Assembly: GCA_002239045.1 (NCBI GenBank)
Contig: MPNN01000011.1
Span: 1-64,000, forward strand
Reading direction: 5' to 3'
Length of the DNA stretch: 64,000 bases
From: SAR202 cluster bacterium bin127
Lineage (GTDB): Bacteria; Chloroflexota; Dehalococcoidia; Lucifugimonadales; Lucifugimonadaceae
The translations under genes and the position numbers were made by a program. The notes under the pieces are model-generated. The model was not told where the DNA came from and made no database searches. It worked only from the letters and a program-made list of their open reading frames with translations. Every line of letters starts with the position of its first letter. Within the stretch, counting starts at the first letter, position 1. Shown piece by piece: positions 1-64,000 of the stretch.

Positions 1-660
1 ACCAACACTCCCACGCCTACGCCCACGGACACTCCGACTGCCACTCCAACCAACACTCCGACAAACACACCGACGCCTACGCCCACGGACACACCTACAG
101 CCACTCCGACAAACACACCGACGCCGACACCCACGACAACCCACCCCACCGCACAGCCCCCCTGCCACACCGCCCACCCCTCCGACCACCACGCCGACGC
201 CGACGCCCACGGACACACCTACGGCCACTCCGACAAACACACCGACGCCGACGCCCACGGACACGCCGACCGCCACTCCGACCAACACTCCGACGCCGAC
301 GCCCACGGACACGCCGACCGCCACTCCGACGAACACACCGACGCCGACGCCCACGGACACTCCGACACCTACTCCGACGGCAACGACGGCCAGCACGTCC
401 ACACCCACGTCGACGCCCACGGCAACGACTATCGCAACAACGGCCACGCCGACACCGACACCTACGCCCACGGCAACGACGGCCAACACGTCCACGCCCA
501 CGTCGACCCCCACGGCAACGACTATCGCAACGACGGCCAACACCCCGACGCCGACACCTACTCCGACGGCAACGACGGCCAGCACGTCCACGCCCACGTC
601 GACCCCCATGGCAACGACTATCGCAACGACGGCCAACACCCCGACGTCTACAGCAACGGT
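1..660 (+). repeat. Degenerate coding minisatellite (Thr/Pro codons)
   Basis: Short units built from ACGCC, ACTCC and ACGGACAC words repeat with many variants and encode the Thr/Pro stalk. Two larger blocks, around 380-470 and 470-600, repeat almost the same text (ACGACGGCCAACACGTCCAC and similar), so longer duplications are superimposed on the short units. Confidence 0.75.
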
Positions 661-1345
661 TACTCAGCCTCCAAGCCCAACGACTACGGCGACGGTAGCA
701 CCAACAATTTCAACAACTTTGACTGTGATACCGCCCACCACATCTACCACGTCCACCGGCGAACTCGAAGGCGACTCGCAATTCGATACAGATCGAGGCG
801 TTGAACCTGTTTCCGCAACACCCGCGCCGTCACCGGCTCCCACAAACGGACCGACTCCCGTTCCGACCTTTGCAAGCACCTCAACGCCCACCACTACACC
901 CGCATCGACTTCGACGAGCACCGCCACGCCATCACCGACTTATACGCCTACGACCACGTCGTCTCCCACCCCGAACCGCGGCATAGTAGCAACTTCCGCG
1001 CCGACGTCGACGTCAACACCGTCAACGACCGTTGCGGCATTGCCGGTTCCGACACATTCACCAAGTCCCACTTCCACTGCCACACCCACAACCGCGCCGA
1101 CCGCTACGCCGACTCGAACCGCAACTGCATCACCAGTGGCTCTTTCGACACCCGAAATCCAGTCCCCAGATACCGAAGCCCCGCAATTCAATGAAACGCG
1201 AGACACCGGCCAAAGATGGCGAGACGCCTTGACCGGCATCGAGGGCGCCGCGCGCGAGCGACTAACTCTGATCATCATTTTGCTGATCGCCGGTGTCGCA
1301 GCTTCGGGAGTATACCTCTGGCTAGTGCTGAGACGGCGACGATGA
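1..1345 (+). CDS. Thr/Pro-repeat stalk surface protein, C-terminal part (partial, apparent frameshift)
   Basis: The reading frame is a long run of [13 protein letters not shown] and TNTP repeats. It ends in a single hydrophobic segment (about 20 residues, [20 protein letters not shown]) and a short RRRR tail. This is the layout of a membrane-anchored protein with an extended, probably O-glycosylated stalk, common in Chloroflexota. The gene enters from the left edge, so no start is visible. From base 1 to about 135 the TPTP frame is frame 1; from about 185 to the stop it is frame 2. A one-base slip must lie in between, in a C-rich patch around 130-170. It may be a sequencing or assembly error in the repeat, or a real truncation. 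The function of any missing N-terminal domain cannot be guessed. Confidence 0.7.
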
Positions 1346-1431
1346 ACACAACTGCCTTCCGGGAGCATCCCGACGTCCGCGCTTTTCCCGCGTCTGCGTC
1401 GTCCGTTATATTCACCGACGACAGCACGACC

Positions 1432-1677
1432 CTATTCCGCGCAGATCCCAAGCACATCCTTACCCGCGTTATAGTCATCGACCATCCAATCAACCGCCGC
1501 CTTCAACGCATCCGGATCATTCTGCTCGAAACAATACGCAGGTTTACCATCCGTCATTTTCTGAGAGCCGCCCCCGACATCATCGAGAACATCGACGATT
1601 CCCCCACCGTTCGCCGCGAGGTAAGACAGCACCAGAATGACAACCACGCTCAAGACAAGACCAACAACCAGTTTCAC
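1432..1677 (-). CDS. Small hypothetical membrane-anchored protein (81 aa)
   Basis: It starts at GTG (1677) with a GGAAG-like ribosome site about 6 bases upstream. Residues 2-21 are a clear hydrophobic segment (LVVGLVLSVVVILVLSYLAA), followed by a glycine-rich linker and a short acidic domain with two cysteines. I recognise no family. The N-terminal hydrophobic segment fits a lipid-free membrane anchor or an uncleaved signal. It is isolated between the stalk protein and the Ig-repeat remnant, so context gives no function. Confidence 0.4.
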   Translation of the reverse strand: MKLVVGLVLSVVVILVLSYLAANGGGIVDVLDDVGGGSQKMTDGKPAYCFEQNDPDALKAAVDWMVDDYNAGKDVLGICAE

Positions 1678-1742
1678 GACTGACTTCCAACCTTTGACCG
1701 AGACATGATCATATTCTCACACACGCCGCAACAGCCGCCCAC

Positions 1743-2301
1743 GACAACACCGTCAGCGACGCATTCGACGTCACAGTGAACGCCCCTGCCGCGCAGCAGC
1801 AGCAGGTCAACAACGCGCGCGCCCACGGTGTCCAGCGCCATCGCCGACGTGAGCGGCCTAGAGGTGGGAGCCTCGCAGGATGTGTCTCTGTCGGGGGTGT
1901 TCAGCGACGCCGACGGGGACGCCCTGACCATCACGGCGTCATCTTCGAACGACGTCAAGGTGACGGTGTCGGAGGCGTCCGACGGCTCCAAGCTCACGCT
2001 TGGCGAAGTGGCTGCGGGAACCGCGACGGTCACGGCCCAGGACTCGGACGGCAGCACGGTCAGCGACGCCTTCGAGGTTGTGGTGGTCAAGAAGTACGCG
2101 GCGCTCATCGCGCAGGTGTACCAGCGACGCAACGCCCCCAACGGAGCGCATAACAAGAGCCACACCGACCGCTGGGACCGGGCGCTGCTGGCCTTCGGGG
2201 AGACGGTGGCGGACACGTCGCTGACGCCGATGACGGAGGAGGAGATCGGCGGTGAACTCGTGGATGATCGCGTACCTCATCATAGGCGATTTCAAATGTG
2301 A
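1743..2301 (+). pseudogene. Ig-like/cadherin-like repeat protein remnant
   Basis: Frame 3 from 1743 encodes DNTVSDAFDVTVNAPAA, the end of one beta-sandwich repeat. Frame 1 from 1828 encodes a nearly complete second repeat (VGASQDVSLSGVFSDADGDA, then ...TVSDAFEVVVV), followed by a tail with KSHTDRWDRALLAFGETVAD. The two frames join at a GC alternation near 1815-1822 where about four extra bases (gcgc) break the frame. The 5' end is missing and the tail stops early. Such repeats normally occur in very large adhesion-type surface proteins. This is a broken fragment, not a complete gene. Confidence 0.6.
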
Positions 2302-2406
2302 TGCTGAGAGCCGCGGTTGACCCCGATCGATCAGATTCTCGACGTTCGCGCCAGACAGATTCGCGTTCTTGCAAACGTTCGCCGACACCTTCAACCCGAT
2401 GTTGTG

Positions 2407-2616
2407 TCATCGCCCGGCCAAGATCGGGATCGCGCAGATGCCCGTTTGGTCGAAGCGCGCGTGGTCGTTCGATACGGCGACGTTGTAGCGGGCCACGAGA
2501 TCCGGAGTCGGTGTGGGAGTAGGTTCGGGCGTCGGGTCGGGTTCGACCGGGGTATGAGGGTTAGTTGACGGAACTGGACCGGGGTGACCCTGACACGTTC
2601 GAAGCCAGTCTCGGAT
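2407..2616 (-). pseudogene. Fragment of a Pro/Thr-linker protein
   Basis: An open stretch without a convincing start encodes VPSTNPHTPVEPDPTPEPTP and continues with DLVARYNVAVSNDHARFDQT to a TGA stop. A PTPEPTP linker followed by a small globular tail looks like the C-terminus of an exported protein. Just downstream on the same strand (2394-2300) another frame reads VCKNANLSGANVENL, which resembles a pentapeptide-repeat piece. Both look like debris. Confidence 0.3.
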
Positions 2617-2766
2617 TCAACAGACGGTACCGCAGTCCGATTGAGCTTCCTTCTGCTCTTGGCATTGATATTCGAAAGCGAGTGCTCAGTTGTCACATTG
2701 TTTTTCACGCGTCCAACCTGGCAGATGAATTAGTTCTGATGCCTCGGAATAGTCGCGACGTCTCCT

Positions 2767-3081
2767 CTACGCCTCCGACGCTTCTTCGGTTGATGTCGTT
2801 GATGAAGCCTCGGCAGCATCGTCTGCGTCCTCAGCAATGGGAAGCAAAAGTTCCATCAGGTGCATCCGCGCCGCCAGTTCGAACATTGCGAAGAGATGTC
2901 CGGAGCCCGGTTTCGTTCCGTTGCGCCACCGGTTCACGCTCCTGACGTTGACGCGCAGTTCCCTCGCCAACCCGCGCCAAGACAGTCCGGCGGCGGTCTT
3001 CAAGCTCTCCAGTCGATCAGGGAAATCCGGTGGGAACGACGCCGGTTCGATTCGGTAGACCCACTGCTGGCGTCGTCCCAC
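2767..3081 (-). CDS. XRE/Cro-like HTH protein (104 aa)
   Basis: Residues about 20-75 form a helix-turn-helix of the XRE type (LKTAAGLSWRGLARELRVNV, then SVNRWRNGTKPG). The last 25 residues are acidic and low in complexity. It is the last gene of a four-gene minus-strand operon and lies 3 bases after the preceding XRE gene, so the two are probably translationally coupled. It probably regulates transcription; the target is unknown. Confidence 0.7.
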   Translation of the reverse strand: MGRRQQWVYRIEPASFPPDFPDRLESLKTAAGLSWRGLARELRVNVRSVNRWRNGTKPGSGHLFAMFELAARMHLMELLLPIAEDADDAAEASSTTSTEEASEA

Positions 3082-3084
3082 GCC

Positions 3085-3378
3085 TCATCCCCGTTTCTGC
3101 CGGAGCAGGACCGGCTCCTCCTCGAGCAGCAGATCCAGACCTCCGGGCACATGCCGCGCCAAGCGGACGAGCGACAGCATCGCGCCTCCGTTGGGCGCGC
3201 CGCCTTTCCGCCACCTGTGCAGCTGCCGGCTGTCCACGCCCATGCACACGGCCATGCCCTCCCACGACAGCCCGGTCATCTCCTTGAGGACTACGAGCCT
3301 TTCGACAAAGTCCTCCGGTATCAATGCGACCCCGAAGGGTATCGGGAACGGGTTGGACACTCGTCTATGCCTATTCAT
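3085..3378 (-). CDS. XRE/Cro-like HTH protein (97 aa)
   Basis: The central HTH reads LKEMTGLSWEGMAVCMGVDS followed by RQLHRWRKGGAPNG, closely related in layout to the next gene downstream. It overlaps the preceding gene by 8 bases (3371-3378). The two neighbours plus this protein make three small single-domain HTH proteins in one transcript. Such arrays recall Cro/CI-type switches but carry no peptidase or dimerisation domain. Confidence 0.7.
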   Translation of the reverse strand: MNRHRRVSNPFPIPFGVALIPEDFVERLVVLKEMTGLSWEGMAVCMGVDSRQLHRWRKGGAPNGGAMLSLVRLARHVPGGLDLLLEEEPVLLRQKRG

Positions 3379-3649
3379 CCACGTTCTCCAGCACGAAAAG
3401 GTCTTCGAAATTCGAGACGCCCAGCACCTTCATCAATCGTCTGCGAGTCTCTGGCGAAGGACGTCGGGTGCCGGTCATGAGCTGCGACAGGTAGCCCGAA
3501 GAGATTCCAGCCATGCGCGCCAGTTCGTTCTGCGCGATATTCAGACGGTTGAGAAACACCCACACTTTGTAGGCATCCAGTCTCGATTTACACGACGGTT
3601 TTCTGCGTGTCACCCGATGCTCTCCTTTCCTTCGGTTGTCGAGTCGCAC
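3371..3649 (-). CDS. XRE-family HTH protein (92 aa)
   Basis: Typical XRE fold: NRLNIAQNELARMAGISSGY then LSQLMTGTRRPSPETRRRLM. A basic N-terminal extension precedes the HTH and an acidic tail follows. It overlaps the end of the 77-aa ORF upstream. A decayed relative (AGISSGHLSQI) lies at 6167-6287, so this locus was probably once duplicated. Confidence 0.75.
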   Translation of the reverse strand: MRLDNRRKGEHRVTRRKPSCKSRLDAYKVWVFLNRLNIAQNELARMAGISSGYLSQLMTGTRRPSPETRRRLMKVLGVSNFEDLFVLENVDE

Positions 3650-3843
3650 CTGGCAGCAGAAGCGTCACTAGTTCCTGATCGGTCTTCAAAACTGCCGGGA
3701 TCGGCCAAGCGTCGGCGCGCGATGATTCGAGCCAGTATCCGGAGGCCGTGCAACCGCAGCTCGTCTTGCTCAGGCGTGAGCCCCGGGTGCTCGCCGGACG
3801 GGCGGCGCAGGTCGGTTTCGTCTTCTGGTACACGTGACGCCAT
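3610..3843 (-). CDS. Small hypothetical protein (77 aa), first gene of XRE operon
   Basis: The ORF starts at ATG 3843, right at the edge of the divergent promoter region. It reads LTPEQDELRLHGLRILARII, a likely helix, in an otherwise polar protein. A longer ORF in another frame (3588-4004) covers the promoter region and is rejected. I recognise no domain. Position, start at the promoter and overlap with the next gene support it only moderately. Confidence 0.4.
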   Translation of the reverse strand: MASRVPEDETDLRRPSGEHPGLTPEQDELRLHGLRILARIIARRRLADPGSFEDRSGTSDASAARCDSTTEGKESIG

Positions 3844-4006
3844 GATCGCAACATAGGTCTTGTCGTATCACAAATCGTAACATTTTGACCGATTATCGCA
3901 ACGATTGCACACGCATTATTGACAAAGTGTTTGCTGATATGTAACAATATAATCGCGCCCAGATGCCAGGATCTGGTTTGAGAATAATCGGGCTTCTCGC
4001 ACATCG
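3844..4006. promoter_or_regulatory. Divergent regulatory region with repeated ATCGYAAC motif
   Basis: This AT-richer stretch separates the XRE array from the XRE/ImmA pair. ATCGCAACAT (3845-3854), ATCGTAACAT (3874-3883) and ATCGCAACGA (3895-3904) are near-identical direct repeats, with a weaker ATGTAACAAT at 3939-3948. TTGACA at 3919-3924 with TAACAA 17 bases downstream, or the overlapping TATAAT at 3948-3953, could be the rightward promoter. The repeats are plausible operators for one of the XRE proteins on either side. Confidence 0.5.
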
Positions 4007-4402
4007 ATGCACGGACTGGACGAAAACCTTCAACTCGAAATCGGCCCTCTGCTACGGCAGCTACGGGGTCGCCTCAGTCTGCGCGACGTGAACCGGCTCG
4101 CGGGGGTTTCCAGCTCGTACCTGTCATCTATCGAACGCGGCGAGCGCCGTCCCGGAAGAAACGTCATCCAGAAGCTGGCTGCGGCGTACGGAGTCGATCC
4201 TGCTCCACTACTAGAACGCGCCGGGCACGTCGGCGCCGAACCCGTCGAAGAAGAAGATCCAAACGTCGAGCGCGCCTATCAGTACGTCCTGTCGGACCCG
4301 AAGTTCAGGTTCGGAACCCGGCCCGAAGGCCCGCTCTCCACGAGCGCGAAGAAGTTCATCGTCGAGATGTACGAGAGTCTCACGGGTAGAAGGCTTTTGT
4401 GA
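4007..4402 (+). CDS. XRE-family HTH regulator (131 aa)
   Basis: The N-terminal HTH reads LSLRDVNRLAGVSSSYLSSI followed by ERGERRPGRN and AAYGVDP, a textbook XRE domain at residues about 15-70. The C-terminal half is a short conserved-looking helical region. It is coupled to the ImmA/IrrE-like gene by a GTGA overlap (4399-4402). Such repressor-protease pairs are common on mobile elements, where the peptidase cleaves the repressor after DNA damage. Confidence 0.8.
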   Translation: MHGLDENLQLEIGPLLRQLRGRLSLRDVNRLAGVSSSYLSSIERGERRPGRNVIQKLAAAYGVDPAPLLERAGHVGAEPVEEEDPNVERAYQYVLSDPKFRFGTRPEGPLSTSAKKFIVEMYESLTGRRLL

Positions 4403-5484
4403 CGGCCTACTCGTTGCATGACTTCTGCCGCGAACTGCTCGCGGACCGGTCATTCGACGAGAAGCTGGAGCCGGAGGGCCTGGCCGCCAAGTTCGTCGAC
4501 TGGTTCCGCGTTTCGCGGCATCCCTCCCTCGAAGAACTGGAGCGCCTGATGCATCGGGCAAGCTTCGGCAGAGTCGAAGCCCGCGCAATGGACACCGCGC
4601 TCCGGGGAGCTCATTTCGCCGTATCCGGGAGCAGCTACCTCATCTGCTACCGCAGCGACCTGTGGCGCGGCGCGGCCGAGCACACGGTGCTCCATGAAGC
4701 GTTCGAGATCGTCTGCGAAACACTGCTAGACATGCAGGGCCGACTGCCGGCGCCTCGTACGGAGGCGACCTGCAAGAGCGCGGACCGATTCGCGGCAGCG
4801 GTGCTGATGCAGCCCGAAGTCTTCGCGGCTCGCGCGAGAGGCTGCGGACTAGATGTGATCGCGTTGCATCGGGAGTTCGGCCGCTCGTTCGCGTCGGTAA
4901 CGATGCGATTGGCCGAGGTCTTGGACGACCCGGCGTTCATGGCCGTCCTGTACGAGACCAGATACGGTCGGCTCCACCGAGACAGGAAAGGGCAGCGAAC
5001 CGGCGGCGCGCTGCGCGTGTCGGTGGTCTGTAGCAAGCCGGAGCTTGAATCGCCCCAATGCCTACGCGGATGCGAGCCGATTCTGGGCATGACGCCGAGG
5101 AACGGCTCGTTGGCGGAGAGGGCCGCGCGAACCGGAAGGTCGCTGTACGCCGAATCGGAACCAAGCGCCTCCGAGGTAACCGGCTTCGCGGCCATCGCCC
5201 GTCCGGTGATCTGGCGAAGAAGGCTCACCAAGGTCATCGTCGTCGCTGTTCCGTACGGGCAACGCGAGTGCCTCTCGCCGCAGCTGTCGGCCTCCAGCTT
5301 CGAACACCTGCGAATCGGGATGGCCCTCTCGGACTCGCGGGGCGGACGCCGGCGCCGTGCCCGGCGGTGGGACGAGGCCTTCAGTCTCGGCGCGCTGCGC
5401 GAGGAGGAGATTCCGTCCGAATGCCCAACAGACCCGGCTGCGCGGAGCGGTCGACGTCGTGACGGTCGCGGGACTCCCGCGTGA
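4399..5484 (+). CDS. ImmA/IrrE-like (M78) protein with C-terminal sensor-like domain
   Basis: It starts at GTG in the GTGA overlap with the XRE gene. Residues about 90-175 match the ImmA/IrrE fold: HTVLHEAFEIV corresponds to the zinc motif and SADRFAAAVLMQPEVF to the conserved helix after it. The usual HExxH is HEAFE here, so the second histidine is replaced by glutamate; activity may be altered. Residues about 190-310 look like a GAF-type sensor, as in Deinococcus IrrE. It probably relieves repression by its XRE partner in response to a signal. The 361-aa length is long for ImmA and fits IrrE. Confidence 0.7.
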   Translation: MTAYSLHDFCRELLADRSFDEKLEPEGLAAKFVDWFRVSRHPSLEELERLMHRASFGRVEARAMDTALRGAHFAVSGSSYLICYRSDLWRGAAEHTVLHEAFEIVCETLLDMQGRLPAPRTEATCKSADRFAAAVLMQPEVFAARARGCGLDVIALHREFGRSFASVTMRLAEVLDDPAFMAVLYETRYGRLHRDRKGQRTGGALRVSVVCSKPELESPQCLRGCEPILGMTPRNGSLAERAARTGRSLYAESEPSASEVTGFAAIARPVIWRRRLTKVIVVAVPYGQRECLSPQLSASSFEHLRIGMALSDSRGGRRRRARRWDEAFSLGALREEEIPSECPTDPAARSGRRRDGRGTPA

Positions 5485-5594
5485 AGAGCGTCGCCCTTCT
5501 CGCCAACCGAAACCCCAGAAGAGGCGATACATGCCAGCCTTTAGCGGTATCCCGTCTGTTGGTCGTTGTTGCAAGCAATCGGGAGCTAGCGCCG

Positions 5595-5955
5595 ATGTGC
5601 GGACGTTTCGGACTTTACGCAGACTTGGCGGAGCTGTTTGAAATCCTCGGCTTCGAGCTGCCGGTCCCGATGGAGGTTTACGCTCCGCGCTGTGGAACAT
5701 CGCGCCGACGGACGACGTGTTGACTATCGTTGATGCTGGCGGCGTGCGTGAAGGAGCGATCATGCGTTGGGGTTTGAAACCCGCGTGTGCGAAACCCGAG
5801 ACTGCATTCAAACGTCCGATGTGCAACGCACGATCGGAAACCGTGGCAGAACGTCACATGTTCTGCAATTCGTTCCATCGGCATCGTTGCCTGGTGCCTT
5901 CCAACGGTATCTTCTAGTGGCGACGTGGAAACCTTGAGAGTCCAATGTCCGATGC
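5595..5955 (+). pseudogene. yedK: SRAP/YedK (HMCES-like) abasic-site protein, broken
   Basis: MCGRFGLYADLAELFE at 5595 keeps the catalytic Cys2 of the SRAP family, which crosslinks abasic sites in single-stranded DNA. The frame breaks near 5690, where CGC-TGT-GG should read CGC-TGG-AAC. It resumes in frame 2 as VLTIVDAGGVREGAIMRWGL and ARSETVAERHMFCNSFHRHR. The family motif NGxxEW appears as NGIF followed by TAG and TGG, so the conserved Glu codon has become an amber stop. The remainder of the gene is not recognisable. It is dead. Confidence 0.75.
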
Positions 5956-6166
5956 GGACGCGAACGTGGGAGTTTGAGTCAGGGGAACTGGCGATCACGG
6001 ACAATGTGCTCTACTCTCTAGCGGAGCAAATCAACGCGTTGAGGATCAAGTTCGTGCGTGATGATTGACGTGCGAACCTAAGCACCTTCACCTCCGCGGG
6101 CGCCACGTGATCCTCCGACTTCACTCGCCGAAAGAGCACGCCGTGAAGCCGCTTCGGCACCCCCGG

Positions 6167-6287
6167 CTAGGGATCGCGCAGGCAGCTCACGATCTGCGAG
6201 AGATGGCCGGAGCTGATGCCCGCGCGCCGCCTCGTTGCGGTTGATCTCGTGCGCGTTCAATCGCTCGAACACGGCGTGAAGATCCAC
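6167..6287 (-). pseudogene. XRE HTH remnant
   Basis: It begins VDLHAVFERLNAHEINRNEAA and, after a one-base shift, continues RAGISSGHLSQIVSCLRDP to a TAG stop. This is a complete XRE HTH split by a frameshift and resembles the intact protein encoded at 3371-3649. Confidence 0.45.
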
Positions 6288-6309
6288 CGAGGCGGTTTGT
6301 GCCGGGGCG

Positions 6310-6776
6310 ATCTCTGCAGGCGCCTAGAGCACCGATTCGATCCGCGGCCGAAATCTTCGCGCCTATGATCCTGCGGTCCCGGGACGCCTGCACCATGTAG
6401 CCGTAGGACACTCCGACGCGTTCGGCCAGGTCCCGCATGCTCCTGCCGAGCTCCCGCGCCCTTTCGCGGATGCGGCTGCTCTCCCGGCTACCGCGTCTTC
6501 CTGCCGTTCGACGAAGCCTTGCGCGGGAACCTCTCCCAACGCGGCCTCAGCCTTCTGCCGCGTCTCGGCGGTCCAGCGCTTGCGTCCCGTCGCGATTTGC
6601 GACAGGCACCCCGGCGTGACGCAGATCTTCCCCGGAGCTCCTTCATGGTGAGCCCCTTGCACCTGGCGGCGACCCTGAGCGCGGTTTGGACACCGCCGCG
6701 GCGCCGTCCAGTAACCGCCGGACTCGATCCGCTTCTCGAGCGTAGGGTCGGGGCGGTCTATGCTGATGGTCTTCAT
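6310..6776 (-). pseudogene. Tandem-HTH XRE protein, broken by frameshifts
   Basis: From ATG 6776 the protein reads MKTISIDRPDPTLEKRI. After a shift it gives MKELR then KICVTPGCLSQIATGRKRWT, a first HTH. After another shift near 6445 it gives MRDLAERVGVSYGYMVQASR, a second HTH. At least two single-base frameshifts separate these pieces. A protein with two XRE-type HTH domains is the likely ancestor. Confidence 0.45.
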
Positions 6777-7242
6777 TTCGCTCCCTCCTGCAGTGAAGAA
6801 AGCGGGGCCGAGAGACGGTCAAGCACGTTGACTTTCCTAGCCGTTTTTGTTGTACGACACGTTATTAACATGCAGACATCTGATTGATTTATCTTGATCG
6901 ACATGGCTAGATTCGCTTGTTTCAAGAACCGTTGTGACAACAAGGACGTCAAATCCGCGTTTAGACGCGAGTGTCCCGTCGAGCACCGTGGCGAAGGCAG
7001 CCGATTCGCGTCCAAGCTGGTCGGCAAGAGACCTGGTGCGCGGTCATGTTCACCGGTACCGCCGAACATTGCCCGAACGCGGAACAGGCGATGCAGAAAG
7101 TCGTGTTGGAGGCGGATCCGCCATGTCATCTTCCATCACATGGTTGTCCGAAGCGTCATTAGGACCCGAATAGTTGGAGAGCAGGCACCGTCGGTCGGCA
7201 GTTCAGACGACCGGTTAATGAATCTGCCTGTCGGCGGTCAGG
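6777..7242. other. No gene seen
   Basis: All frames here give low-quality ORFs. The first 100 bases are AT-richer (ACACGTTATTAACATGCAGA) and could hold a promoter for the decayed minus-strand XRE gene. I see no domain, repeat or RNA in the rest. Confidence 0.4.
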
Positions 7243-8073
7243 TCATCTCTTCGATGCGGCTTCGAGCAAGTCCTGGCTGAGTGCGACGCTCGAGGCCGAT
7301 ATGAAATCACTGTTCTCGAGACCCTGCACGTGTCGGACCACTAGCCGAGTGCCTACATCGCCCGGGCCGCCAAAGAGCCGCCGAAACATCGAAAGCGCAG
7401 CGGACGTGACTTCGCTCGAGACCTCATGCGATTGAAGTATCCCGATCTGCGACGCGATATCAGCAGCGTCGACAACCCGCAGCAGCCTGTAGAGATCGAA
7501 GGCGTCTTTGTGGAGATCTTCTCGACGACCCTCGTCAGATTCCCCGACGCGCTCCCAGATTTTGTGAACCTTGGCGACCAACAGCGCGGCCGGTCCTGCC
7601 ACTTTGAGGACACACTTCCGAGCGGACCCGGGCCTCAAGGAGCCGATCGTCCGCCAGGCATGACTCACAAGTGCACCTTCGAGTCCGCGGACCTTCATCG
7701 CCGCAGTATTGCCGTGGACGCTTAGACGAGCTCCTCTGCGACCTGCGCCGCCGACGGCCGCTGGCACCAGCAGATCGACTCTGTGGTGTGCATCCCTCGT
7801 GTAAAGCCCTGGCTGGTCACCTAGCACGAAACCGGCGCCGCGCATGGCGTCCACTATCGACGGGGCGTTTCGGAGGAGTAGCGGATCAAGCGCTATGTCG
7901 GCATCGTACGTGAACGGGGAAACCGCGAAACTGCCGCTGTCGCTTTCGGTGTGCACGTACACCGCCTGCGCACCTACAAGAATCGCGGCATCGCTGTGGC
8001 TTTCCAGAGCGGCTACGGCGTCGAGCAGCGCCTCGCGTGCGTCTATGCGGGATTGGTCAAGCTCAGTTTCCAT
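7243..8073 (-). CDS. Nucleotidyltransferase, AbiEii-like toxin
   Basis: Residues about 12-40 (DAAILVGAQAVYVHTE, then YDADIALDPLL) fit the GxxA... and DxD pattern of AbiEii-type nucleotidyltransferases. Its partner, directly upstream on the same strand, is an AbiEi-like DNA-binding protein, and the genes overlap by about 30 bases. Together they form a type IV toxin-antitoxin or abortive-infection pair. I chose the second methionine (8073) because AGGA lies close upstream; 8097 is possible. The family acts by transferring nucleotides to an RNA or protein target, which cannot be named here. Confidence 0.65.
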   Translation of the reverse strand: METELDQSRIDAREALLDAVAALESHSDAAILVGAQAVYVHTESDSGSFAVSPFTYDADIALDPLLLRNAPSIVDAMRGAGFVLGDQPGLYTRDAHHRVDLLVPAAVGGAGRRGARLSVHGNTAAMKVRGLEGALVSHAWRTIGSLRPGSARKCVLKVAGPAALLVAKVHKIWERVGESDEGRREDLHKDAFDLYRLLRVVDAADIASQIGILQSHEVSSEVTSAALSMFRRLFGGPGDVGTRLVVRHVQGLENSDFISASSVALSQDLLEAASKR

Positions 8074-9182
8074 GTATCCTCGTTGTCCTTCATCCACGCC
8101 AAGATCGCCTCTGCTTCCGCAGGGCCTCGTCCCGGCCCCGTCATGAGATCCAGAAGAACCTGAGTCACGCGGGCGTAAGCGATCCCGTCTTCGTGTTCGA
8201 CTCGCTCGACCGCGACTGCATCAAAGGGGCGCATTATGAAAACGTTGGCCCCGGTATCCGCGGGGCGCAGCTCCAGCGATCTCGCGACGGCTACCGGGTC
8301 TTCGGCGTACAAGGAGACGAGACGAGGTTCGGCGAACGGTGCCAGGCGATTCGCCGCGAAGGACCCGGTGACCGCGTAACGGAAATCCGCGCTTCTGAGC
8401 CGTACGAGCAACGGTGCGACGCCTCTGGGTTCGAGCCAGGTCGTCGGCACGTTCGACGTGCTGAAGTCGTAGTCCTCCGCCCATCTGTCGGCTAAAGTCT
8501 CCCAGTCCACTGAGACGATCCGGCCCCGACGACCTCGCTTGCCCACGATGTCGTCGGATTCCAGCAGGTTGACAACCCTGGAAACCATGGCCGGCGAACT
8601 TCCCGTCTCAGCCGCGAGTTCCCGAGTCCCGAACGGAGTGCGGTAGTCCATCAGAGCCCTCACCACCCGGGCGGCGCGTCCCCCTTTCAGAGAACGCAGC
8701 GGCCGCTCCTCGCGGATCGGGTTTTTGTCGGCGCCCTGGTTCTGGACGAAAACGGCTGGTCGCTCGACGGCAAGCCTGATGTTTCCGGTCCCGTCGGCGT
8801 AGCTGATTCCAGCTTCTATGAGACGTTTCCTCGTCAGGGAGCTCAGATACGGGGAGATCAGCATTGCGACGGGCTCGGTGCCTGCCTTTCCCATCTGCTC
8901 GTGTCGCGCTCGCGACGAAGCCTTCAGCCGCGACGCCACATGTGTCAAGAGGTTGGGCTCGGCAGGTCTTGTCTTCACCTCCACGAGGATTTCGGACGAA
9001 TTTCCGTCGGGTGCCTGGATCTCCAGAATCGCGTCTACCTGAAGCCTGGAGCCCGATGAAGACGACACGTGCTCGCGGGTGTGCAGGTTCCACCCTGTCG
9101 GCAGACGCTCGCCTACATCCTCCACAACGTCGTCGACCAATTGTGTTTCGTAAACAATGCTGTTTCGCATCATGTGCAACAT
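8043..9182 (-). CDS. AbiEi-like antitoxin/transcriptional regulator (379 aa)
   Basis: The N-terminal 150 residues carry DAILEIQAP...EILVEVKTR, a restriction-endonuclease-like core as seen in this family. Residues about 185-230 form a winged helix (YRTPFGTRELAAETGSSPAM, then SRVVNLLESDDIV). The C-terminal part resembles the AbiEi antitoxin region (YAVTGSFAANRL). It precedes and overlaps the nucleotidyltransferase gene. AbiEi proteins bind repeats in their own promoter, and a TGCAAC repeat sits at the start (see the regulatory entry). Alternatively it could be a nuclease-HTH regulator. Confidence 0.6.
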   Translation of the reverse strand: MLHMMRNSIVYETQLVDDVVEDVGERLPTGWNLHTREHVSSSSGSRLQVDAILEIQAPDGNSSEILVEVKTRPAEPNLLTHVASRLKASSRARHEQMGKAGTEPVAMLISPYLSSLTRKRLIEAGISYADGTGNIRLAVERPAVFVQNQGADKNPIREERPLRSLKGGRAARVVRALMDYRTPFGTRELAAETGSSPAMVSRVVNLLESDDIVGKRGRRGRIVSVDWETLADRWAEDYDFSTSNVPTTWLEPRGVAPLLVRLRSADFRYAVTGSFAANRLAPFAEPRLVSLYAEDPVAVARSLELRPADTGANVFIMRPFDAVAVERVEHEDGIAYARVTQVLLDLMTGPGRGPAEAEAILAWMKDNEDTWKLSLTNPA

Positions 9183-9197
9183 GGTATTTCATGCAAC
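9175..9197 (-). promoter_or_regulatory. TGCAAC direct repeat at AbiEi-like start
   Basis: TGCAAC occurs at 9175-9180 and 9192-9197, a 17-base spacing, over the start codon of the AbiEi-like gene. On the coding strand this is a GTTGCA pair. It is a candidate autoregulatory site, but the repeats are short. Confidence 0.3.
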
Positions 9198-9342
9198 AAA
9201 GAGGTGTCAAGCCAACCGACGCATAGGGAGCGCACCTTGGTGGTCGAACCTCGCAGCGCTCGCTGGAACGCCAAGTCCACGTCCACGAGACGCGCCAGAG
9301 CTGCTGGTCAACTGGCTGGCGGGTTGGAAGGATCATATCGGC

Positions 9343-11025
9343 TCACCCAGAGGCGCCTTCGGGCCGCTCGTCTCGCAAATGCTTTTCGAGCGTGTCTTTT
9401 ACGGAGTCGGGGCTCTCGAGTTCCTGCCAATCATCGCGCGCCACCGCTCTGGCGATGCCGCCCCATCCGTCGAACCCTTCCAAGTCCTCACCGTCGTTCA
9501 GCATCCAGACGAATTCAGCTTCTTCGAGAAGAAGGACCGGCAGTCCCGGCATGTCGGCCGCCGTCAGTTCCTGGTTGAATCGGTCGTAGTCCCAGAACTC
9601 GACACTTTCGAGCCCGTCGAGAAACTCTTTGAACTCCGTTTCGGGATCGGAGGCGGCCCAGTGTTGCATGAACGGATCGGGGTCGTCTGGCGATTCGTCG
9701 TCGAGGCTTCCTAGTCTCGACATCGATATGAATATCCCTGTGACCTTCTCGATTGGCACAGGGATTCCCAGCCTCTTCGCGACCACGGAGGGATCCTCGC
9801 GGATCGAGTCGATCTTTTCCATGAAACGCTCGATCTCCCACCGCAGTTGGATCTGATTGGTCGACTGTTTCTTGACCTCGACGACTCTGCATTCGCCGAA
9901 CCCGTCCGAATCGGTGTATCCGACGGCGTCGAGCTCCGCCGAGCCGTTCAGTTCGACGTTGATACTCGCCGGGAAGAATCCGGAACGGACGAGCAACAGT
10001 CCCGCCAGCAGCTCGGGGATCGATCCTCGCAGATCGGCGTTGAGGTCCCGCTGCGATTTCCACTGGCGCGCGACGTATTGAAAAGCGCGGTCGCATATCC
10101 CGAGCAGGAATCTCGTGCCGATATCTTCGATCACCTCGATCTCGACTCGTTCGTTCAAATCGTCCAAAAGTCGCCAGACGCTGGATTTCATGCGGTCGAC
10201 GGCGTCGAGCGAGTAGAAGACGTGCCAGTCCCCTCCCACCCTGACGGCCAGCGAGACCGGCGGATGCGGATTCAGGACACGGGGCAAATCGTCGAACGAC
10301 GGCGGGCGTTTGATCGGCTCCGGCTTGTGCACGATCATCAGCACATTCACGGTCCGATCGTCCGGCAATCCTGCCGCCAAGCCTCGCACGAGCGCTTCGA
10401 AGTGGAGTTCGGGGCTGCTGCTCGCGCCGCCCGTCAGAAAAGCGCTGTCGCCCAGAAGGTCTTTCAGACGCTCCCGATGGTCCGGCGATGATTTTTCGAA
10501 AGACATGAGGCTCCTGACTGCATTTCTTGGCGGCTCGCCGTTGAACGACATTCCATATTTCAGACTCGGCCACCTGCCCGTCCGAAACTCACGGCGGAGA
10601 TCGCCGAAGAGTTTCACCTCAGGCGGTGCGACGCGGGCGCCTTCGGCGATGGCGCTGTCGACGCTCGTCGACGCTCCAGAGGCGATCGCGATGGCGGCGT
10701 TGAGTCCCATGACCGTGAAATCGTCCACGGTGCGACGACGGTGCGCGATCGTCGAGACGCTGTCCTTGGATGTTTCGACGTCGGACATCCAGTGAACCAC
10801 GGGAGTCCTGGGTTCGAGCCACTCTTTGCTGCCAACGCTTGCGTAATTCCAGGCGGCGGTCAACGTTGAGTCCGCGGTGTCGAAAACGAAGTCGTGGAGA
10901 CGCTCCGCCCCGCACACTCGCAAAACATCTCGCGTATCCGGAACCGGTTCAGTAACCCCTTCTCGCAGAAACACCACTTGGCAATCCTCCGCCAGCGACA
11001 GCAGCGTAGCCGCGTATGAGTGCAC
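9343..11025 (-). CDS. Hypothetical protein (560 aa) with possible PD-(D/E)XK motif
   Basis: No family is recognised. Around residue 350 the text SAELDAVGYTDSDGFGECRV then VEVKKQSTNQ has the spacing of a PD-(D/E)XK nuclease core (Asp, then Val-Glu-Val-Lys). The last 130 residues are acidic. It starts at GTG 11025 and overlaps a small ORF fragment upstream. It lies next to the AbiE-like pair, 160 bases upstream on the same strand, so it may be another defence gene such as a standalone nuclease effector. The nuclease assignment is weak. Confidence 0.5.
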   Translation of the reverse strand: MHSYAATLLSLAEDCQVVFLREGVTEPVPDTRDVLRVCGAERLHDFVFDTADSTLTAAWNYASVGSKEWLEPRTPVVHWMSDVETSKDSVSTIAHRRRTVDDFTVMGLNAAIAIASGASTSVDSAIAEGARVAPPEVKLFGDLRREFRTGRWPSLKYGMSFNGEPPRNAVRSLMSFEKSSPDHRERLKDLLGDSAFLTGGASSSPELHFEALVRGLAAGLPDDRTVNVLMIVHKPEPIKRPPSFDDLPRVLNPHPPVSLAVRVGGDWHVFYSLDAVDRMKSSVWRLLDDLNERVEIEVIEDIGTRFLLGICDRAFQYVARQWKSQRDLNADLRGSIPELLAGLLLVRSGFFPASINVELNGSAELDAVGYTDSDGFGECRVVEVKKQSTNQIQLRWEIERFMEKIDSIREDPSVVAKRLGIPVPIEKVTGIFISMSRLGSLDDESPDDPDPFMQHWAASDPETEFKEFLDGLESVEFWDYDRFNQELTAADMPGLPVLLLEEAEFVWMLNDGEDLEGFDGWGGIARAVARDDWQELESPDSVKDTLEKHLRDERPEGASG

Positions 11026-11467
11026 CGTCCACGAACCTGTCCCATCGGTTACCTGCTCGCAACAGACGCAACAGCAGATCGTTGATGTGATTCGCTACGA
11101 AAACGGAACCTGGAGCATCTCTGGACGCGAAACTATTCAAGCGGCGAGCCGACTTCTGATCTGTGTTCGACCACCATCGCTGCAGCGCCTCGTCTCCCTG
11201 TAGATGCAGAATGTCGGGACAAAAGACGACAAGTTCGATCTGCCTGTACAGCATCGTTTCGACCACGAGCTTGTAGCCCTTGATCAACCCCGTCGTTCGG
11301 CGTCCGTCACTCAGCGAGGAGCGCATCCGGTCCAGTCGTTCCTGCGCTTCGGCACCGCACAGCGCATGCAGCATCCAGGAGATCGCGAAAAACTGCATCC
11401 TCGTTTTGAGAACGTATTTCAAGTGGAACGTCATTGAACATTGGGGCGCGTGCACCGTTCGACACAT
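10949..11467 (-). pseudogene. Fragment sharing a 132-bp segment with 22770-23315
   Basis: Residues about 92-135 (LQGDEALQRWWSNTDQKSAR, then ...ANHINDLL) match the ORF at 22770-23315. Outside that segment the two proteins differ. The 3' end overlaps the start of the 560-aa gene in another frame. I take it as a truncated copy of an unknown gene. Confidence 0.35.
11072..11203. repeat. 132-bp diverged repeat, copy 1
   Basis: It aligns without gaps to 23154-23285 at roughly 85% identity (for example CGTTGATGTGATTCGC near one end, GCGCCTCGTCTCCCTGTAG at the other). On the minus strand both encode the same segment LQGDEALQ...NHINDLL, with mainly conservative changes. This suggests a coding origin rather than a simple non-coding repeat. 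Confidence 0.75.
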
Positions 11468-12557
11468 CGACCAGCCCGCGACTCATACTCAATCGTAGGA
11501 TGAATCCAGCTAATCGTGCTCGGTTAGGCGAGTTTCGTTCAGTTGGTACTTCATCGAATGTTTCGGGAATTTCGGAAAAGCGTCCCGAGAATCGCGATGC
11601 GTCAATGCCGTCGTCGTCGTTCCATCCGTCGAATCGGTTCGCGAGATCGTGTGGATGCCCTGCCCGTGGTTGTAGCTGGAACCTCATGATCACCTCCGCG
11701 CTGTTGGTCGTCGATTGCCTTTCTGATTCCCCTTCGGAACGTCCGCCTCCTACCGGTCTGTTCGATGGTTGACGCGAGGTTTAGGTGCGGGTGTGGGCGA
11801 TGTTCGGCGCAACTTTTTCTGTGGCGAAACTCGCAGCGCAGTAGTTCAATCGTCTGCTCTGCCGCTAAGATGGACGCTAAATCTCGACGTCTCGTGTGCA
11901 TCTCAGGTCGTTTTCGGTACAGTATCCCGTCAACCGGTTCGAAGCCTCTTCCCAAGAACCAGCGACCGGGCGGCCATTGGTCGGGCGAACAATGGCGGAG
12001 AAGTAGCGACCGGCTCATTACTTGTCGTTGAGGTTCGCCGTTCGACATTTCGGATTCTCCGCTTGGGAACTCTAGTGACACGCTCCCTGCTGCCAAGTTT
12101 CGCCCTGCGTTCGGCGCCAACGATCGTTGTCTCAACCGCAACCGCCAACGCGCCGACCGACAGGATCAACGACGCGAACGCCACGCAGTACTCGAGATTC
12201 CGCCTCTACCAAAACCCTCCGTGCAGGTGGCGTTCGAACGCGTCGATGTTTCCGACCATCTCCCACAGCCAGAGCGCGGGTGCGAACGCTCCGACCGACA
12301 ACGATCTGATCATGAAATTCAACCCTGCGACTTCCTGTTCGGCGCCTTCGTGTGAGGACTGCCGGGACAACTGCAATGCCCGTTGTCGAATCGATCATCG
12401 CTCCGTGCCGAACACCGACCGGGATTTCCGATCCCCAGACTAAACGGATCGCAGCCGCGGTGCTCGACGTTGCGGCGAAGGGGCGAATGGTTCCGCCGAC
12501 CATGTTCGCCGATTCCCCTTCGGGATCCCGCATCGTCTCGGACCTGCGCATCCGGCC
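11468..12557. other. No convincing gene; possibly decayed
   Basis: Several medium ORFs overlap on both strands but none shows a domain. The minus ORF starting at 12184 opens with a hydrophobic stretch (MAFASLILSVGALAVAVETT) and a basic tail, so a small membrane protein broken later by frameshift is possible. The stretch just before 12558 (SRIVSDLRIRP in frame 1) looks like an upstream part of the DUF6226 gene out of frame. Confidence 0.35.
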
Positions 12558-13085
12558 ATGCTGGTGATTATCGGCCGGCTGGAGAACGACTTCGAAGTAG
12601 AGCGCACGGAACGGCGTGGTCTCGACGAGGAGCTGGAGAAGGGGCAAAACCTTGCCCGTCCGGATGTCGCGCTGACCCCGAACGACTCAGATGCCGCGCC
12701 CATCGCGGTGGCGTTCACGACCTTTCCTGGTCTTCATGTCCGATTCGGGCGGTGGTACATCGAGCCGTTCCCTGACTGTGGCTGCGATGCGTGCGATGAG
12801 TCAACAGGAGACGAGATCGAACGGCTCGGCGATATGGTCGACGACGTAACTGCCGGGAGATTTCGCGAGACGATCGAGATTCCCGCATTATCCTTCATGG
12901 GGTCGGGTTGGAGAGAAACGAGGTTCTGGTCGCCTGACGATGGGCGAAACTCGACGAGATTCCGAAGCAGGTCTCGTGTCGAGGGTCTCCGCGCACGTGA
13001 GATGTCTGAGGGTCGTCGCCGGCTGGACCTGAACTGGAAGCCGTGGCGACTTCGGGAGACCACCAAAAAGCGGCAGGTCTGTTGA
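12558..13085 (+). CDS. DUF6226 family protein, possibly 5'-truncated
   Basis: FEVERTERRGLDEELEKG, then VAFTTFPGLHVRFGRWYIEP and FPDCGCDACDES are hallmark blocks of DUF6226, a family of unknown function seen mainly in Actinobacteria and relatives. The CxCxxC motif (GCDACD) may bind a metal. SGWRETRF near the end also fits. Family members normally have more sequence before this start. Frame 1 just upstream gives a matching SRxVSD-type block out of frame, so the gene may be broken at its 5' end. Confidence 0.6.
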   Translation: MLVIIGRLENDFEVERTERRGLDEELEKGQNLARPDVALTPNDSDAAPIAVAFTTFPGLHVRFGRWYIEPFPDCGCDACDESTGDEIERLGDMVDDVTAGRFRETIEIPALSFMGSGWRETRFWSPDDGRNSTRFRSRSRVEGLRAREMSEGRRRLDLNWKPWRLRETTKKRQVC

Positions 13086-13145
13086 TTAATTTGATCGAAA
13101 ACCTTCCAGTCGAGGTTCGGGTTGCTGACGCGGGCAAATGCTTCG

Positions 13146-13175
13146 TTGACCCTGTGAACTGTTTGATGCTATAGT
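13146..13175 (+). promoter_or_regulatory. Promoter of the restriction operon (leaderless)
   Basis: TTGACC (13146-13151) and TATAGT (13170-13175) are separated by 18 bases. The ATG of hsdM begins 6 bases after the -10 box, so transcription would start at or next to the A of the start codon, giving a leaderless mRNA. No Shine-Dalgarno sequence precedes the ATG. Confidence 0.6.
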
Positions 13176-13181
13176 GCAAAC

Positions 13182-15047
13182 ATGGCAGACATAACAGAAC
13201 GACAGTCGATCTCTCCAACTCTGCAAGCCATCCGCGCGAGGCTGGACCTGACACAGGAGCAGCTCGCGGAGCGGCTCGGCGTCTCGTTCGCGACAGTGAA
13301 CCGGTGGGAGGGCGGCGTGACGATGCCCCAAAAAGCCGCCCGGACAGCCATCGCCGCGCTGGCGGCCGAGGTTGGCATCGATACGGCTGAGCCAGTCTTG
13401 GACGAAGCGGAAGCTGCTGCCGGCGTAACTCGCAGGCGGTCCAGCCGACGGCAGGCGACCAACCTCGCCTCGGGGCCTATGGACATGCAAGAGATGGAGC
13501 AGATGCTTTGGGACGCCGCCTGCTCGATACGGGGCGAAAAGGATGCGGCGAAGTTCAAGGACTATCTGTTGCCTCTGCTGTTCCTCAAGCGGCTTTCGGA
13601 TGTTTTCGATGACGAGATCCAGCGACTTGCCGAGGTGGTTGGAGATCGAGAACGGGCTATGGAAATCGTCGAAAATGATCACAGTGTGGTCCGCTTCTAC
13701 TTACCGCATGCAGCGCGTTGGGGCATCATCAACGGTCGGGTTGAATACGAGTGGCCATGCGATATCGGTGGGCAAAGCACTCGACCACGGGACATCGGAG
13801 AACATTTGACTACCGCGGTGCGCGCCGTTGTCAGGCATAATCCCTCGCTCTCAGGCGTCATCGACGTGGTGAAATTCGAAGAGGAACGCAATGGAGAGCG
13901 CGACATCAACCCGTCGAAACTCGCTGAGGTGGTCGAAACCTTCTCCGATCCGCGCTACCGACTCGGACTCGCCGATGTTCAACCCGATTTCCTCGGACGT
14001 GCCTACGAGTACCTGCTGCGGAAATTTGCCGAGGGTTCCGGTCAGAGCGCAGGCGAGTTCTTTACGCCCACCGAAGTGGGCTATCTGATGGCGAACCTCA
14101 TGCGTCCGCGTCCGGGCGAGACGTGCCACGACTATGCATGTGGTTCGGCGGGACTGCTGATCAAACTGCAACTCATCGCGCGCGATCTCGACCCGACAAG
14201 CCGCATCCCGCTCAAACTCTGTGGACAGGAGTTGCAGGCCGACAGCTACGCCATCGCGCACATGAACGCCATCATCCACGATATGGATGTGAAGATCGAG
14301 CGTGGCGACACGATGATCAATCCCAAATTCAAGACGCCGGCGGGCGGTGTCGACACGTACGACATCGTGGTCGCCAATCCGATGTGGAACCAGCCCTTCA
14401 ACCCGGACATTTTCGCCAACGACCAGTTCGACCGTTTCCGCACCGTGGGCGGTGTCACGACCGGCAGAGGCGACTGGGCTTGGCTACAGCACACCCTTGC
14501 ATGCATGAACGAACGCGGACGCGCGGCGGTAGTGCTAGACACTGGCGCAGTGACGCGCGGATCCGGCAGCAGGAACGAAGACCGAGAGCGCAACATCCGA
14601 AAGTGGTTCGTAGACCACGACCTGATCGACGGCGTGATCCTCTTGCCCGACAACCTCTTCTACAACACCAGCGCTGCGGGCATCATCGTGGTGCTTTCGA
14701 AGCGCAAACCGGCGGAACGCAAAGACAAGATCGTACTGCTGAATGCCAGTCGACGCGTGAGCAAAGGGCGTCCGAAGAACTACATCCCTGAGAATGACAT
14801 CCGTCCGTTGGCGGAGATGTTCCTGGCAGGCGATCCGGTAGAGAACGAGGTTGCTGTAATCACGCGGGAAAAGGCGGCGGAGGCCGACTACAACCTCAGT
14901 CCGAGTAGGTGGGTGGGAACATCGACCATGGCGGGTGAAGCCGATCTTAACGACATCCTCGGCAGGTTTGAGTCCATCGTTGCTGAGGAAGTCGCGGTGT
15001 CATCGCAACTCAATGAAGCGCTTCAAAGGCTTAGGGAGGTGGTATGA
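13182..15047 (+). CDS. hsdM: Type I restriction-modification methyltransferase subunit with N-terminal XRE domain
   Basis: Residues about 12-65 are an XRE HTH ([20 protein letters not shown]). Residues about 100-250 match the HsdM N-terminal helical domain ([20 protein letters not shown]). The N6-adenine methylase core follows, with the AdoMet motif [10 protein letters not shown] (about 315) and catalytic NPMW (about 398). HsdM methylates adenine in the sequence set by HsdS and forms the M2S core of the complex. The fused HTH could let HsdM autoregulate its own leaderless promoter. The stop overlaps hsdS by ATGA. Confidence 0.93.
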
Positions 15048-16393
15048 CTGAGCGATCGACAGTTCGAATCGCTGATTTGTGCGACTTGGTCCGGGAATCG
15101 GTCAAACCCGGAACGCGGCCGGATGCGCTTTATCTCGGTCTCGAACATCTCGCGTCGGGACGACTTACACGTATCGGGGGTGGTCAAGCCTCAGAGATGC
15201 GAAGCACCACATCCGCATTTGAACCCGGTGATGTGCTTTACGGAAAACTACGTCCGTATCTGGACAAAGCAGTGCTCGCCGATGAAGCTGGTGTTTGCAC
15301 AACTGAGTTGCTGCCGCTACGCTCAAAATCAGACGTTGAAGCAAGATTCATCGCCTCCGTCCTCCATTCGCCCGATTTCGTTGAGTACGCTGTCGCCGGA
15401 ACCACTGGAGTGCAGCACCCCAGGACATCATGGGCGCACATTCAGGAGTTCGAGATACCGGCATTCTCGCTTGATGAACAACGAGAGATTGCCGATCTGC
15501 TTTGGCTCGTGCATGATGCAATCAGTCGATCTGAAAAACTGATTGAAGAAGCTCAAGCCCTCAAACGCACCGCCATGCATACTCTGTTTACTCGCGGCCT
15601 GCGCGGCGAACGTCAGAAGGAGACGGAGATCGGGTTGGTGCCGGAGAGTTGGGGACAAACAATACTCGGAGATTTGTGTAAGGAACCAGAAGGAGTTATT
15701 CAGACCGGACCGTTCGGAAGTCAGCTTCACAAGGATGACTATCAGGAAACCGGAGTGCCTGCAGTAAACCCAACACACCTAAACGCGGGGCGTATCAACC
15801 ACGAGAACGTCCCTAGGATTAGCGAAGAGAATGCCATCCGTCTCGGGCGGCACCGACTTTGCGTAGGTGACATTGTTCTTGCTCGCCGGGGCCAAATAGG
15901 TCGAATGGCACTCGTGACCGAATATGAAGAGGGATGGCTTTGTGGCACTGGATCGTTCTTAGTCCGCGCCAGGCAACCGATTGTCGATAATCGATTCCTA
16001 CACTATCAGCTTTCAACTGAGCCCCTAACGAGATGGCTCGTTGCACACGCTGCGGGAGCGATTATGCCGAACCTTAACAACGTGGTCTTGAGACAGATTC
16101 CTGTCTTCTTGCCATCCGTTGACGAACAGATCGAAATCGTCGACATCCTCGAAGTTATCGACTGCAAGGTCACCTTGCATTGTCGGAAGCGTGCAGTGTT
16201 GGAGGAGTTGTTCAAGGCTTTGTTGCATGGGTTGATGACGGGGGAGATTGGAGTGGGGGAATTGAATCTCGGTCTGACTTCTGGCTGCGACATTTCAAAT
16301 AGAACCGAGCAGAAGTACCTAAACAATCTGCCTATCGCACATGCTAGCAACCTTGAATCTTGTAACACATCCCTTGTAGTTAAGGAGTCATAA
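15044..16393 (+). CDS. hsdS: Type I restriction-modification specificity subunit
   Basis: It has two target-recognition domains. The first covers residues 1-140 and contains [16 protein letters not shown]. The second covers about 200-380 and contains [13 protein letters not shown] and [20 protein letters not shown]. Each is followed by a conserved helix, [10 protein letters not shown] and [10 protein letters not shown]. HsdS sets the bipartite DNA target. The C-terminal 50 residues beyond the second helix (after [13 protein letters not shown]) look non-homologous. Start and stop overlap the neighbours (ATGA and TAATG), so translation is coupled. Confidence 0.92.
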
Positions 16394-17280
16394 TGCCAGA
16401 CGAAACAAATATCTCGGTCGTAAGTCTGGGGAATCTAGCCAAACCCGCTAATACGCTCATCAAAAAGGTCTCGAATGCTGTTGGGGGGCTTTACACTCCG
16501 CGACACATCCGTCAGCTCGCGTCTGCTAACAAAGATGCCAAGCTGATCGAAGCAGATGCCGCAAGAGAAATTGCAAAGATTCAAGCAGAATCTGAGATCG
16601 AAGTTACCGATCTGCATCAACGCGCTGCTAACCGTTGGATTGACGAAGAAGCACGGCGGCAAAAAAACATCGAAGACATTACCGTGCAAGCCGCTGAAAA
16701 TCTGGTGCCAGAGGCCCGCCCCGACGCCATGGATGACGATTGGATCGTCAATTTTTTCGATAGGTCTCGGATCGTTTCTGATGCTGAGATGCAGATTCTA
16801 TGGTCGAGAGTTCTCGCCGGTGAAGCAAACTCACCAGGTACCTACTCAAAGAGAACTGTGAATTTCCTTTCCGATCTCGACAAATCTGAAGCCGAGTCAT
16901 TTACGAATCTTTGCAAGTTCATCTGGGTAATTGGTGCGCTTCAAATACCTTTAGTAATGAGTCACACCGAATCTATTTATACATCGCAACATCTCAATTT
17001 CTACGAATTGGATCAACTTAACGGTATCGGTTTAATTCAGTTTCGTACAACAGGTCATGCTTTTAATGTGAATGAATATAGTGATTTTACAGTACAATAC
17101 TTTGGTAAGGAATTGATCTTGAGCCCCGCCAAAATCAATTCTGGAGACCTCAATATCGGCAATGTATTGCTCACGAAAATCGGAGAGCAACTAGCTCCGT
17201 TATGTGTAGGTGAGCCAGTGGATGGGTTTTATGAGTACATAAGAAACAAATGGGCACAATACCAACCGGATCAAGGGTAG
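16393..17280 (+). CDS. DUF2806-like protein in restriction operon
   Basis: The 295-aa protein begins with ISVVSLGNLAKPANTLIKKV, then a long charged helix with QAESEIEVTDLHQRAANRWI, then DDDWIVNFFDRSRIVSDAEM and LWSRVLAGEANSPGTYSKRT. The last blocks match DUF2806 as I remember it. Function is unknown; members often sit next to defence genes. Its start overlaps the hsdS stop, so it is expressed with the restriction system. Its sequence is less GC-rich than the element backbone. Confidence 0.6.
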   Translation: MPDETNISVVSLGNLAKPANTLIKKVSNAVGGLYTPRHIRQLASANKDAKLIEADAAREIAKIQAESEIEVTDLHQRAANRWIDEEARRQKNIEDITVQAAENLVPEARPDAMDDDWIVNFFDRSRIVSDAEMQILWSRVLAGEANSPGTYSKRTVNFLSDLDKSEAESFTNLCKFIWVIGALQIPLVMSHTESIYTSQHLNFYELDQLNGIGLIQFRTTGHAFNVNEYSDFTVQYFGKELILSPAKINSGDLNIGNVLLTKIGEQLAPLCVGEPVDGFYEYIRNKWAQYQPDQG

Positions 17281-17295
17281 TCTTGAACGGGACGA

Positions 17296-18780
17296 ATGCC
17301 CCCTTTCGACATTCAAGTGAGAACTACCTTGACGACTGACCAAATCATAACCCTGGCAGCATCCGGCGAATCTGAAACTCTGGAGTTCAAAGAGACCACC
17401 GGGTCGCGCCGAGAAGCCGCGATGACGGTGTGTGCTTTTCTGAATCGGAGTGGCGGTCAGGTGTTGTTCGGTGTGAAGGACAACGGGGAGGTCGTCGGCC
17501 AACAAGTCGGTGGGCAGACGATCGAGGATCTCAGCGCTGAACTCGGGCGGATCGATCCTCCGGCGTTTCCAAGCATCGAACGCGTCCGCGTGGATGATGA
17601 ACGCGAGGTCATAGTAGTTAGCATGAGCCAAGGGGCATCTAGGCCGTATGCGTATCGTGGCACGGCATACCGTCGGGTAGGTAACACGACAGTGGCGATG
17701 TCTGCCGAAGATTACAACTGGATGCTGTTCGAGCGTATGCACAGCGAACAGCGCTGGGAGAATCAACCCGCCGATGGGTGGACGGTTGCTGACCTCGACA
17801 CCGCCGAGATTCAGCGTACGGTAGCGGAGGCGGTACGGCGTGGGCGGCTCGAGGAGCCGTTGAGCCGGGAACCTTCCGACATGCTTCGTGGGCTGGGCCT
17901 GTTGCGCGATGACGTGCTGTTGAGGGCGGCGGTTGTTCTCTTTGGCGATACTAGGCGCATGGAGTTCGATATGCCGCAGTGTCTGCTGCGCGTTGCCCGT
18001 TTCCGCGGGATCGATCGGATGGATTTTTCGGACAATCGCCAGTTCAATGGCAATGCATTCACTCTATTCGGAAATGCCGAGAAATTCCTTCGCGACACGC
18101 TGCCCATTGCCGGACGGTTCGAGGATGACCGCTTCGAGCGAATCGACGAGCCACTGTATCCGCCGTTGGCCACTCGTGAGGCGATAGCGAACGCGTTGTG
18201 CCATCGCGACTATTCCATCGGTGGCGGTTCGGTCGGTATTGCGGTATACGACGATCGGCTAGAGGTAACATCTTCAGGCTCGTTGCACTTTGGTCTGACG
18301 CCGGAGATGTTGTTCGCACCGCATGAATCGCGGCCGTGGAATCCGCTGATAGCGCGCACCTTCTATCGTCGTGGGATCATTGAGGAATGGGGAAGTGGAA
18401 CGCTTAAGATGGCGGATCTGGCTAGAGGTGCCGGACTTCCGACGCCCGAGATAGCAGATGAAGGCGGTGCGGTGACGGTGCGCTTCCGCCCCGGAAATTA
18501 CGTGGACACTACGGGAATAAGCATCAATAACCCTGCCGAACGCCGCGATGCCATACTCGTATTGCTGGACAGCGCGGATAACGGGTTGTCGCGTCGTGAA
18601 ATTCACGCCCTTCTAGGCCCCGGTGTCAGCGAGCGTCAGGTGCGAAGAGAGCTGACTGCGTTGAGCAACAGAGGGCTGATCGAATCCATGGGTCGCGGTC
18701 CGCTGACACGTTGGATGCGTGTGTCGGGGTCAGACCGGGCAAATAGAGGTCAGACCGGGCAGACAGGGGGCAGATGCTAA
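17296..18780 (+). CDS. AlbA_2 (Schlafen-like)/RecG-like putative regulator
   Basis: Residues about 15-130 are an AlbA_2 domain (ESETLEFKETTGSRREAAMT, then GGQVLFGVKDNGEVVG). Residues about 285-400 are the COG2865-type C-terminal domain (LATREAIANALCHRDYSIGG, then RGIIEEWGSGTLKM). A winged helix closes the protein (RREIHALLGPGVSERQVRRE). Such proteins are often labelled ATP-dependent helicase RecG-like but lack helicase motifs. They occur next to type I restriction operons, perhaps as regulators or anti-phage factors. The very end (RGQTGQTGGRC) is a short repeat that abuts the MITE-like element. Confidence 0.75.
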   Translation: MPPFDIQVRTTLTTDQIITLAASGESETLEFKETTGSRREAAMTVCAFLNRSGGQVLFGVKDNGEVVGQQVGGQTIEDLSAELGRIDPPAFPSIERVRVDDEREVIVVSMSQGASRPYAYRGTAYRRVGNTTVAMSAEDYNWMLFERMHSEQRWENQPADGWTVADLDTAEIQRTVAEAVRRGRLEEPLSREPSDMLRGLGLLRDDVLLRAAVVLFGDTRRMEFDMPQCLLRVARFRGIDRMDFSDNRQFNGNAFTLFGNAEKFLRDTLPIAGRFEDDRFERIDEPLYPPLATREAIANALCHRDYSIGGGSVGIAVYDDRLEVTSSGSLHFGLTPEMLFAPHESRPWNPLIARTFYRRGIIEEWGSGTLKMADLARGAGLPTPEIADEGGAVTVRFRPGNYVDTTGISINNPAERRDAILVLLDSADNGLSRREIHALLGPGVSERQVRRELTALSNRGLIESMGRGPLTRWMRVSGSDRANRGQTGQTGGRC

Positions 18781-18812
18781 TCCAATGAGATGCGGGACAA
18801 CATACCCCTTAG

Positions 18813-18954
18813 GGGTGCTGTGCACAACCCGCCCCCTTGATGCCCAAGGGGGAATTAAAGGGGGTTTAGACTTGGCGTTTCGCTTTGCACTCCGTTGCCC
18901 GCCCCCTCTGGATTCCGGCTTTCGCCGGAATGACGGTAGTTGTGCACAGCACCC
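18813..18954. mobile_element. MITE/REP-like element with perfect 16-bp terminal inverted repeats
   Basis: GGGTGCTGTGCACAAC (18813-18828) and its exact inverse complement GTTGTGCACAGCACCC (18939-18954) bound a 142-bp non-coding segment. Inside are two smaller hairpins: CCCCCTTG/CAAGGGGG near 18832-18852 and ATTCCGGC/GCCGGAAT at 18912-18931. It sits between the AlbA_2 gene and hsdR. No transposase is encoded. The GGTCAGACCG-like words flanking it on both sides suggest it interrupted a once-continuous stretch. Confidence 0.75.
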
Positions 18955-19065
18955 AGATGCCAAGCACATGAGATAGGACACCGTACAACTTCTTCGGAGA
19001 CAGATAAGGGTCAGACCGTGGTCAGACATGGGTCAGATAGAGGGCAGACCACCCAGACGCGCACA

Positions 19066-22062
19066 GTGACTGAACTCAACATAACGGAAGCATCAACGGC
19101 GCAGTTCCCGATGGTTCGCCACGCCGCGGAGATGGGGTGGGTGCCGATTGAGCCGCGTGATGCCACTCGGAAGCGTGGCGGCGTGTCCGGGCTGTTGTTC
19201 CGAGACGAGTTGGAATCGACTTTGCGGCGTTTCAATCCTTGGATGACGGATGATGCCATCCGCTCGGTGATCGAGTATCTGGAGGCATTGCCGGCAACGA
19301 TCGAGGGGAATCGTCAGGTTTTGGCCTGGTTGCGGGGAGAGCGGCAATGGTTCGACGACGCGGCGAACCGGCATCGACGAGTTCGGATCATCGATTTCGA
19401 GACACCTGAGAACAACTCGTTACACGTCACTTGGGAATGGACACTCAGGCCGCCAGCCCGTAAGTCCAACCGTGCGGATGTGATGTTCCTGATCAATGGC
19501 GTGCCGGTCGCTATCGTCGAGCATAAGAATCCTAAGGATGCCGATGCCATCGAGCGGGGCGTTACTCAACTGCAACGCTACGAGATCGAAACGCCGGAAC
19601 TGACGGGAATGGCGCAGCTCTTCAACGTAACGCATCTCTTCGACTACTGGTACGGCGTAACTTGGAACATCTCACGTCGCTACATGGCGCGTTGGAAGGA
19701 AAGCCCGGAGGAAACCTATCGCTTCGCCGTGCAGTCGTTCTTTGAGCCGACCGATTTTCTGCGTACGTTGCGAGATTGGATTCTGTTCTACGTCGAAGAC
19801 GACGAGATGCGGAAGTCGGTGCTAAGGCAGCACCAGCGTCGCGCGGTCGAGTTAATAATTCAACGCTGTTCAGAGCCGAACAAGAAGCGCGGACTGATCT
19901 GGCATACGCAAGGGTCCGGAAAGACATTCACGCTTCTCACCGCTGCACGTCTGATATTGGAACGTAGGGCGGATTTCAGCACGGCAACAGTGATAGTGGT
20001 GGTTGACCGTACCGAACTTGAGGGGCAACTGCGCGGGTGGGTAGACAGACTGCTCGGCGAGATGCAGCAGCAGGACATTCCGGTGTGGCGTGCCGAATCG
20101 CGCGCGGATCTTCGTGACCTGATGCGAAGCGACCGACGGGGTCTCATCATCTCGATGATCCACAAGTTCGAGGGCATCAGAAAGGATAGCAATAGACGAG
20201 GCAACATCTACGTCTTCATAGACGAGGCGCATCGTTCGGTTGCGAAGGACTTGGGAACGTATCTGATGGGCGCACTGCCCAATGCGACGATCATCGGTTT
20301 CACCGGCACTCCAATCGCTCGAACCGAATACGGTGAGGGCACGTTCAAGATCTTCGGCAATGACGACGATCTGGGATATCTCGACAAGTACACCATCGCC
20401 GAGTCGATAGAAGACGAGACGACCTTGCCGATCCGGCACACGTTGGCACCGAGCGAATTGGCCGTACCTGTCGAACAACTTGATAAAGAGTTCTTCGAGT
20501 TGGCGGAGAGTGAGGGTGTAACAGATATTGACGAGTTGAACCGGGTTTTGGATCGTGCCGTCAACCTTCGGACATTTTTATCCGCGGATGATCGTGTCGA
20601 AAAGGTCGCCGCGTTTGTGGCCGAACACTTCAGGGACAACGTCGATCCTCTTGGTTATAAAGCGTTTCTAGTAGCTGTCAACCGCGAGGCGTGTGCCAAG
20701 TACAAACGCGCCCTCGACCAACATCTTCCACCGGAGTGGTCCGTACCTGTATACACGGAGAACTCCGAAGACATCGTAAAACGTCCGCTTGTTGCCGATT
20801 TACAGCTTTCTCCCGAAGAAGAGGCGGATGCGCGCCTGATGTTCAAGAAAGCCAAGGCAGAGCCGAGAATTCTGATCGTCACTGATAAGTTGCTGACCGG
20901 ATTCGATGCTCCGCTGCTATATTGCATGTATCTGGACAAACCGATGCGAGATCATGTCCTGCTACAGGCCATAGCACGCGTGAACCGGCCGTACGTCGAC
21001 ACGGAAGGCATAAGCAAATCCATCGGCCTCGTCGTCGATTTCGTCGGCGTCTTGCGCGAGTTGAAGAAGGCGTTGCAGTTCGATTCCTCCGATATCAGCG
21101 GCGCGATCGAGGGTCTCGACGTCCTGATGGATGATCTTCAAAGCAAACTCGAACAGGCACGAGAAAAGTATCTAGATCAAGAATCAAATACTAATGAGCC
21201 GAATTTTGTTGGCGATGATGGAGAACCATTCGACGCTGGCGGGCAAGTTACGGATGCAGACCTGGAACAGGTTGTGTATCAGCATTTCTTGGATCCCGAC
21301 GAGCGAAAAGCCTTCTTCACCGCGTTCAAAGAGATTGAGGCATTGTGGGAGATACTGTCACCGTCAGCTGAACTGCGCGATCACCTCGACACCTTCAAGC
21401 GCCTTGCTGAACTTTACGCTGCGGTTCGCTCGTCTCTATCAGTGGATTCACCACGAGATCATGACCTAGCAAAGAAGACGAAGCGGCTTGTCGAGAATTC
21501 AGCGAATTTGGAGGCGCTCGGAGAATCGACGCGCTCATTGACGTTCGACTCTCAGACCTTGGAGAGATTGCGCCGCAAACCCGGCCCACCAGAACCGAAA
21601 GTGTTTAACTTCGTTCGGAGCTTCCAAAGAGAAAGGTCCGATCATGAACCGGTGCTAAGGCCGTTAAAGGACCGTGCTGAGCAAATCCTAAGCGATATCA
21701 GTGATCTAAAGACGTCAGGTATTCAGGCGATGGAAATGCTTGCCGCTTTAGCCGGAGAGAAGGAAGCGGCCTTGCAAGCCGCTAAGAACAGCGGTCTCAC
21801 GTCACGCGGTTTCAACGTATTTTGGTCGTTGAAAGAAAGTCAAGTCCTCGATTCCGCCGGGATTAGTCCATTCCGTTTGGCTCGCGAAGTTGAAACGATT
21901 TTGGGTCGATTCCCGAATGCCGCGGTCAATGCCGACGAAGAGAGGCAACTTAGGATGGCTCTCTACCTGCCACTTCTGGACCTTAGTGGCGACGAACGAG
22001 CGCGAACTGTGGATCAAATCATCGAGATATTGCTTGATCGGAATATCGATGGTGACGATTGA
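19066..22062 (+). CDS. hsdR: Type I restriction endonuclease subunit
   Basis: I chose GTG 19066 ([17 protein letters not shown]); the longer ATG at 18940 lies inside the MITE terminal repeat. The N-terminal nuclease has [20 protein letters not shown] (about 137-157), the PD-(D/E)XK core. The translocase motor follows, with Walker A TQGSGKT (about 281) and DEAH (about 385). The C-terminal helical part docks to HsdM. HsdR translocates DNA from unmethylated sites and cuts at a distance. It is 998 aa, normal for the family. It overlaps the YgjP-like gene by 14 bases. Confidence 0.93.
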
Positions 22063-22348
22063 TAATCGGCGAGATGCTGTCCGCAAGCGTGTAGAACATT
22101 GGGCCTGCGTTCTCAGTGTGCCTATGCCGCGAGTACGCATTCGCCACATGACACGCAAATGGGGTTCTTGTTCGACCTCTGGCATTATCACTTTGTCCGA
22201 CGACCTGACAGACCAAGACACGGGCTTCCAAGACTTCGTAATCGCCCACGAACTCCTTCACCTGCGATTGCCAAACCACGGAAAACTTTTCAAGGCTCTG
22301 TTGGCAGCACATGTGCCAGACTGGAGAGAGCAGAACATAGCGAGGTAG
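22049..22348 (+). CDS. YgjP-like (M48/SprT-type) metallopeptidase
   Basis: A 99-aa protein with [20 protein letters not shown] and the zinc motif [15 protein letters not shown], as in the YgjP/DUF45 metallopeptidase family. I chose ATG 22049, overlapping the hsdR stop; an ORF extending back to 21890 lies within hsdR and is unlikely. It is shorter than chromosomal YgjP (about 170-230 aa) and begins just before the WGSC motif. Members are often the last gene of type I restriction operons. The substrate is unknown. Confidence 0.75.
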
Positions 22349-22769
22349 ATCAACGGGCCGTTAGTCTATTTTTGGACTTTTCGAAGTACTCAGGGACTTG
22401 CCCGCCATTGCTCCCCTCGCTCTCCGCGCCAGCGCATTGTAATGCTCTGACATCGGTCCGATCTTGGTATCCAACCCCTCGAGTGCAGCACTTTGCAGTG
22501 CATTGTGTTTGACGGATCTTCTCTCCACAACAGGACATCGGAGCGTCTTGACCAACGGAGGTCGAATGATCGCTGCAGAGCTGGAAGGCGGCGATCACGC
22601 CGCAAAACCGGAGCGACCACGGAGAAATCCGCCCGCGGCTAATCTGGTTGAGGCCAACCACGGGGCGCTTCACGCCTGGGAAAATGCAGTTGCTGGAATG
22701 CGACAGCGGCAATCAACTCTGTGTCGAGCCGCGAAAAAGACGACTAGAAAAAGGCGACTACATACGATC
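22349..22769. other. No gene seen; short A-rich repeat
   Basis: No frame gives a convincing protein. At 22730-22765 GAAAAAGACGACTA is followed at once by GAAAAAGGCGACTACATAC. Similar AAAAAGRCTRYATACAT words recur near 23366 and 23426, suggesting a small dispersed non-coding repeat. Confidence 0.4.
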
Positions 22770-23315
22770 CTAGCCGCGTCGAGCGGGTCGGAGCGAACTT
22801 CGTCTTCGCCGAAGTGTGCATGGTGCGCCGATCTTGGAATCTGGAACAATTACGCCGCAGTTGCGTATGAGCGGCGTTTTGTCGGGTGATTTCACGGAAT
22901 GAAGCAATTTAACGGCTGGCGCAACGATGGCATGTTGCCATGGGACTTCAAAGTCAACGGTATCGATTTCAGATGATGGCGCTTCCGGGCTGACCAGCGC
23001 AATACTCCCATTGCCAAACGTATCGTTTTTGCGATTGCGTTTGATGGTGTGAGCGTGTTGTTTATCAGCCACCGACTGGATGACCTCTCTGACTGACAGA
23101 GCGCGTCCGTGTTGGAAGGCAATTTCTTGGTCAAGCCACTTCTCCAATGGCATCAGCAAATCGTTGATGTGATTCGCAGAGAACAAGGAATCAGGAGCGT
23201 CGCTGGACACGAATCCTTTTAGACGGCGAACCGACTTCTGATCTGTGTTCGACCACCGTAGCTGCAGCGCCTCGTCTCCCTGTAGCTTGACGAATCCGAT
23301 TGTGACAGTGAGCAT
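22770..23315 (-). CDS. Hypothetical protein (181 aa)
   Basis: The ORF starts MLTVTIGFVKLQGDEALQ and includes ANHINDLLMPLEKWLDQEIA and VDFEVPWQHAIVAPAVKLLH. It reads like a real globular protein, apart from an Arg/Ser-rich tail (LRRRRSSLRPARRG) that may be read-through beyond the natural end. No family is recognised. Residues about 10-54 recur in the fragment at 10949-11467. It lies between the restriction island and the end of the long minus-strand operon. Confidence 0.4.
   Translation of the reverse strand: MLTVTIGFVKLQGDEALQLRWSNTDQKSVRRLKGFVSSDAPDSLFSANHINDLLMPLEKWLDQEIAFQHGRALSVREVIQSVADKQHAHTIKRNRKNDTFGNGSIALVSPEAPSSEIDTVDFEVPWQHAIVAPAVKLLHSVKSPDKTPLIRNCGVIVPDSKIGAPCTLRRRRSSLRPARRG
23154..23285. 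repeat. 132-bp diverged repeat, copy 2
   Basis: This is the partner of 11072-11203, in the same orientation, equal in length and without gaps. It encodes residues LQGDEALQ...NHINDLL of the 181-aa ORF on the minus strand. The two copies lie either side of the restriction island, about 12 kb apart. Confidence 0.75.
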
Positions 23316-23452
23316 GCCGCGCTCGCAGGGATGAGCGGCCTAGGACTGCGAAGGACCGGAATCAAAAAAAGACTGTATACATCGGGATGAAGCGGTGAAT
23401 CCGTCCCATTTCCCAAGGCCCGAAACGCAAAAAAGGCTACATACATGGGGTT

Positions 23453-23492
23453 GCAGGGGCAGGCCGCCATATGATTGGCGGCCTGCCCCTGC
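23453..23492 (-). terminator. Strong hairpin after the PRTRC operon
   Basis: GCAGGGGCAGGCCGCCA (23453-23469) and TGGCGGCCTGCCCCTGC (23476-23492) form a perfect 17-bp stem with a 6-base loop. On the minus strand it follows the last operon gene (ends 23533). A short T run (CCTTTTTTGC) comes about 15 bases later, so the fit to an intrinsic terminator is loose. It may also be a dispersed REP-type hairpin that serves as terminator. Confidence 0.6.
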
Positions 23493-23532
23493 GTCTCCGG
23501 CTCCTGGGTTTGCGTCGACCGGCTCCGCGCAC

Positions 23533-23949
23533 CTAGAACAGCCTCGGCGCCTGCTGCTCCTGGGCCGCGCCTTGCTGACGCCGGTTGCGACGCCGAGCGG
23601 CAGGAGCGGGCCGTTCGTAGGCGGGATGCTTGGGCGTCTCCTCCCAAGTGGCCCTCGCTCTTTCTGTCACCGCGGCGACCTCCTGCGCCAGCACCGTCAG
23701 ATCGGCGGCGTCGAACGTCTCGATGTGCGGATCCGACGAGGGCTGCTGCACCCCGACGGTCGCCCTTCGCCCCTTGATCGAGACGACGACCTTCAGTCCC
23801 TCCGCTGCGTCGGCCTGCGCTTCGGCGCCGCCAGGTTCCCCGGCGTCATTGGACCCCTGACAGTCCTGCACCGTCTCCTCGCCGGTGTCAGGTTCGTCGA
23901 CGACCGTGGCGTCAAGTCGGGTTGTTTCCTTTCCCTTCTCGTCAGGCAT
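23533..23949 (-). CDS. PRTRC protein E-like (tentative)
   Basis: The N-terminal third is acidic and low in complexity. The middle reads LKVVVSIKGRRATVGVQQPS and ETFDAADLTVLAQEVAAVTE, a small beta/alpha unit. The end is basic (ARRRNRRQQGAAQEQQAPRL). Position at the end of a PRTRC gene set and the beta core suggest PRTRC protein E, whose function is unknown, but similarity by eye is weak. GGAGA lies 7 bases before the ATG. Confidence 0.4.
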   Translation of the reverse strand: MPDEKGKETTRLDATVVDEPDTGEETVQDCQGSNDAGEPGGAEAQADAAEGLKVVVSIKGRRATVGVQQPSSDPHIETFDAADLTVLAQEVAAVTERARATWEETPKHPAYERPAPAARRRNRRQQGAAQEQQAPRLF

Positions 23950-23994
23950 GGATCTTCTCCTTTCCTTCGTTTTTGCTCCGGCTGTTTGCGATGG

Positions 23995-24381
23995 CTACGC
24001 CGCCATCCTCGACGACGTTCTCCTGATCTCCCCGATGGTCTTCGGTTCCCAGTAGAGGTCGCGTTCGATGGCGGGGACGCCGCCGAACACCTTCGTCTCC
24101 GCGAGCTCCGTCAGTCCGAAGTAACCCCACTCCGTCTCGAAGCCCTCGACGAGGCCGAAGCAGAGTCCGGTCTCGGCCTCCCACTCGGTGACGTACCAGG
24201 TCCAATTGCTGTAGGGGCTGAACAGCTTCACTTGGGCGACCGCGTCGTCGCAGTCCTTGACGTTTTCGTTGGCGCCGAGCGCGGGAATCTTCTCTCCGAG
24301 CTCCGTCGTCACCAGTTCGTGCCCGCGCAACCCGCTGCAGTTGTCCTGCCATGTCGTCGTGGTCCTCTTTTCGTCAGACAT
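23995..24381 (-). CDS. DUF2958 domain protein
   Basis: VAQVKLFSPYSNWTWYVTEW, then TGLCFGLVEGFETEWGYFGL and GVPAIERDLYWEPKTI match the DUF2958 signature (LF.P...WTWY, FG.V.G.E.E.GYF, ERD). DUF2958 proteins are small, of unknown function, and typical of plasmids and integrative elements that also carry PRTRC genes. I chose ATG 24381 because AGAGGAGA precedes it by 4 bases; ATG 24417 is upstream without such a site. Confidence 0.75.
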   Translation of the reverse strand: MSDEKRTTTTWQDNCSGLRGHELVTTELGEKIPALGANENVKDCDDAVAQVKLFSPYSNWTWYVTEWEAETGLCFGLVEGFETEWGYFGLTELAETKVFGGVPAIERDLYWEPKTIGEIRRTSSRMAA

Positions 24382-24459
24382 GGTTTCTCCTCTCTGTTTT
24401 TCATCCGATGGATTCACGCGCGCCTGTCGCGGGGCGATAGCGCCCCGGCGGCGCGTTGG

Positions 24460-25281
24460 CTACGCCCGGCCTTCCGGGTCGGAGTCGGCTCCCACCAGCC
24501 GCTCCACGGCTTCGGGAGTGACGTAGGTGGGGTTGACCGTCCCTTGGTCCATGTCCAGGTAGAGGCCCATGAAGGGGCAGGTCCCCGCCGCCATGCGGCG
24601 GACCACCTGTAACACCAGCGACGCCATCATCTGGTTGATGGTGGGGTCCTGGTCGGTCAGGTCGAGGGCCGCCGCGCAGTCCGCGTCGGGCGGCCTTGTC
24701 GACACGGCGGTCAGCAGGTCGGGCCGTTGCAGCGTCGGCGCGGGTGCCATGTGGCAGGTCTCGCCGGTGAAGGGCGGTTCCTCCAGAACCACCCGCTCGG
24801 CGACGTTGCCTACGAGAACCTGACCCCAGTTGGTGTCGTTGCCCGCGTCGATGAGCCAGCGACGCGGGTCGCCCGGCAGGCACTCGGCCATCGCCCTGCG
24901 TGCGGCGGCGTTGTCGGCGCAGCCGATGACGAGGCTGTCTCCGTAGGCGGGCAGGCCGGGGTAGCCGTGTCCGTCAGGGCGAAAGTCGTGGTCGTACTCC
25001 CGGAAGGGGTGGACGGAGTAGCCGACCGGACGTCCGTAGGCCCTCGCCAGCCGGTCGGCCAACGCTCTGCTTTTGAACTCCCCCACGTCTTCCGCGTAGA
25101 AGTTCTGGCGCAGCAGGTTGTGAGGCTCCACCCGGTCGTGGTCGACCAGGACGATGGTGGCTTGCCTGCCTTGGAACAGTCTGCACAGTCCTTCGGCGAC
25201 GAAGCCTCCGGTCCCTCCGCAGCCGACCACGGTGATCCAGGGGTCGTCCAGCAGGAACGCGTTGTCCATGTAGTAGGGCAT
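24460..25281 (-). CDS. PRTRC system ThiF-family (E1-like) protein
   Basis: ITVVGCGGTGGFVAEGLCRL is the nucleotide-binding loop of E1/ThiF proteins, followed by VLVDHDRVEPHNLLRQNFYA with the conserved Asp and Arg-Gln-Asn region. A cysteine-containing crossover segment (PPFTGETCHM) lies near residue 175. In PRTRC systems this E1-like protein accompanies a JAB protein (PRTRC A) and small conserved partners. The activity has not been defined as far as I know. GAGGTGA precedes the ATG. It lies 6 bases after PRTRC A. Confidence 0.85.
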   Translation of the reverse strand: MPYYMDNAFLLDDPWITVVGCGGTGGFVAEGLCRLFQGRQATIVLVDHDRVEPHNLLRQNFYAEDVGEFKSRALADRLARAYGRPVGYSVHPFREYDHDFRPDGHGYPGLPAYGDSLVIGCADNAAARRAMAECLPGDPRRWLIDAGNDTNWGQVLVGNVAERVVLEEPPFTGETCHMAPAPTLQRPDLLTAVSTRPPDADCAAALDLTDQDPTINQMMASLVLQVVRRMAAGTCPFMGLYLDMDQGTVNPTYVTPEAVERLVGADSDPEGRA

Positions 25282-25287
25282 TCGCTG

Positions 25288-25908
25288 TCACCTCTTTGTT
25301 GCTGGTTGCTTGTCTGGTGCCGAATCAGGCCCTTCGGCCATCAGTCGGACGCTCGGTTGCGGGCCGCCGAAAACCTGCGACCATTCCACCGGGGCGAAAT
25401 GGCCGTAGACGCCGACCCTAAGGCTCAGCTCGGGCCGGTCGGTGTCGAGGCGTCCCACAACGCCGTAGATGCGGAATCCCTGCTCGTCTTCGTCGTCGGT
25501 CTTCGAGAAGAAGGCGCGGAAGGTTCCGTGCGAGTGGAACTCGGCCACCACGCCTGCGGGCGGCAGGTATTCGAGCGACGAAGCCGTCCCTTCCTGCGGG
25601 GGAACCACCGGACGGTAGGCGCCGCCGTCCCAACGCACGGCGAAGAGCCGCTCGGTGCGCGGTTCGTCGCGGAACCAGCGCAGCCCCGCCTCGAAAAGGC
25701 GTGCCGGGATGGGGCCGTTGGCGAGTTCCACCTTCTCGGCCACGGCGGCAAGCCCCCGCACCTCGCAGGGAGCGACGAGGACTCTCGCGGTCAGGTTTGC
25801 GCTCTCGGACTGGACGTACACGCCGCCCGATCCGAGCACGTAGTCGAAGCCGATTCCTTGGGAACCGACGAGTCCCGTCATGTGATTGACGAGGTGACCC
25901 ACGGGCAT
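25288..25908 (-). CDS. PRTRC protein A (JAB/MPN domain)
   Basis: VVAEFHSHGTFRAFFSKTDD contains the JAMM zinc pattern HxH-x7-S-x2-D, so this is a JAB isopeptidase-type domain. The N-terminal half (VGHLVNHMTGLVGSQGIGFD) is the PRTRC A-specific part. A JAB next to an E1-like protein suggests processing of a small modifier, possibly PRTRC C, though this is inference. I chose ATG 25908; the ORF is open further upstream but there it overlaps PRTRC B with no homology. Confidence 0.8.
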   Translation of the reverse strand: MPVGHLVNHMTGLVGSQGIGFDYVLGSGGVYVQSESANLTARVLVAPCEVRGLAAVAEKVELANGPIPARLFEAGLRWFRDEPRTERLFAVRWDGGAYRPVVPPQEGTASSLEYLPPAGVVAEFHSHGTFRAFFSKTDDEDEQGFRIYGVVGRLDTDRPELSLRVGVYGHFAPVEWSQVFGGPQPSVRLMAEGPDSAPDKQPATKR

Positions 25909-25933
25909 CGATCGGACGTTGGCGGATGGCCCG

Positions 25934-26709
25934 TCACCGGCGGCGGCCCCGCCTCCCCTCCGAGACCGCGATCGCCTGGGCCACGGTGCATTGGGGAACA
26001 AGGTCCTCGACCGGGTACTCGGTCCGTCCATCTATCTCCTCCCACAGCACTAGCAGGTTGTCGGGGTGTTTCTTCGAGCGGTCGTTCGAATCTCCTGTAA
26101 GGGAGAAGTAGGACCGGAAAAAGGAGTCCGGTATCTCTCCCGACTCGTCGGGGAACCTGTGGCTTCCGGGGCAGACCCGTCCGTCCCTGAAGACGTTGAA
26201 GGCGGGCATGCGGTAGAGCATCTGCTCGGGGTCGGCGGGCCTTCTCAGCGCGGCGTAGACCCAGGGCGCTCGGCCCGGCGAGCAGACGAAGACCAGCCCC
26301 GGCATGGGGAGCCGGAGCCGCGCGGGCGGCTCGAACGCCTCTCTCTGAAGCGCGATCGGCCAGACCCGCGGAGGCCCCCCCCGGCCGACCGTCTCCCCCG
26401 CCCTCCCCCCTGAACGCCGGCCGCCCAGCCCCGCGGGGGCCGCCACAGGCCGACGGTCTCCCCGGTCTCCCCCTGCCCCCACCAGAGGGTGTTCTCCGCC
26501 AGCAGACCCGAGGAGAACCCGATCTGCTGTGTGAACACGTTGGCGATCTCGTCGGCCGAGACCGTCCTGACCCAGTTGGCTTCGCGTTCGAAGCCCCGCA
26601 GGAGAATCGTCTCCCCGTAGACTTCCAGCTGCACCTTCAAGGTGTCCTTGGGCGCGTCCGCCGCGCCCGGCAGGGACCACTCGGTCCCGTCGGCTTCACT
26701 TCTGTTCAT
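25934..26709 (-). pseudogene. PRTRC protein B, disrupted by 65-bp imperfect tandem duplication
   Basis: ATG 26709 has AGGAGG upstream and begins MNRSEADGTEWSLPG. The N-terminal half (KVQLEVYGETILLRG) is in one frame. The C-terminal half (GLVFVCSPGRAPWVYAALRR, MPAFNVFRDGRVCPGSHRFP, DNLLVLWEEI) is in another and matches PRTRC B. The break lies at 26361-26465, where about 40 bases are repeated 65 bases apart; deleting 65 bases joins the frames exactly. Function in the family is unknown. It overlaps PRTRC F-like by 14 bases. Confidence 0.75.
26361..26465. repeat. Imperfect tandem duplication, 65-bp period, in PRTRC B
   Basis: 26361-26400 and 26426-26465 are about 80% identical (shared words include CCCGCGG, GGCCGAC and GTCTCCCC). 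The offset is 65 bases, that is 2 modulo 3, which matches the frame change seen in the gene. Confidence 0.7.
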
Positions 26710-27541
26710 CGTGGCAGTCCTCCTGTTCGTATTCGGGCAGCCGCGGCAGAATGAAGTCCAGCATCTCCGTGTAGCGGGCGGGAAGGTCTTCCTCAAGCCG
26801 GTCGACGAGCCGTCCCACCGAGTCCATGTGGCTCCTGGCCCTGCGCCACTCCGCGGTGCCTTCGGCGATGATCTCGTCTTCCCACGGGTCGGCGTAGCCG
26901 TCGTACCACCCGTCGTCGTAGCTGTGGTCCAGGAAGAAGTTGCCGGTTTCGGCGAACACCCAGGAGCAGGCCAGGGCCGCCCCCTCGAAACGTGTCCCCT
27001 TCACCGCTTCCGTCAGGTCGCCGATGGGTATGCCGCCCTGCGGAATCCTCTGGAGCGTCTCCTTCGGGATGCGTTCGCCGGCCGACTCCAGCCACGCGGT
27101 CCGTATCCCGTCGGCGCCGTAGAAGAAGGCGTCCGAAGGCTTGACCAGCAGCGCCAGCGCCGAGATTCCGTCGGAGCAGCAGTCCCACAGTTCGTGGAGG
27201 GAGTCGTAGCCGAAACCCGCCAGATCGAATGGGATGCCCCTCCGCAGCCAGGACCACGGGGGTTCGTCCTCCTCGACCTCGGTCCAGTACTCGACGAAGG
27301 GCGCGTAGAGGGGGAAGTGCCGCTCCGCGAAGAGATCCGCGAACCGCTCCACCCTCGCGCGCACGCCCGGCGCGGAAAGCACCGTTTCCGCCTCTTCCGG
27401 GAAGAGGCGGCGCACCAGCTCCGCGAACCATGCGTAGTCGTCGGCGTACCCGACGATCACGACCATCTCCCGCAGCGACGGCGGACGCCGCAGGAGTTTG
27501 ACGGCGAGACCGCTCAGGAGCGGCGGGAACGCAGCTTCCAC
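26696..27541 (-). CDS. PRTRC protein F-like
   Basis: The protein is rich in aromatic and acidic residues (FAERHFPLYAPFVEYWTEVE, FGYDSLHELWDCCSDGISAL, DDGWYDGYADPWEDEI). I recognise no catalytic motif. Its place between PRTRC C and PRTRC B fits PRTRC F, but I cannot confirm it. I chose GTG 27541 because GGAGG lies 7 bases upstream within the end of the preceding gene; the ORF is open back to 27598. Confidence 0.5.
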   Translation of the reverse strand: MEAAFPPLLSGLAVKLLRRPPSLREMVVIVGYADDYAWFAELVRRLFPEEAETVLSAPGVRARVERFADLFAERHFPLYAPFVEYWTEVEEDEPPWSWLRRGIPFDLAGFGYDSLHELWDCCSDGISALALLVKPSDAFFYGADGIRTAWLESAGERIPKETLQRIPQGGIPIGDLTEAVKGTRFEGAALACSWVFAETGNFFLDHSYDDGWYDGYADPWEDEIIAEGTAEWRRARSHMDSVGRLVDRLEEDLPARYTEMLDFILPRLPEYEQEDCHDEQK

Positions 27542-27744
27542 CGCATAGCCTCCATGAGGCGTCCCGTTGCCGAGGCGTAGTTCTGCGCTTGGACGCATGC
27601 CATCTCCACCTCCGGCTGTCGAGCGGCCGCGGCGTCCAGGTCGAGGGAGCCGTCGGGCCGTGTGAGCTCTGCAGCGAGCTCGATGATGCGCAGTTCCGCC
27701 GGCGGCACGGCCGTCAGCAGACCCGCGAGGTTACGGTTGTCCAT
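27514..27744 (-). CDS. Small hypothetical protein in PRTRC operon (76 aa)
   Basis: MDNRNLAGLLTAVPPAELRI followed by two likely helices (LDLDAAAARQPEVEMACVQA, QNYASATGRLMEAMRW). It overlaps the PRTRC C stop by 14 bases and the next gene start by 28 bases, which supports a real, tightly packed gene. No family is recognised. Confidence 0.5.
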   Translation of the reverse strand: MDNRNLAGLLTAVPPAELRIIELAAELTRPDGSLDLDAAAARQPEVEMACVQAQNYASATGRLMEAMRWKLRSRRS

Positions 27745-27964
27745 GCGACGCCCCCCTCCAGGTCCGGGCGCAGGTTGAGGCGCCCTTGGTGCCCACCCTG
27801 CGCTGGAACTCGAAGATAGTGTCGTCGCCCCTGGCCGTCTCCTTGACCGAGGCGTTGGCGATCTCCCCGTAGAAATCGGCCAGCGTGGACTTCACCTGTT
27901 CGACGCTCATCTCGGGGTCGGGGTCCGGGAACTCCCGGTCGTCGTAAACGAAGATCCTTGCCAT
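27731..27964 (-). CDS. PRTRC protein C
   Basis: A 77-aa protein beginning MARIFVYDDREFPDPDPEMS, with QVKSTLADFYGEIANASVKE and FEFQRRVGTKG. The length and the YDDREFPDPDP... and TKG pattern fit PRTRC C, a small conserved protein of the system. It is ubiquitin-like in size and lies near E1-like and JAB genes. It lacks a terminal diglycine, so a modifier role is unproven. GGAGA precedes the ATG by 6 bases. Confidence 0.8.
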   Translation of the reverse strand: MARIFVYDDREFPDPDPEMSVEQVKSTLADFYGEIANASVKETARGDDTIFEFQRRVGTKGASTCARTWRGASHGQP

Positions 27965-28063
27965 CGTTCTTCTCCTTCGCTTGTGTCGTTTCTCGTTTCG
28001 TCGCCGTGCGGAGAAGGCCGCCGCCGATGAAGCGGCGGTCTCTCCGTGAATCGCGGTCCAGCG

Positions 28064-30464
28064 TCACGCGCCGACCGCCTGCTTCTCTTTTTCCTGCTCC
28101 ATCGCCCACTCGAACATCGAGAGGCTTGCGGGCCGGGTTTTCTCGTTGCGGCGCTTCGGCTTCGCCGGCTCGGCCATGAACTCGGCCCAGGAGAACAGCG
28201 ACCCTTGCGCCTCGTCGGCCTCGTCGTGGAGGCCGTCGCCGCTTGGGTTCGTGCGCCCGTCGGCCTGGACGATCTCCACCGTCGAACCGACGACGAACGG
28301 GTCGTGGCGGCCGTTGGGGTCGTGGCGGCCGTTGGGGTCGTGGCCGTTCCAGTCGACCTCCACGGCCTCCGGCTCGATCTCGACGGTCTGCCATCCCGCG
28401 TCCACCAGCAGCTCCTCGGCCTCGCCCTCGGCGTCCCTGGCCATCGCGAAGACCTCTTCGATGGTCTCCGCGCCGTCCTGCTCGCCGTCGACGATCCGCT
28501 TGGCCAGCGCCATCATCAGGTCGTCGCCGTCGTCGCCGTAGGCCGCGAGACCGTCCTTGGGGAGCTCGCCCTCCACGGCCAGAGAGCTCTGGAGCTTCTG
28601 CGCAACCAGCTTCAGGGCGTCGGCCTGAAGCGTGTTCCGGTAGGCCATGAAGACCACCTTCACCGGCCGCGTCTGTCCGATCCGCCACGAGCGCCTCGAA
28701 GCCTGGCGCATCACGTAGACCGAGTAGTCGGTCTCGTACCAGCAGATCGTCGGGAAGTCGATCAGGTCGAGGCCCGTCTGAACCAGCCTGGGGTGGCAGA
28801 TCAGGACGTCGATCCCCTGCTTCACCTTCTCCGCGACCCACTTCTCTCGGCGGTCCGGCGCCACCGCGCCCGCCTTCATCACGGCGGCCCGGAAGCCGTG
28901 CCGCTCGAGCATCTCCTGCATCCGTACCGTGATGTCGCGGGTGCCGGTGTGGGTGGCGTAGACCAGCACGCGCCTTCCCGCAAGACGCTCGGCGGCTACG
29001 AGGTCGACGAGCGCCTTCTCCTTCGGGTAGAGCCGTTCCTCCGAGAGCGGCGGGACCTGCACCAGCACGTCCCCGGTCTCGGGATCGAACGCCGTCTCGC
29101 CTCTGGTGCAGCCGTCGGGGTACGCGAGCAGCGTCTGCAGGTAGGTGGCGAGCAGCCTTTTGGAGCCGGACTTCAGCGCCTTCGACAGCTCCGCCTTCAG
29201 CTTCTCGAACACGTGGCTGTATGCGCTGCGCTGGGAGAAGCCAGTCCCGTCTACCCCCGGGTCCATCGACGACAGCAGGATCTGCTCGTCGTATGCGGGC
29301 AGCCCCGACGCCACGTCGGAGAGGCGCAGGAACACCGTGTTCCCGATGATGTGGAACAGCGCCGAGGGCACCAGCCCCGGCCTCTCCCTCACCACCTTCC
29401 GGTACTTCCGCCTCCGGCTCGCCCGACCGTCCTCGACCGCGTCGTCGTCGGGTTTCCCGATCGTGTGCTCCTCGAAGCCGTATCGCTGCACCCAGCGACG
29501 CTCGTCGGATCGTGCGAACTCGTTCCTGATCTCCGGAGAGAACCTGTAGAGCAGGTGGAAGAGCGTCGAGCTGTACCCTCCCATCAGCGTGCCGGAGAGG
29601 CTCAGCGACTTCCCGCAGACGTCGGCGAGGATGCCGGCGGCGACTCCCTGCGCCGATCCCCGGCCCTTGTACTCGTGCACCTCGTCTCCGATCAGCAGGT
29701 CGAAGAATCCCTTCATCCGGTGCTTCACGTAGTCGGCGAGCGGATACCGCTTCGGTCCCGCGTTGTCGGCCTGCCACAGGCCGGAGCCGCAGACCGCGCA
29801 TTTGCGCCTGCGCCGTTCGAGCTCTTTCCGGGTCAGGGGCACTCCGTCCTTGTCCACCACCTGGACGGAGCAGGTCGGACAGGTCGGGACGCGCACCGGC
29901 TCGCCTGTCTCCTCGTCTCGCACGAGCCGTCCCTTCGCCGCGGCCCATCGCTCGACGACCGCGGGTTTCCAGCGGTACGAGAGCTTGGCGCGCTCCCGCG
30001 ACATGACCGCGAACAGGGGCCCGTGGCCGGACGAGAGCCTGAGCATCTCCAGGTCGGTGATCGACTTGACGACCGAGGCGCGTGCGAGGGGCACCGTCTC
30101 CTCGACCTCCCGCTTCCACTTGTTCACGAGGTGCGGCGGGCAGAGCACCAGGACCCGATCGAAACCCGCCATGTGCGCCGCGGCGGCGGCGATGAAGGTC
30201 TTGCCGGTGCCCATCTCGCCGACCACCGTCGTGCCGCGCCTCGCCTCCAGCGAGAGCGCCGCGCCGCGCACGGCGTCGACCTGCGCCCCGAGGGGCGTCC
30301 TCAGCAGCCGCGGAAGCCCGCGGCCGTTCTCGGAGGGACGGGACCGCGGCGGGGCGGGGGGTCCCGCGGCCGTTGTCGGAGGGACGGTACAGCGGCGGGT
30401 ACGATTCCACGACCCGCCGCGCTATCGCGTCCCTGTAGGTGTCGATGAACTCTCCTAGGTCCAT
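28064..30464 (-). pseudogene. SNF2-like DEAD/DEAH-box helicase, N-terminus frameshifted by 46-bp duplication
   Basis: The long frame (30271-28064, 735 aa) has Walker A GEMGTGKT, the DEVH box (GDEVHEYKGRGSAQG), a CxxC...CxxC zinc-binding insertion and C-terminal motifs (IDFPTICWYETDYSVYVMRQ, SWRIGQTRPV), so it is a superfamily 2 helicase of the SNF2 type. The real N-terminus (MDLGEFIDTYRDAIARRVVE) starts at 30464 in another frame. A 46-bp imperfect duplication at 30317-30387 shifts the frame; removing it gives YRPSENGRGLPRLLRTPLGA in one frame. It presumably serves replication or maintenance of the element. Confidence 0.8.
30317..30387. repeat. Imperfect tandem duplication, 46-bp period, in helicase gene
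   Basis: 30317-30341 and 30363-30387 differ at one of 25 positions (CCCGCGGCCGTTNTCGGAGG, then GACGG). The offset is 46 bases, 1 modulo 3, matching the frame change. A G-rich stretch (CGGCGGGGCGGGGGG) lies between the copies. Confidence 0.8.
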
Positions 30465-30485
30465 CTCGTCCTCCTTTCCCGGCCG

Positions 30486-31526
30486 TCAGGCCGCTATGTC
30501 CTCCATCGCGCCGCTCGCAAGGTCGAGCGCGACCACCGTCGTCACGAGCCGCTCGCGGTACACCTCCTTTTCGGGGCGGTCCTCCGCGAGCGCCATCTCC
30601 TTCGCCGTCCGGCCCTTGACCAGAACGCGGCGGCCTTCGGATTCGAGGACGAGGTTGTCGAGGAACCCGGCGGCGACCAGCATCGCCATGTGTCCCCGCC
30701 TGAGCGGCATCAGCGGACGTTCCCGCCTGTCCTCGGCGGGCCAGAGCGAGTCCGTGACGTCCGGGTCCGCCCACAGCCCTGACCGCCGCGCCTCGGAAGC
30801 CGCCGCGCCGGGGTCGACCGTTCGGGTGGCGAACAGCACGTCTCCCGACGGAGCTGCCGGAGCTCGGAATTCGGGGTAGCGTGACGGGCCGAGCGGCTCG
30901 GGTTCCCCCGACGACCATTCGAGCACCTGCTGCTCGGAGCGCGCGTCGGCGAACGGCTCCGGCTTTCGGCGGGCGATCAGCACGACCTGGTCGAAGATCT
31001 CCCGCTCCGGCTCCGGGAACGACCAGCACCGAATCCGTCCGTAGTGGGACGAGAGGTACCGCGCCGACACCGCCAGCCGCGAACGGGGCACGACGAAGAC
31101 CAGAAGGCCGCCGTCGGAGATGTAGCGCGTGCACTGCGTCAGGAACGCGTGCTCGACCCGGCGCTTGTCGGCGGAGTCCCAGTCGTACGGCGGGTTCAGG
31201 TAGCAGAGCCCGAAGGCGCCGTTCGCCATCGACGCTCGGAACAGGTCCGAGGCCAGCACGTGGTCGAGCCGCCTTTCCGCCTCCTCCGCCCTCTCGCCGT
31301 GCAGCTCGACTCCGTAGGTCTCCACCGGCACTCCCGAGGAATCCCTGAGACGCTCCGCTAAGCGTTGCGCCGCCAGACCCTCGCCGCAGCACGGGTCCAG
31401 CAGCCGGAGCGTCTCGATTCTGCGCCGGCCGTAGCCGGCGTCGGCGCGGATCAGATCCGCGATCATGTCCACCACCCGCTCGGGAGCGGGGTAGTATCCT
31501 CCCTTGGCCTGCGCCGCCAGTCTCAT
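30486..31526 (-). CDS. DUF6094-type N6 DNA methyltransferase
   Basis: LRLLDPCCGEGLAAQRLAER is the AdoMet-binding motif and GLCYLNPPYDWDSADKRRVE holds catalytic NPPY. The N-terminal KGGYYPAPERVVDMIADLIR is characteristic of DUF6094 enzymes, found on plasmids and integrative elements. It probably methylates adenine, perhaps protecting the element from host restriction. It overlaps the 219-aa gene upstream by ATGA (31523-31526). Confidence 0.85.
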   Translation of the reverse strand: MRLAAQAKGGYYPAPERVVDMIADLIRADAGYGRRRIETLRLLDPCCGEGLAAQRLAERLRDSSGVPVETYGVELHGERAEEAERRLDHVLASDLFRASMANGAFGLCYLNPPYDWDSADKRRVEHAFLTQCTRYISDGGLLVFVVPRSRLAVSARYLSSHYGRIRCWSFPEPEREIFDQVVLIARRKPEPFADARSEQQVLEWSSGEPEPLGPSRYPEFRAPAAPSGDVLFATRTVDPGAAASEARRSGLWADPDVTDSLWPAEDRRERPLMPLRRGHMAMLVAAGFLDNLVLESEGRRVLVKGRTAKEMALAEDRPEKEVYRERLVTTVVALDLASGAMEDIAA

Positions 31527-32182
31527 GGCGCGCCTCCTTTCAAGTAGTCAGCTTGTTCAGGCGCGCCCTCCGAGGGCAGCGAGAGCCTCCCCGACGCGAC
31601 CGCGTGCGACAGGTCGTCGCGGAGCCTGTCGGCGTTCGGCGCGCACCTGTAGGCGGAGAGGCCCACAGATTCCAGCGGCGTGATCTCGCCGTTCGCCAGC
31701 CCCCGGTCCCACAGCCACATCGACCATGAGCCGTGGAGCGGCAGCGGGCAGCGCCGGTCGAGGAACCGCCGGTGCAGCGCGGGGCCGTCGTCCCCTTCCC
31801 GGGCCAGCAGCAGGAACGAGTCCCGCTCGAAGCCCAGTTCCGCGGTCTTGGTGTAGACGAGCGCGTGCCACCCTCCTGACATGGGCAGCTTCGCGATCTT
31901 CGTGGTCCACGTCCCGACCGTTTCGTGCGGGACGGCGCATCTGCGGTAGCCGCCCGACAGGGCCTCGCCGTCCGCTCCTCTGATTACGTGCGCCTGATCG
32001 GGGGGCTGCTTGAGCAGCGACGCCCAGATGGCCTTCAGCGCCGTCTGCGATCCCACCATCGAGAGGAACCACAGCGTATCGTCCCTGGCGTCTCTGGCGA
32101 ACGCGTCCGCCGTCGCCGAGAAGCCCCCGGCCGTCACCGTCCAGAGCTCGTCGGCGCGTTCGGCGATTTCAGTCTCGCCCAT
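31523..32182 (-). CDS. Hypothetical conserved element protein (219 aa)
   Basis: It starts at ATG 32182 with AAAGGAGG 5 bases upstream. The text (TLWFLSMVGSQTALKAIWAS, MSGGWHALVYTKTAELGFER, WDRGLANGEITPLESVGLSA) reads as a globular alpha/beta protein without a motif I recognise. It is coupled to the DUF6094 methyltransferase by ATGA. The surrounding genes suggest a role in element replication or maintenance. Confidence 0.65.
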   Translation of the reverse strand: MGETEIAERADELWTVTAGGFSATADAFARDARDDTLWFLSMVGSQTALKAIWASLLKQPPDQAHVIRGADGEALSGGYRRCAVPHETVGTWTTKIAKLPMSGGWHALVYTKTAELGFERDSFLLLAREGDDGPALHRRFLDRRCPLPLHGSWSMWLWDRGLANGEITPLESVGLSAYRCAPNADRLRDDLSHAVASGRLSLPSEGAPEQADYLKGGAP

Positions 32183-32280
32183 CGATGCCTCCTTTGTTCG
32201 AGTTCCATCGTCCGGCGCGGGGATCATTCCCCGCGTGAAGCCCGTCGGTCGTGCCGCCGGGTCTTGCGAGTCGCCGCCGC

Positions 32281-32658
32281 CTAGAACGGGGACGCCGCAT
32301 CGTCCGTCGGGCGGCCGCGGCCATGGCCGTTGCCGTTCCTCGAATCGAGGAACACGACCTCGTAGGCGTGCACCTCGGCGCGGCTGCGCGTCTGGCCGTC
32401 GTCGCCCTGCCAGACGTTCTGCACCAGGCGTCCGGAGAGGTACACCCGGTCGCCCTTTCCCAGATACCTGCCCACCGCGTCGGCCTGGCCGGCCCAGCAC
32501 ACCACCGTGTGCCAGTCGGTCTCCGGTTCGCCGTCCTTCACCCGGCGTTCCGTCGCCAAGCTGAGGTTCGCAACGGTCGTCCCGCCGCTCGTGGTCCTTA
32601 CTTCGGGGTCCGCGCCCAGGCGTCCCAGAAGCTCCACTTTGTTCACTGTCCTCGACAT
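32281..32658 (-). CDS. ssb: Single-stranded DNA-binding protein
   Basis: MSRTVNKVELLGRLGADPEV, then ATERRVKDGEPETDWHTVVC and KGDRVYLSGRLVQNVWQGDD form a standard SSB OB-fold. The C-terminus is short and ends DDAASPF, the acidic tip that recruits partners. At 125 aa it is shorter than chromosomal SSB (about 160-180), as in many mobile elements. GAGGAG lies upstream of ATG 32658. It sits with primase, Rad52-like and nuclease genes. Confidence 0.93.
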   Translation of the reverse strand: MSRTVNKVELLGRLGADPEVRTTSGGTTVANLSLATERRVKDGEPETDWHTVVCWAGQADAVGRYLGKGDRVYLSGRLVQNVWQGDDGQTRSRAEVHAYEVVFLDSRNGNGHGRGRPTDDAASPF

Positions 32659-32787
32659 CTCTGTTCTCCTCTCGCTGCTGTTCGGCGCGGCAGTAAAGCC
32701 GCGCCTTTTTCTTCGATGCGGCGCAGTCCCGTCTCCGGGCCTCCACCGTCCGTGCTCCCCTGGCATGGGAAGTCGAGCAGAGACCGT

Positions 32788-33745
32788 CTACGTCACGCGC
32801 ACGTGTTCGGAGACGGTCTCCGAAACGATCCGGCGCCTGGCCTCCGGATCCAGCATCTCGTTGAGCCTTCGATGGTCGACCGAGAATCTTCTGGTCTCCA
32901 CAAGGCTCACCTTCCGCCCGTCGAGCGTCGCCTTCGTCTCGCCTCGCCCGCGCATCCACGCCTTCAGCGTGTCCAGCGCGGCTCGGCGGACGGTCCCCGG
33001 ATCCTTCATGGCGGTTCGCGCTTCGTCGTACGACGCGATCGCCTTCCGCGCCTCGGCGTCCGTGATCGGCGTCGCTCCGGCGTCGACGGCATTCGGTGGA
33101 ACAGGCGCCGCGTCGCCGGGAAGGCAGGCGGACAGCCACGGACAGCGTCGGGATCGGGGCCGTTCAGAGCCAGGTGCCGGCCCAGCTCCGACAGCCGTTC
33201 GCAGGCGTCCTCGAGGGCGCGACTGACACGGTCGGCGGGGACGACCTCGAAGTCCCACCGGCGGGGGCCGGGGTCCCTCGTCGCGATCCCCGCGTCCCCC
33301 GCCCCGCCGCACCGCCCCGTGGGGGGTAAGGGCGCCCGCCCGCCGGCGCGCTCCCGAAAAGGAGCATGCCGATCCTCGACGCCTCTTCCGATGCGGGGTC
33401 GGGCTTCAGCGGCATCCTGCCGGTCGCGTCCGGATGTCCGACGACCCGGACGTTCGGCGCGGCCTCGACCGACACCTCCTCCGGCGCCGCGGGATCGGCA
33501 TGGTCGATCTCCCAGCCAGCGCGCTCCATCGCGTGCAGCACCACGGGCTCCAGCGCCCTTCCGGTCTCCATGACCGTCAGCGACTCGTCGTCCGGCGGAT
33601 CCGTGGCGTCGCGACCGGTCGCCGCGTACCACAGGGCTCTGCGGCAGCCCGCGGCGGCAGACGCGCGGACTTCCAAGCTTCCGTCCCCGACGAACCGCGC
33701 CGCCGGGCGCGAGTAGACGTCGGGACGCGCTTCTGATGCGTTCAT
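32788..33745 (-). pseudogene. Cas4/YqaJ-like PD-(D/E)XK exonuclease, internally deleted
   Basis: ATG 33745 overlaps the TSCPD stop (ATGA). Three frames are needed. The first has SAAAGCRRALWYAATGRDA, METGRALEPVVLHAMERAGW and VGHPDATG, the nuclease start with one catalytic Asp. The second has RRWDFEVVPADRVSRALEDA and CERLSELGRHLALNGPDPDA. The third has ITDAEARKAIASYDEARTAM and VSLVETRRFSVDHRRLNEML. The expected Glu-x-Lys core and the cysteine cluster are missing, so pieces are deleted at about 33320 and 33130. It would have resected DNA for the Rad52-like annealing protein. Confidence 0.6.
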
Positions 33746-34158
33746 CTCTTCTCGTGTCCTTTCGTTGGTTCCGTGTGCTGCGCTCTCCGAGGAACGGCTT
33801 CGGCGTCCACGACGCAGCTCCTGAGCACGTGGGCGATCCCGTCGCCCAGGCCGTGCACCATCACCGCTTCTCCGTCGCCGATCCGGTTCGGGAACGGCTG
33901 CATCTCCGAGATGCCCTGGCACTCGGAGACGATGTCCCGCGCCGGCGCCCCGTTCCGGAGCGCCAGCGTCGCCAGCCGGCAGGCGAGCTCGGTCACGCCG
34001 TGCTCGAAGCTGCCGGCCTTGCCGAGCCTGCCGAACACCTCGACGGGAGAGCCCGAAGGGTCCGTCGTGACCGTCACGAACAGCTCGCCGCGCTCTATGT
34101 TCAGCCGCGTTGTGACGCCTTCGAGCACGTCCGGGCGCGGTGGTGCCGCCGGGGGCAT
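33742..34158 (-). CDS. Stand-alone TSCPD domain protein
   Basis: RPDVLEGVTTRLNIERGELF, then TDPSGSPVEVFGRLGKAGSF and TELACRLATLALRNGAPARD match the TSCPD domain, best known as the C-terminal domain of class II ribonucleotide reductases and as separate proteins on phages and plasmids. The usual zinc cysteines are not obvious. The role alone is unknown; nucleotide supply or DNA binding is possible. AGGAGG precedes ATG 34158. Coupled to the exonuclease by ATGA. Confidence 0.75.
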   Translation of the reverse strand: MPPAAPPRPDVLEGVTTRLNIERGELFVTVTTDPSGSPVEVFGRLGKAGSFEHGVTELACRLATLALRNGAPARDIVSECQGISEMQPFPNRIGDGEAVMVHGLGDGIAHVLRSCVVDAEAVPRRAQHTEPTKGHEKR

Positions 34159-34207
34159 TCGGCTGCCTCCTTCCTCCTGCCGTGGTCCGAGCTGCAACGC
34201 CGGCGGG

Positions 34208-34990
34208 TCAATCCGCCCTCATCTCGCGCACCTTGGCGTAGGCGGCGTCGACGAGTTCTTCGAGGTCGGAGGTCGGCAGTTCCTCCAATTCGCGTCCCGT
34301 CCGGCTACGGACGGCGGCGCGCACCGCGTCCTCGTCGAACCCCTGTTCGTCGCCGAGGTCCAGCAGCCGGGCCCGGAGCCTGACGAGCTTCGACCGGGAC
34401 TCGTCGGCATTCGAACCGACTTGCCCCGTCGCAGGACGGGACGGGCCGTATAGCCCGTTGCCGAACCGGTCCCCGAAGCTCCGCAGCGCCCGCTTCAGAC
34501 CGTCGGTCACCGCGCCCTTGCAGGCGGTCTCGTGCCCTTCGGCCGAATCGTCGGCCACGGAGTGGAAGCCCACGTCGGTGCGTGGCGGCGCCCCCGGCAC
34601 CGTGACCCTCACCGGCGCGCTGTAGGCGCGGACCGTGCGCATTTCGCCGGTGTCGGGATCCACCGTCTCGATCTCACGGAACCCGACGTCGCCTGCGAGT
34701 TCGTACCCCCAGCCGCCGAAGCCGAAGATGCGGTTCGCCTCCGCGATCGCCCCGTGCCCCTCGATGTAGTCGTAGTACCGCCCGGCGCGGCCCTTGCGCC
34801 GCGACACCAGCGAGGAATCGAGCGACCCCTCCAGCTGCCGCACCACCGACGGCGGCAGGCCGTCCCACATCAGCGCCTCCGAGGCGGTCGGATCGGGCTC
34901 CGACGGCGCGTGTCCGTTCCTGTAGGCGGCCGGAGCGGTCGTCGCCCCGTTAGATGCCGCGCTTCCGTTGGCGTGTCCGTTGTTCGCCAT
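34208..34990 (-). CDS. Rad52/Rad22-family single-strand annealing protein
   Basis: RYYDYIEGHGAIAEANRIFG, then FGGWGYELAGDVGFREIETV, SVADDSAEGHETACKGAVTD and LKRALRSFGDRFGNGLYG are the core of the Rad52 annealing domain (residues about 60-175). The N-terminal 45 residues are Asn/Ala-rich linker. It anneals single-stranded DNA, with SSB and the decayed exonuclease as natural partners. It likely served recombination of the element. Confidence 0.9.
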   Translation of the reverse strand: MANNGHANGSAASNGATTAPAAYRNGHAPSEPDPTASEALMWDGLPPSVVRQLEGSLDSSLVSRRKGRAGRYYDYIEGHGAIAEANRIFGFGGWGYELAGDVGFREIETVDPDTGEMRTVRAYSAPVRVTVPGAPPRTDVGFHSVADDSAEGHETACKGAVTDGLKRALRSFGDRFGNGLYGPSRPATGQVGSNADESRSKLVRLRARLLDLGDEQGFDEDAVRAAVRSRTGRELEELPTSDLEELVDAAYAKVREMRAD

Positions 34991-35153
34991 GGTCTGTTCT
35001 CCTTCGTTTTCGCTTGTCTTGTTCGGTCGTCGGATGCGGACGGTTCATCGTCCTTGCAGCGGCCCGACCCGTGGAGAGCCGCGCCGAATTCCCACTCCTT
35101 TAAGGGAGCGGGTTATGTGCGGTTGGAACGTCGCGTCGGCTGCGCGACGCTCC

Positions 35154-36248
35154 CTACGCGCGCGTTCTCGGAGTCTCCCTCCGCCGGGACGCGGCCCGGC
35201 GAAGCATCTCCATGAACCTTGCGCGCCCGTCGGCGCGCTGCGCGAGTTCTCCCACGTCGCCGATCCCCGACGGGAGCTCGGCGACTGCCGCCCTGCCCCC
35301 GAGCAGGCGTTCCAGGTGGCGGGCCGCGTCGCTGCCCGCGTCGTCCGAGTCGAAGGCCAGGAACACCTGGCCTGCGACCCGGAGCGCCTCTGCGACCCGG
35401 TCGACGCCGTGCGTGCCCAGAGCCGCGCACGCCGGGATGTTCCAGGCCGCCAGCGCCAGCCAGTCCATCAGACCCTCGGCGACGACGACACGTTCCGGCG
35501 CCGCGCCGAGGCGGCCGAGGCCGAGAACCGGCTTCGCGCCGGGCAGGGCCTGGAACCGGGGCTTCGCGGAAGGTTTCACCGCCCGTCCAGCGAGCCAGAT
35601 GACGCGCCCCAAGACGTCGGTCTCGGGAGCGACGACCATCCCGGCGAACCGTTCCGCGCCCCGCGCGGTAAACAGTCCTGAGGCGTCCATGCGGCTCTCG
35701 GAGAAACCTGCGCTCCGGAGCGACCGGCGCAGGCCGCCGCCGGGCGCGAACCCGGTCCCGATTCGGAGCGCCGCTGACGGCGCGATCCCACGCGATGCGA
35801 TGTACCTTTTGGCACAGTTGTTGCGTCGGAACGCACCGACGTAGAAGCGCGCCGACGACGTCAGCAGCGGCACGTCTCGATACGGCGATGGCACCGGCGC
35901 CGCGCGCCGGTCCGTCTTGAGCCGACGACCTGCGGGCGATGCCCTCCCAGCCGCGGGAGAAAGGCTAGGCCGTCCCGCGCCGAGGAGCGCGATGGCCTCC
36001 GCGAGACCGACGCCCTCGCGTCTCTGGACGAAATCCAGAACGTCGCCGCCGGCGCCGCAGCCGAAGCAGTACCAGCGCTCCGTGTCTGCGTAGACCGTGA
36101 AGCTGCCCTCCTTCTCCTCGTGGAAGGGGCACAGCCCTTGCCGCACCCGGCGGCCCTCGCCGTTTAGCTTCACCCCCGACGCCACCACGAAGTCGCCCAG
36201 CGGATGCGCCGCCTTGAGCGCGGGGATGTCAACCCGGGACGTCTTCAT
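35154..36248 (-). CDS. DnaG-like primase (CHC2 zinc finger, Toprim)
   Basis: Residues about 30-85 form the CHC2 zinc finger: GLCPFHEEKEGSFTVYADTE then RWYCFGCGAGGDVLDFVQRR. The Toprim domain (about 215-310) has VVVAEGLMDWLALAAWNIPA with the conserved Glu, and VFLAFDSDDAGSDAARHLER with DxD. It makes RNA primers, probably for replication of the element after transfer. 364 aa is short compared with DnaG and lacks the helicase-binding domain. ATG 36248 overlaps the stop of the gene upstream. Confidence 0.9.
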   Translation of the reverse strand: MKTSRVDIPALKAAHPLGDFVVASGVKLNGEGRRVRQGLCPFHEEKEGSFTVYADTERWYCFGCGAGGDVLDFVQRREGVGLAEAIALLGAGRPSLSPAAGRASPAGRRLKTDRRAAPVPSPYRDVPLLTSSARFYVGAFRRNNCAKRYIASRGIAPSAALRIGTGFAPGGGLRRSLRSAGFSESRMDASGLFTARGAERFAGMVVAPETDVLGRVIWLAGRAVKPSAKPRFQALPGAKPVLGLGRLGAAPERVVVAEGLMDWLALAAWNIPACAALGTHGVDRVAEALRVAGQVFLAFDSDDAGSDAARHLERLLGGRAAVAELPSGIGDVGELAQRADGRARFMEMLRRAASRRRETPRTRA

Positions 36249-36739
36249 CGCCGTCGCCGTTTCCCGCCCCTCCTGAGCGGCCGCAGCCCTTTGAGGGATC
36301 GCTGCGAAACGATCTTGCCGGAACGCCAGCGCATACCCAGCACCGCCAGAGCTTCCAGCCGTCCGTTTCCGACCGGCGTCAGCGCCGCGGCACGGCCCGG
36401 GCCCGCGTTGTAGACGAGAACCTCCCGGTCCCCGAACCGTCGCCTCACGACGTCGGCCCACTCCGCGTGCGCCCACCGCGCCTCGTCCGGCGTGCCCGTC
36501 GAGGCGTCCATGCCTTCGAGCACCGCCAGCGCACCGTCGAGGTCGCCCCTGCGGCGCAACCGCCGGGCGTCGTGGATGCCGCGCCCGACGCTCTGATCCC
36601 AAGTGCCCGGCGCGGTCCCAAACAGCGTCTCGACCAGGTTTCGCGCCAGCTCCTCCAGCGAGCGGCCCGACCGGCCACCCGGTCGCTGGTTATTTTGTCG
36701 TGTCGCGGCGATGCCGCCGGTCAATGTCGCAGTCGTCAT
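36245..36739 (-). CDS. Hypothetical protein (164 aa) upstream of primase
   Basis: MTTATLTGGIAATRQNNQRP starts a basic protein with LARNLVETLFGTAPGTWDQS, then HDARRLRRRGDLDGALAVLE and EWADVVRRRFGDREVLVYN. GGAG lies 6 bases before ATG 36739. The ORF is open further upstream in this frame but the sequence there is unlike protein. ATGA overlaps couple it to genes on both sides. No family is recognised. Confidence 0.6.
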   Translation of the reverse strand: MTTATLTGGIAATRQNNQRPGGRSGRSLEELARNLVETLFGTAPGTWDQSVGRGIHDARRLRRRGDLDGALAVLEGMDASTGTPDEARWAHAEWADVVRRRFGDREVLVYNAGPGRAAALTPVGNGRLEALAVLGMRWRSGKIVSQRSLKGLRPLRRGGKRRRR

Positions 36740-37095
36740 CTCGATCTCCTCTCGTGTCGACTCGGTCCGGCCGCGCGGCATCCCCGGCGCGGGCCGGTGT
36801 TTAAGTTGGTGGGTGGGACTGTCAGACGGGAGACGTCCGCCGTCCGCGGGAGATGCGACGCGGGGACGAACGTGAAGCGGAGCAGACCCGGCTCGTCCGA
36901 CCTCCCGGCGCAGAGCCAGGTGTCGAGGCGAAACGGTCTGTGGGAGAAGCCGCCGGAGACGAATTCCGGGCGGACCAGTCGACGAAGCGGACGCGTTGAC
37001 GGGTGCCCGTCGCAGCATGCCGCGATCGATCTGAGGCGTCGTTGCGGGACTCGCCGGAGCGGCGTCCCGGACGCGTGGAGCCGGCCGAGGCGCAC
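36736..37095 (-). CDS. Possible small gene coupled to the next by ATGA (119 aa)
   Basis: The C-terminal part reads LVRPEFVSGGFSHRPFRLDT then WLCAGRSDEPGLLRFTFVPA, which looks like a real beta-rich protein. The first 40 residues are less convincing. Its TGA overlaps the ATG of the 164-aa gene as ATGA, the same arrangement used by neighbours, which is the main support. Confidence 0.4.
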   Translation of the reverse strand: MRLGRLHASGTPLRRVPQRRLRSIAACCDGHPSTRPLRRLVRPEFVSGGFSHRPFRLDTWLCAGRSDEPGLLRFTFVPASHLPRTADVSRLTVPPTNLNTGPRRGCRAAGPSRHERRSR

Positions 37096-37603
37096 GTGCG
37101 CTTCGAACCGACAGTGCCTCAGCGAGGGGTGTTCGACACCGTCGCCGAGAGCGTCCCTGCTTTCGATTTGCCCTTGGGAGCGATGCTCGACCTTCGGACA
37201 ATCTCGCGCCGCGGGGAGGCGTTTGGTTCCTTTCGTTCGGCGCTAGGCGAGGAGAGCGGTGCTCGATCCTTCACGGCGCTCAGGGTCTGGGACGGACCCT
37301 CCGGGTTGTCTCAGGCGGGAAACCCGGGAAAAGCCTGACAGCGATTTCGATTATGTGCCAGGGAGCAGCGGATTGGATAGATTCAGCGCTGATTGCTCGC
37401 GTACATTCGGCAGTCACATCGCGGGCGTGTGACTGCTCTGTTCCGAGTGCGGGACGCGTCCGCTTCGGCGGTCGATGCAGTTCTCCGCGCTCCCCGGCGG
37501 AAGCCGCCGACCCGATCGCACGAACATGCGAACGAATGTCGAGAAATGCCGGCTTGCCGCAGCGATATCGCACCTGTCCATCGCGGTTTGCGGCAGCAGA
37601 GAC
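37096..37603. other. No gene seen between primase operon and regulator
   Basis: No frame gives a recognisable protein. The AT-richer patch at 37330-37390 (GCGATTTCGATTATGTGCCA) may include the regulator's terminator or the operon promoter, but no clear boxes are visible. Confidence 0.4.
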
Positions 37604-38455
37604 TCAGCTTCGCCAGACCCCCAGAGTGCAGACGCGGCGGATCCGCCGGAGCATCTCCTCGCGGCGAATCTCCTTTCGCACCACGGCCAGCCTGCGCTTT
37701 CGCCGACGCGTCTGGTCTTCGAGGTCGAAACGGTCCCACGGGTAGTCCGCGGGAGGCAGCGTCACGCCGCAGCAGCCGACCAGCACCATCTCCAGCTCGA
37801 GCAGATCCTCCTCGGCCCGCAGCTTCGCGAGAGCATCGGATGCACCGCAATACTCCTCGCGCAGGTGCCGCCATTCGGCGACCAACGGCGCAGTCGCGCC
37901 GAACCGCTTCTCATCGTCGCCGGGGACGGGATGCAGCGACACGACAAGCTGCTCCAAAGGCAATCGCTCCGTAACTGGTTCGGACGCGGGTGGAGGCCCC
38001 GGCAGGCCGTGACGCGTCTCTAAGCCTTCGACGCGCTTGGACAGGCTCTCCATCTCGTCTTTCAGGCGACCGAGCGTGTCATCGACATCTTCCGTCCTAA
38101 CGACATAGCCGACCTGGGACTCTTCGCCCTCGGGCTCCTTCCTCGCGATGTCCTCCAACCCGGCCACGCGACGCTCCAGATCCGCCAGATTCTCCATCTG
38201 CTCCGCCGTCGCCTGAGGATCAGCGCCCTCCAGTAGATGCCTCGTCAGAGCGTCGCGCATGCGGCCCGTCAGACGGCCGGTGTCCGCGGCACGGGCCAGC
38301 GCGCCGTAACTCACGCCCAGCGTCTCCGCAGCCTTCACGCGGCCTTGGGCTTCGACCAGGTCGAACAGCAGCGCCGTCAGCCGCAGATCGTGGACGTCGG
38401 CCAAGCTCCTCGACTTCTTTTGCGCATTCGCGGCATCTTCGCTGGTCTTCCTCAT
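37604..38455 (-). CDS. HTH/coiled-coil putative element regulator (283 aa)
   Basis: Residues about 25-75 are a helix-turn-helix (LLFDLVEAQGRVKAAETLGV then SYGALARAADTGRLTGRMRD). A long charged coiled coil follows (ADLERRVAGLEDIARKEPEG, RLKDEMESLSKRVEGLETRH). The C-terminal part is helical and very basic (EDQTRRRKRRLAVVRKEIRR). A broken relative of the HTH part lies at 51286-51855 across the defence cargo. Each has a GGGGAC-N6-GTCCC element about 280 bases upstream, so it may regulate the conjugation genes by binding that site. No established family name comes to mind. Confidence 0.65.
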   Translation of the reverse strand: MRKTSEDAANAQKKSRSLADVHDLRLTALLFDLVEAQGRVKAAETLGVSYGALARAADTGRLTGRMRDALTRHLLEGADPQATAEQMENLADLERRVAGLEDIARKEPEGEESQVGYVVRTEDVDDTLGRLKDEMESLSKRVEGLETRHGLPGPPPASEPVTERLPLEQLVVSLHPVPGDDEKRFGATAPLVAEWRHLREEYCGASDALAKLRAEEDLLELEMVLVGCCGVTLPPADYPWDRFDLEDQTRRRKRRLAVVRKEIRREEMLRRIRRVCTLGVWRS

Positions 38456-38741
38456 GATGTCGTTCTCGTTGCTCGCGATTCCGCGATTCCCGTGCGGGGC
38501 GTCGATGAACCGGCCTCCGCCCGTCCCCTCGCGGAAACGCGCGGTTTGAACTTGGGCACGTCCTGTAGGGGTGGAACCAGCACTGGACGTCTTTCGCTCG
38601 CGGGCATGTGGCAGTCATCGCCCGTCGCCCCCTCTTCCGAACCGGTTTCCGCTTTGGCACGGATCGAATCGCGTTTCCGCGACATTGCCCGTTTCCCTGT
38701 ACACGGCAATGACATCACACGACTGCCTGCGCCCGCAACGC

Positions 38742-38772
38742 CTCATAAGGGGGGACGCGCGTGTCCCTCATT
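38742..38772. promoter_or_regulatory. Palindromic element upstream of regulator copy 1
   Basis: TAAGGGGGGAC, six bases, then GTCCCTCATTT. It shares TAAGGGnGGAC-N6-GTCCC with the longer palindrome at 52133-52168. Both lie about 280 bases upstream of a regulator copy, and the bases before them are also similar (ATGACATCACACGA versus ATGACACCACGCGA). Confidence 0.5.
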
Positions 38773-38931
38773 TCGGTGTCGCGACCGAGCCGCCAGATCG
38801 GGGGCATGGCGCCCACCCCGATTCGTGATCCGCCAACTTTCGACGGTCGGCACTGAAGGCCGTCCCGACGAATCGCGACCGACTCGATAAAATTAAACGC
38901 GGCCGAGACCGGCGGTCGACGCTGGCGGCTA

Positions 38932-38944
38932 GGTTACCGGAGAT
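38932..38944 (+). repeat. Short imperfect direct repeat at left edge of defence cargo
   Basis: AGGTTACCGGAGAT (38931-38944) resembles AGGTACCGGAGAT at 51252-51264 on the same strand. The copies lie just outside the first and last cargo genes and next to the two regulator copies. It may be an insertion footprint or chance. Confidence 0.3.
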
Positions 38945-38976
38945 GGGACATCGAAACTGAATCCCGCAACATTGCG

Positions 38977-39685
38977 ATGCTGATCGACGACGACAACGCT
39001 CAGCCGTCGCTCATGGAGCACGTCCTGGCCGAGACCGCGAAATACGGCGTCGTCACGACCCGCCGGATCACCGGAGATGTCCAGCTGGAAGGAAGCCTTG
39101 CACTCCCACGCGGTTCAGCCGATACAGCAGTCCCGCTACACCGTCGGCAAGAACGCAACGGACAGCGCGCTCATCATCGACGCCATGGACCTTCTCCACT
39201 CCGCCGCCGCCGACGGTATTTGCATCGTCTCGAGCGACAGCGACTACACGAGGTTGGCCACCAGGATCCGGGAGCAGGGACTCTTCGTCATGGGCATCGG
39301 CAGGTCCGGCACGCCGAAATCGTTCGTCAACGCCTGTGAGCTGTTCGTGTACTCCGAGATCCTGTCGCCGCCCGCGGACGAAAACACCCAGGCCGAGGAC
39401 CCGGGTTCCGCGGAATGGACCGGCACGGCGGCGCGGGCGGTGGAGATGGCGACCCAGGAGGACGGGTGGGCCTTTCTCGGCGCGGTGGGCAGCCATCTGC
39501 TACAGCGAATCTGGGGTCCGGAGAAAGTCGGCGAACCCTGGCTGGTGCGGGACATGGTGAGGAGGCTACGCCGCAAGCTGGGCGACGATGCCGACAACCC
39601 CATCTACATCTTCACCGAGCCCCGCGTCGGCTACCGGATGCCGGAGGGGGAGGGGGCGGGCGAGGAACCGCCCATCACACCCTGA
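38977..39685 (+). pseudogene. NYN (LabA-like) protein with OST-HTH start and OmpR-type tail, frameshifted
   Basis: Frame 1 begins MLIDDDNAQPSLMEHVLAET, the NYN nuclease start with its acidic residues. After a shift near 39075, frame 2 continues SWKEALHSHAVQPIQQSRYT, NATDSALIIDAMDLLHSAAA and ICIVSSDSDYTRLATRIREQ, the rest of the domain. The segment usually reading GDWT is deleted. Then EDGWAFLGAVGSHL looks like an OST-HTH start. The end (VRRLRRKLGDDADNPIYIFT, EPRVGYRM) is the C-terminal half of an OmpR-type winged helix. It is a broken chimera. NYN proteins cut RNA. Confidence 0.65.
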
Positions 39686-39722
39686 GTGCGGGGAGCTATG
39701 GGTGGTGAGGAGGAGAAGTGAC

Positions 39723-40499
39723 ATGACGACTGGGCGGGACTTCCTGGAAGCCATCGGTGCTCAGAACAACGCGTTCGAGCGGATGTTTTTCGAGTGGATA
39801 GAGTCCTACAACGGCGAGGGCGATCTGGACATCTTGGAAGCCTTCGGGGAGATGATGCTGGCCCTCGACAGGTTCATTGATTGCGGATGGGGTTGCGATG
39901 ATGACCACCCGGAAGAGCACTTGTTGGCGATTTGCGTCACCCGCATCAGAGCGATTCTCCCCCTCACTGCCTGCGGATACCCCAGCGAGGCTGGCGCACT
40001 CTTTCGGCCGTTGGGGGAGACGGTCAATCTCATGGCGCTCTTGATGGCCTCCCGCGACGAGCTTGAGGCTTACCGGCTTGGCGACAGGAGGCAGAGGAGG
40101 AAAAGGTTCAGCGCGGAGAATGTGAGGGGGATGCTGAAGCGGGAGCGTTTCCCGGTTCCTCTAAACGCGAGGGCTTACGGTACGGTCAGCGACTTCTACC
40201 TGCATCCGAACGCGCTGGACCACATCTTCGCCCATCGAACCTCGCACGAAGGGGAAGGGTTTGTCATTCCCTACTTCCACAGAGACCTATGCGTCATTTT
40301 CTTCATAAACCTGGTCTCGGCAGCCGCTACAGCCCTCCTCTTCTGGGCCTGCGCTCGGGAGGACGATAGCGACTTTAGGCTCGCCCATGCCTTTAACGAG
40401 AGGACAAACAAGGCATTGCGTGCCTTCACCGCAAAGATGGCTCAGGACCCAACAGTCGAACGTGTACCTATCGTCGAGGCCGCTCAGCAATCCGAATAA
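39723..40499 (+). CDS. Hypothetical protein (258 aa), possibly DUF5677-like
   Basis: Mostly helical: AFERMFFEWIESYNGEGDLD, RIRAILPLTACGYPSEAGAL, FRPLGETVNLMALLMASRDE and NALDHIFAHRTSHEGEGFVI. A hydrophobic helix near residue 205 reads VIFFINLVSAAATALLFWAC. The layout resembles DUF5677-type proteins, with a conserved Arg/Glu helix, but I am not certain. AGGAGGAG lies upstream of ATG 39723. It stands alone before the CBASS operon and may be an accessory or a separate defence gene. Confidence 0.55.
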   Translation: MTTGRDFLEAIGAQNNAFERMFFEWIESYNGEGDLDILEAFGEMMLALDRFIDCGWGCDDDHPEEHLLAICVTRIRAILPLTACGYPSEAGALFRPLGETVNLMALLMASRDELEAYRLGDRRQRRKRFSAENVRGMLKRERFPVPLNARAYGTVSDFYLHPNALDHIFAHRTSHEGEGFVIPYFHRDLCVIFFINLVSAAATALLFWACAREDDSDFRLAHAFNERTNKALRAFTAKMAQDPTVERVPIVEAAQQSE

Positions 40500-40582
40500 T
40501 CGGTTAACCCCCTTTGTCGGAAAGCAGTCTACAGACCGGGAGAGGCTAGTTTTGCACTTGCCTCAGCTATTCCAGTGTAGAT

Positions 40583-40611
40583 GTTGACTTTCAACTCAAC
40601 ATCCGTATATC
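40583..40611 (+). promoter_or_regulatory. Promoter and candidate operator of the CapH/CapP genes
   Basis: TTGACT (40584-40589) and TATATC (40606-40611), 16 bases apart, form a likely promoter. GTTGACTTTCAACTCAAC (40583-40600) covers the -35 box and is partly palindromic. Its inverse complement matches 15 of 18 bases at 41658-41675 before the patatin gene, so one repressor may bind both. Confidence 0.6.
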
Positions 40612-40630
40612 CTCTATGAGAGGTGACGAT

Positions 40631-40993
40631 ATGGACTTCCCAGAGCATCTACGAACATTACGCAAGGAAGCTCGGATGAGCCAGCGGGAGCTTGCAGAGC
40701 GGGTCGATGTGGATTTCACGTACCTGAGCAAGATTGAGAACGGCCGGGTTGAGCCTCCCAGTGAGACCGTTCTGAAGAAGATTGCAAAGGAGTTGGCGGT
40801 CGCATTGGGCCAGGATGAAACTGAGCTTTCCGACGACCTTATCACTCTGGCCGGGAAGATTCCGTCGGACCTCGCCGAGACACTGGCCCGGAATCCACAG
40901 GCCGTTCAGTTTCTGCGGTCAATCGGAGACGATGTACGATCACCTTCTGAGTGGCAGAGACTCATCCGCGGCAGATCGCAGGATCAGGAATGA
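40631..40993 (+). CDS. capH: CapH-like XRE repressor
   Basis: Residues about 8-65 are an XRE HTH (LRKEARMSQRELAERVDVDF then TYLSKIENGRVEPPSETVLK). It is followed by the ImmA/IrrE-like protease and then a CBASS operon, the same order as published CapH-CapP pairs. In those, CapH represses CBASS and CapP cleaves CapH when single-stranded DNA accumulates. I chose ATG 40631 with GAGGTGA just upstream; ATG 40616 lies only 5 bases after the -10 box. Confidence 0.7.
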   Translation: MDFPEHLRTLRKEARMSQRELAERVDVDFTYLSKIENGRVEPPSETVLKKIAKELAVALGQDETELSDDLITLAGKIPSDLAETLARNPQAVQFLRSIGDDVRSPSEWQRLIRGRSQDQE

Positions 40994-41637
40994 CAACCAA
41001 ATTCTTATCGGACTCTCAGCTTGAGGAGATGGCGGCCCGTGTGCTACGGCGCTACGAATCCTCTCATGGAGCGGTTAACAATCCCCCGGTCCCTGTGGAG
41101 CGGATTCTGGAAGACCTCCTGGACCTCAATATTCTTTGGGACGACATCTCCGAACCACCGCGTCAGTCCATACTCGCTGCACTTGATCCCAGTTCCAAGA
41201 CCGTGGTGTTCAACGAATCAAGGCGGACACTCATTACCGACACCCCGGGTCTGTACTACACAGTTCTCGCTCATGAAGCGGGACATTGGGAGGTCCATGT
41301 CGACCATGGGATCTTGGCCCAGCTACCCTTGCCTACCCTTGAGCGGGATTTCAGCTGCCTCTACAGGAGTTCCGGGCCTGGCCAGGATTTGCGGGAGGTC
41401 CAGGCCCACAGGTTCATGGGGTTTCTTCTCATGCCCTCAGAGATGCTGAGGGAAGCGATCAAAGATGTTGAGTTGCTCAGGTGGCCCGCGCTCTACGAGC
41501 TGCGCGACAGGTTCCAGGTGACCATTACGGCCCTCAAGGTCAGGCTGGAGAGACTCGGCCTCTTGTATGTGACAGAGGATGGGGACCTGTATCCGTCCCA
41601 GCAGGAGTATGAAGGACAGGTGCGCCTAAGAAGTTAA
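40990..41637 (+). CDS. capP: CapP-like ImmA/IrrE metallopeptidase
   Basis: YTVLAHEAGHWEVHVDHG contains the HExxH zinc motif (HEAGH). After it comes VQAHRFMGFLLMPSEMLREA, the conserved helix with the third-ligand region. The C-terminal part (RDRFQVTITALKVRLERLGL) is winged-helix-like and typical of the family. It overlaps the CapH-like gene by ATGA. It likely cleaves CapH to switch on the neighbouring CBASS genes. Confidence 0.8.
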   Translation: MTTKFLSDSQLEEMAARVLRRYESSHGAVNNPPVPVERILEDLLDLNILWDDISEPPRQSILAALDPSSKTVVFNESRRTLITDTPGLYYTVLAHEAGHWEVHVDHGILAQLPLPTLERDFSCLYRSSGPGQDLREVQAHRFMGFLLMPSEMLREAIKDVELLRWPALYELRDRFQVTITALKVRLERLGLLYVTEDGDLYPSQQEYEGQVRLRS

Positions 41638-41657
41638 GTCTGATTAAGCATTTTGTA

Positions 41658-41675
41658 GTTGAGTTGAATCCCAAC
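41658..41675 (+). promoter_or_regulatory. Second candidate CapH operator, upstream of CapV
   Basis: GTTGAGTTGAATCCCAAC matches the inverse complement of 40583-40600 at 15 of 18 positions. It lies 42 bases before the patatin start. TTGACA at 41680-41685 follows directly but lacks a good -10 box before the ATG. Confidence 0.6.
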
Positions 41676-41716
41676 GCATTTGACATTTCAAATCTCTATC
41701 AGGTGAAAGGCTAAAG

Positions 41717-42643
41717 ATGCAAACCTCTACAGCTCAAGGTAGCCCCTTCGCCATACTCGCCCTGGATGGGGGCGGCACAAGGGGAGTTTACTCGGCTCAG
41801 GTTCTTGCTCGTATAGAACAGGAGACCGGCGAACCTACAAGGGAGCTCTTCGACCTGATAGCTGGCACAAGCACGGGATCAATCATCGCGGGAGCCGCAG
41901 CAGTGGGCATTCCCATGTCCGAAGTAGTCCGGCTCTTCGAGGAGGAGTCGAAACGCATCTTCCAGAGGAGGCGGCTGGGCTCGTTCCACATCCGAAGCAA
42001 ATACTCGGGGCGGTCTCTCGAACAGGTCATCCGCGGCTGCGTGTCCGACCTGACCCTGGGTCAAATCTCGACGCCCCTGATGATAATGGGATCGGACATC
42101 TCGACCGGCGGTGTGCATGTGTTCAAGTCCGCATACCCGAAAGTGCTTGGAGAGCCCTACGTGAGAGACTCGGATGTCGCCCTTAGCGACGCCATCCTAG
42201 CGTCGTGTGCCGCACCCACGTACTTCGACCCCGTACCGGTTGGTGATTTCCTTCTGGCAGACGGCGGCCTGTGGGCCAACAACCCATCAATCATGGCGCT
42301 GACGGAGGCCATTTCAAAGTTCAGGCGGTCGGTTGACCAGGTACGCATCCTGTCAGTCGGCACCGGACACTCCATCAATATTTATTCCCGGCGCAGGCTT
42401 TGGGGCCTCATCACCGGTTGGGGCCGGGAGAAGTTGGTCTCGTATGTGCTCAGACTGCAATCTGACGCCTCGGCAAATATGACTAAGTTGTTGCTCCGAG
42501 ACAGGTACCTGAGGCTTGACCCCGAGATCGAGGCGTGGGATCTGGACGACACCGAGCATCTGGCCAGTCTCAAGGCACTCGCGACGAGAGATTTCGCCCT
42601 GCGCAGCGACGCCATCAGGAGAAACCTAAAGCCGGCGCAGTGA
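41717..42643 (+). CDS. capV: Patatin-like phospholipase effector (CapV)
   Basis: LALDGGGTRGVYSAQVLARI is the oxyanion glycine motif. AGTSTGSIIAGA has the nucleophile serine (about 52). DGGLWANNP has the catalytic aspartate (about 182). CapV phospholipases are activated by the cyclic nucleotide made by the cyclase and degrade the membrane of infected cells. Length (308 aa) is normal. It is the first gene of the CBASS operon and precedes the CD-NTase by 44 bases. Confidence 0.9.
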   Translation: MQTSTAQGSPFAILALDGGGTRGVYSAQVLARIEQETGEPTRELFDLIAGTSTGSIIAGAAAVGIPMSEVVRLFEEESKRIFQRRRLGSFHIRSKYSGRSLEQVIRGCVSDLTLGQISTPLMIMGSDISTGGVHVFKSAYPKVLGEPYVRDSDVALSDAILASCAAPTYFDPVPVGDFLLADGGLWANNPSIMALTEAISKFRRSVDQVRILSVGTGHSINIYSRRRLWGLITGWGREKLVSYVLRLQSDASANMTKLLLRDRYLRLDPEIEAWDLDDTEHLASLKALATRDFALRSDAIRRNLKPAQ

Positions 42644-42687
42644 CGACGCAGTCAATGCAAAGGAAAACATTCTCAAAGGAAAAAGGT

Positions 42688-43707
42688 ATGACCAAGAACA
42701 ATCAGGACTTTCAAGACTTCCTCAGGGATGAGGTCAATCTCAATGAGAGGCGGCTTCGTCGACTGGAGACCGGCGTGGGTGCCGTGAGCGCTTACCTCAA
42801 GGACCATCTTACGGGCTACCAGAAGATGGAGCCGCAAGGTTCATACGCTCTTAGAACTCTCATCAAGCCAGTTGATGACAACGATGAGTATGACGCCGAC
42901 ATCCAGATCGGGATGAATCCCAACCCACGGTGGGAGCCCAAAGACTACATCCAAGCGATCTACACGACTCTGAAGCAGAACCAGAACTACGCAAGCAAGC
43001 TCCGGCTCAAGACTCGGTGTGTCACCATAGACTACGCCGGCGACTTCCACTTGGACGTGGTCCCCCGGGTGACCTCTGGTGGCAAACACTACGTTTGCAA
43101 CCGAATCGAAAACAGATTCGAGGCAACGGACGGGACCGGATACCGGGACTGGTTCAACGACAAGAATCGGATAACGGGCGGCAATCTCAAGCGGGTCGTC
43201 AGAATCCTCAAGTACCTCCGAGACCACAAGAACAACTACACCGCCAAGTCAATCCTGCTCACCACCCTGGCGGGCAACACCATCAAGCCGTCCGATGAAG
43301 GGACCGAGGCCGTCAGCACCGTGGCCGACACGCTGGTGACTGTGCTCACGAGGATAGACGACTACCTACAGGGGAATCCCTACATGCCGGAGATTAGGAA
43401 CCCTGTGTTACCGGGCGAGACCTTCAACCGTCATTGGGACCAGAGGAGATACTCCAACTTCAGAAACAAAGTCCACTCCCATGCGTTGACGGCGAGGAAC
43501 GCCAAGGCAGAATCGTCGAGTGAACGGCCTATCAAAATCTGGCAGGATCTGTTCGGGGAGAGCTTCGGCAAGGGTTCGTCCGGTGGGGGCGGAGGTGGAG
43601 GAGGCAACGGTTCATCAAGCCGAGGGAGCACCGCCGCCGTGGGAGCGACATCTGGAGTGGGTTCCACGGCAGCGCGCCGACGCAATGAGGCCCAGGGGTT
43701 TGGGTAG
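42688..43707 (+). CDS. cdnA: CD-NTase (cGAS/DncV-like nucleotidyltransferase)
   Basis: EPQGSYALRTLIKPVDDNDE then YDADIQI give the GS motif and DxD metal pair (about 48-72). FHLDVVP holds the third Asp (about 121). The last 45 residues are a Gly/Ser-rich flexible tail ending EAQGFG. In type II CBASS, Cap2 attaches the C-terminal glycine of the cyclase to target proteins, which raises its activity; the tail here fits that role. I chose ATG 42688 with an AAGGAAAAAGG site. The clade is not determined, so the symbol is tentative. Confidence 0.85.
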   Translation: MTKNNQDFQDFLRDEVNLNERRLRRLETGVGAVSAYLKDHLTGYQKMEPQGSYALRTLIKPVDDNDEYDADIQIGMNPNPRWEPKDYIQAIYTTLKQNQNYASKLRLKTRCVTIDYAGDFHLDVVPRVTSGGKHYVCNRIENRFEATDGTGYRDWFNDKNRITGGNLKRVVRILKYLRDHKNNYTAKSILLTTLAGNTIKPSDEGTEAVSTVADTLVTVLTRIDDYLQGNPYMPEIRNPVLPGETFNRHWDQRRYSNFRNKVHSHALTARNAKAESSSERPIKIWQDLFGESFGKGSSGGGGGGGGNGSSSRGSTAAVGATSGVGSTAARRRNEAQGFG

Positions 43708-43709
43708 AT

Positions 43710-45320
43710 ATGACTACGGACGATCACTTTGATCAGGAGTCGCTACAGGCATTCATCAGAGAACTGACGGATGCTGGCTTCCAGCTGATCCCCGAATCCA
43801 ATCCTCAACGATGGACGGGGGAGATTCATCCTGACTTTGGGCCGCTGACCGAAGCTACTACTATGGACATCGTCATAGTTCCAGGTTGGCCGTTCCAACC
43901 CCCGGCACTGTTCGTCCAGGGCCTGAACACCAATCACTCAACCCTTGATGGCCTAGTGTGCATGTGGCGTGAAGGAGATTTCAGTCACGACTGGACCACT
44001 GTGGGTGGGTTTTTCTCCAGGATTGAAGAATGGTGTGAGGACGCGAAGCATGGGTGGAAGGACGACCGACTTAACCAGGACGCCTTTCTGAATTTCCGGT
44101 CGAATTCTCGGCTTGCCGCCACCTTCGACCTTCCGGCAATGGGCATTGCAGAGGGGAGTTGGGGTGAATGTCACAGCGTCCTTGGTCAGAGGCCGCCCCG
44201 AGTGGACATTATGCCGGGGCCCAAGCGGTCGACGGATCAACTGCGAGTACTCTGGTTTCACGTTGGGTCACTGAACGCACCGCCGCCACGGAACCTCTCC
44301 GAGGTTTCCACGTGCCTGCCAAGAACGCAGCGCAGACAGCTGAAGCGAGCATTGGCAGACAGACGCAAGCCTGAATTCCTGACCGCCAGCGGTGGAGTGG
44401 ATGTCATCCTCTTCTGCTGGGAACGTCACGGCCGGCCCGACCTCTTGGTAATGGCATGTACGGGCACAAATGACGAGGTCGCGGCAGTCGCCCTGCAGGC
44501 TGCCCCGAGAGACGAACAGAGCCTAATTCTGCGCGCGGGGCCTGACGCAAAGGTGTTGGGTAAGTGCAGAGCCACGGTATTCGGGGCGGGAGCGCTTGGT
44601 GGGTACACCGCGACGCTGCTGGCCGAAAGTGGTGTCGGGGCTGTGGACATAGTCGATCCCGATGTACTGCTACCAGGCAATGTAGTAAGGCACTTGTCCG
44701 GTCATTCCGTGGTAGGGGCGCCCAAGGCGCATGCGGTCCAGGCTGTGATAGGAGACCACGCTCCCTGGACTGAGGTTTCGGGATTTCTGGAAGGACCTCG
44801 AACCCGAAGGGAGATCCAAGAGCGCATACTGCCCGCCGACATCGTTGTGGACACGACAGGCAACGAAGCCCTGGTTAGATCGCTGGCCATAGTGGCGCAA
44901 GAGCATGAAAAGCGACTGGTCACGGGTGCGCTTTACCGAGGCGGCTTCATCGCTCGCGTCCGCAGACAGGCGATACCTGGAGATACACCAATTCATCTGC
45001 GAGACGACCTGACGCGCTATCCACTAATACCCGCAGGACCAGAGGGCGAGGACTTCGCCGCACCCCAGTTGGGCTGCTCAGCACCCGTCAACAACGCGCC
45101 ACCTTCAGCAGTGTCGGCATGTGCTTCCCTCATAGCGCAAGCCGCAATAGATGTGATGACGGAGCGGTATGAGTTTACCGATGAGGTAATTGATGTTTAC
45201 CGGTCCATACCGGAGCCGCCGTTCCACCAGATTGGAAGGGTTGGACGGGGGGGATGCGTTACGTCCCAAGAATCTGCGCTACAGCGAGCGGTCGAAGACG
45301 TAACAAGCCTGATGTCGTAA
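43710..45320 (+). CDS. cap2: Cap2: fused E2-E1 conjugating enzyme
   Basis: Residues 1-150 are an E2 (UBC-like) domain: VPGWPFQPPALFVQGL, then LDGLVCMWREGD with the likely catalytic Cys84. From about 285 an E1/ThiF adenylation domain follows (TVFGAGALGGYTATLLAESG, VDIVDPDVLLPGNVVRHL). A cysteine near 456 in QLGCSAP is the likely E1 thioester site. It should activate the cyclase C-terminus and transfer it to targets. No separate Cap3 (JAB) gene follows. It starts 2 bases after the cyclase stop. Confidence 0.88.
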   Translation: MTTDDHFDQESLQAFIRELTDAGFQLIPESNPQRWTGEIHPDFGPLTEATTMDIVIVPGWPFQPPALFVQGLNTNHSTLDGLVCMWREGDFSHDWTTVGGFFSRIEEWCEDAKHGWKDDRLNQDAFLNFRSNSRLAATFDLPAMGIAEGSWGECHSVLGQRPPRVDIMPGPKRSTDQLRVLWFHVGSLNAPPPRNLSEVSTCLPRTQRRQLKRALADRRKPEFLTASGGVDVILFCWERHGRPDLLVMACTGTNDEVAAVALQAAPRDEQSLILRAGPDAKVLGKCRATVFGAGALGGYTATLLAESGVGAVDIVDPDVLLPGNVVRHLSGHSVVGAPKAHAVQAVIGDHAPWTEVSGFLEGPRTRREIQERILPADIVVDTTGNEALVRSLAIVAQEHEKRLVTGALYRGGFIARVRRQAIPGDTPIHLRDDLTRYPLIPAGPEGEDFAAPQLGCSAPVNNAPPSAVSACASLIAQAAIDVMTERYEFTDEVIDVYRSIPEPPFHQIGRVGRGGCVTSQESALQRAVEDVTSLMS

Positions 45321-45356
45321 ACTACATCAGGGCATCAAACCAACTAGGATCGAGCC

Positions 45357-45557
45357 ATGAACATACCCGCAGAACACACCGTACCCCAAGCGGCGTCATA
45401 CCTCAAAGTGGGTGAAGAGACGGTCCGCAGAAACATCAGGTCAAAGCTCCTAAAAGCCTTGCGCCGCGGAACCCAGTGGTTCATCCCCCACGATGTCCTC
45501 GTGGTCTTCGCCAACAGCTATGACCCGAAGACGGGCCAAGTACGAAAAATGCTATAG
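45357..45557 (+). CDS. Small HTH protein (excisionase-like, 66 aa)
   Basis: TVPQAASYLKVGEETVRRNI followed by LLKALRRGTQWFIPHDVLVV is the MerR/excisionase-type HTH (type IV pilus-independent DNA binder). It lies between Cap2 and the MBL gene on the same strand. It may be a local regulator of the second gene set or a recombination directionality factor left by an insertion. Confidence 0.7.
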   Translation: MNIPAEHTVPQAASYLKVGEETVRRNIRSKLLKALRRGTQWFIPHDVLVVFANSYDPKTGQVRKML

Positions 45558-45617
45558 CCCATCGGAGTTCATGTGACCGCAGAGGACTACTAACTACGTC
45601 ACACCTGAGGAGACGAT

Positions 45618-46778
45618 ATGTCGAAGCTTGAGAACTTCACACTACCGGATAGGGGATTTGTCTTTTGGCCAGTGGGGTCAGGGGACAGTACAACCATTGT
45701 TATTGATGACGATCACGTCATGCAGGTAGACCTGCGACAATTGGAATCGAGCTCTGAAGAGGACGACCCTCACGCTCCTGTGGCCGATCTTCTGGAGAAA
45801 CTCTTGCCTCAGAAAGATGGCAAGCCATATCTAGCCGCCTTTGTCCTAACTCACCCCGACAAGGACCACTGCCAGGGGTTTGCTGACCTAATGGACAAAG
45901 TCTCGATCGGGGAGATTTGGATATCACCCCGTGTCCTGAGTGAATTCGACGAAGACCTGTGCGATGACGCTGAAGCTCTCAAAGACGAGGCTGAGCGAAG
46001 AGTCAAACAGGCTAGGAATGGCAAGACGAGCTCGGGAGATCGCGTTCGAATCATTGGATATGCCGACATCCTTGATGAGGATGACTATGAAGGGTTCCCA
46101 GAGGAAATGCTGACTATTCCTGGCAATGAGGTTACGGAAATTGATGGAGAGGAGCTGTCTTCAACATTCCGCGCCTTTGTGCATGCCCCTTTCAAGGACG
46201 ATGCCGAGGCAGAACGCAACGATACCAGCGTTGCCCTACAGATTACACTGAAAACTACAGGTGCTTCCTGCAGGGCGTTGCTCCTTGGCGACCTCAGTAA
46301 TCCCACCGTGAACAGAATCTTCTCCATCAGCGACGACGCGGACATGGAGTGGAATGTACTACTCGCACCCCACCACTGCTCGAAGACAGTCATGTACGTA
46401 GCTGATGATGACGGCAACGACGTGCTCGACAGGGAGTTGATGTCCAAGATAGAGGATGCGGGAGGAGAGTGTCGCTACATAGTCTCTAGCTCAGAGCCGA
46501 TCCCGGCCAGGAATCAATCGGGCGACAACCCTCCTCATGCAAAAGCAAAGAACCGCTACGAGGAGATTGTCGAGACAGGTCACTTCCTCTGCACACATGA
46601 ACGCCCATCGGAGGATAAGCCCGAACCGATAGTAGTACGAGTTTCGGACGAAGGCTGCGACCTAGATCCGGTTGAAGAATCAAGTGCAGACCTTTCTGGG
46701 GGCGTATCGGCTGCCATCATCGAGGCACGAGGGACCGACACTCCACCAACCAGACAGGTTGGCTTTGGGGCGTCATGA
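45618..46778 (+). CDS. MBL-fold metallohydrolase with GFG-AS C-terminus
   Basis: FWPVGSGDSTTIVIDDDHVM opens an MBL fold. THPDKDHCQGF (about 77-87) is the first metal motif, LLLGDLS (about 221) and LAPHHCSK (about 249) the later ligands. The layout recalls ComEC-type MBL hydrolases. The last 35 residues are low in complexity and end PTRQVGFGAS, very like the GFG end of the cyclase. It overlaps the E2-E1-JAB gene by ATGA. It may be an effector or the substrate conjugated by that enzyme. Confidence 0.75.
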   Translation: MSKLENFTLPDRGFVFWPVGSGDSTTIVIDDDHVMQVDLRQLESSSEEDDPHAPVADLLEKLLPQKDGKPYLAAFVLTHPDKDHCQGFADLMDKVSIGEIWISPRVLSEFDEDLCDDAEALKDEAERRVKQARNGKTSSGDRVRIIGYADILDEDDYEGFPEEMLTIPGNEVTEIDGEELSSTFRAFVHAPFKDDAEAERNDTSVALQITLKTTGASCRALLLGDLSNPTVNRIFSISDDADMEWNVLLAPHHCSKTVMYVADDDGNDVLDRELMSKIEDAGGECRYIVSSSEPIPARNQSGDNPPHAKAKNRYEEIVETGHFLCTHERPSEDKPEPIVVRVSDEGCDLDPVEESSADLSGGVSAAIIEARGTDTPPTRQVGFGAS

Positions 46779-49180
46779 ATGTAAGCCCTGGGCAACAGAA
46801 CGGACTCCGCGACCTAGAATCAATTACCCAATGGGGGGATGCTCTAGAAATAATCGCGGTGACCGAACCCAAAGACGAGGGTGGCCTTCTAACCGTGGAG
46901 ATCGCTCTCTCACTCAAGGGTGTTGTTCGAACTGCAAGTGGCATCCCGTTGCGTCAGAGGGAACGGTTCTTCCTACTGGTCCCATTCAAGTTTCCTTTCC
47001 GCCACCCCTCTGTATTCGTTCCTCATCAGCGATGGGCTTCTTGGCCTCACGTTCAATGGACGAGGGTACTCTGCCTCTATCAGGCACCTGAGACGGAGTG
47101 GAATCCCGGCGATGGGATGTTCGGGCTCATTGACCGACTGTACACGTGGGTGAAGCAGGCCGCCGTCGATCAGCTCGACCCAGGTGGAGCGCCTCTACAT
47201 CCGCCAGTGGCATATGTCAGTAACTCGCCTGGCCCACTCGTCATCCCGTACTCTAATACTCCGGCAGTTGAGAACGACCCGTGGATAGGCTTCGGATGTA
47301 TTCGTCAGAATTCAGACAACAGGATAGATGTCGTCGGTTGGTGTGGATTGGATGAGACCCCCACCAGCGAAGCCGTTGCTGCCGCCATACTTCTTCCTCG
47401 GGCCGCATCTTTCGAGTTCCCTGAGCGGGTCCGGGATTTGCTCGCCATGTTGGAGAGTCAGGGCATCTCTCGAAGTGACTTGATTAAGGCACTGGGGGAT
47501 GCGGCGGACACAAACGGCAAGGACACTCAACTTCTAGTTTTGATAGGCACGCCAACTCGTGGAATCAGCGAGTCAGGTGAGTACCCGCAGCACCTAGTAG
47601 CTTGGCTGCTAGAGCCAACAATCGCTAACGGCCTCAGATTGGCCCTCGAGCAGTTCTCACCTCACGAGAAGCTACAAGAAATAGGTCGAGAATGTGAACG
47701 AATAGTTATTGAATGGTCGGAAAAGGCTGAGGTCAATTGGTGCCGGGTAAGGGAAGCACGGCCGGAAGTTACAGTCCGACGAGACGAAGGCTCTCCTCTT
47801 GGTTGGTTCAGGGGCAAATCAGTGGCCGTTTGGGGCTGCGGAGCAATTGGTGGTCATGTAGCCGAAGCTCTGGCCCGAGCCGGCGCGGATAAGTTGGTAC
47901 TGCGGGACAAGAGCGTGGTCACTCCGGGAGTGTTAGTACGCCAGCCATTCGAAGATTCCGACATTGGGAAGAGCAAGGCTGTCGCAACGCGGGAACGTTT
48001 GCGAAGAATAATCCCCGGCCTGTCTATAGACGTGATGGATGGGGACATTCTTGACGGCCCAATCGACCAGACCGATCAGGCCGACGACGTCGACATGGTG
48101 ATTAACGCCACTGCATCGTGGCCAATTGCCCAATACCTAGAGGCGCGCCGACGCTCGGATGCAGCAAGCAGGACCGTGATTGCTTCCATGGTACTGGGTC
48201 GTCATGCTCAACGATCTATGTTGAATGTAGCCAAAGGAGACTACACGGGCGGCGCTGTCGATCTGGCGCGAAAGACCAAGATTGAGACATTGAAGCACGG
48301 GCGCTTATCTCATTTTCTTGACGACTTCTGGCCCGACGTACCGCAGCAATCCTTCCAACCCGAGCCCGGTTGCTCTGAACCCACATTTGTCGGGTCGCAA
48401 GGTGAGGTGATCGGGCTGGTTGGAATGATGTTGAGCAAACTGGGCAGGGAGATGACGCGAGACAGTTCCGCTGCGGCATCAAGTCACTTGTTCACAGCTT
48501 CTGGTGTGGACATCGGAAAAGAAGAACTCAAGGAGTGGGACTTCTACTTTGATGCAGACATCTGTCTCCGAGACAACGTGGATGGCTACGCCGTCACGAT
48601 AGCACCCCAGGCACTTACACAGCTCCAAGCTTGGGTACGGCAGTCCGAAGAGATCAATGGCCCTCTGGTAGAGACCGGAGGCCACATTTTCGGTGAGCGG
48701 AACGATGCAGCCCGAGTCATCTGGGTGTCAGAGGTTTTGGGGCCTCCGCCAGACAGCAAGGCCAGCCCCGATGGTTTTGTGTGCGGGATCGAAGGGGTGG
48801 CGGAGGCATCGAAGGACAAGTCCCGCTCCAGCGGAGGGTCCATCAGGTTCGTGGGAATGTGGCATACACATCCAAAGGGGTCCCCGAGGCCTAGTGATAC
48901 TGACTATCAGTCAATGCAAGAGATAGTGGACAGTCCCGCGCTCTCTTGCCCCCGCAGCCTGCTGTTGATTATAGGGACCACACACGAACAAAGGGCCTTT
49001 ATAGCCACGACCTTGCTCTTTTCTAAGGGCCGAGTGCCGCCCTTCCACGAGCTAGCCAGACAAGCCGAACCTGCAACAATCACTCTGCCGGAGAATCCAG
49101 ACCCAGTAGAGGATGCAGTCGAGCGCTCGATAGCAAAGATACCTATGTGGAAGAGATTGCTTCGAAGGAACAAGGCATAG
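46775..49180 (+). CDS. Triple fusion E2-E1-JAB protein (801 aa)
   Basis: Residues 1-150 form an E2-like domain (FPFRHPSVFVPHQRWASWPH, then TRVLCLYQAPE with likely Cys about 101). From about 350 an E1/ThiF domain follows (VAVWGCGAIGGHVAEALARA); a cysteine near 531 (EPGCSEPT) is the likely thioester site. From about 625 a JAB domain follows with TGGHIFGE, SEVLGPP and MWHTHPKGSPRPSDTD, the complete JAMM motif. One chain thus combines conjugation and de-conjugation or precursor processing. Related fusions with MBL genes were noted in comparative genomics of bacterial ubiquitin-like systems. No ubiquitin-like protein is visible here. Confidence 0.85.
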   Translation: MNVSPGQQNGLRDLESITQWGDALEIIAVTEPKDEGGLLTVEIALSLKGVVRTASGIPLRQRERFFLLVPFKFPFRHPSVFVPHQRWASWPHVQWTRVLCLYQAPETEWNPGDGMFGLIDRLYTWVKQAAVDQLDPGGAPLHPPVAYVSNSPGPLVIPYSNTPAVENDPWIGFGCIRQNSDNRIDVVGWCGLDETPTSEAVAAAILLPRAASFEFPERVRDLLAMLESQGISRSDLIKALGDAADTNGKDTQLLVLIGTPTRGISESGEYPQHLVAWLLEPTIANGLRLALEQFSPHEKLQEIGRECERIVIEWSEKAEVNWCRVREARPEVTVRRDEGSPLGWFRGKSVAVWGCGAIGGHVAEALARAGADKLVLRDKSVVTPGVLVRQPFEDSDIGKSKAVATRERLRRIIPGLSIDVMDGDILDGPIDQTDQADDVDMVINATASWPIAQYLEARRRSDAASRTVIASMVLGRHAQRSMLNVAKGDYTGGAVDLARKTKIETLKHGRLSHFLDDFWPDVPQQSFQPEPGCSEPTFVGSQGEVIGLVGMMLSKLGREMTRDSSAAASSHLFTASGVDIGKEELKEWDFYFDADICLRDNVDGYAVTIAPQALTQLQAWVRQSEEINGPLVETGGHIFGERNDAARVIWVSEVLGPPPDSKASPDGFVCGIEGVAEASKDKSRSSGGSIRFVGMWHTHPKGSPRPSDTDYQSMQEIVDSPALSCPRSLLLIIGTTHEQRAFIATTLLFSKGRVPPFHELARQAEPATITLPENPDPVEDAVERSIAKIPMWKRLLRRNKA

Positions 49181-49189
49181 AGTCGATGC

Positions 49190-50062
49190 ATGGAACAACG
49201 GAGGAGCCACTTGACGCTGAGGTTCATAACTTGGAACGTTGAGCATGGAAGTGCGGCCCTGATCCAGACGCCGAATGGCCAACAGATAGCTGTAGACCTC
49301 GGATCAGATGCAGGGTTCAGCCCGCTTCAGCACATGAAATACCGCATGGGAATCGACCAACTGGACAAAGTCATTATCACCCATCCTCACATGGACCACA
49401 TTGAGGACATATTGAATTTCGACTTGTTGAGCCCACGAATACTGATGAGGCCGCGCCAACTCACTGCAGACGACATCAGCGCAGGACATAACAACGTGGG
49501 GCCAGAAGCCGTTCAGATTTACCAGAAATACCTGGAGATAAATGCTAGATATACGAGCCCGGTAGAGAGTGCGAATGACCCCGATATCGCGGCAAACAAC
49601 GGGGGAGCGTCCATCCTCACCTTCTCACCCTCGCGCTCTCTTAAGACAAACCTGAACAACCACAGCATCGTTACTGTGATTGAGTATCAAGGTGTGAAGA
49701 TACTGTCTCCAGGGGACAACGAGCCTCCATCGTGGGAGGAACTGCTCGCCAACATGGCATTCAGGGAGGCCATAAATAACACCCATGTCCTTGTTGCACC
49801 GCATCATGGTCGGGAGTCAGGGTTTCACTCGGATCTATTCAATTTCATTTCTCCGCTGTTGACCATCATTTCGGACGGAAGGACGGTGGACACGAGTGCC
49901 ACCGGTCGATACTCCACCAGGACCGAAGGATGGAAAGTGTTGAGAAGGAATGGCAGCTCTGCGGTCAGGAAATGTGTCACGACACGAAATGATGGGATGA
50001 TCGAAGCCATCATCTCGCCCAACCAAAAGGGAATCGGGTCGCTCGACGTAATAGTGGATTGA
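49190..50062 (+). CDS. Second MBL-fold metallohydrolase (ComEC-like)
   Basis: FITWNVEHGSAALIQTPNGQ is the first strand pair. ITHPHMDHIEDILNF (about 63-77) is the classic HxHxDH motif. LSPGDNE (about 172) and VAPHHGRES (about 202) provide further ligands. It starts 9 bases after the E2-E1-JAB stop and 4 bases separate it from the patatin gene, so all are one transcript. It differs from the first MBL protein in length and ends without a GFG tail. Nuclease or cyclic-nucleotide hydrolase roles are possible. Confidence 0.75.
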   Translation: MEQRRSHLTLRFITWNVEHGSAALIQTPNGQQIAVDLGSDAGFSPLQHMKYRMGIDQLDKVIITHPHMDHIEDILNFDLLSPRILMRPRQLTADDISAGHNNVGPEAVQIYQKYLEINARYTSPVESANDPDIAANNGGASILTFSPSRSLKTNLNNHSIVTVIEYQGVKILSPGDNEPPSWEELLANMAFREAINNTHVLVAPHHGRESGFHSDLFNFISPLLTIISDGRTVDTSATGRYSTRTEGWKVLRRNGSSAVRKCVTTRNDGMIEAIISPNQKGIGSLDVIVD

Positions 50063-50066
50063 ATGC

Positions 50067-51173
50067 GTGAGGCTGATGGAACGAGATTCAGGAAACGTGG
50101 GAATCGGGATCGCGCTCTCCGGAGGTGGTTTCAGAGCCACACTCTTCCATATGGGAACCCTGTGGCGAATCAATGAGATGGGGATGCTTCCAAGCTTATC
50201 CGCAATATCTGCGGTGTCGGGAGGGTCCCTCGTTGCAGGACTCTTGGGGATCCGCTGGGAAAGGCTGCGGTTCCAGAATGACGTTGCTACGCACTTTGCC
50301 GAGGAGGTGGCTGAACCGACACTCAGCTTTTGTAGGGTAAACGTCGACTTGAAGAGCATTCTCTTAGGGTTCTTGGCGGGTTCAAGCACTTTGGAAGGTT
50401 TCTACGAGAAGCACTTGGTCGGCAAGACTACTCTGCAAGACCTCCCTGATTACCCCGAGTTCATATTCAACGCTTACCACTTGGAAACAGGACGCAACTG
50501 GAGATTCTCCAAGGCGAGGACTCACACTTGGCGGATAGGCGACATCAAGCGCCCTACAACGCCGATGAAGAAGGTTCTCGCCGCATCGACTGCCTTCCCA
50601 CCGTGGCTCCCTCCAGTCAGGCTAAGAATGAACCCAGAGGAGTTTGAAGAATCGGAATTCGCAGACCACTTTCAGGAGCCGCGGCTAAGAACCAGGGTTA
50701 CGCTGGGCGACGGTGGGGTTTACGACAATCTAGGATTCCATCCCCTAAGGGAGATGAAGGACATCCTGGTGTCGAATGGCAGCAGCCCGCTGCACGTCGA
50801 GACGATGTCGAAATGGAAGTTTTGGGTCGATAGAGCCATACGTCCTCTTGGAGCAGCACTGGAGCAGACTAGGGCACTCCGAATAAATGCGTTGATGAGC
50901 GATCTGACAGGAGGACGGAAAAGCGGGGCTCTCTGGATGATCAGTACCGACCCAACGAGATATACGGCAGACAATCCATTCGACATTGCCGAAGGATGGC
51001 CTGAGACCCTCGGACGGATTAGAACTAGACTAAGCAGGTTCACTGAAGAGGAACAGAAACGGTTGGTCAACTGGGGATACATCCAGGCCGACCTAGCCAT
51101 CAGAAGTTACTACCGGCCGGAGATAGAGCCTCCAGACCGTTTGCCGTTTCCTGAGTACGGCTTCGATGTCTAG
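50067..51173 (+). CDS. Second patatin-like phospholipase
   Basis: ALSGGGFRATLFHMGTLWRI is the glycine-rich oxyanion motif. AISAVSGGSLVAGLLG carries the nucleophile Ser (about 51) in VSGGS. LGDGGVYDNLG has the catalytic Asp (about 215). It is not closely similar to CapV at 41717, so it is a separate acquisition rather than a duplicate. It closes the cargo operon and is probably a membrane-attacking effector of the second gene set. Start at GTG 50067 or ATG 50076. Confidence 0.8.
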   Translation: MRLMERDSGNVGIGIALSGGGFRATLFHMGTLWRINEMGMLPSLSAISAVSGGSLVAGLLGIRWERLRFQNDVATHFAEEVAEPTLSFCRVNVDLKSILLGFLAGSSTLEGFYEKHLVGKTTLQDLPDYPEFIFNAYHLETGRNWRFSKARTHTWRIGDIKRPTTPMKKVLAASTAFPPWLPPVRLRMNPEEFEESEFADHFQEPRLRTRVTLGDGGVYDNLGFHPLREMKDILVSNGSSPLHVETMSKWKFWVDRAIRPLGAALEQTRALRINALMSDLTGGRKSGALWMISTDPTRYTADNPFDIAEGWPETLGRIRTRLSRFTEEEQKRLVNWGYIQADLAIRSYYRPEIEPPDRLPFPEYGFDV

Positions 51174-51251
51174 CAGATGGTGTGAGTCACAAGATGTACG
51201 CCCTAAGCGGGCAAGGCTACCGGATGGCGAAACTAGATCCGTGATCAACTA

Positions 51252-51264
51252 AGGTACCGGAGAT
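51252..51264 (+). repeat. Short imperfect direct repeat at right edge of defence cargo
   Basis: AGGTACCGGAGAT here matches AGGTTACCGGAGAT at 38931-38944 with one inserted base. See the left copy. Confidence 0.3.
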
Positions 51265-51285
51265 CAAAGGCCCCCGAGCCAAAGT

Positions 51286-51855
51286 TCAAAGACGGTTCTG
51301 TCTACCGTATACGTTGGTGGACCAAAGGCGAGCCGGGCCGTACTGCTGACCATCGTCGTCCTTCGGGTCAAGCGCGACGATTTTCGACTGCACTGTGCGC
51401 GGCAGATCTGCCGTCCAGATCGTGTGTTTTTCAGGACTGGACCAGCGGTCAGCTTCCAACTCGGCGAGCCGCCTATCCAGCGTTTCATGTGCGCCTCCTC
51501 CATCGGCCCGCAGCGCCTCGGTCCCGGACCGAGTTGGTTCAATCACGTCGGTCAGTTTCCCCTCCATAGCGTCAATCTGATTCTCTAACTCTACGGCACC
51601 CTCGTTTCACTCATCCGCCGAAGAACGAACGTCGCGCAGGAGGTGACATTCCAAAGCGTCGGCCATCCGTCCAGTGAGCCGACCGGTGTCCGCGGCCCGC
51701 GCCAGCGTCGGGTAGCTGACGCCCAGCAACTTCGACGCGTTCACACGGCCGTTGCCTTCGACCAAATCTCGAAGCAGCGCCATCATCTGCGGATGACGAA
51801 CGTTCTCGACGCTCGGGCCCCATTCCATTCTTGAATCTCCGTCTTTCACGTTCAC
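51286..51855 (-). pseudogene. Broken second copy of the HTH/coiled-coil regulator
   Basis: Residues 20-75 (LLRDLVEGNGRVNASKLLGV then SYPTLARAADTGRLTGRMAD) are clearly related to the regulator at 37604-38455. A TGA stop ends the first 82 residues at 51607. The same frame continues open to 51286 with LENQIDAMEGKLTDVIEPTR and LDRRLAELEADRWSSPEKHT, a coiled coil as in copy 1. The gene is therefore cut by one in-frame stop and diverges from copy 1 further on. Confidence 0.65.
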
Positions 51856-52132
51856 TGCTTCTCCAGGCGCATTTCGTCAATTGCAGCGCGCGAAAGCGGA
51901 CTCGCGTCCGACCCTTCGTCTACTTGAAGAGTGCAATTCGCAACGCCTCGCCATGAATATCGTGGAAACAGGTCTGGAACCGAATCGCTCGCGGAAGTTC
52001 GACACGACATGCTCTTGACGACGTTCATTCAACCGGATTTCGCTTCGAGGCGCTCCAGACCGCGCATCTGCATTTCGAAGCGCCCACCCGCGCATGGATA
52101 TGACACCACGCGATGCACCGCCGCGCCAATTC

Positions 52133-52168
52133 CTCTTAAGGGTGGACTAGGGCGTCCCCCCTTAAGAG
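52133..52168. promoter_or_regulatory. 36-bp palindrome between regulator copy 2 and conjugation operon
   Basis: CTCTTAAGGGTGGAC (52133-52147), a 6-base spacer, then GTCCCCCCTTAAGAG (52154-52168); the arms match at 14 of 15 positions. It lies in the divergent region, 79 bases before the first conjugation gene. It is a likely operator, or a hairpin in the leader. A shorter form lies at 38742-38772. Confidence 0.6.
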
Positions 52169-52246
52169 TCGTTGCGCAGTCTCCCTTCTTCGCCCCACAC
52201 TGTCTCGGAGCGTGATCGAACCGCGACCGAAAAGGAGGCGAAGAAG

Positions 52247-52858
52247 ATGAAAATCCATTACTCGAAGACTGGCAGAAGAACCGTCGCGCTGGTGGCCGCT
52301 GCGGTTATGACGGCGATGGTCGTCTTGCCTGCCCATGGCCAGGCGACTGCCCAGGAACCGCCCGCGTCGACGCTGACGCTTGTCAACGCCGACCGGGAGT
52401 TCGTGGAACGCAAGAAGAAGGGCGAGTTCATCGCCCGACCCGTGTTCAGCGCGCAGCTCGACGTCCTCTTCTACGGCCTCCGAGACGGCGAGACCGGCGA
52501 TTGGCTGACCTCGATGTACCGGATCCAGGGAGGCGAAAAGCGCTTGGCGCACGGCTGGGAATATACGTTCGAGTATCCCGCTCTCGACGATCATCCCGAT
52601 CTCGACCCGGAGCGCGTCTACCTGATGGTCATGCTCGCCGCGACGCCTGATTCGGACGGTCCGACCGATTTCTACACCGTCGTTCCGGTGCACCAGCCTA
52701 CGGGTTTGTGGGACCGTGTCCTCGGAGCGCTTGATCCCGAAAGATGGGCCAGGGCGCTCGCCGGATGGATCGTCCAAGCGGCTCACGGCTTCCTTTGCGG
52801 GGTCGTGGACCGCGCCGGCGGAGGTGGGGTCGCGTGCCGCCGGAGGGTGTCGGCGTGA
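52247..52858 (+). CDS. Secreted or membrane protein opening the conjugation operon (203 aa)
   Basis: AAAGGAGG lies 8 bases before ATG 52247. Residues 1-37 are a signal peptide (TVALVAAAVMTAMVVLPAHG, then QATAQE). The mature part reads STLTLVNADREFVERKKKGE and HGWEYTFEYPALDDHPDLDP. It ends in the GTGA overlap with the TrbL-like gene. No family is recognised. Its position suggests a mating-pair surface or periplasmic component. Confidence 0.6.
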   Translation: MKIHYSKTGRRTVALVAAAVMTAMVVLPAHGQATAQEPPASTLTLVNADREFVERKKKGEFIARPVFSAQLDVLFYGLRDGETGDWLTSMYRIQGGEKRLAHGWEYTFEYPALDDHPDLDPERVYLMVMLAATPDSDGPTDFYTVVPVHQPTGLWDRVLGALDPERWARALAGWIVQAAHGFLCGVVDRAGGGGVACRRRVSA

Positions 52859-53823
52859 GCGACATAATCACCGGCACTCCGCCCGAACTCACCTACGACC
52901 ATCGGCTCGTGCGCGAGGCGTGGACCGTCTCATGGATCATCGCCTCGGGCGCGCTCGCCGCGATCATAGGCTGGGCCGGCCTGAGCATGATCGTCCAGGA
53001 GCATCTTGGACAGATGCAGACGGGTTGGCGGGAGATCGTCCCGCGCCTGGTGCTCGGGATCGTGGCCGCCGCGTCTTCGCTTTGGTGGTGCGCGCTGGTG
53101 ATCGACATCGCCGACGCGGTGTCGGGGTACATCGCCGCGTCCCTCGGCGTCACCGTCGGAGACCTCTTGCGGGCGAACCTCACGACGCTCATGACCGCGG
53201 TCGAGGCGGGAACCGTGGGGATCGCGATCCTCGTGGCCATCCTGTACCTCGTCTACTGCCTCTTCGTCGTCTACGTCCTGGTGCAGATGGTGGTGCGTCT
53301 CGCTCTCGTCGACGTGCTGCTCGCCATCGCGCCGATCGCGCTCGGACTTTGGATCCTGCCGCACACCGCCAGCTGGGGCCGTCACTGGCTGCGGCTCTTC
53401 ACCGCGGCGGTGTTCCAGCAGGCCGTCCAGCTGGTCGCTCTCGCTCTCGGCTTCGGCTTCCTCTCCGAGTTCGCGGGCATCGCCACCTTCGAGCCCGTCC
53501 GCGACCTCGTCTGGAAGCTGTTGCTCTAGCTGGGCTTCATCGTGGTGGCGAGCCGCGTCCCATCGATGATGGGCGGCCACAGCACGTTCGACGCTTGGCT
53601 GCACACCATCCATTTCGGCGCCTCGCTACCGACGACCGCGTACCGGTCCGCCCGGTCTTTCGGGCTGATCGCCGGTGGATCCGCGGCAGGACCTGCAGGC
53701 GCCGCAGTAGCCGCCGCCGGCATAGGCGCTGCGAAAGGGGCGGCATCTGCGACGACCGGCTCCATGGGACCCGCGCCTGGATCCTCGAATTCAGGTGCGG
53801 CGCCCCGGAGCAGCGGCGAGTGA
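52855..53823 (+). pseudogene. TrbL/VirB6-like membrane protein with in-frame amber stop
   Basis: GTG 52855 overlaps the previous stop. Several hydrophobic segments follow (VSWIIASGALAAIIGWAGLS, LVLGIVAAASSLWWCALVID, GIAILVAILYLVYCLFVVYV, LALVDVLLAIAPIALGLWIL), as in TrbL/VirB6 channel proteins. TAG at 53527-53529 interrupts VWKLLL-LGFIVVASRVPSM; CAG would restore it. The frame stays open to 53823 with an Ala/Gly-rich tail. It is probably inactive unless the stop is suppressed. Confidence 0.7.
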
Positions 53824-53901
53824 AAACCATCGTCGGGCCCGCGGGTCCGACATACAACCACATCCGGGCGCAGGCCCGGTCAAAAGATTGGAGAACCATC
53901 C

Positions 53902-54204
53902 ATGGAAGACCTCACACAGACCGTCTCGAACCTGGTCGGCATCCTCATAGGAATCGTCGGCGTGGTAGGCGCCGGCTTCTTCATATACGGCGCGTACCTC
54001 TACCTCACCGCCAGCGGCGCTCCTCATCAGATGGAGCGCGGGAAGAGCGCGATGATGACCGCGCTCGCCGGAATCGTGCTGGCCCTGGTGGCGTTCGGCG
54101 TCGTCGAACTGGTCATGAACGCCGTCGTCGGCGCCCCGGTCGAAACCCCGCAGCTTCCGGATCCCGCGGCTGCAGGAGGTTCGGCAGATGATTCCGACGG
54201 ATAG
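53902..54204 (+). CDS. TrbC/VirB2-like pilin
   Basis: A 100-aa protein with two hydrophobic helices: LVGILIGIVGVVGAGFFIYG and MMTALAGIVLALVAFGVVEL. A short polar loop (SGAPHQMERGKSA) joins them. This is the layout of TrbC/VirB2 family pilins and of related mobile-element membrane proteins. GGAGA lies upstream of the ATG. Confidence 0.7.
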   Translation: MEDLTQTVSNLVGILIGIVGVVGAGFFIYGAYLYLTASGAPHQMERGKSAMMTALAGIVLALVAFGVVELVMNAVVGAPVETPQLPDPAAAGGSADDSDG

Positions 54205-54228
54205 CCGCGGCGAAGAAAGGACAAACAC

Positions 54229-55983
54229 ATGCAAGAACATGAAGTACCGACCCATCTCCAGGCCGAGGACAAAGTCCTGCTGGGACTCACGTTCCCGCAG
54301 ATCGTCGCAGCCTGCGCGGTCTGCGCGACGGCCTACGGCGTCTACCGCTACGCTCCTTTCGGCCCCTACGAGGTCCGGATCGCAGCCGCGGTGCTTTTCG
54401 CCGCAGGCGGGATCGCCCTCGTGGCGGGCAGACTCGGCGGACGCAGGCTGCCGCTGATCGCAGCCGACCTGCTCAAATACAGGCTGGGCGCGAGACGCTT
54501 CGTCGGACCCCCGGCGGAAATCGTGCGCGCAGTCGATCCCGCTCCGCCGCGAAGCAAAGGCGGCCTCCCCGCTCTGTTCAGCCGCGCCGTTCGCAGGACG
54601 CGCATCGCCCTGCGTCGTCGTCGCCGCCGGACCAAGGGCGGTCGACGGACGGTGTTACGACCCAGGCAATGGTTCCGGCGTCGCAACGCACGACGGTACG
54701 AGGATGGGGACGGAGCAAATGGACCGCCTTCGAAAAACGACGTGAAGCGCAAAAAACCACGAGCGCCGTGGCGGTCCTTCTTCGCCATGGCCGTCGTCGC
54801 CGCATTCGCTTTCTCTGCGGCCGCGCCTGCGGCGCTGGCCGACGGAGGCGAGGAAGGCGTGGACGACGAAACGGAACTGACGGGCTGGACCTCGCCCGAA
54901 ATCGACTTTCAGCCGCCGCCGCCGGTCGAAGGCAGACGCCTCTTCGTGGAGAGACTCGAGATCTTGGAAGACCGTGCCATTGTCGACCTGCGCGCCGCCG
55001 CCGGGATCGACCTCGCCGCGCGCACCTTCTCGGGAACCGACCGCTCGCTGCCCATCCATCACGCCTCGGCGCGTCTGGAGCAGGGCGAGCTCTCAACCTA
55101 CGAGACGCCCGTCGGGGGCCCGTCGCCGTCCATGGTCTTTTCATGGCGCGACGATCTGGGTTTCGGCGGCGCTCTGGCGCTGAAGGGCGACCAGATCCCG
55201 CATCCCCTGCCCGAGATGGAAGGCGATCTGTGCGATCTGCGCCTGCTGTGGCTGAAGTGGACGCCCGGGACGGTCGAGGGCGCCGTCGAATCCCGGTGCG
55301 TGCAGCGCATCGAGGAGACCTTCGACGTCACTGTCGTGACCGGACATGCCAGCGTCGAGCTGAAGTCCGTGATGGACGCCGAAGTCGACGCTGTCGCAGG
55401 CCGACTCGCCGTCGAAGGCGGCGGGGCCCACGAACGTTTCCCGTTCATCCCAGACGGCGAGACCCGGTTCAACCTGCCCGCAGACTCCACGAGCCGCACA
55501 CTCGACCTGACCATCGAGGCCGTCCTTCGGGCGTCGCTCAGCGTCCCAATGCCGCCCGCGGTGCACCTGACCCACCATCCCGAGAGGATCGAGATGGTCA
55601 CAGGAACGGTGCCGGTTCTCTGCCCCGGAACGTCGAGGGTCGTGGAAGAGGTGGTGGAGTTGAAGCTGCCCGAAGGCGAGATTCTGGAGCACGAGGTGTC
55701 GCGCACGCTGACAGTTCCCGAAACGGAGCGTGACGAGACGGTTACGCTCCCTTACCTCCACGAAGAGCACGTGAGAGCCGAGGTTTCGGAAAGATCGCCC
55801 GAACGGCGGACGAGGGACGAGGAAATCGTCGCTGAGGTGACCATCGGAACCGATGACCCGTTCGAGGTTTTCGCGCCTCCGCCTCCGCCGCCTCCGCCCG
55901 ATATCTCGCGTCAAGCTCCTGCCGGCCCCGGTCTTCTCGGCGGATGGTTCGGGACGCTGGGATGGGATTGGCCATGGCGATGA
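54229..55983 (+). CDS. PrgI/VirB3-like membrane protein fused to an exported domain (584 aa)
   Basis: Residues about 15-70 (VLLGLTFPQIVAACAVCATA, then IAAAVLFAAGGIALVAGRLG) match the PrgI-like two-helix proteins of Gram-positive-type conjugation systems. From residue 172 (GTG 54742) the same frame reads VKRKKPRAPWRSFFAMAVVA then AFAFSAAAPAALADGG, an ordinary signal peptide, before a 380-residue beta-rich domain that ends in a Pro-rich tail. Two proteins may thus be fused in frame, or the second starts at GTG 54742. No family is recognised for the exported part. Confidence 0.6.
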   Translation: MQEHEVPTHLQAEDKVLLGLTFPQIVAACAVCATAYGVYRYAPFGPYEVRIAAAVLFAAGGIALVAGRLGGRRLPLIAADLLKYRLGARRFVGPPAEIVRAVDPAPPRSKGGLPALFSRAVRRTRIALRRRRRRTKGGRRTVLRPRQWFRRRNARRYEDGDGANGPPSKNDVKRKKPRAPWRSFFAMAVVAAFAFSAAAPAALADGGEEGVDDETELTGWTSPEIDFQPPPPVEGRRLFVERLEILEDRAIVDLRAAAGIDLAARTFSGTDRSLPIHHASARLEQGELSTYETPVGGPSPSMVFSWRDDLGFGGALALKGDQIPHPLPEMEGDLCDLRLLWLKWTPGTVEGAVESRCVQRIEETFDVTVVTGHASVELKSVMDAEVDAVAGRLAVEGGGAHERFPFIPDGETRFNLPADSTSRTLDLTIEAVLRASLSVPMPPAVHLTHHPERIEMVTGTVPVLCPGTSRVVEEVVELKLPEGEILEHEVSRTLTVPETERDETVTLPYLHEEHVRAEVSERSPERRTRDEEIVAEVTIGTDDPFEVFAPPPPPPPPDISRQAPAGPGLLGGWFGTLGWDWPWR

Positions 55984-56291
55984 GAATCGCGCGGATCATT
56001 GCCGTCTCTCTCGCCGCGCTGTCCGCGTCGGGCGCCGCGCCGGGCGAGGAGAGGCATATGCTCGAGTCCTTCGAAAAAGCCCTCGGCGCGATGTCCGGCA
56101 TCGCCGGCGTGCTCTGCGTCTTCGCCCTGGTATGGGCCGGATTCGCAGCGATGGCCGACGGCGCCGAGGAACGTGGCGGCCGCGCACGCAAGGCGGTCGT
56201 GCTCGCGGTGGTCGGTCTAGCCCTCGTGCTGGCCGCGCGGGGAATCGCGGCGCTGATCCGCGCCGGCGTCGTTCCGATACCGCCCGGCTAG
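55980..56291 (+). CDS. Second VirB2/TrbC-like two-helix membrane protein
   Basis: The ATG at 55980 overlaps the stop of the previous gene as ATGA. A signal-like start (MRIARIIAVSLAALSASGAA) is followed by ESFEKALGAMSGIAGVLCVF, ALVWAGFAAMADGAEE and VVLAVVGLALVLAARGIAAL. The signal and two further helices fit a VirB2-type pilin precursor. It directly precedes the VirB4 gene, the usual place for pilin or VirB3 genes. Confidence 0.65.
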   Translation: MRIARIIAVSLAALSASGAAPGEERHMLESFEKALGAMSGIAGVLCVFALVWAGFAAMADGAEERGGRARKAVVLAVVGLALVLAARGIAALIRAGVVPIPPG

Positions 56292-56307
56292 AAAGCAGGT
56301 TACACAG

Positions 56308-58524
56308 ATGCTGAAACCCTTTGTCGAAAAGCTCCGTGATCGGCTGCCGGTCCGACGTGCGGAACAAGAGCCCGAACCGCCTCCGACCCTGGCAAGCCTG
56401 TTCATGGTCTCGTGCGTCGAGGACGACGGTCCCGTCCGGGCGGACGGCGAGAAGCTGGCCGTCTGCGAGGCTCTCGGACTCGAGATGGACGAGCCCGGGA
56501 TAGGAGCATTCGCGGGCGCGCTCAACGCCTGCGACTTTCCCTTCCAGCTGCTCGTCCGCCAGCATCCTCCCCGTCTCGACGGCCTTCGTGCGGCGCTCGA
56601 GCGCGCCGAGCCTGAAAAATTGTCGAAGCGCGCCCGCGCCGCGGCCGCATCCACGCGCCGGCTCCTCGTAGATCTCGAGAACCGCGACGGCGTACTCGAC
56701 CGCAGGTTCTACGCCGTGTGCGCGGCCGCGCACGCCAAAACTCTTCGAGGGCTGCTCGTGCGAGCAGGACTGTCGGTCCACGCTTTGGAGGGCCGGAGCC
56801 TTCGAATGCTCATGCTCTCCGCCGCGCTGGGCGGCGCACCCGGCGAACGAGACGTCGAAGGATGCGTCGAAGCCTTTATCGGGCGGCGCGACGTCAGGAT
56901 CGGCGGCCGCCACGTCAGATCGCTGCACCTCGGCCGTTGGCCCCGCACCCTCGCGCCTGGATTCCTCCAAGGTCTGATGGCCGCGGGCGCGCCCATGGAT
57001 CTCGCCATCCATCTGGGCCCTATTCCGGCGGAACAGGCCGCCCGGACACTCGAATGGCAGAAGGTCCGCTTCGAATCGGCGCGATCCCTCACGTTCCGGC
57101 GCGGGCGCAGCCCGTCGCCGGAAACCGAGATCGCGCTCGAGGACGTCGACCGGCTGCGCGACGAGGTCCAGCGGGGGCGCGAGCGGCTCTTCCACGCCTC
57201 GCTCTCGGTCACCCTCCACGCCGACGAACTCGAGACGCTAGACGAGATGACGCGACGCGCGTCGGGCCACTTCGCCGCCGCGCTGGGAAAGCTCGACCCC
57301 ATGACATTCCGGCAGCGAGAGGGCTTGCTGTCGACGATGCCCCTGGCCCTTAACGCGGTGGCCGTCTGGCGCACCTTGGACACCTCCAGCGCCGCCAGGC
57401 TCTTTCCCTTCTCCCCGCCCGATCTCGACACCAGAAGCGGCACTCTGCAGGGAATCGACCTGCGAGCCCGGGCCCCGATCGTGTACGACCCTTGGGACGG
57501 AACACATCTCAACGCCAACACGGCCGTCCTCGCGCGCTCCGGCGCCGGGAAGTCGTTCGCCACCAAACTCGGAGTGCTGCGCGGCCTCTGCCGCGGCGTC
57601 GTCTGCTACGTCATCGATCCCGAGGGCGAATACGCGGCGATGGCGCGGGACGCGGGAGGGAGAGTCGTATCGCCCGGCGTTCCCGGAGAGGGACTCAACC
57701 CGTTCGTCATCGACCGCCGCGATCCGGAGGAGCTGCTCCAGCGCATAGGCAGCCTGAGACGGCTCATCGAAGTGATGGTCGGCGAACGACTGGGAGCCGA
57801 GATGCGCGCCGCCCTCGACCACGCTCTGGCCGGGTACTACGCCAAGACCGAAGGACGTTCGGGCTTCCAAGGCTTCTACTCCCACCTGGAGCAGGAGAGC
57901 GATCCGGTCATCGCCAGGCTCCTGAGGCCCTTCGCCACGGGGAGCCTGCGGCACCTGCTCTCCGACGAGGGCGGCGATCTTCTCGCCGACGAAGCGCCCG
58001 TGACCGTGTTCGACCTCCGGCTACTCGAACCCGAGCTGCGACCCGCCGCCGCGATGGTGTGCACCGAGACCGTCTGGGCCGCGGCCGCCGGCGATCCCAA
58101 GCCCAGGCTGCTGGTCGTCGACGAGGTGTGGAGCATCATGCAGCACCCGGAAGGCGCCGCTTTCATGGTTAGCATGGCCAAGCGCGCCCGCAAGCATCGC
58201 CTCGGGCTCCAGTTCATCACCCAGGACGTCCAGGACCTCCTGTCGGAGGACACCTCGCGAACCATCACTGGGCACTCGGGACGCGCGCTGCTCCAGAACG
58301 CCGCGTTCAAGCTTCTGCTGCAGCAGGACGCCGCAGCCGTCGCCACCGTCGGAGAGGCGTTCGACCTCCCCGAAGAGCTGCAGCGGTGGCTGCTCTCGTG
58401 CCCGCGGGGCGACGGACTGCTCCTCGCCCGCGGCAGCCGGTTCCCGGTCCGCATCGAAGCCTCCCCCGAAGAAGCCAGCGTCGTGGACTACCGTCCCGGA
58501 AGACGGGGCGGAGACGAAGATTAG
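56308..58524 (+). CDS. VirB4/TraC-like conjugation ATPase
   Basis: The 738-aa protein has AVLARSGAGKSFATKLGVLR (Walker A, about 410) and PRLLVVDEVWSIMQHPEGAA (Walker B, about 603), followed by RKHRLGLQFITQDVQDLLSE and GHSGRALLQNAAFKLLLQQD, hallmark VirB4 C-terminal motifs. The N-terminal 350 residues form the less conserved domain that binds the membrane parts. It powers pilus assembly and substrate transfer. It is intact, unlike its neighbours. Confidence 0.92.
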   Translation: MLKPFVEKLRDRLPVRRAEQEPEPPPTLASLFMVSCVEDDGPVRADGEKLAVCEALGLEMDEPGIGAFAGALNACDFPFQLLVRQHPPRLDGLRAALERAEPEKLSKRARAAAASTRRLLVDLENRDGVLDRRFYAVCAAAHAKTLRGLLVRAGLSVHALEGRSLRMLMLSAALGGAPGERDVEGCVEAFIGRRDVRIGGRHVRSLHLGRWPRTLAPGFLQGLMAAGAPMDLAIHLGPIPAEQAARTLEWQKVRFESARSLTFRRGRSPSPETEIALEDVDRLRDEVQRGRERLFHASLSVTLHADELETLDEMTRRASGHFAAALGKLDPMTFRQREGLLSTMPLALNAVAVWRTLDTSSAARLFPFSPPDLDTRSGTLQGIDLRARAPIVYDPWDGTHLNANTAVLARSGAGKSFATKLGVLRGLCRGVVCYVIDPEGEYAAMARDAGGRVVSPGVPGEGLNPFVIDRRDPEELLQRIGSLRRLIEVMVGERLGAEMRAALDHALAGYYAKTEGRSGFQGFYSHLEQESDPVIARLLRPFATGSLRHLLSDEGGDLLADEAPVTVFDLRLLEPELRPAAAMVCTETVWAAAAGDPKPRLLVVDEVWSIMQHPEGAAFMVSMAKRARKHRLGLQFITQDVQDLLSEDTSRTITGHSGRALLQNAAFKLLLQQDAAAVATVGEAFDLPEELQRWLLSCPRGDGLLLARGSRFPVRIEASPEEASVVDYRPGRRGGDED

Positions 58525-58557
58525 GCCCTTTTGGAACCGCACATTGAGGACGACCCG

Positions 58558-61216
58558 ATGAGATTCACCTCGTTCCGCCTCTGGCGCAGAGCCGCCGAAA
58601 CCGACCCGCTTTCTCTCTTGACGGTCACGCCGCCCGGCTCCGGCGAACGAACGCTCGTGGGCGTCGAGAACATGCTGCAGGCCATCGCCACGCGGGAGCC
58701 GTTCTCGCTCGAGGTCGCGGCCGACGCCGACGGCGCAGCGCTCATGGTGAGGTGCCCGGCCAGTGAGATCGTGCGCGGGCAGATATCGGCGCACTACCCG
58801 CAGGCGGTCATCGCGGAGATCGGTCCGGAGGACGATCCGCTGCGCCCCCTCACTGGCGAAACCGTTAGGAGCGTGTCTCTCAGATCCGCCGGACCCGAAC
58901 ACGCCCCCTTGCGCACCTTTCGCGACCGCGACCTGCTCGATCCGGGATCCGACCCTTTCCTCGGCGTCCTGGGAGCGATGTCGCCTCTCGCCGGCGGCGA
59001 GCGGATCGTCGCCCAGCTTCTCCTCCGCCCGCTCGGGCCGGACTGGTCGTTCAGACATGTCGCCGACGCGTACGAACCGCCTTCGGTCCGGCCAAACAGT
59101 ATCGTTCCGTCCGGCTCCGACGCTTCCGGTCCGGGCAATCCCAAAACGATGGCAGTCTTCGGGGCGGTCGCGCTCGCCGGGTTGCGCGCGTACACCTGGA
59201 TCCAGGCCGGCGAAACGTGGAAGGCCGTCGTTCTCGGCGCGGTCTTGGTTTTCGGCCTCGGGGCCGGAGCATGGGTGTGGAATCGTTGGCGGTCCGGCCG
59301 CGAAGGGTCCTTCGATCCGGCCGCGGTGCGCGATAAAGTTTCGAGCCCCGCGTTCGAAGCCGAGATCTGCATCACGGCGTTCGTGCCGGACGAGGGCGAT
59401 GGGGACGCGGACCGCAGGGCCGGAGAACTCGTGGACCGGGTCGCGACGGCGTACCGCCGATTCGACAACCCGGCCGGAGCACGTCTGGAAACAGCGAGGC
59501 TTCTGGAACAAGCGCCTGATCCCGATGAAGTGACGCCGACCGTAGCCGGTTTTCTAAGACCCCGGAGCATCTTCGGAGCCCGCGAGGCTGCAGGGCTGTG
59601 GCATCCTCCCGGCGCCGGGGACGAAACCCCGCTGGTCGAACGCTCCGGAGCGCGGGCGCTCCTGCCGTCCGTCAGGGGCGTCCGCGGAGGGGCCCACGCC
59701 GGGGGCGGGGGACGAATCCCCGCTGGTCGACGGCTCGGGAGCGCGGGCGCTCCGGCCGCCCGTCAGGGGCGTCCGAGGAGGAGCCCACGTCGGAGACACT
59801 GTAGCCTCCAAGCCGCGCCACGTCAAATTCCCCGAGGATCTCCTTCGGCGGCACCACTTTTACGTCGCCCGCACCCGGATGGGGAAATCCACACTCATGC
59901 GCCACGTCGTCGAGTACAAGATGTCCGAGAAGGCCGCGGGCAGGGACGGCGACGCCATCGTCGTCGTCGATCCCCACGCCGATCTCGTCGAAGGACTGCT
60001 CGAACTCGTGCCGCCGGCCGTCGCGGACAGCGTCCGCCTCATCGATCTCGCTGATCCGCGCGGCGCGCCCGGGGTCAACCTGGTCGACACGCGCGTCTTC
60101 TCGGACCGCGACCGCACCGCCGACTCCGTCGTGCGCGTCGCCAAGGGCCTGTGGGACCAGTGGGGGCCGAGGATGCAGTCGATTCTCGAGCACGCGGTTA
60201 AGACGCTCCACGAGGCCAACGAGCACACTGACACCGACGAACACGCCCAGCACACGATCCTCGACGGGCTGCGTCTGCTGTCCGACGACGCGTTCCGCGC
60301 GGGCGTCCTCGCCAAGGTGTCCGACCCGTTCATCCTCGAATGGTGGGCCAGAGACTTCGGTTCCTGGCATCGCAGCTACCGCGCCGAGGCGCTCGCGCCG
60401 GTCCAGACCCGTCTCTCCTACTACGCTTCGAGCAAGAGGGCGCGTTCCGTCCTCGGACAGCCCAGATGCACCGTGGACATCGCCGAGATGATCTCTGACG
60501 GCGGCGTCTTGTTCGTGTCGACCGCGCAGGGCGCAGTCGGACGGGACGTGTCCGCCCTCGTCGGCGCGTCGCTTCTGAACCTCGTCGACGCGGTCGTCAG
60601 GGAGCAGGGAACGTTGCCGCCCGCGCAGCGTCGAGGGGTCCTCGTCGTGGTCGACGAGATGCAGTCGATGCCCGGCGTCGACTACGAGGCGATGCTCTCG
60701 GAGCTCGGCAAGTTCGGCGCCTCCTTCGTTCTCGCCACGCAGAGCCTCTCCAGGCTCGACGACCTCTCCCCGACCATGCGCGACTCGCTCATGGCCAACG
60801 TCGGATGCCTCTCGGTGTTCCAAGTCGCGGGGAGCGACGCGCGCCGGCTAGTCTACGAGCTCGGAAGGGACCGCGTGTCCGAGGAGGACATAGTCTCCCT
60901 GCCCGTACACTGCTGCTACGTGCGCGCCACGGTGGGCGCCGACAGGATGCCCGCGTTCTCCATGAAGGTGCGGCCGCCCGGTCCCGGAAATCCCGCGACC
61001 GCGGCGCGCATCCGCGCCGCCGCGGCGGCGTACATCACCCCTGTCGAGGAGATCGAGGCGCGTCAGGCGGAAGGCCGCGTTAGGGCGGAACGTTACCGCG
61101 CCGGAGTCGAAGCCCTCGCGGAGATGTCCAGTGCAGAACCCGACCGACCTTCTAGATCCGAACGCTCGCGCCGCCGGACCAGACGCCGGCGGAATTCGGA
61201 GGACAATGCGGGATGA
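58558..61216 (+). pseudogene. TraG/VirD4-like coupling ATPase, split by 91-bp imperfect duplication
   Basis: The first half starts at ATG 58558 (MRFTSFRLWRRAAETDPL) and has two membrane helices near residues 200-240 (MAVFGAVALAGLRAYTWIQA, VVLGAVLVFGLGAGAWVW). The second half is in another frame, with Walker A FYVARTRMGKST and Walker B VLVVVDEMQSMPG, then FGASFVLATQSLSRLDDLSP as in TraD/VirD4 coupling proteins. A 91-bp duplication at 59617-59798 shifts the frame; removing it restores one chain. It would bring DNA to the channel. The stop overlaps the next gene (ATGA). Confidence 0.8.
59617..59798. repeat. Imperfect tandem duplication, 91-bp period, in TraG-like gene
   Basis: 59617-59707 and 59708-59798 are about 86-88% identical (GGGGACGAANCCCCGCTGGT and CGTCAGGGGCGTCCG recur). 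The offset is 1 modulo 3 and accounts exactly for the frame change. The junction is G-rich (GCCGGGGGCGGGGGACG). Confidence 0.8.
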
Positions 61217-62862
61217 ATCTCGAGAATCAACTGCTCCGCGCGATCGCGGTAACTCCGCTCGCAGACCGTCTCGACCTCGTCGCGCTGACGGGATGGTCCC
61301 GAGGCGGCGTCTACGGCGGCGTTCGAATGCTCGTCGACGCCGGCCTCGCCGAATCCGTCCCGCATTCGTCGCCCGTCCTTCCGCCGACGCGCCGGTTCAT
61401 GCCGACCGCTGAAGGTCTCCGAAGACTCGCGGATATCGAACGCGTCGACTTCGACGATATGCTCAGGAACTGTCCAGTCTCCGAAGAATACAGAAGACTG
61501 CTCTTGGCACGCCTCGACGCAGTAGCCGTCACATACCGCGTCGCCTGCGCTCTGTCCGACGTCGCCAGGCCTTTGAAAGTCGTCTGGCGGCGCGGGGAGC
61601 CGCAGGACGCGGATCTCGTCCTGCCCGGAGAGACCGTCCTGCAAGTCGTCAGACTGGGCCGCGCCGCCGACAGGACTTCGACCGCGAAACGCCTTTGGAG
61701 GCTGTTCGAAACCGCAGGAGGCTCCGCCGTCCTCGTCCTCGCACCCGACGAGGTCCGAGTGCGCCACACCCGCCGGCTGTTGGCACGGTCCCCAGGGGTC
61801 GCGTTCATCGCTCTCGAAAGCGGCGCTGCGCATGCCACCGCCGACGATCCGGTATGGGCGATGCCTTCCGCCGCATCGCCGATTGACCTGAGAGCAATCG
61901 TGCAGATCATCGGTCCGGCCCCGCCGCCGGCGGGCGAGACCGGACGCGAAAGATCGAACGCGCCTGACAAAATCGACGTCGAACGCGCCGACCACGAAGG
62001 CCCCGCATGGCTCTTGCCGGCGGTGTTGAAGCCGTCCGAGAAGAACGCCGTCGACATCGTGCTCGACTGGCCGTGGATCGCGCCCGATCATTTGGGCGCT
62101 CTGCTGGGCGTCGGACGATCGAGGACCTCGCAACTGCTGAAACGCCTGTGCCGTCTCGGAATCGTCGAAAGGTTCCGCATCGCCGGCGGCACGGCTCTCG
62201 CGGTCACGGACCGCGGCATCGCGCTTGTCGGCAGAAGGGACCGCGTCTCGATCGGAGCGCTCAAGAAGCGCTTGAGCGTGGCCCGTGGCAGCTACGACGA
62301 AAACCTCGACTGGCGAGCCGTATCGGGAAGGCGGACCCGCCAGTTGCTCCGCAACGTCGAGCACACCCGCGCCGTGCATTCTTTCACCGCGATGCTCGCT
62401 CGACAAGCCCGCAGCCGTTCGCTGGAGATCGTGCAGATCGATCCGCCGGCGAGAGCATCCAGATATTTCCGGCTGAAGGCGGCGTTGAGATCGGTGCAGC
62501 CCGACGCATATTTCGCGATTCGCCTCGGGAACCAGCTGTGCCCTTTCTTTCTCGAATGGGAGCGACGCGCGGTGAGACCGGCAACTATGGCCGCTCGCAT
62601 CGCGCCCTACATCCGTTACTACTCGACGCGCGGTCCGCTCGACGATCACGGCGCCGAACCTGTCGTCATGATCGTATTCGAGGATCGCGTCGCCCAGTCG
62701 CGGTTCCTCGGCGTGGCCCGCGAAGAGATGGAGCGCGCGGGCGTGCGCGTGCCTCTGCTGGTGTCGCGAAGATCGATGATCGGTGAACACGGACCGTTGG
62801 GCCGAGTTTGGATTCCAGCAGACGGAGGAATGTTGCAACACCCGTTTACGCGTGTTCGATGA
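61213..62862 (+). CDS. Replication-relaxation family protein
   Basis: The N-terminal winged helix (LDLVALTGWSRGGVYGGVRM, then LPPTRRFMPTAEGLRRLADI) and a second one at about 275-345 (WPWIAPDHLGALLGVGRSRT, KRLCRLGIVERFRI) are followed by a nuclease-like domain (HTRAVHSFTAMLARQARSRS, PFFLEWERRAVRPATMAARI). This order matches the replication-relaxation (Replic_Relax) family, linked to plasmid replication or relaxase-like roles in Gram-positive-type elements. It overlaps the TraG-like gene by ATGA. No classical relaxase is visible in the window, so this may be its counterpart. Confidence 0.75.
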   Translation: MNLENQLLRAIAVTPLADRLDLVALTGWSRGGVYGGVRMLVDAGLAESVPHSSPVLPPTRRFMPTAEGLRRLADIERVDFDDMLRNCPVSEEYRRLLLARLDAVAVTYRVACALSDVARPLKVVWRRGEPQDADLVLPGETVLQVVRLGRAADRTSTAKRLWRLFETAGGSAVLVLAPDEVRVRHTRRLLARSPGVAFIALESGAAHATADDPVWAMPSAASPIDLRAIVQIIGPAPPPAGETGRERSNAPDKIDVERADHEGPAWLLPAVLKPSEKNAVDIVLDWPWIAPDHLGALLGVGRSRTSQLLKRLCRLGIVERFRIAGGTALAVTDRGIALVGRRDRVSIGALKKRLSVARGSYDENLDWRAVSGRRTRQLLRNVEHTRAVHSFTAMLARQARSRSLEIVQIDPPARASRYFRLKAALRSVQPDAYFAIRLGNQLCPFFLEWERRAVRPATMAARIAPYIRYYSTRGPLDDHGAEPVVMIVFEDRVAQSRFLGVAREEMERAGVRVPLLVSRRSMIGEHGPLGRVWIPADGGMLQHPFTRVR

Positions 62863-63050
62863 CGAGCGCATCGATTCGACACCGCAAAACCCGTCCGCCG
62901 CGCCCCCTGTTCGTCGTTGCCGTCCGGAATGAGTCGTCCACAGACCAGTAAGAAGCACCTCGGTGGTTCGCCTGTCAGAGCGCTCAACCGCATTCGCGTC
63001 TTCGACCCGGCCCGTTGACACGACATTCTCCATTTACGAAAATAACAGTT

Positions 63051-63215
63051 GTGGACGCGGTACAGGAAATCGAATGGTGGATCAAAGCCATCAGGGACAT
63101 GCGGATGCGCGTCGGAGACCGCCGAGTCATCTTCGGCGTCGAGCGCAGCCATACCGCGTCGATGGTCGTACTGGGAGTCCGGAACAGGAGCGAAGCCCAT
63201 GACTGGCGAAGACAC
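63051..63215 (+). pseudogene. RelE/HigB-like toxin remnant
   Basis: From GTG 63051, VDAVQEIEWWIKAIRDMRMR, then VGDRRVIFGVERSHTASMVV and LGVRNRSEAHDW resemble the second half of RelE-type toxins (R-VGDYRV-F-... VL-VG-R). The first half is missing or replaced. It sits directly before an XRE antitoxin-like gene, the usual HigB-HigA order. The frame stays open into that gene, so an exact end is not visible. Confidence 0.35.
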
Positions 63216-63597
63216 CGTCACGCTGGCCCGCGAGGAGTACGACGCTCTGATCGAGCGCATCGCCGAACTCGAGGACCGGCTCGCAGCAGTCGACGCTGAC
63301 GACGGCGCCCGGGTTCCCCACGAGGTGGCCCGTGCCATCATCGGCGGCGAGAAACCCGCCGTCGCGTTTCGCAAACATCGCGGCTTCACGTTGCAGGAGC
63401 TGTCGGAAAGGGCGGGGCTGGCCGTCGGCTATCTCTCCGAGATCGAGCGCGGAGTCAAGCCGGGTTCCGCCTCTGCTCTGGTCCGGATGGCGAGCGCGCT
63501 CGGAACCACGATCGACGTGCTGGTGGGCGAGGCGCCGAAGCGAAGGCCTTACAGGCAAGTATCTCACGTAGATGTCAAAGGAGGACAGGATGAGTAA
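63199..63597 (+). CDS. XRE-family antitoxin-like protein (132 aa)
   Basis: AGGAG lies 9 bases before ATG 63199. The N-terminal LAREEYDALIERIAELEDRL is a coiled region like Phd/HigA-type starts. The HTH follows (KHRGFTLQELSERAGLAVGY then LSEIERGVKPGSASALVRMA). It overlaps the recombinase start by 8 bases, so both are translated together. It may neutralise the toxin remnant upstream and regulate the recombinase. Confidence 0.75.
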   Translation: MTGEDTVTLAREEYDALIERIAELEDRLAAVDADDGARVPHEVARAIIGGEKPAVAFRKHRGFTLQELSERAGLAVGYLSEIERGVKPGSASALVRMASALGTTIDVLVGEAPKRRPYRQVSHVDVKGGQDE

Positions 63598-64000
63598 AAA
63601 CGAACAGCCGCTCACGCCGGCGGCGCTGTACGCGAGAGTCTCCAGCGACCGGCAGGACGTCGACCTCTCGGTCGCCGCGCAGCTGAGGGCGCTTAGGGAC
63701 TACGCGGAAAAGAACGGTTACATCGTGGCCCGCGAATACGTCGACGAGGCCGAGAGCGGACGCGTCGCGGACAGACCCCAGTTTCGCAGGATGCTCGACG
63801 ACGCCGGAAGGCCCGAATCCCCTTTCGAGGAGATCCTCGTCTGGAAGTTCTCCCGCTTCACCCGCAAGAGGGAACACGCCGTCGCGTTCAAGGCGATGCT
63901 CCGCAGGCGCGGCATACGCGTCGTCTCCATCACCGAGCACGCCGACGACTCTCCGACCGGCAGGCTCATGGAAGCCATAATCGAGAGCGTCGACGAGTTC
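63590..64000 (+). CDS. Large serine recombinase, N-terminal part (partial)
   Basis: AAAGGAGG lies 5 bases before ATG 63590. PAALYARVSSDRQDVDLSVA has the catalytic serine in YARVS. REYVDEAESGRVADRPQFRR, then ILVWKFSRFTRKREHAVAFK and TGRLMEAIIESVDEF are standard resolvase-domain blocks. The gene continues past the window edge, so the C-terminal domains are not seen. It is probably the integrase of the element and places an attachment site beyond 64000. Confidence 0.9.
   Translation, partial: MSKNEQPLTPAALYARVSSDRQDVDLSVAAQLRALRDYAEKNGYIVAREYVDEAESGRVADRPQFRRMLDDAGRPESPFEEILVWKFSRFTRKREHAVAFKAMLRRRGIRVVSITEHADDSPTGRLMEAIIESVDEF

Follow-up and report, generated by a model that had tools for sequence, protein, structure and literature searches.

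In the stretch of DNA analysed here (the window; 64,000 nucleotides, positions 1 to 64,000 of contig MPNN01000011.1 of SAR202 cluster bacterium bin127), a run of type I restriction genes contains a small block with inverted ends upstream of hsdR. An earlier note on this DNA had described it as a MITE-like element of 142 bp with perfect 16-bp inverted ends, located between the AlbA_2 gene and hsdR. The coordinates, the sequence of the ends and the position between these genes were all confirmed, and the GGTCAGAC-type words that had been noticed on both sides proved to be a real degenerate tandem tract. The genes and tracts of the locus are as follows.

13182-15047, plus strand: hsdM with an N-terminal helix-turn-helix, type I restriction gene
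15044-16393, plus strand: hsdS
16393-17280, plus strand: DUF2806 gene
17296-18780, plus strand: SLFN_AlbA_2/HATPase_c_4 gene, upstream of the element
18726-18774, plus strand: GGTCAGAC tandem tract with a 20-bp period, at the 3' end of the AlbA_2 gene
19001-19049, plus strand: GGTCAGAC tract with an 11/22-bp period, before hsdR
19066-22062, plus strand: hsdR, start GTG 19066, downstream of the element (homologue starts, domain position)

The helix-turn-helix of HsdM (HTH_3, residues 14-50) precedes HsdM_N and might serve self-regulation of the operon. Short tandem repeats with a periodicity of approximately 10-11 bp were present between AlbA_2 and hsdR both in this genome (G000) and in the congener G005, with different units: the G005 tract (L139, 4740-4822) is an 11-bp tandem of the AGGTGCGAGAT type, compared to the GGTCAGAC type in G000.

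The block was shown to be one of many copies. In its own genome (G000; 3.02 Mb in 21 contigs, incomplete), 55 matches to the 142-bp block were obtained at E 0.001 or better, and 18 of these, the window copy included, span at least 125 of the 142 bases at 75-100% identity. The terminal 15-mer was found 89 times in this genome when up to two mismatches were allowed, compared to six times for the reversed control, a copy number that excludes chance. A single copy conserved at this site in all relatives, which the earlier note had named as evidence against mobility, was not what was found: the copies are numerous and, at the orthologous locus of G005, where the AlbA_2 and hsdR genes match those of the window at 79 and 80%, there is no element between the two genes. 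Across 61 genomes of the taxonomic family, the terminal end with at most one mismatch was detected 62 times in G000, 50 times in another congener (G004) and once in each of 12 others; across 250 genomes of the order, exact matching of a degenerate pattern gave 48 matches in G000, 32 in G004 and one in each of two others. On these counts, the element family is restricted to G000 and G004 among the seven genomes of the genus that were examined. Two more genomes of the order had single end matches (L182 and L183), which lacked an enclosing partner within the 3 kb examined and were rejected. A collection of named sequences yielded two loci, both in OX638325.1 (uncultured Dehalococcoidia bacterium), and the phage, plasmid and viral collections contained no match to the element. 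Related repetitive stretches of up to approximately 1.6 kb, with 67-88% identity, also were observed near family members (L066, L067 and L083); those at L067 fall in a Big_2/cadherin-like adhesin gene.

Ends were paired in the sequence stretches around the G000 and G004 matches, which gave 69 pairs; 57 of these (28 from G000 and 29 from G004) were retained for the duplication test, with composite pairs and pairs that had a four-mismatch end omitted. The main lengths of the 57 paired elements are 118, 138-140 and 161-162 bp, and the longer orthologues that were seen carry approximately 21 extra nt next to hairpin 2. The left half found in the window copy (type A) is carried by 31 of the 57 elements, whereas 25 combine a different left half with a right half identical in kind to that of type A (type B); one element is neither. 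The window copy and its flanks have the following parts.

18813-18954, plus strand: probable MITE, type A copy, 142 bp, or 140 bp with the outermost G and C assigned to the target duplication
18813-18828, plus strand: left terminal inverted repeat GGGTGCTGTGCACAAC, the same ends being present on the 57 paired elements
18832-18852, plus strand: hairpin 1 (CCCCCTTG ... CAAGGGGG) in the type A left half (RNA fold, alignment)
18859-18907, plus strand: weaker third helix, 18859-18865 pairing with 18901-18907 (RNA fold, alignment)
18892-18954, plus strand: right half, common to type A and type B elements
18912-18931, plus strand: hairpin 2 ATTCCGGCTTTCGCCGGAAT, forming a REP-like palindrome and also present outside elements and in relatives
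18939-18954, minus strand: right terminal inverted repeat, the exact inverse of GGGTGCTGTGCACAAC
18808-18813, plus strand: left flanking hexamer CTTAGG at the target-duplication position, mismatching the right hexamer
18954-18959, plus strand: right flanking hexamer CAGATG
18772-18810, plus strand: left member of the imperfect direct repeat on either side of the element, identical to 18955-18991 in 28 of 37 paired columns
18955-18991, plus strand: right copy of the bracketing repeat

In agreement with the claim that the block contains no ORF, no gene within it had support from the ORF listing, the starts of HsdR homologues or the position of the HSDR_N domain. A mechanical listing gave overlapping reading frames at 18719-18976 and from a TTG at 18940 in the hsdR frame on the plus strand, and at 18730-19029 on the minus strand, all of them unsupported. 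The HsdR homologues of G005 and G003 begin at the position of GTG 19066, and the TTG in the element is therefore not the hsdR start; in the GTG 19066 reading, residue 6 is the first of the HSDR_N domain. The suggestion that the element alters the start of hsdR was not borne out, since this start is 111 bp downstream of the element. An effect on hsdR expression, as proposed in the earlier note, is plausible, and any such effect would be exerted via polarity or mRNA processing, not via a changed start.

Folding of the 142-bp block as RNA gave -79.4 kcal/mol (z -6.9), and none of 200 shuffled sequences folded as well. The predicted fold comprises an end-to-end stem, the two internal hairpins that had been described previously and a third, weaker helix, and if it were transcribed with the operon the element would form a stable multi-branched hairpin. 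This very stable fold and the location shortly before the hsdR start, between genes on the same strand, are what would be expected of a structured RNA or attenuator of the restriction operon that controls hsdR. We consider such a role improbable, given that dozens of copies are present at unrelated loci and that the element is absent from the orthologous G005 operon. Furthermore, no Rfam match at gathering score was obtained in window positions 18000-20000, no promoter- or terminator-like site was found by consensus matching, and covariation was weak. In an alignment restricted to type A elements of 141-142 bp (18 of 31), only five two-sided changes were seen in 49 pairs, and RNA structure as a conserved property was rejected because of this weakness. 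In these 18 copies every cell of hairpin 2 is paired; the end-to-end stem is paired in 86% of cells with few two-sided changes, as expected if the ends were kept for a protein and not as RNA. The insertion may have a secondary effect.

The flanks of the paired elements were compared for direct repeats. An exact 6-bp direct repeat flanks 28 of the 57 elements, and 38 match at five or more of the six positions; when flanks were re-paired at random, 2000 shuffles averaged 7.2 elements at this level and never exceeded 15. The register scan showed a peak only at offset 0 (0-5 in other registers), and 19 elements had fewer than five matching flank bases. The consensus C-S-W-W-S-G was observed in 24 of the 38 hexamers, compared to 9.9% of control CNNNNG sites. 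The last base before the 15-bp ends was G in 55 of the 57 elements and the first base after them was C in 56. Since C and G almost invariably occupy target positions 1 and 6, a 6-bp duplication with 15-bp ends and a 4-bp duplication with 16-bp ends are equal readings of the boundary.

The duplication is a property of the family and not of the window copy, whose flanking hexamers (CTTAGG and CAGATG) agree at three of six positions and contain no readable target duplication. For the imperfect direct repeat that brackets this copy, a score as high was reached by one of 2000 mononucleotide shuffles. The duplication may have been lost through rearrangement within the tract of repeats; either a later rearrangement of this kind or an atypical insertion into the tandem repeats would leave none to be read.

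Exact cores of hairpin 2 numbered 53 in 353 kb of G000, of which 19 are in catalogued elements, compared to none in the shuffled control, and relatives carry the hairpin without the element ends. A REP-like hairpin that is this common outside the elements could be the moved unit of a REPIN-like element mobilised by a Y1 (RAYT) transposase. However, no Y1_Tnp (PF01797) match was found in G000 or G004, the conserved unit stops at the 16-bp inverted ends, and the clear target duplications largely refute this explanation, which we regard as very unlikely. Target duplications are not known to arise from IS200-type transposition.

The 38 elements with a duplication of at least five of six bases were used to examine the targets for palindromes. 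Around the hexamer, joined targets showed more palindromic pairing than control sites did, with at least five of nine outer pairs in 9 of 38 compared to 5.4% of controls. The dRS3 palindrome, ATTCCC(N8)GGGAAT (PMC3898611), was present at nine or more of its 12 fixed positions in 5 of 38 targets (two exact, three at 9-11 positions) but in only 187 of 47,440 control sites (0.4%). Some insertions are located at the exact centre of dRS3-like palindromes or in sister elements; most targets are not strong palindromes. Matches to ATTCCC(N8)GGGAAT also were counted independently of the elements, with 17 in 353 kb of G000, three in 278 kb of G004 and none in shuffled sequence.

Comparison of orthologous sites provided evidence of movement. 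At L055 of G000 a 118-bp element lies between CACGCG and CACCCG, and the orthologous G004 locus (L143) is empty, with a single CACCCG. A 139-bp copy in G004 (L104) is without counterpart in G000 (L068), where the flanks are also partly rearranged. Other insertions are common to both genomes (L081/L142, L052/L145, L086/L152 and a truncated copy at L088/L150). Because some insertions are common and others are present in one genome only, spread began before the G000 and G004 lineages split and continued afterwards. A nested insertion, at a CCAAGG within hairpin 1 of a type A copy, was seen at a locus that is orthologous between the genomes (L060 in G000; L113/L162 in G004). Shared sites differ between the two genomes in the insert of approximately 21 nt (L086/L152) or in the left half (L060/L113), which points to exchange of sequence between copies in place. 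Spread by recombination or gene conversion alone would account for these differences and for the missing duplication of the window copy, but is very improbable, being at odds with the wide range of hexamers that are duplicated and with the clean empty site, whose one hexamer copy argues against recombination as the sole process.

Taken with the many copies and their shared ends, the target duplications and the empty orthologous site support the MITE-like reading of the earlier note. The family has inverted ends, small size without a transposase gene, dispersed copies, a target duplication and an occupied/empty site pair, and we conclude, with a probability of roughly 0.9, that 18813-18954 represents a copy of a non-autonomous DNA transposon (MITE). 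A DDE-type transposase acting in trans would bind the ends and move the element, which would be joined to staggered cuts made at C-NNNN-G sites, the centres of small palindromes being somewhat favoured. Recombination between copies would then exchange sequence, giving the combinations of A and B halves and the 21-nt loop variants.

The search for the terminal sequence that had been proposed as a check had a divided outcome, in that it revealed many copies but, in the five transposase families and the ORFs covered, no transposase with matching ends; the proposed mobilisation by a transposase encoded at another locus was not substantiated by these searches. Searches with PF01609, PF13751, PF00665, PF13610 and PF01797 gave no match in G000 (incomplete) or G004, whereas some control genomes gave matches in each of the five. 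No transposase was detected among the 40 of 121 ORFs beside unpaired ends that were scanned, and the six that had no Pfam match gave no transposase-type match in NCBIfam either. A screen for an autonomous partner, based on end pairs 500-3500 bp apart with matching flanks, gave four candidates, all of which were rejected: L064, L103 and L156 are each two separate short elements, and L080 spans carboxyltransferase genes. A 1539-bp pair at L079 encloses a 118-bp element and an ORF that by eye resembles an enolase-superfamily enzyme, with no transposase. The 416-aa ORF beside an end at L169 of G004 is proline/threonine-rich, probably secreted as judged by its sequence, and had no transposase match. 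The IS6 family was considered because its ends resemble those found here, but PF13610 had no match in G000 or G004, and IS6 elements produce duplications of 8 bp. IS1202, considered for its short duplications, does not fit, since the main group is described as having TGT ends of 24-26 bp (PMC10132070).

Among known systems, the Correia elements of Neisseria are MITEs of 100-155 bp with 26-bp ends and a TA duplication (PMC3898611). The present family resembles them in that length range, inverted ends, the lack of a transposase gene, many copies and dRS3 palindromes in the same genome, but is set apart by description, having 15-16-bp ends and CSWWSG targets and neither the 26-bp ends nor the TA duplication. 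Hairpin 2 has a form related to dRS3, ATTCCGG..CCGGAAT; dRS3 is a phage integration target in Neisseria, whereas here its centre is struck by a transposon-like element (PMC3898611). Type II MITEs are likewise short and non-coding, with stable hairpins, and thought to be mobilised in trans (PMC10969869), but no autonomous partner was found here, so that the family may belong to type I or to type II. REPINs share the property of being short non-autonomous repeats containing palindromes (PMC3116915), the difference being the target duplications and the lack of a detected Y1 transposase in this case.

A literature search with the end and hairpin words returned one unrelated match only. No description of this family, and no MITE family in a Dehalococcoidia lineage, turned up in the literature searched, which covered few subscription journals; as far as that literature shows, the family is new, and the element is ordinary in kind. 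It is a well-documented MITE family in a Dehalococcoidia lineage, characterised by its occupied/empty pair, its defined target and signs of in-place exchange. The points of interest are the missing mover and the palindrome targeting: dozens of MITEs in two genomes without a match to five common transposase kinds pose the question of what moved them, and REP-like repeats could, through this targeting, be related to MITEs as a target is to its passenger. A more speculative proposal, which we hold to be rather unlikely, is that this is an orphan family limited to two sister species of one genus, whose mover is an undescribed kind of transposase that cuts around C-SWWS-G and favours the centres of REP/dRS3-like palindromes; its passengers would carry such a palindrome and nest in one another, and so bring landing sites with them. 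As a separate observation, unpaired family ends lie near restriction or defence genes at four of the 40 scanned ORFs (L088, L094, L148 and L150), which comprise an HNH-methylase, AbiJ, an EcoO109I-type nuclease and type ISP.

What the first reader, a model, noticed from the sequence alone, without database searches (positions are those of the whole stretch)
40583..41675. Shared 18-bp inverted motif links the CapH/CapP promoter and the CapV upstream region
GTTGACTTTCAACTCAAC at 40583-40600 overlaps the -35 box of the XRE/ImmA pair. Its inverse complement recurs with 15 of 18 matches at 41658-41675, before the patatin gene. Published CapH-CapP pairs repress CBASS until CapP cleaves CapH. The motif offers the operator expected for this wiring, so the CBASS is probably silent until single-stranded DNA accumulates.
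Basis: partly seen in the sequence, partly recalled or inferred. Interest (0 to 1): 0.75.

Follow-up and report, generated by a model that had tools for sequence, protein, structure and literature searches.

The report
CapH operators flanking a CBASS regulator
Two matching DNA sites beside a bacterial anti-phage gene cluster are very probably the landing sites of its own repressor, because the same sites sit in the same places beside related repressor genes in several bacterial phyla; this gives a readable control code for a known type of DNA-damage-triggered immune switch.

Summary
GTTGACTTTCAACTCAAC lies at 40583-40600, and its 15/18 inverse at 41658-41675, in the 79-bp capP-capV gap. Shuffled windows give 0.05 matches, against 2 found. 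Site 1 sits inside a perfect 8-bp inverted repeat (40580-40603) and carries the -35 box of the capH promoter. In the 3.0-Mb host genome these two are the only good matches outside ORFs.

Comparison supports the operator reading strongly. At 3 mismatches or fewer, the window's 18-mer occurs upstream of capH in 12 of 35 CapH-CapP loci and after capP in 7 of 35, against 1 of 1948 background tiles, across several phyla. The operator tracks the repressor, not CBASS: 21 of 23 loci with recognition helix DFTY[LI]SKIE have it, 0 of 13 with NFTYLSRVE do; the latter carry a different palindrome.

Best explanation: CapH binds both sites and represses capHP and the CBASS genes; CapP cleaves CapH after DNA damage. 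Binding, cleavage and ssDNA sensing remain untested. No sigma-70 promoter is recognisable at site 2, and the three closest relatives lack site 2. A new member of a known kind; I could not compare it with the published CapH operator.

The parts
40580..40603 (+).
   Evidence: conserved upstream of capH in other genomes
40584..40613 (+). Predicted capHP promoter: TTGACT, 18-nt spacer, TATCCT; the -35 lies inside operator 1
   Evidence: the same geometry at most related sites
40631..40993 (+). capH-like repressor gene (XRE HTH, 120 aa); alternative upstream start 40616
   Evidence: PADLOC capH E=6e-10; AF2 pLDDT 90, HTH matches CapH 7t5u and DdrO
40990..41637 (+). capP-like metallopeptidase gene (ImmA/IrrE, HEAGH motif, 215 aa), overlaps capH stop
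   Evidence: PADLOC capP E=2e-11; profile best PDB hit CapP 7t5t E=1.9e-9; best fold hit 7t5t
41658..41675 (-). Operator 2: mirror-image copy, GTTGA-GTTGA-ATC-CCAAC on + strand, between capP and capV
   Evidence: mirror sites directly after capP in other genomes
41717..42643 (+). capV, patatin-like phospholipase effector of CBASS
   Evidence: Pfam Patatin 1e-31; PADLOC CBASS phospholipase effector 5e-84
42688..43707 (+). CD-NTase (DncV-like cyclase)
   Evidence: Pfam SMODS 4e-30; PADLOC cyclase 5e-115
43710..45320 (+). cap2, E2-E1 ubiquitin-transfer-like protein; no separate Cap3 (JAB) gene follows
   Evidence: PADLOC E1-E2 3e-211

Best explanation
The two sites are operators of the CapH-like repressor encoded between them. 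A CapH dimer probably recognises the arms GTTGA...TCAAC; the inner half-site could let a second dimer or an alternative register bind. At operator 1 the left arm is the -35 box, so binding blocks RNA polymerase and CapH represses capHP. At operator 2, after capP and before capV, CapH blocks initiation at, or passage into, the CBASS genes. When the CapP metallopeptidase is switched on, in published relatives by single-stranded DNA, it cleaves CapH and both sites are freed. Shown here: the sites, their uniqueness in the genome, their conservation at both positions, the promoter overlap at operator 1, the co-variation with the CapH helix, and the family assignments. Inferred: binding, cleavage, the ssDNA trigger, and repression of CBASS.
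For: Window 18-mer (no training on relatives) at <=3 mismatches: 12/35 capH upstream regions and 7/35 post-capP regions, against 1/1948 background tiles (Fisher 1e-21 and 2e-12). An identical 18-mer lies upstream of capH in a Bryobacterales genome, L031. The three closest CapHP relatives (CapH 77-81% identical) have it with 1 mismatch, while the orphan CapH without CapP (L016) lacks it. Chloroflexota loci L115, L116 and L117, found by separate genome searches, show it too, L116 and L117 on both sides of capHP. Paired sites occur beside type III CBASS (L044, TRIP13) and a CD-NTase/Cap15 CBASS (L027). Operator type follows the recognition helix, 21/23 vs 0/13 (Fisher 5e-8), and the other helix class has its own palindrome in 11/13 vs 0/23. 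A -10 at 16-18 nt from a TTGA box recurs at most up-sites, 77% vs 7% of random anchors. The only intergenic sites in the genome are these two.
Against: No binding or expression data. No sigma-70-like promoter is found at operator 2 in the window; only 3 of 15 post-capP sites place a -35 in the operator. The three closest CapHP relatives have operator 1 but no operator 2. Canonical gammaproteobacterial CapH-CapP pairs do not carry this motif, so the published system is not a direct precedent for the sequence. Many loci in the statistics are related, so the p-values overstate independence.
Confidence: 0.82

Rival explanations
1. Autoregulation only: CapH controls its own promoter at operator 1; site 2 is a decayed or weak copy, and CBASS is transcribed by read-through from capHP.
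For: No promoter seen at site 2; site 2 is the weaker site, with a GTTGG arm; closest relatives have only site 1; capV starts only 79 bp after capP.
Against: Sites directly after capP recur in about a dozen other loci, many as perfect mirror images; a match this good in the 79-bp gap has p = 0.00018; L017/L018 have a terminator-like hairpin with a T-run after capP and still carry the second site.
Confidence: 0.15
2. The motif is only a conserved promoter element (a TTGAC-type -35 region), not a repressor site.
For: TTGAC is the -35 consensus and lies inside site 1.
Against: Conservation extends over 15 to 18 bases including arms in the spacer; the site recurs in mirror orientation after capP, where it is usually not a -35; the type of site changes with the CapH helix.
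Confidence: 0.03
3. The pair is an ImmR/ImmA-type control module of a mobile element, whose operators merely happen to flank a defence cassette.
For: XRE plus ImmA/IrrE pairs control ICEs (PMC10233336); an excisionase-like gene lies downstream; the region is a low-GC island; same-genus genomes lack CapP.
Against: Best profile and fold matches of the peptidase are CapP and PprI; the downstream genes in several loci are defence genes, three of them CBASS; no integrase was seen among the genes identified, though the whole window was not annotated.
Confidence: 0.07

Closest known systems
CapH-CapP control of CBASS (Lau et al. 2022, cited in PMC13373217 and PMC10904395; structures 7t5u, 7t5t)
   Same: HTH repressor gene followed by an overlapping metallopeptidase gene, directly upstream of a CBASS operon; profile and fold matches.
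   Different: Window CapP is shorter (215 vs 291 aa in 7t5t). CapH has recognition helix DFTYLSKIE rather than forms such as SKSYIWELE or DHAYIHRLE, and the operator found here is absent from the 14 best-scoring gammaproteobacterial CapP loci. The Lau paper was not held, so its operator could not be compared.
DdrO-PprI (IrrE) of Deinococcus
   Same: XRE repressor with C-terminal dimer domain cleaved by an IrrE-type protease activated by ssDNA (PMC10904395); HTH fold matches 6rnz/6jq1.
   Different: Regulates many repair genes through RDRM sites; here only two local intergenic sites exist in the genome.
ImmR-ImmA of ICEBs1/TnSmu1
   Same: Repressor and anti-repressor protease pair (PMC10233336).
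   Different: Controls ICE activation; here the downstream genes are CBASS.
CapK-CapS (PMC13373217)
   [quoted passage not shown] ssDNA-triggered.
   Different: Kinase and STAS-wHTH protein, not protease and XRE.

Membership tests
CapH-CapP (controller of associated pathways) | XRE-type HTH repressor related to CapH | tested here: met
   PADLOC capH 6e-10; profile hit 7t5u 5.6e-9; fold match TMt 0.79. XRE matches are broad, so this alone is weak.
CapH-CapP (controller of associated pathways) | ImmA/IrrE metallopeptidase with HExxH related to CapP, adjacent to capH | tested here: met
   HEAGH; HExGH invariant in 30 homologues; profile best hit CapP 7t5t 1.9e-9; fold rank 1 7t5t
CapH-CapP (controller of associated pathways) | Located immediately upstream of an immune operon | tested here: met
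   capV, CD-NTase, cap2 follow
CapH-CapP (controller of associated pathways) | CapH binds its own promoter and the immune operon promoter | tested here: inconclusive
   Conserved operators at both positions; no binding data; promoter at site 2 not recognised
CapH-CapP (controller of associated pathways) | CapP cleaves CapH | not testable with these tools
   An arginine (R96 of the window CapH) is invariant in 36 homologues in the C-terminal part; cleavage itself needs an assay
CapH-CapP (controller of associated pathways) | Activation by single-stranded DNA | not testable with these tools
   Window CapP lacks about 75 residues relative to 7t5t; whether it binds ssDNA is unknown
CBASS | CD-NTase plus effector in one operon | tested here: met
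   cyclase 5e-115, phospholipase effector 5e-84, E1-E2 3e-211
CBASS type II (complete) | separate Cap3 isopeptidase | tested here: not met
   No separate JAB gene follows cap2; the only JAB domain found nearby is in the neighbouring 6A-MBL protein

The most novel reading that the evidence does not exclude
This clade of CapH-CapP is a portable DNA-damage switch with a readable operator code: paired, mirror-image GTTGA/TCAAC sites mark the boundaries of whatever genes it controls (CBASS of at least three kinds, and probably repair and unknown defence genes), and the code changes with a few residues of the CapH recognition helix.
Probability: 0.5. Interest if true: 0.65.

Novelty: new member of a known kind. 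Interest (0 to 1): 0.5.

Why it matters
It turns a guess from one sequence into a testable operator conserved across several phyla. If right, the operator pair can be used to find genes under CapH-CapP control, including unknown defence genes, and the two helix-operator classes make DNA recognition by CapH directly testable.

Tried and rejected
Motif-first search of 400 Chloroflexota-type genomes: 8 genomes matched; five hits fall in the conserved coding sequence of nuoK and two in other ORFs, so the bare pattern is not specific without a promoter filter. Plasmid search with CapP: one weak hit. Viral contigs: one distant CapH relative. Gammaproteobacterial canonical CapHP: no motif. Search for a general promoter rule at post-capP sites: no consistent sigma-70 pattern. 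RNA structure between capP and operator 2 in the window: nothing beyond shuffles. Lau et al. 2022 is not held, so the published CapH operator could not be compared.

Full report
What was checked. Shuffled windows give 0.05 matches, against 2 found. Site 1 lies within GATGTTGA-CTTTCAAC-TCAACATC, a perfect 8-bp inverted repeat, and has three half-sites: GTTGA, an inner TCAAC and an outer TCAAC. Site 2 has the same layout in mirror image: GTTGA-GTTGA-ATC-CCAAC. TTGACT of site 1 pairs with TATCCT at 18 nt as the only sigma-70-like promoter in the region.

What surrounds it. The genes are capH (120 aa, start probably 40631), capP (215 aa, ATGA overlap), capV, a CD-NTase and an E2-E1 Cap2. The CapP profile has the CapP structure 7t5t (Thauera sp. 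K11) as best PDB hit (E=1.9e-9), and its predicted fold also ranks 7t5t first, then PprI. The CapH model (pLDDT 90) matches DdrO, SinR, ClgR and CapH 7t5u among others, as any XRE protein would; its assignment leans on its partner. The region from about 39.7 to 51.2 kb has about 55% GC between flanks of 65-70%, and three genomes of the same genus lack CapP, which suggests horizontal gain.

Conservation. A scan of the genome collection with a CapH alignment gave 80 loci, 36 with CapP. Using only the window's 18-mer, 12 of 35 capH upstream regions and 7 of 35 post-capP regions match with 3 or fewer mismatches, against 1 of 1948 background tiles (Fisher 1.4e-21 and 2.2e-12). The loci are partly related, so these p-values overstate independence; with the three closely similar Dehalococcoidia loci counted once, the first is still 4e-18. 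Members with sites come from Dehalococcoidia, Ktedonobacteria, Acidobacteriota, Planctomycetota and Paenibacillus. One genome has the identical 18-mer (L031). Further Chloroflexota loci, found by separate genome searches, show it as well. Two of the high-scoring 'background' tiles lie just before genes next to the module in L027 and L022, so they may be real sites.

Which half-sites matter. The outer arms GTTGA-N8-TCAAC persist where the inner one is lost (L020, L037, L058), so the outer 18-bp palindrome is the likely basic site and the inner half-site an addition (inference). Some post-capP sites have four half-sites, that is two overlapping 18-bp palindromes offset by 5 bp (L020, L024, L029).

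Link to CapH rather than CBASS. None of the 36 relatives has close homologues of the window's CBASS genes. Downstream genes instead include TRIP13-type CBASS (L044), CD-NTase plus Cap15 (L027), QatA (L014, site before capH only), an SF1 helicase/nuclease (L013, site before capH only), an SbcCD-like pair (L031) and a DNA polymerase III alpha-like protein (L020, L029). The operator follows the CapH recognition helix: DFTY[LI]SKIE 21 of 23, NFTYLSRVE 0 of 13. The second class carries GTTGACAGT-N4-GNCAAC in 11 of 13 against 0 of 23. The 13 are related Planctomycetes, so this is one or a few evolutionary events. Gammaproteobacterial CapH with other helices lacks the motif.

Specificity in the host. 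Of 21 near matches in the genome, only these two are outside ORFs. The regulon is therefore probably just this locus.

Limits. At operator 2 no promoter is recognisable in the window, and only 3 of 15 post-capP sites have a -35 in the operator. CapH may act there on a -10 or start region, on an unrecognised promoter, or as a roadblock to read-through. In L017 and L018 a terminator-like hairpin with a T-run follows capP, so there a separate downstream promoter is likely. Binding, cleavage and the ssDNA trigger are inferred from published relatives (PMC13373217, PMC10904395, PMC10233336). The shorter CapP makes the ssDNA step less certain.

Verdict. Observation confirmed; operator reading well supported; the full 'silent until ssDNA' wiring plausible but untested.

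Noticed in passing
window 45618-51173: Directly after the CBASS lies a second anti-phage system: MBL protein (NCBIfam 6A-MBL enzyme, 5e-89, above cut-off) and an E2-E1-JAB fusion (6A-MBL cap2_3, 6e-108, above cut-off), followed by a second MBL protein (PADLOC PDC-M48B, 1e-91) and a second patatin. No CapH operator was found before it.
   Followed up: partly
window 39700-51200: GC content drops to about 55% from 65-70% on both sides: the two defence systems form a probably foreign island.
   Followed up: partly
L020 and L029 (Paenibacillus), after capP: CapH-CapP with operators at both positions precedes a DNA polymerase III alpha-like gene, which suggests that the switch may also control damage-inducible DNA synthesis.
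   Followed up: no
L045-L060 (Planctomycetaceae): CapHP of the NFTYLSRVE class carry a variant palindrome GTTGACAGT-N4-GNCAAC; in L060 a copy after capP precedes what reads like a csrA start.
   Followed up: partly
L027:4116-4133: A perfect operator lies before a 571-aa gene upstream of capH in Salinivenus, a possible third target or the real operon promoter.
   Followed up: partly
window 40990-41634 and relatives: CapP homologues share a conserved C-terminal tail (GQ..LF-like) of unknown role.
   Followed up: no
window 38977-39685; L115: What looks like a frame-broken NYN/LabA-like gene lies just upstream of the island; a similar protein is encoded a few kb from the CapHP module in L115. May be coincidence.
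   Followed up: no
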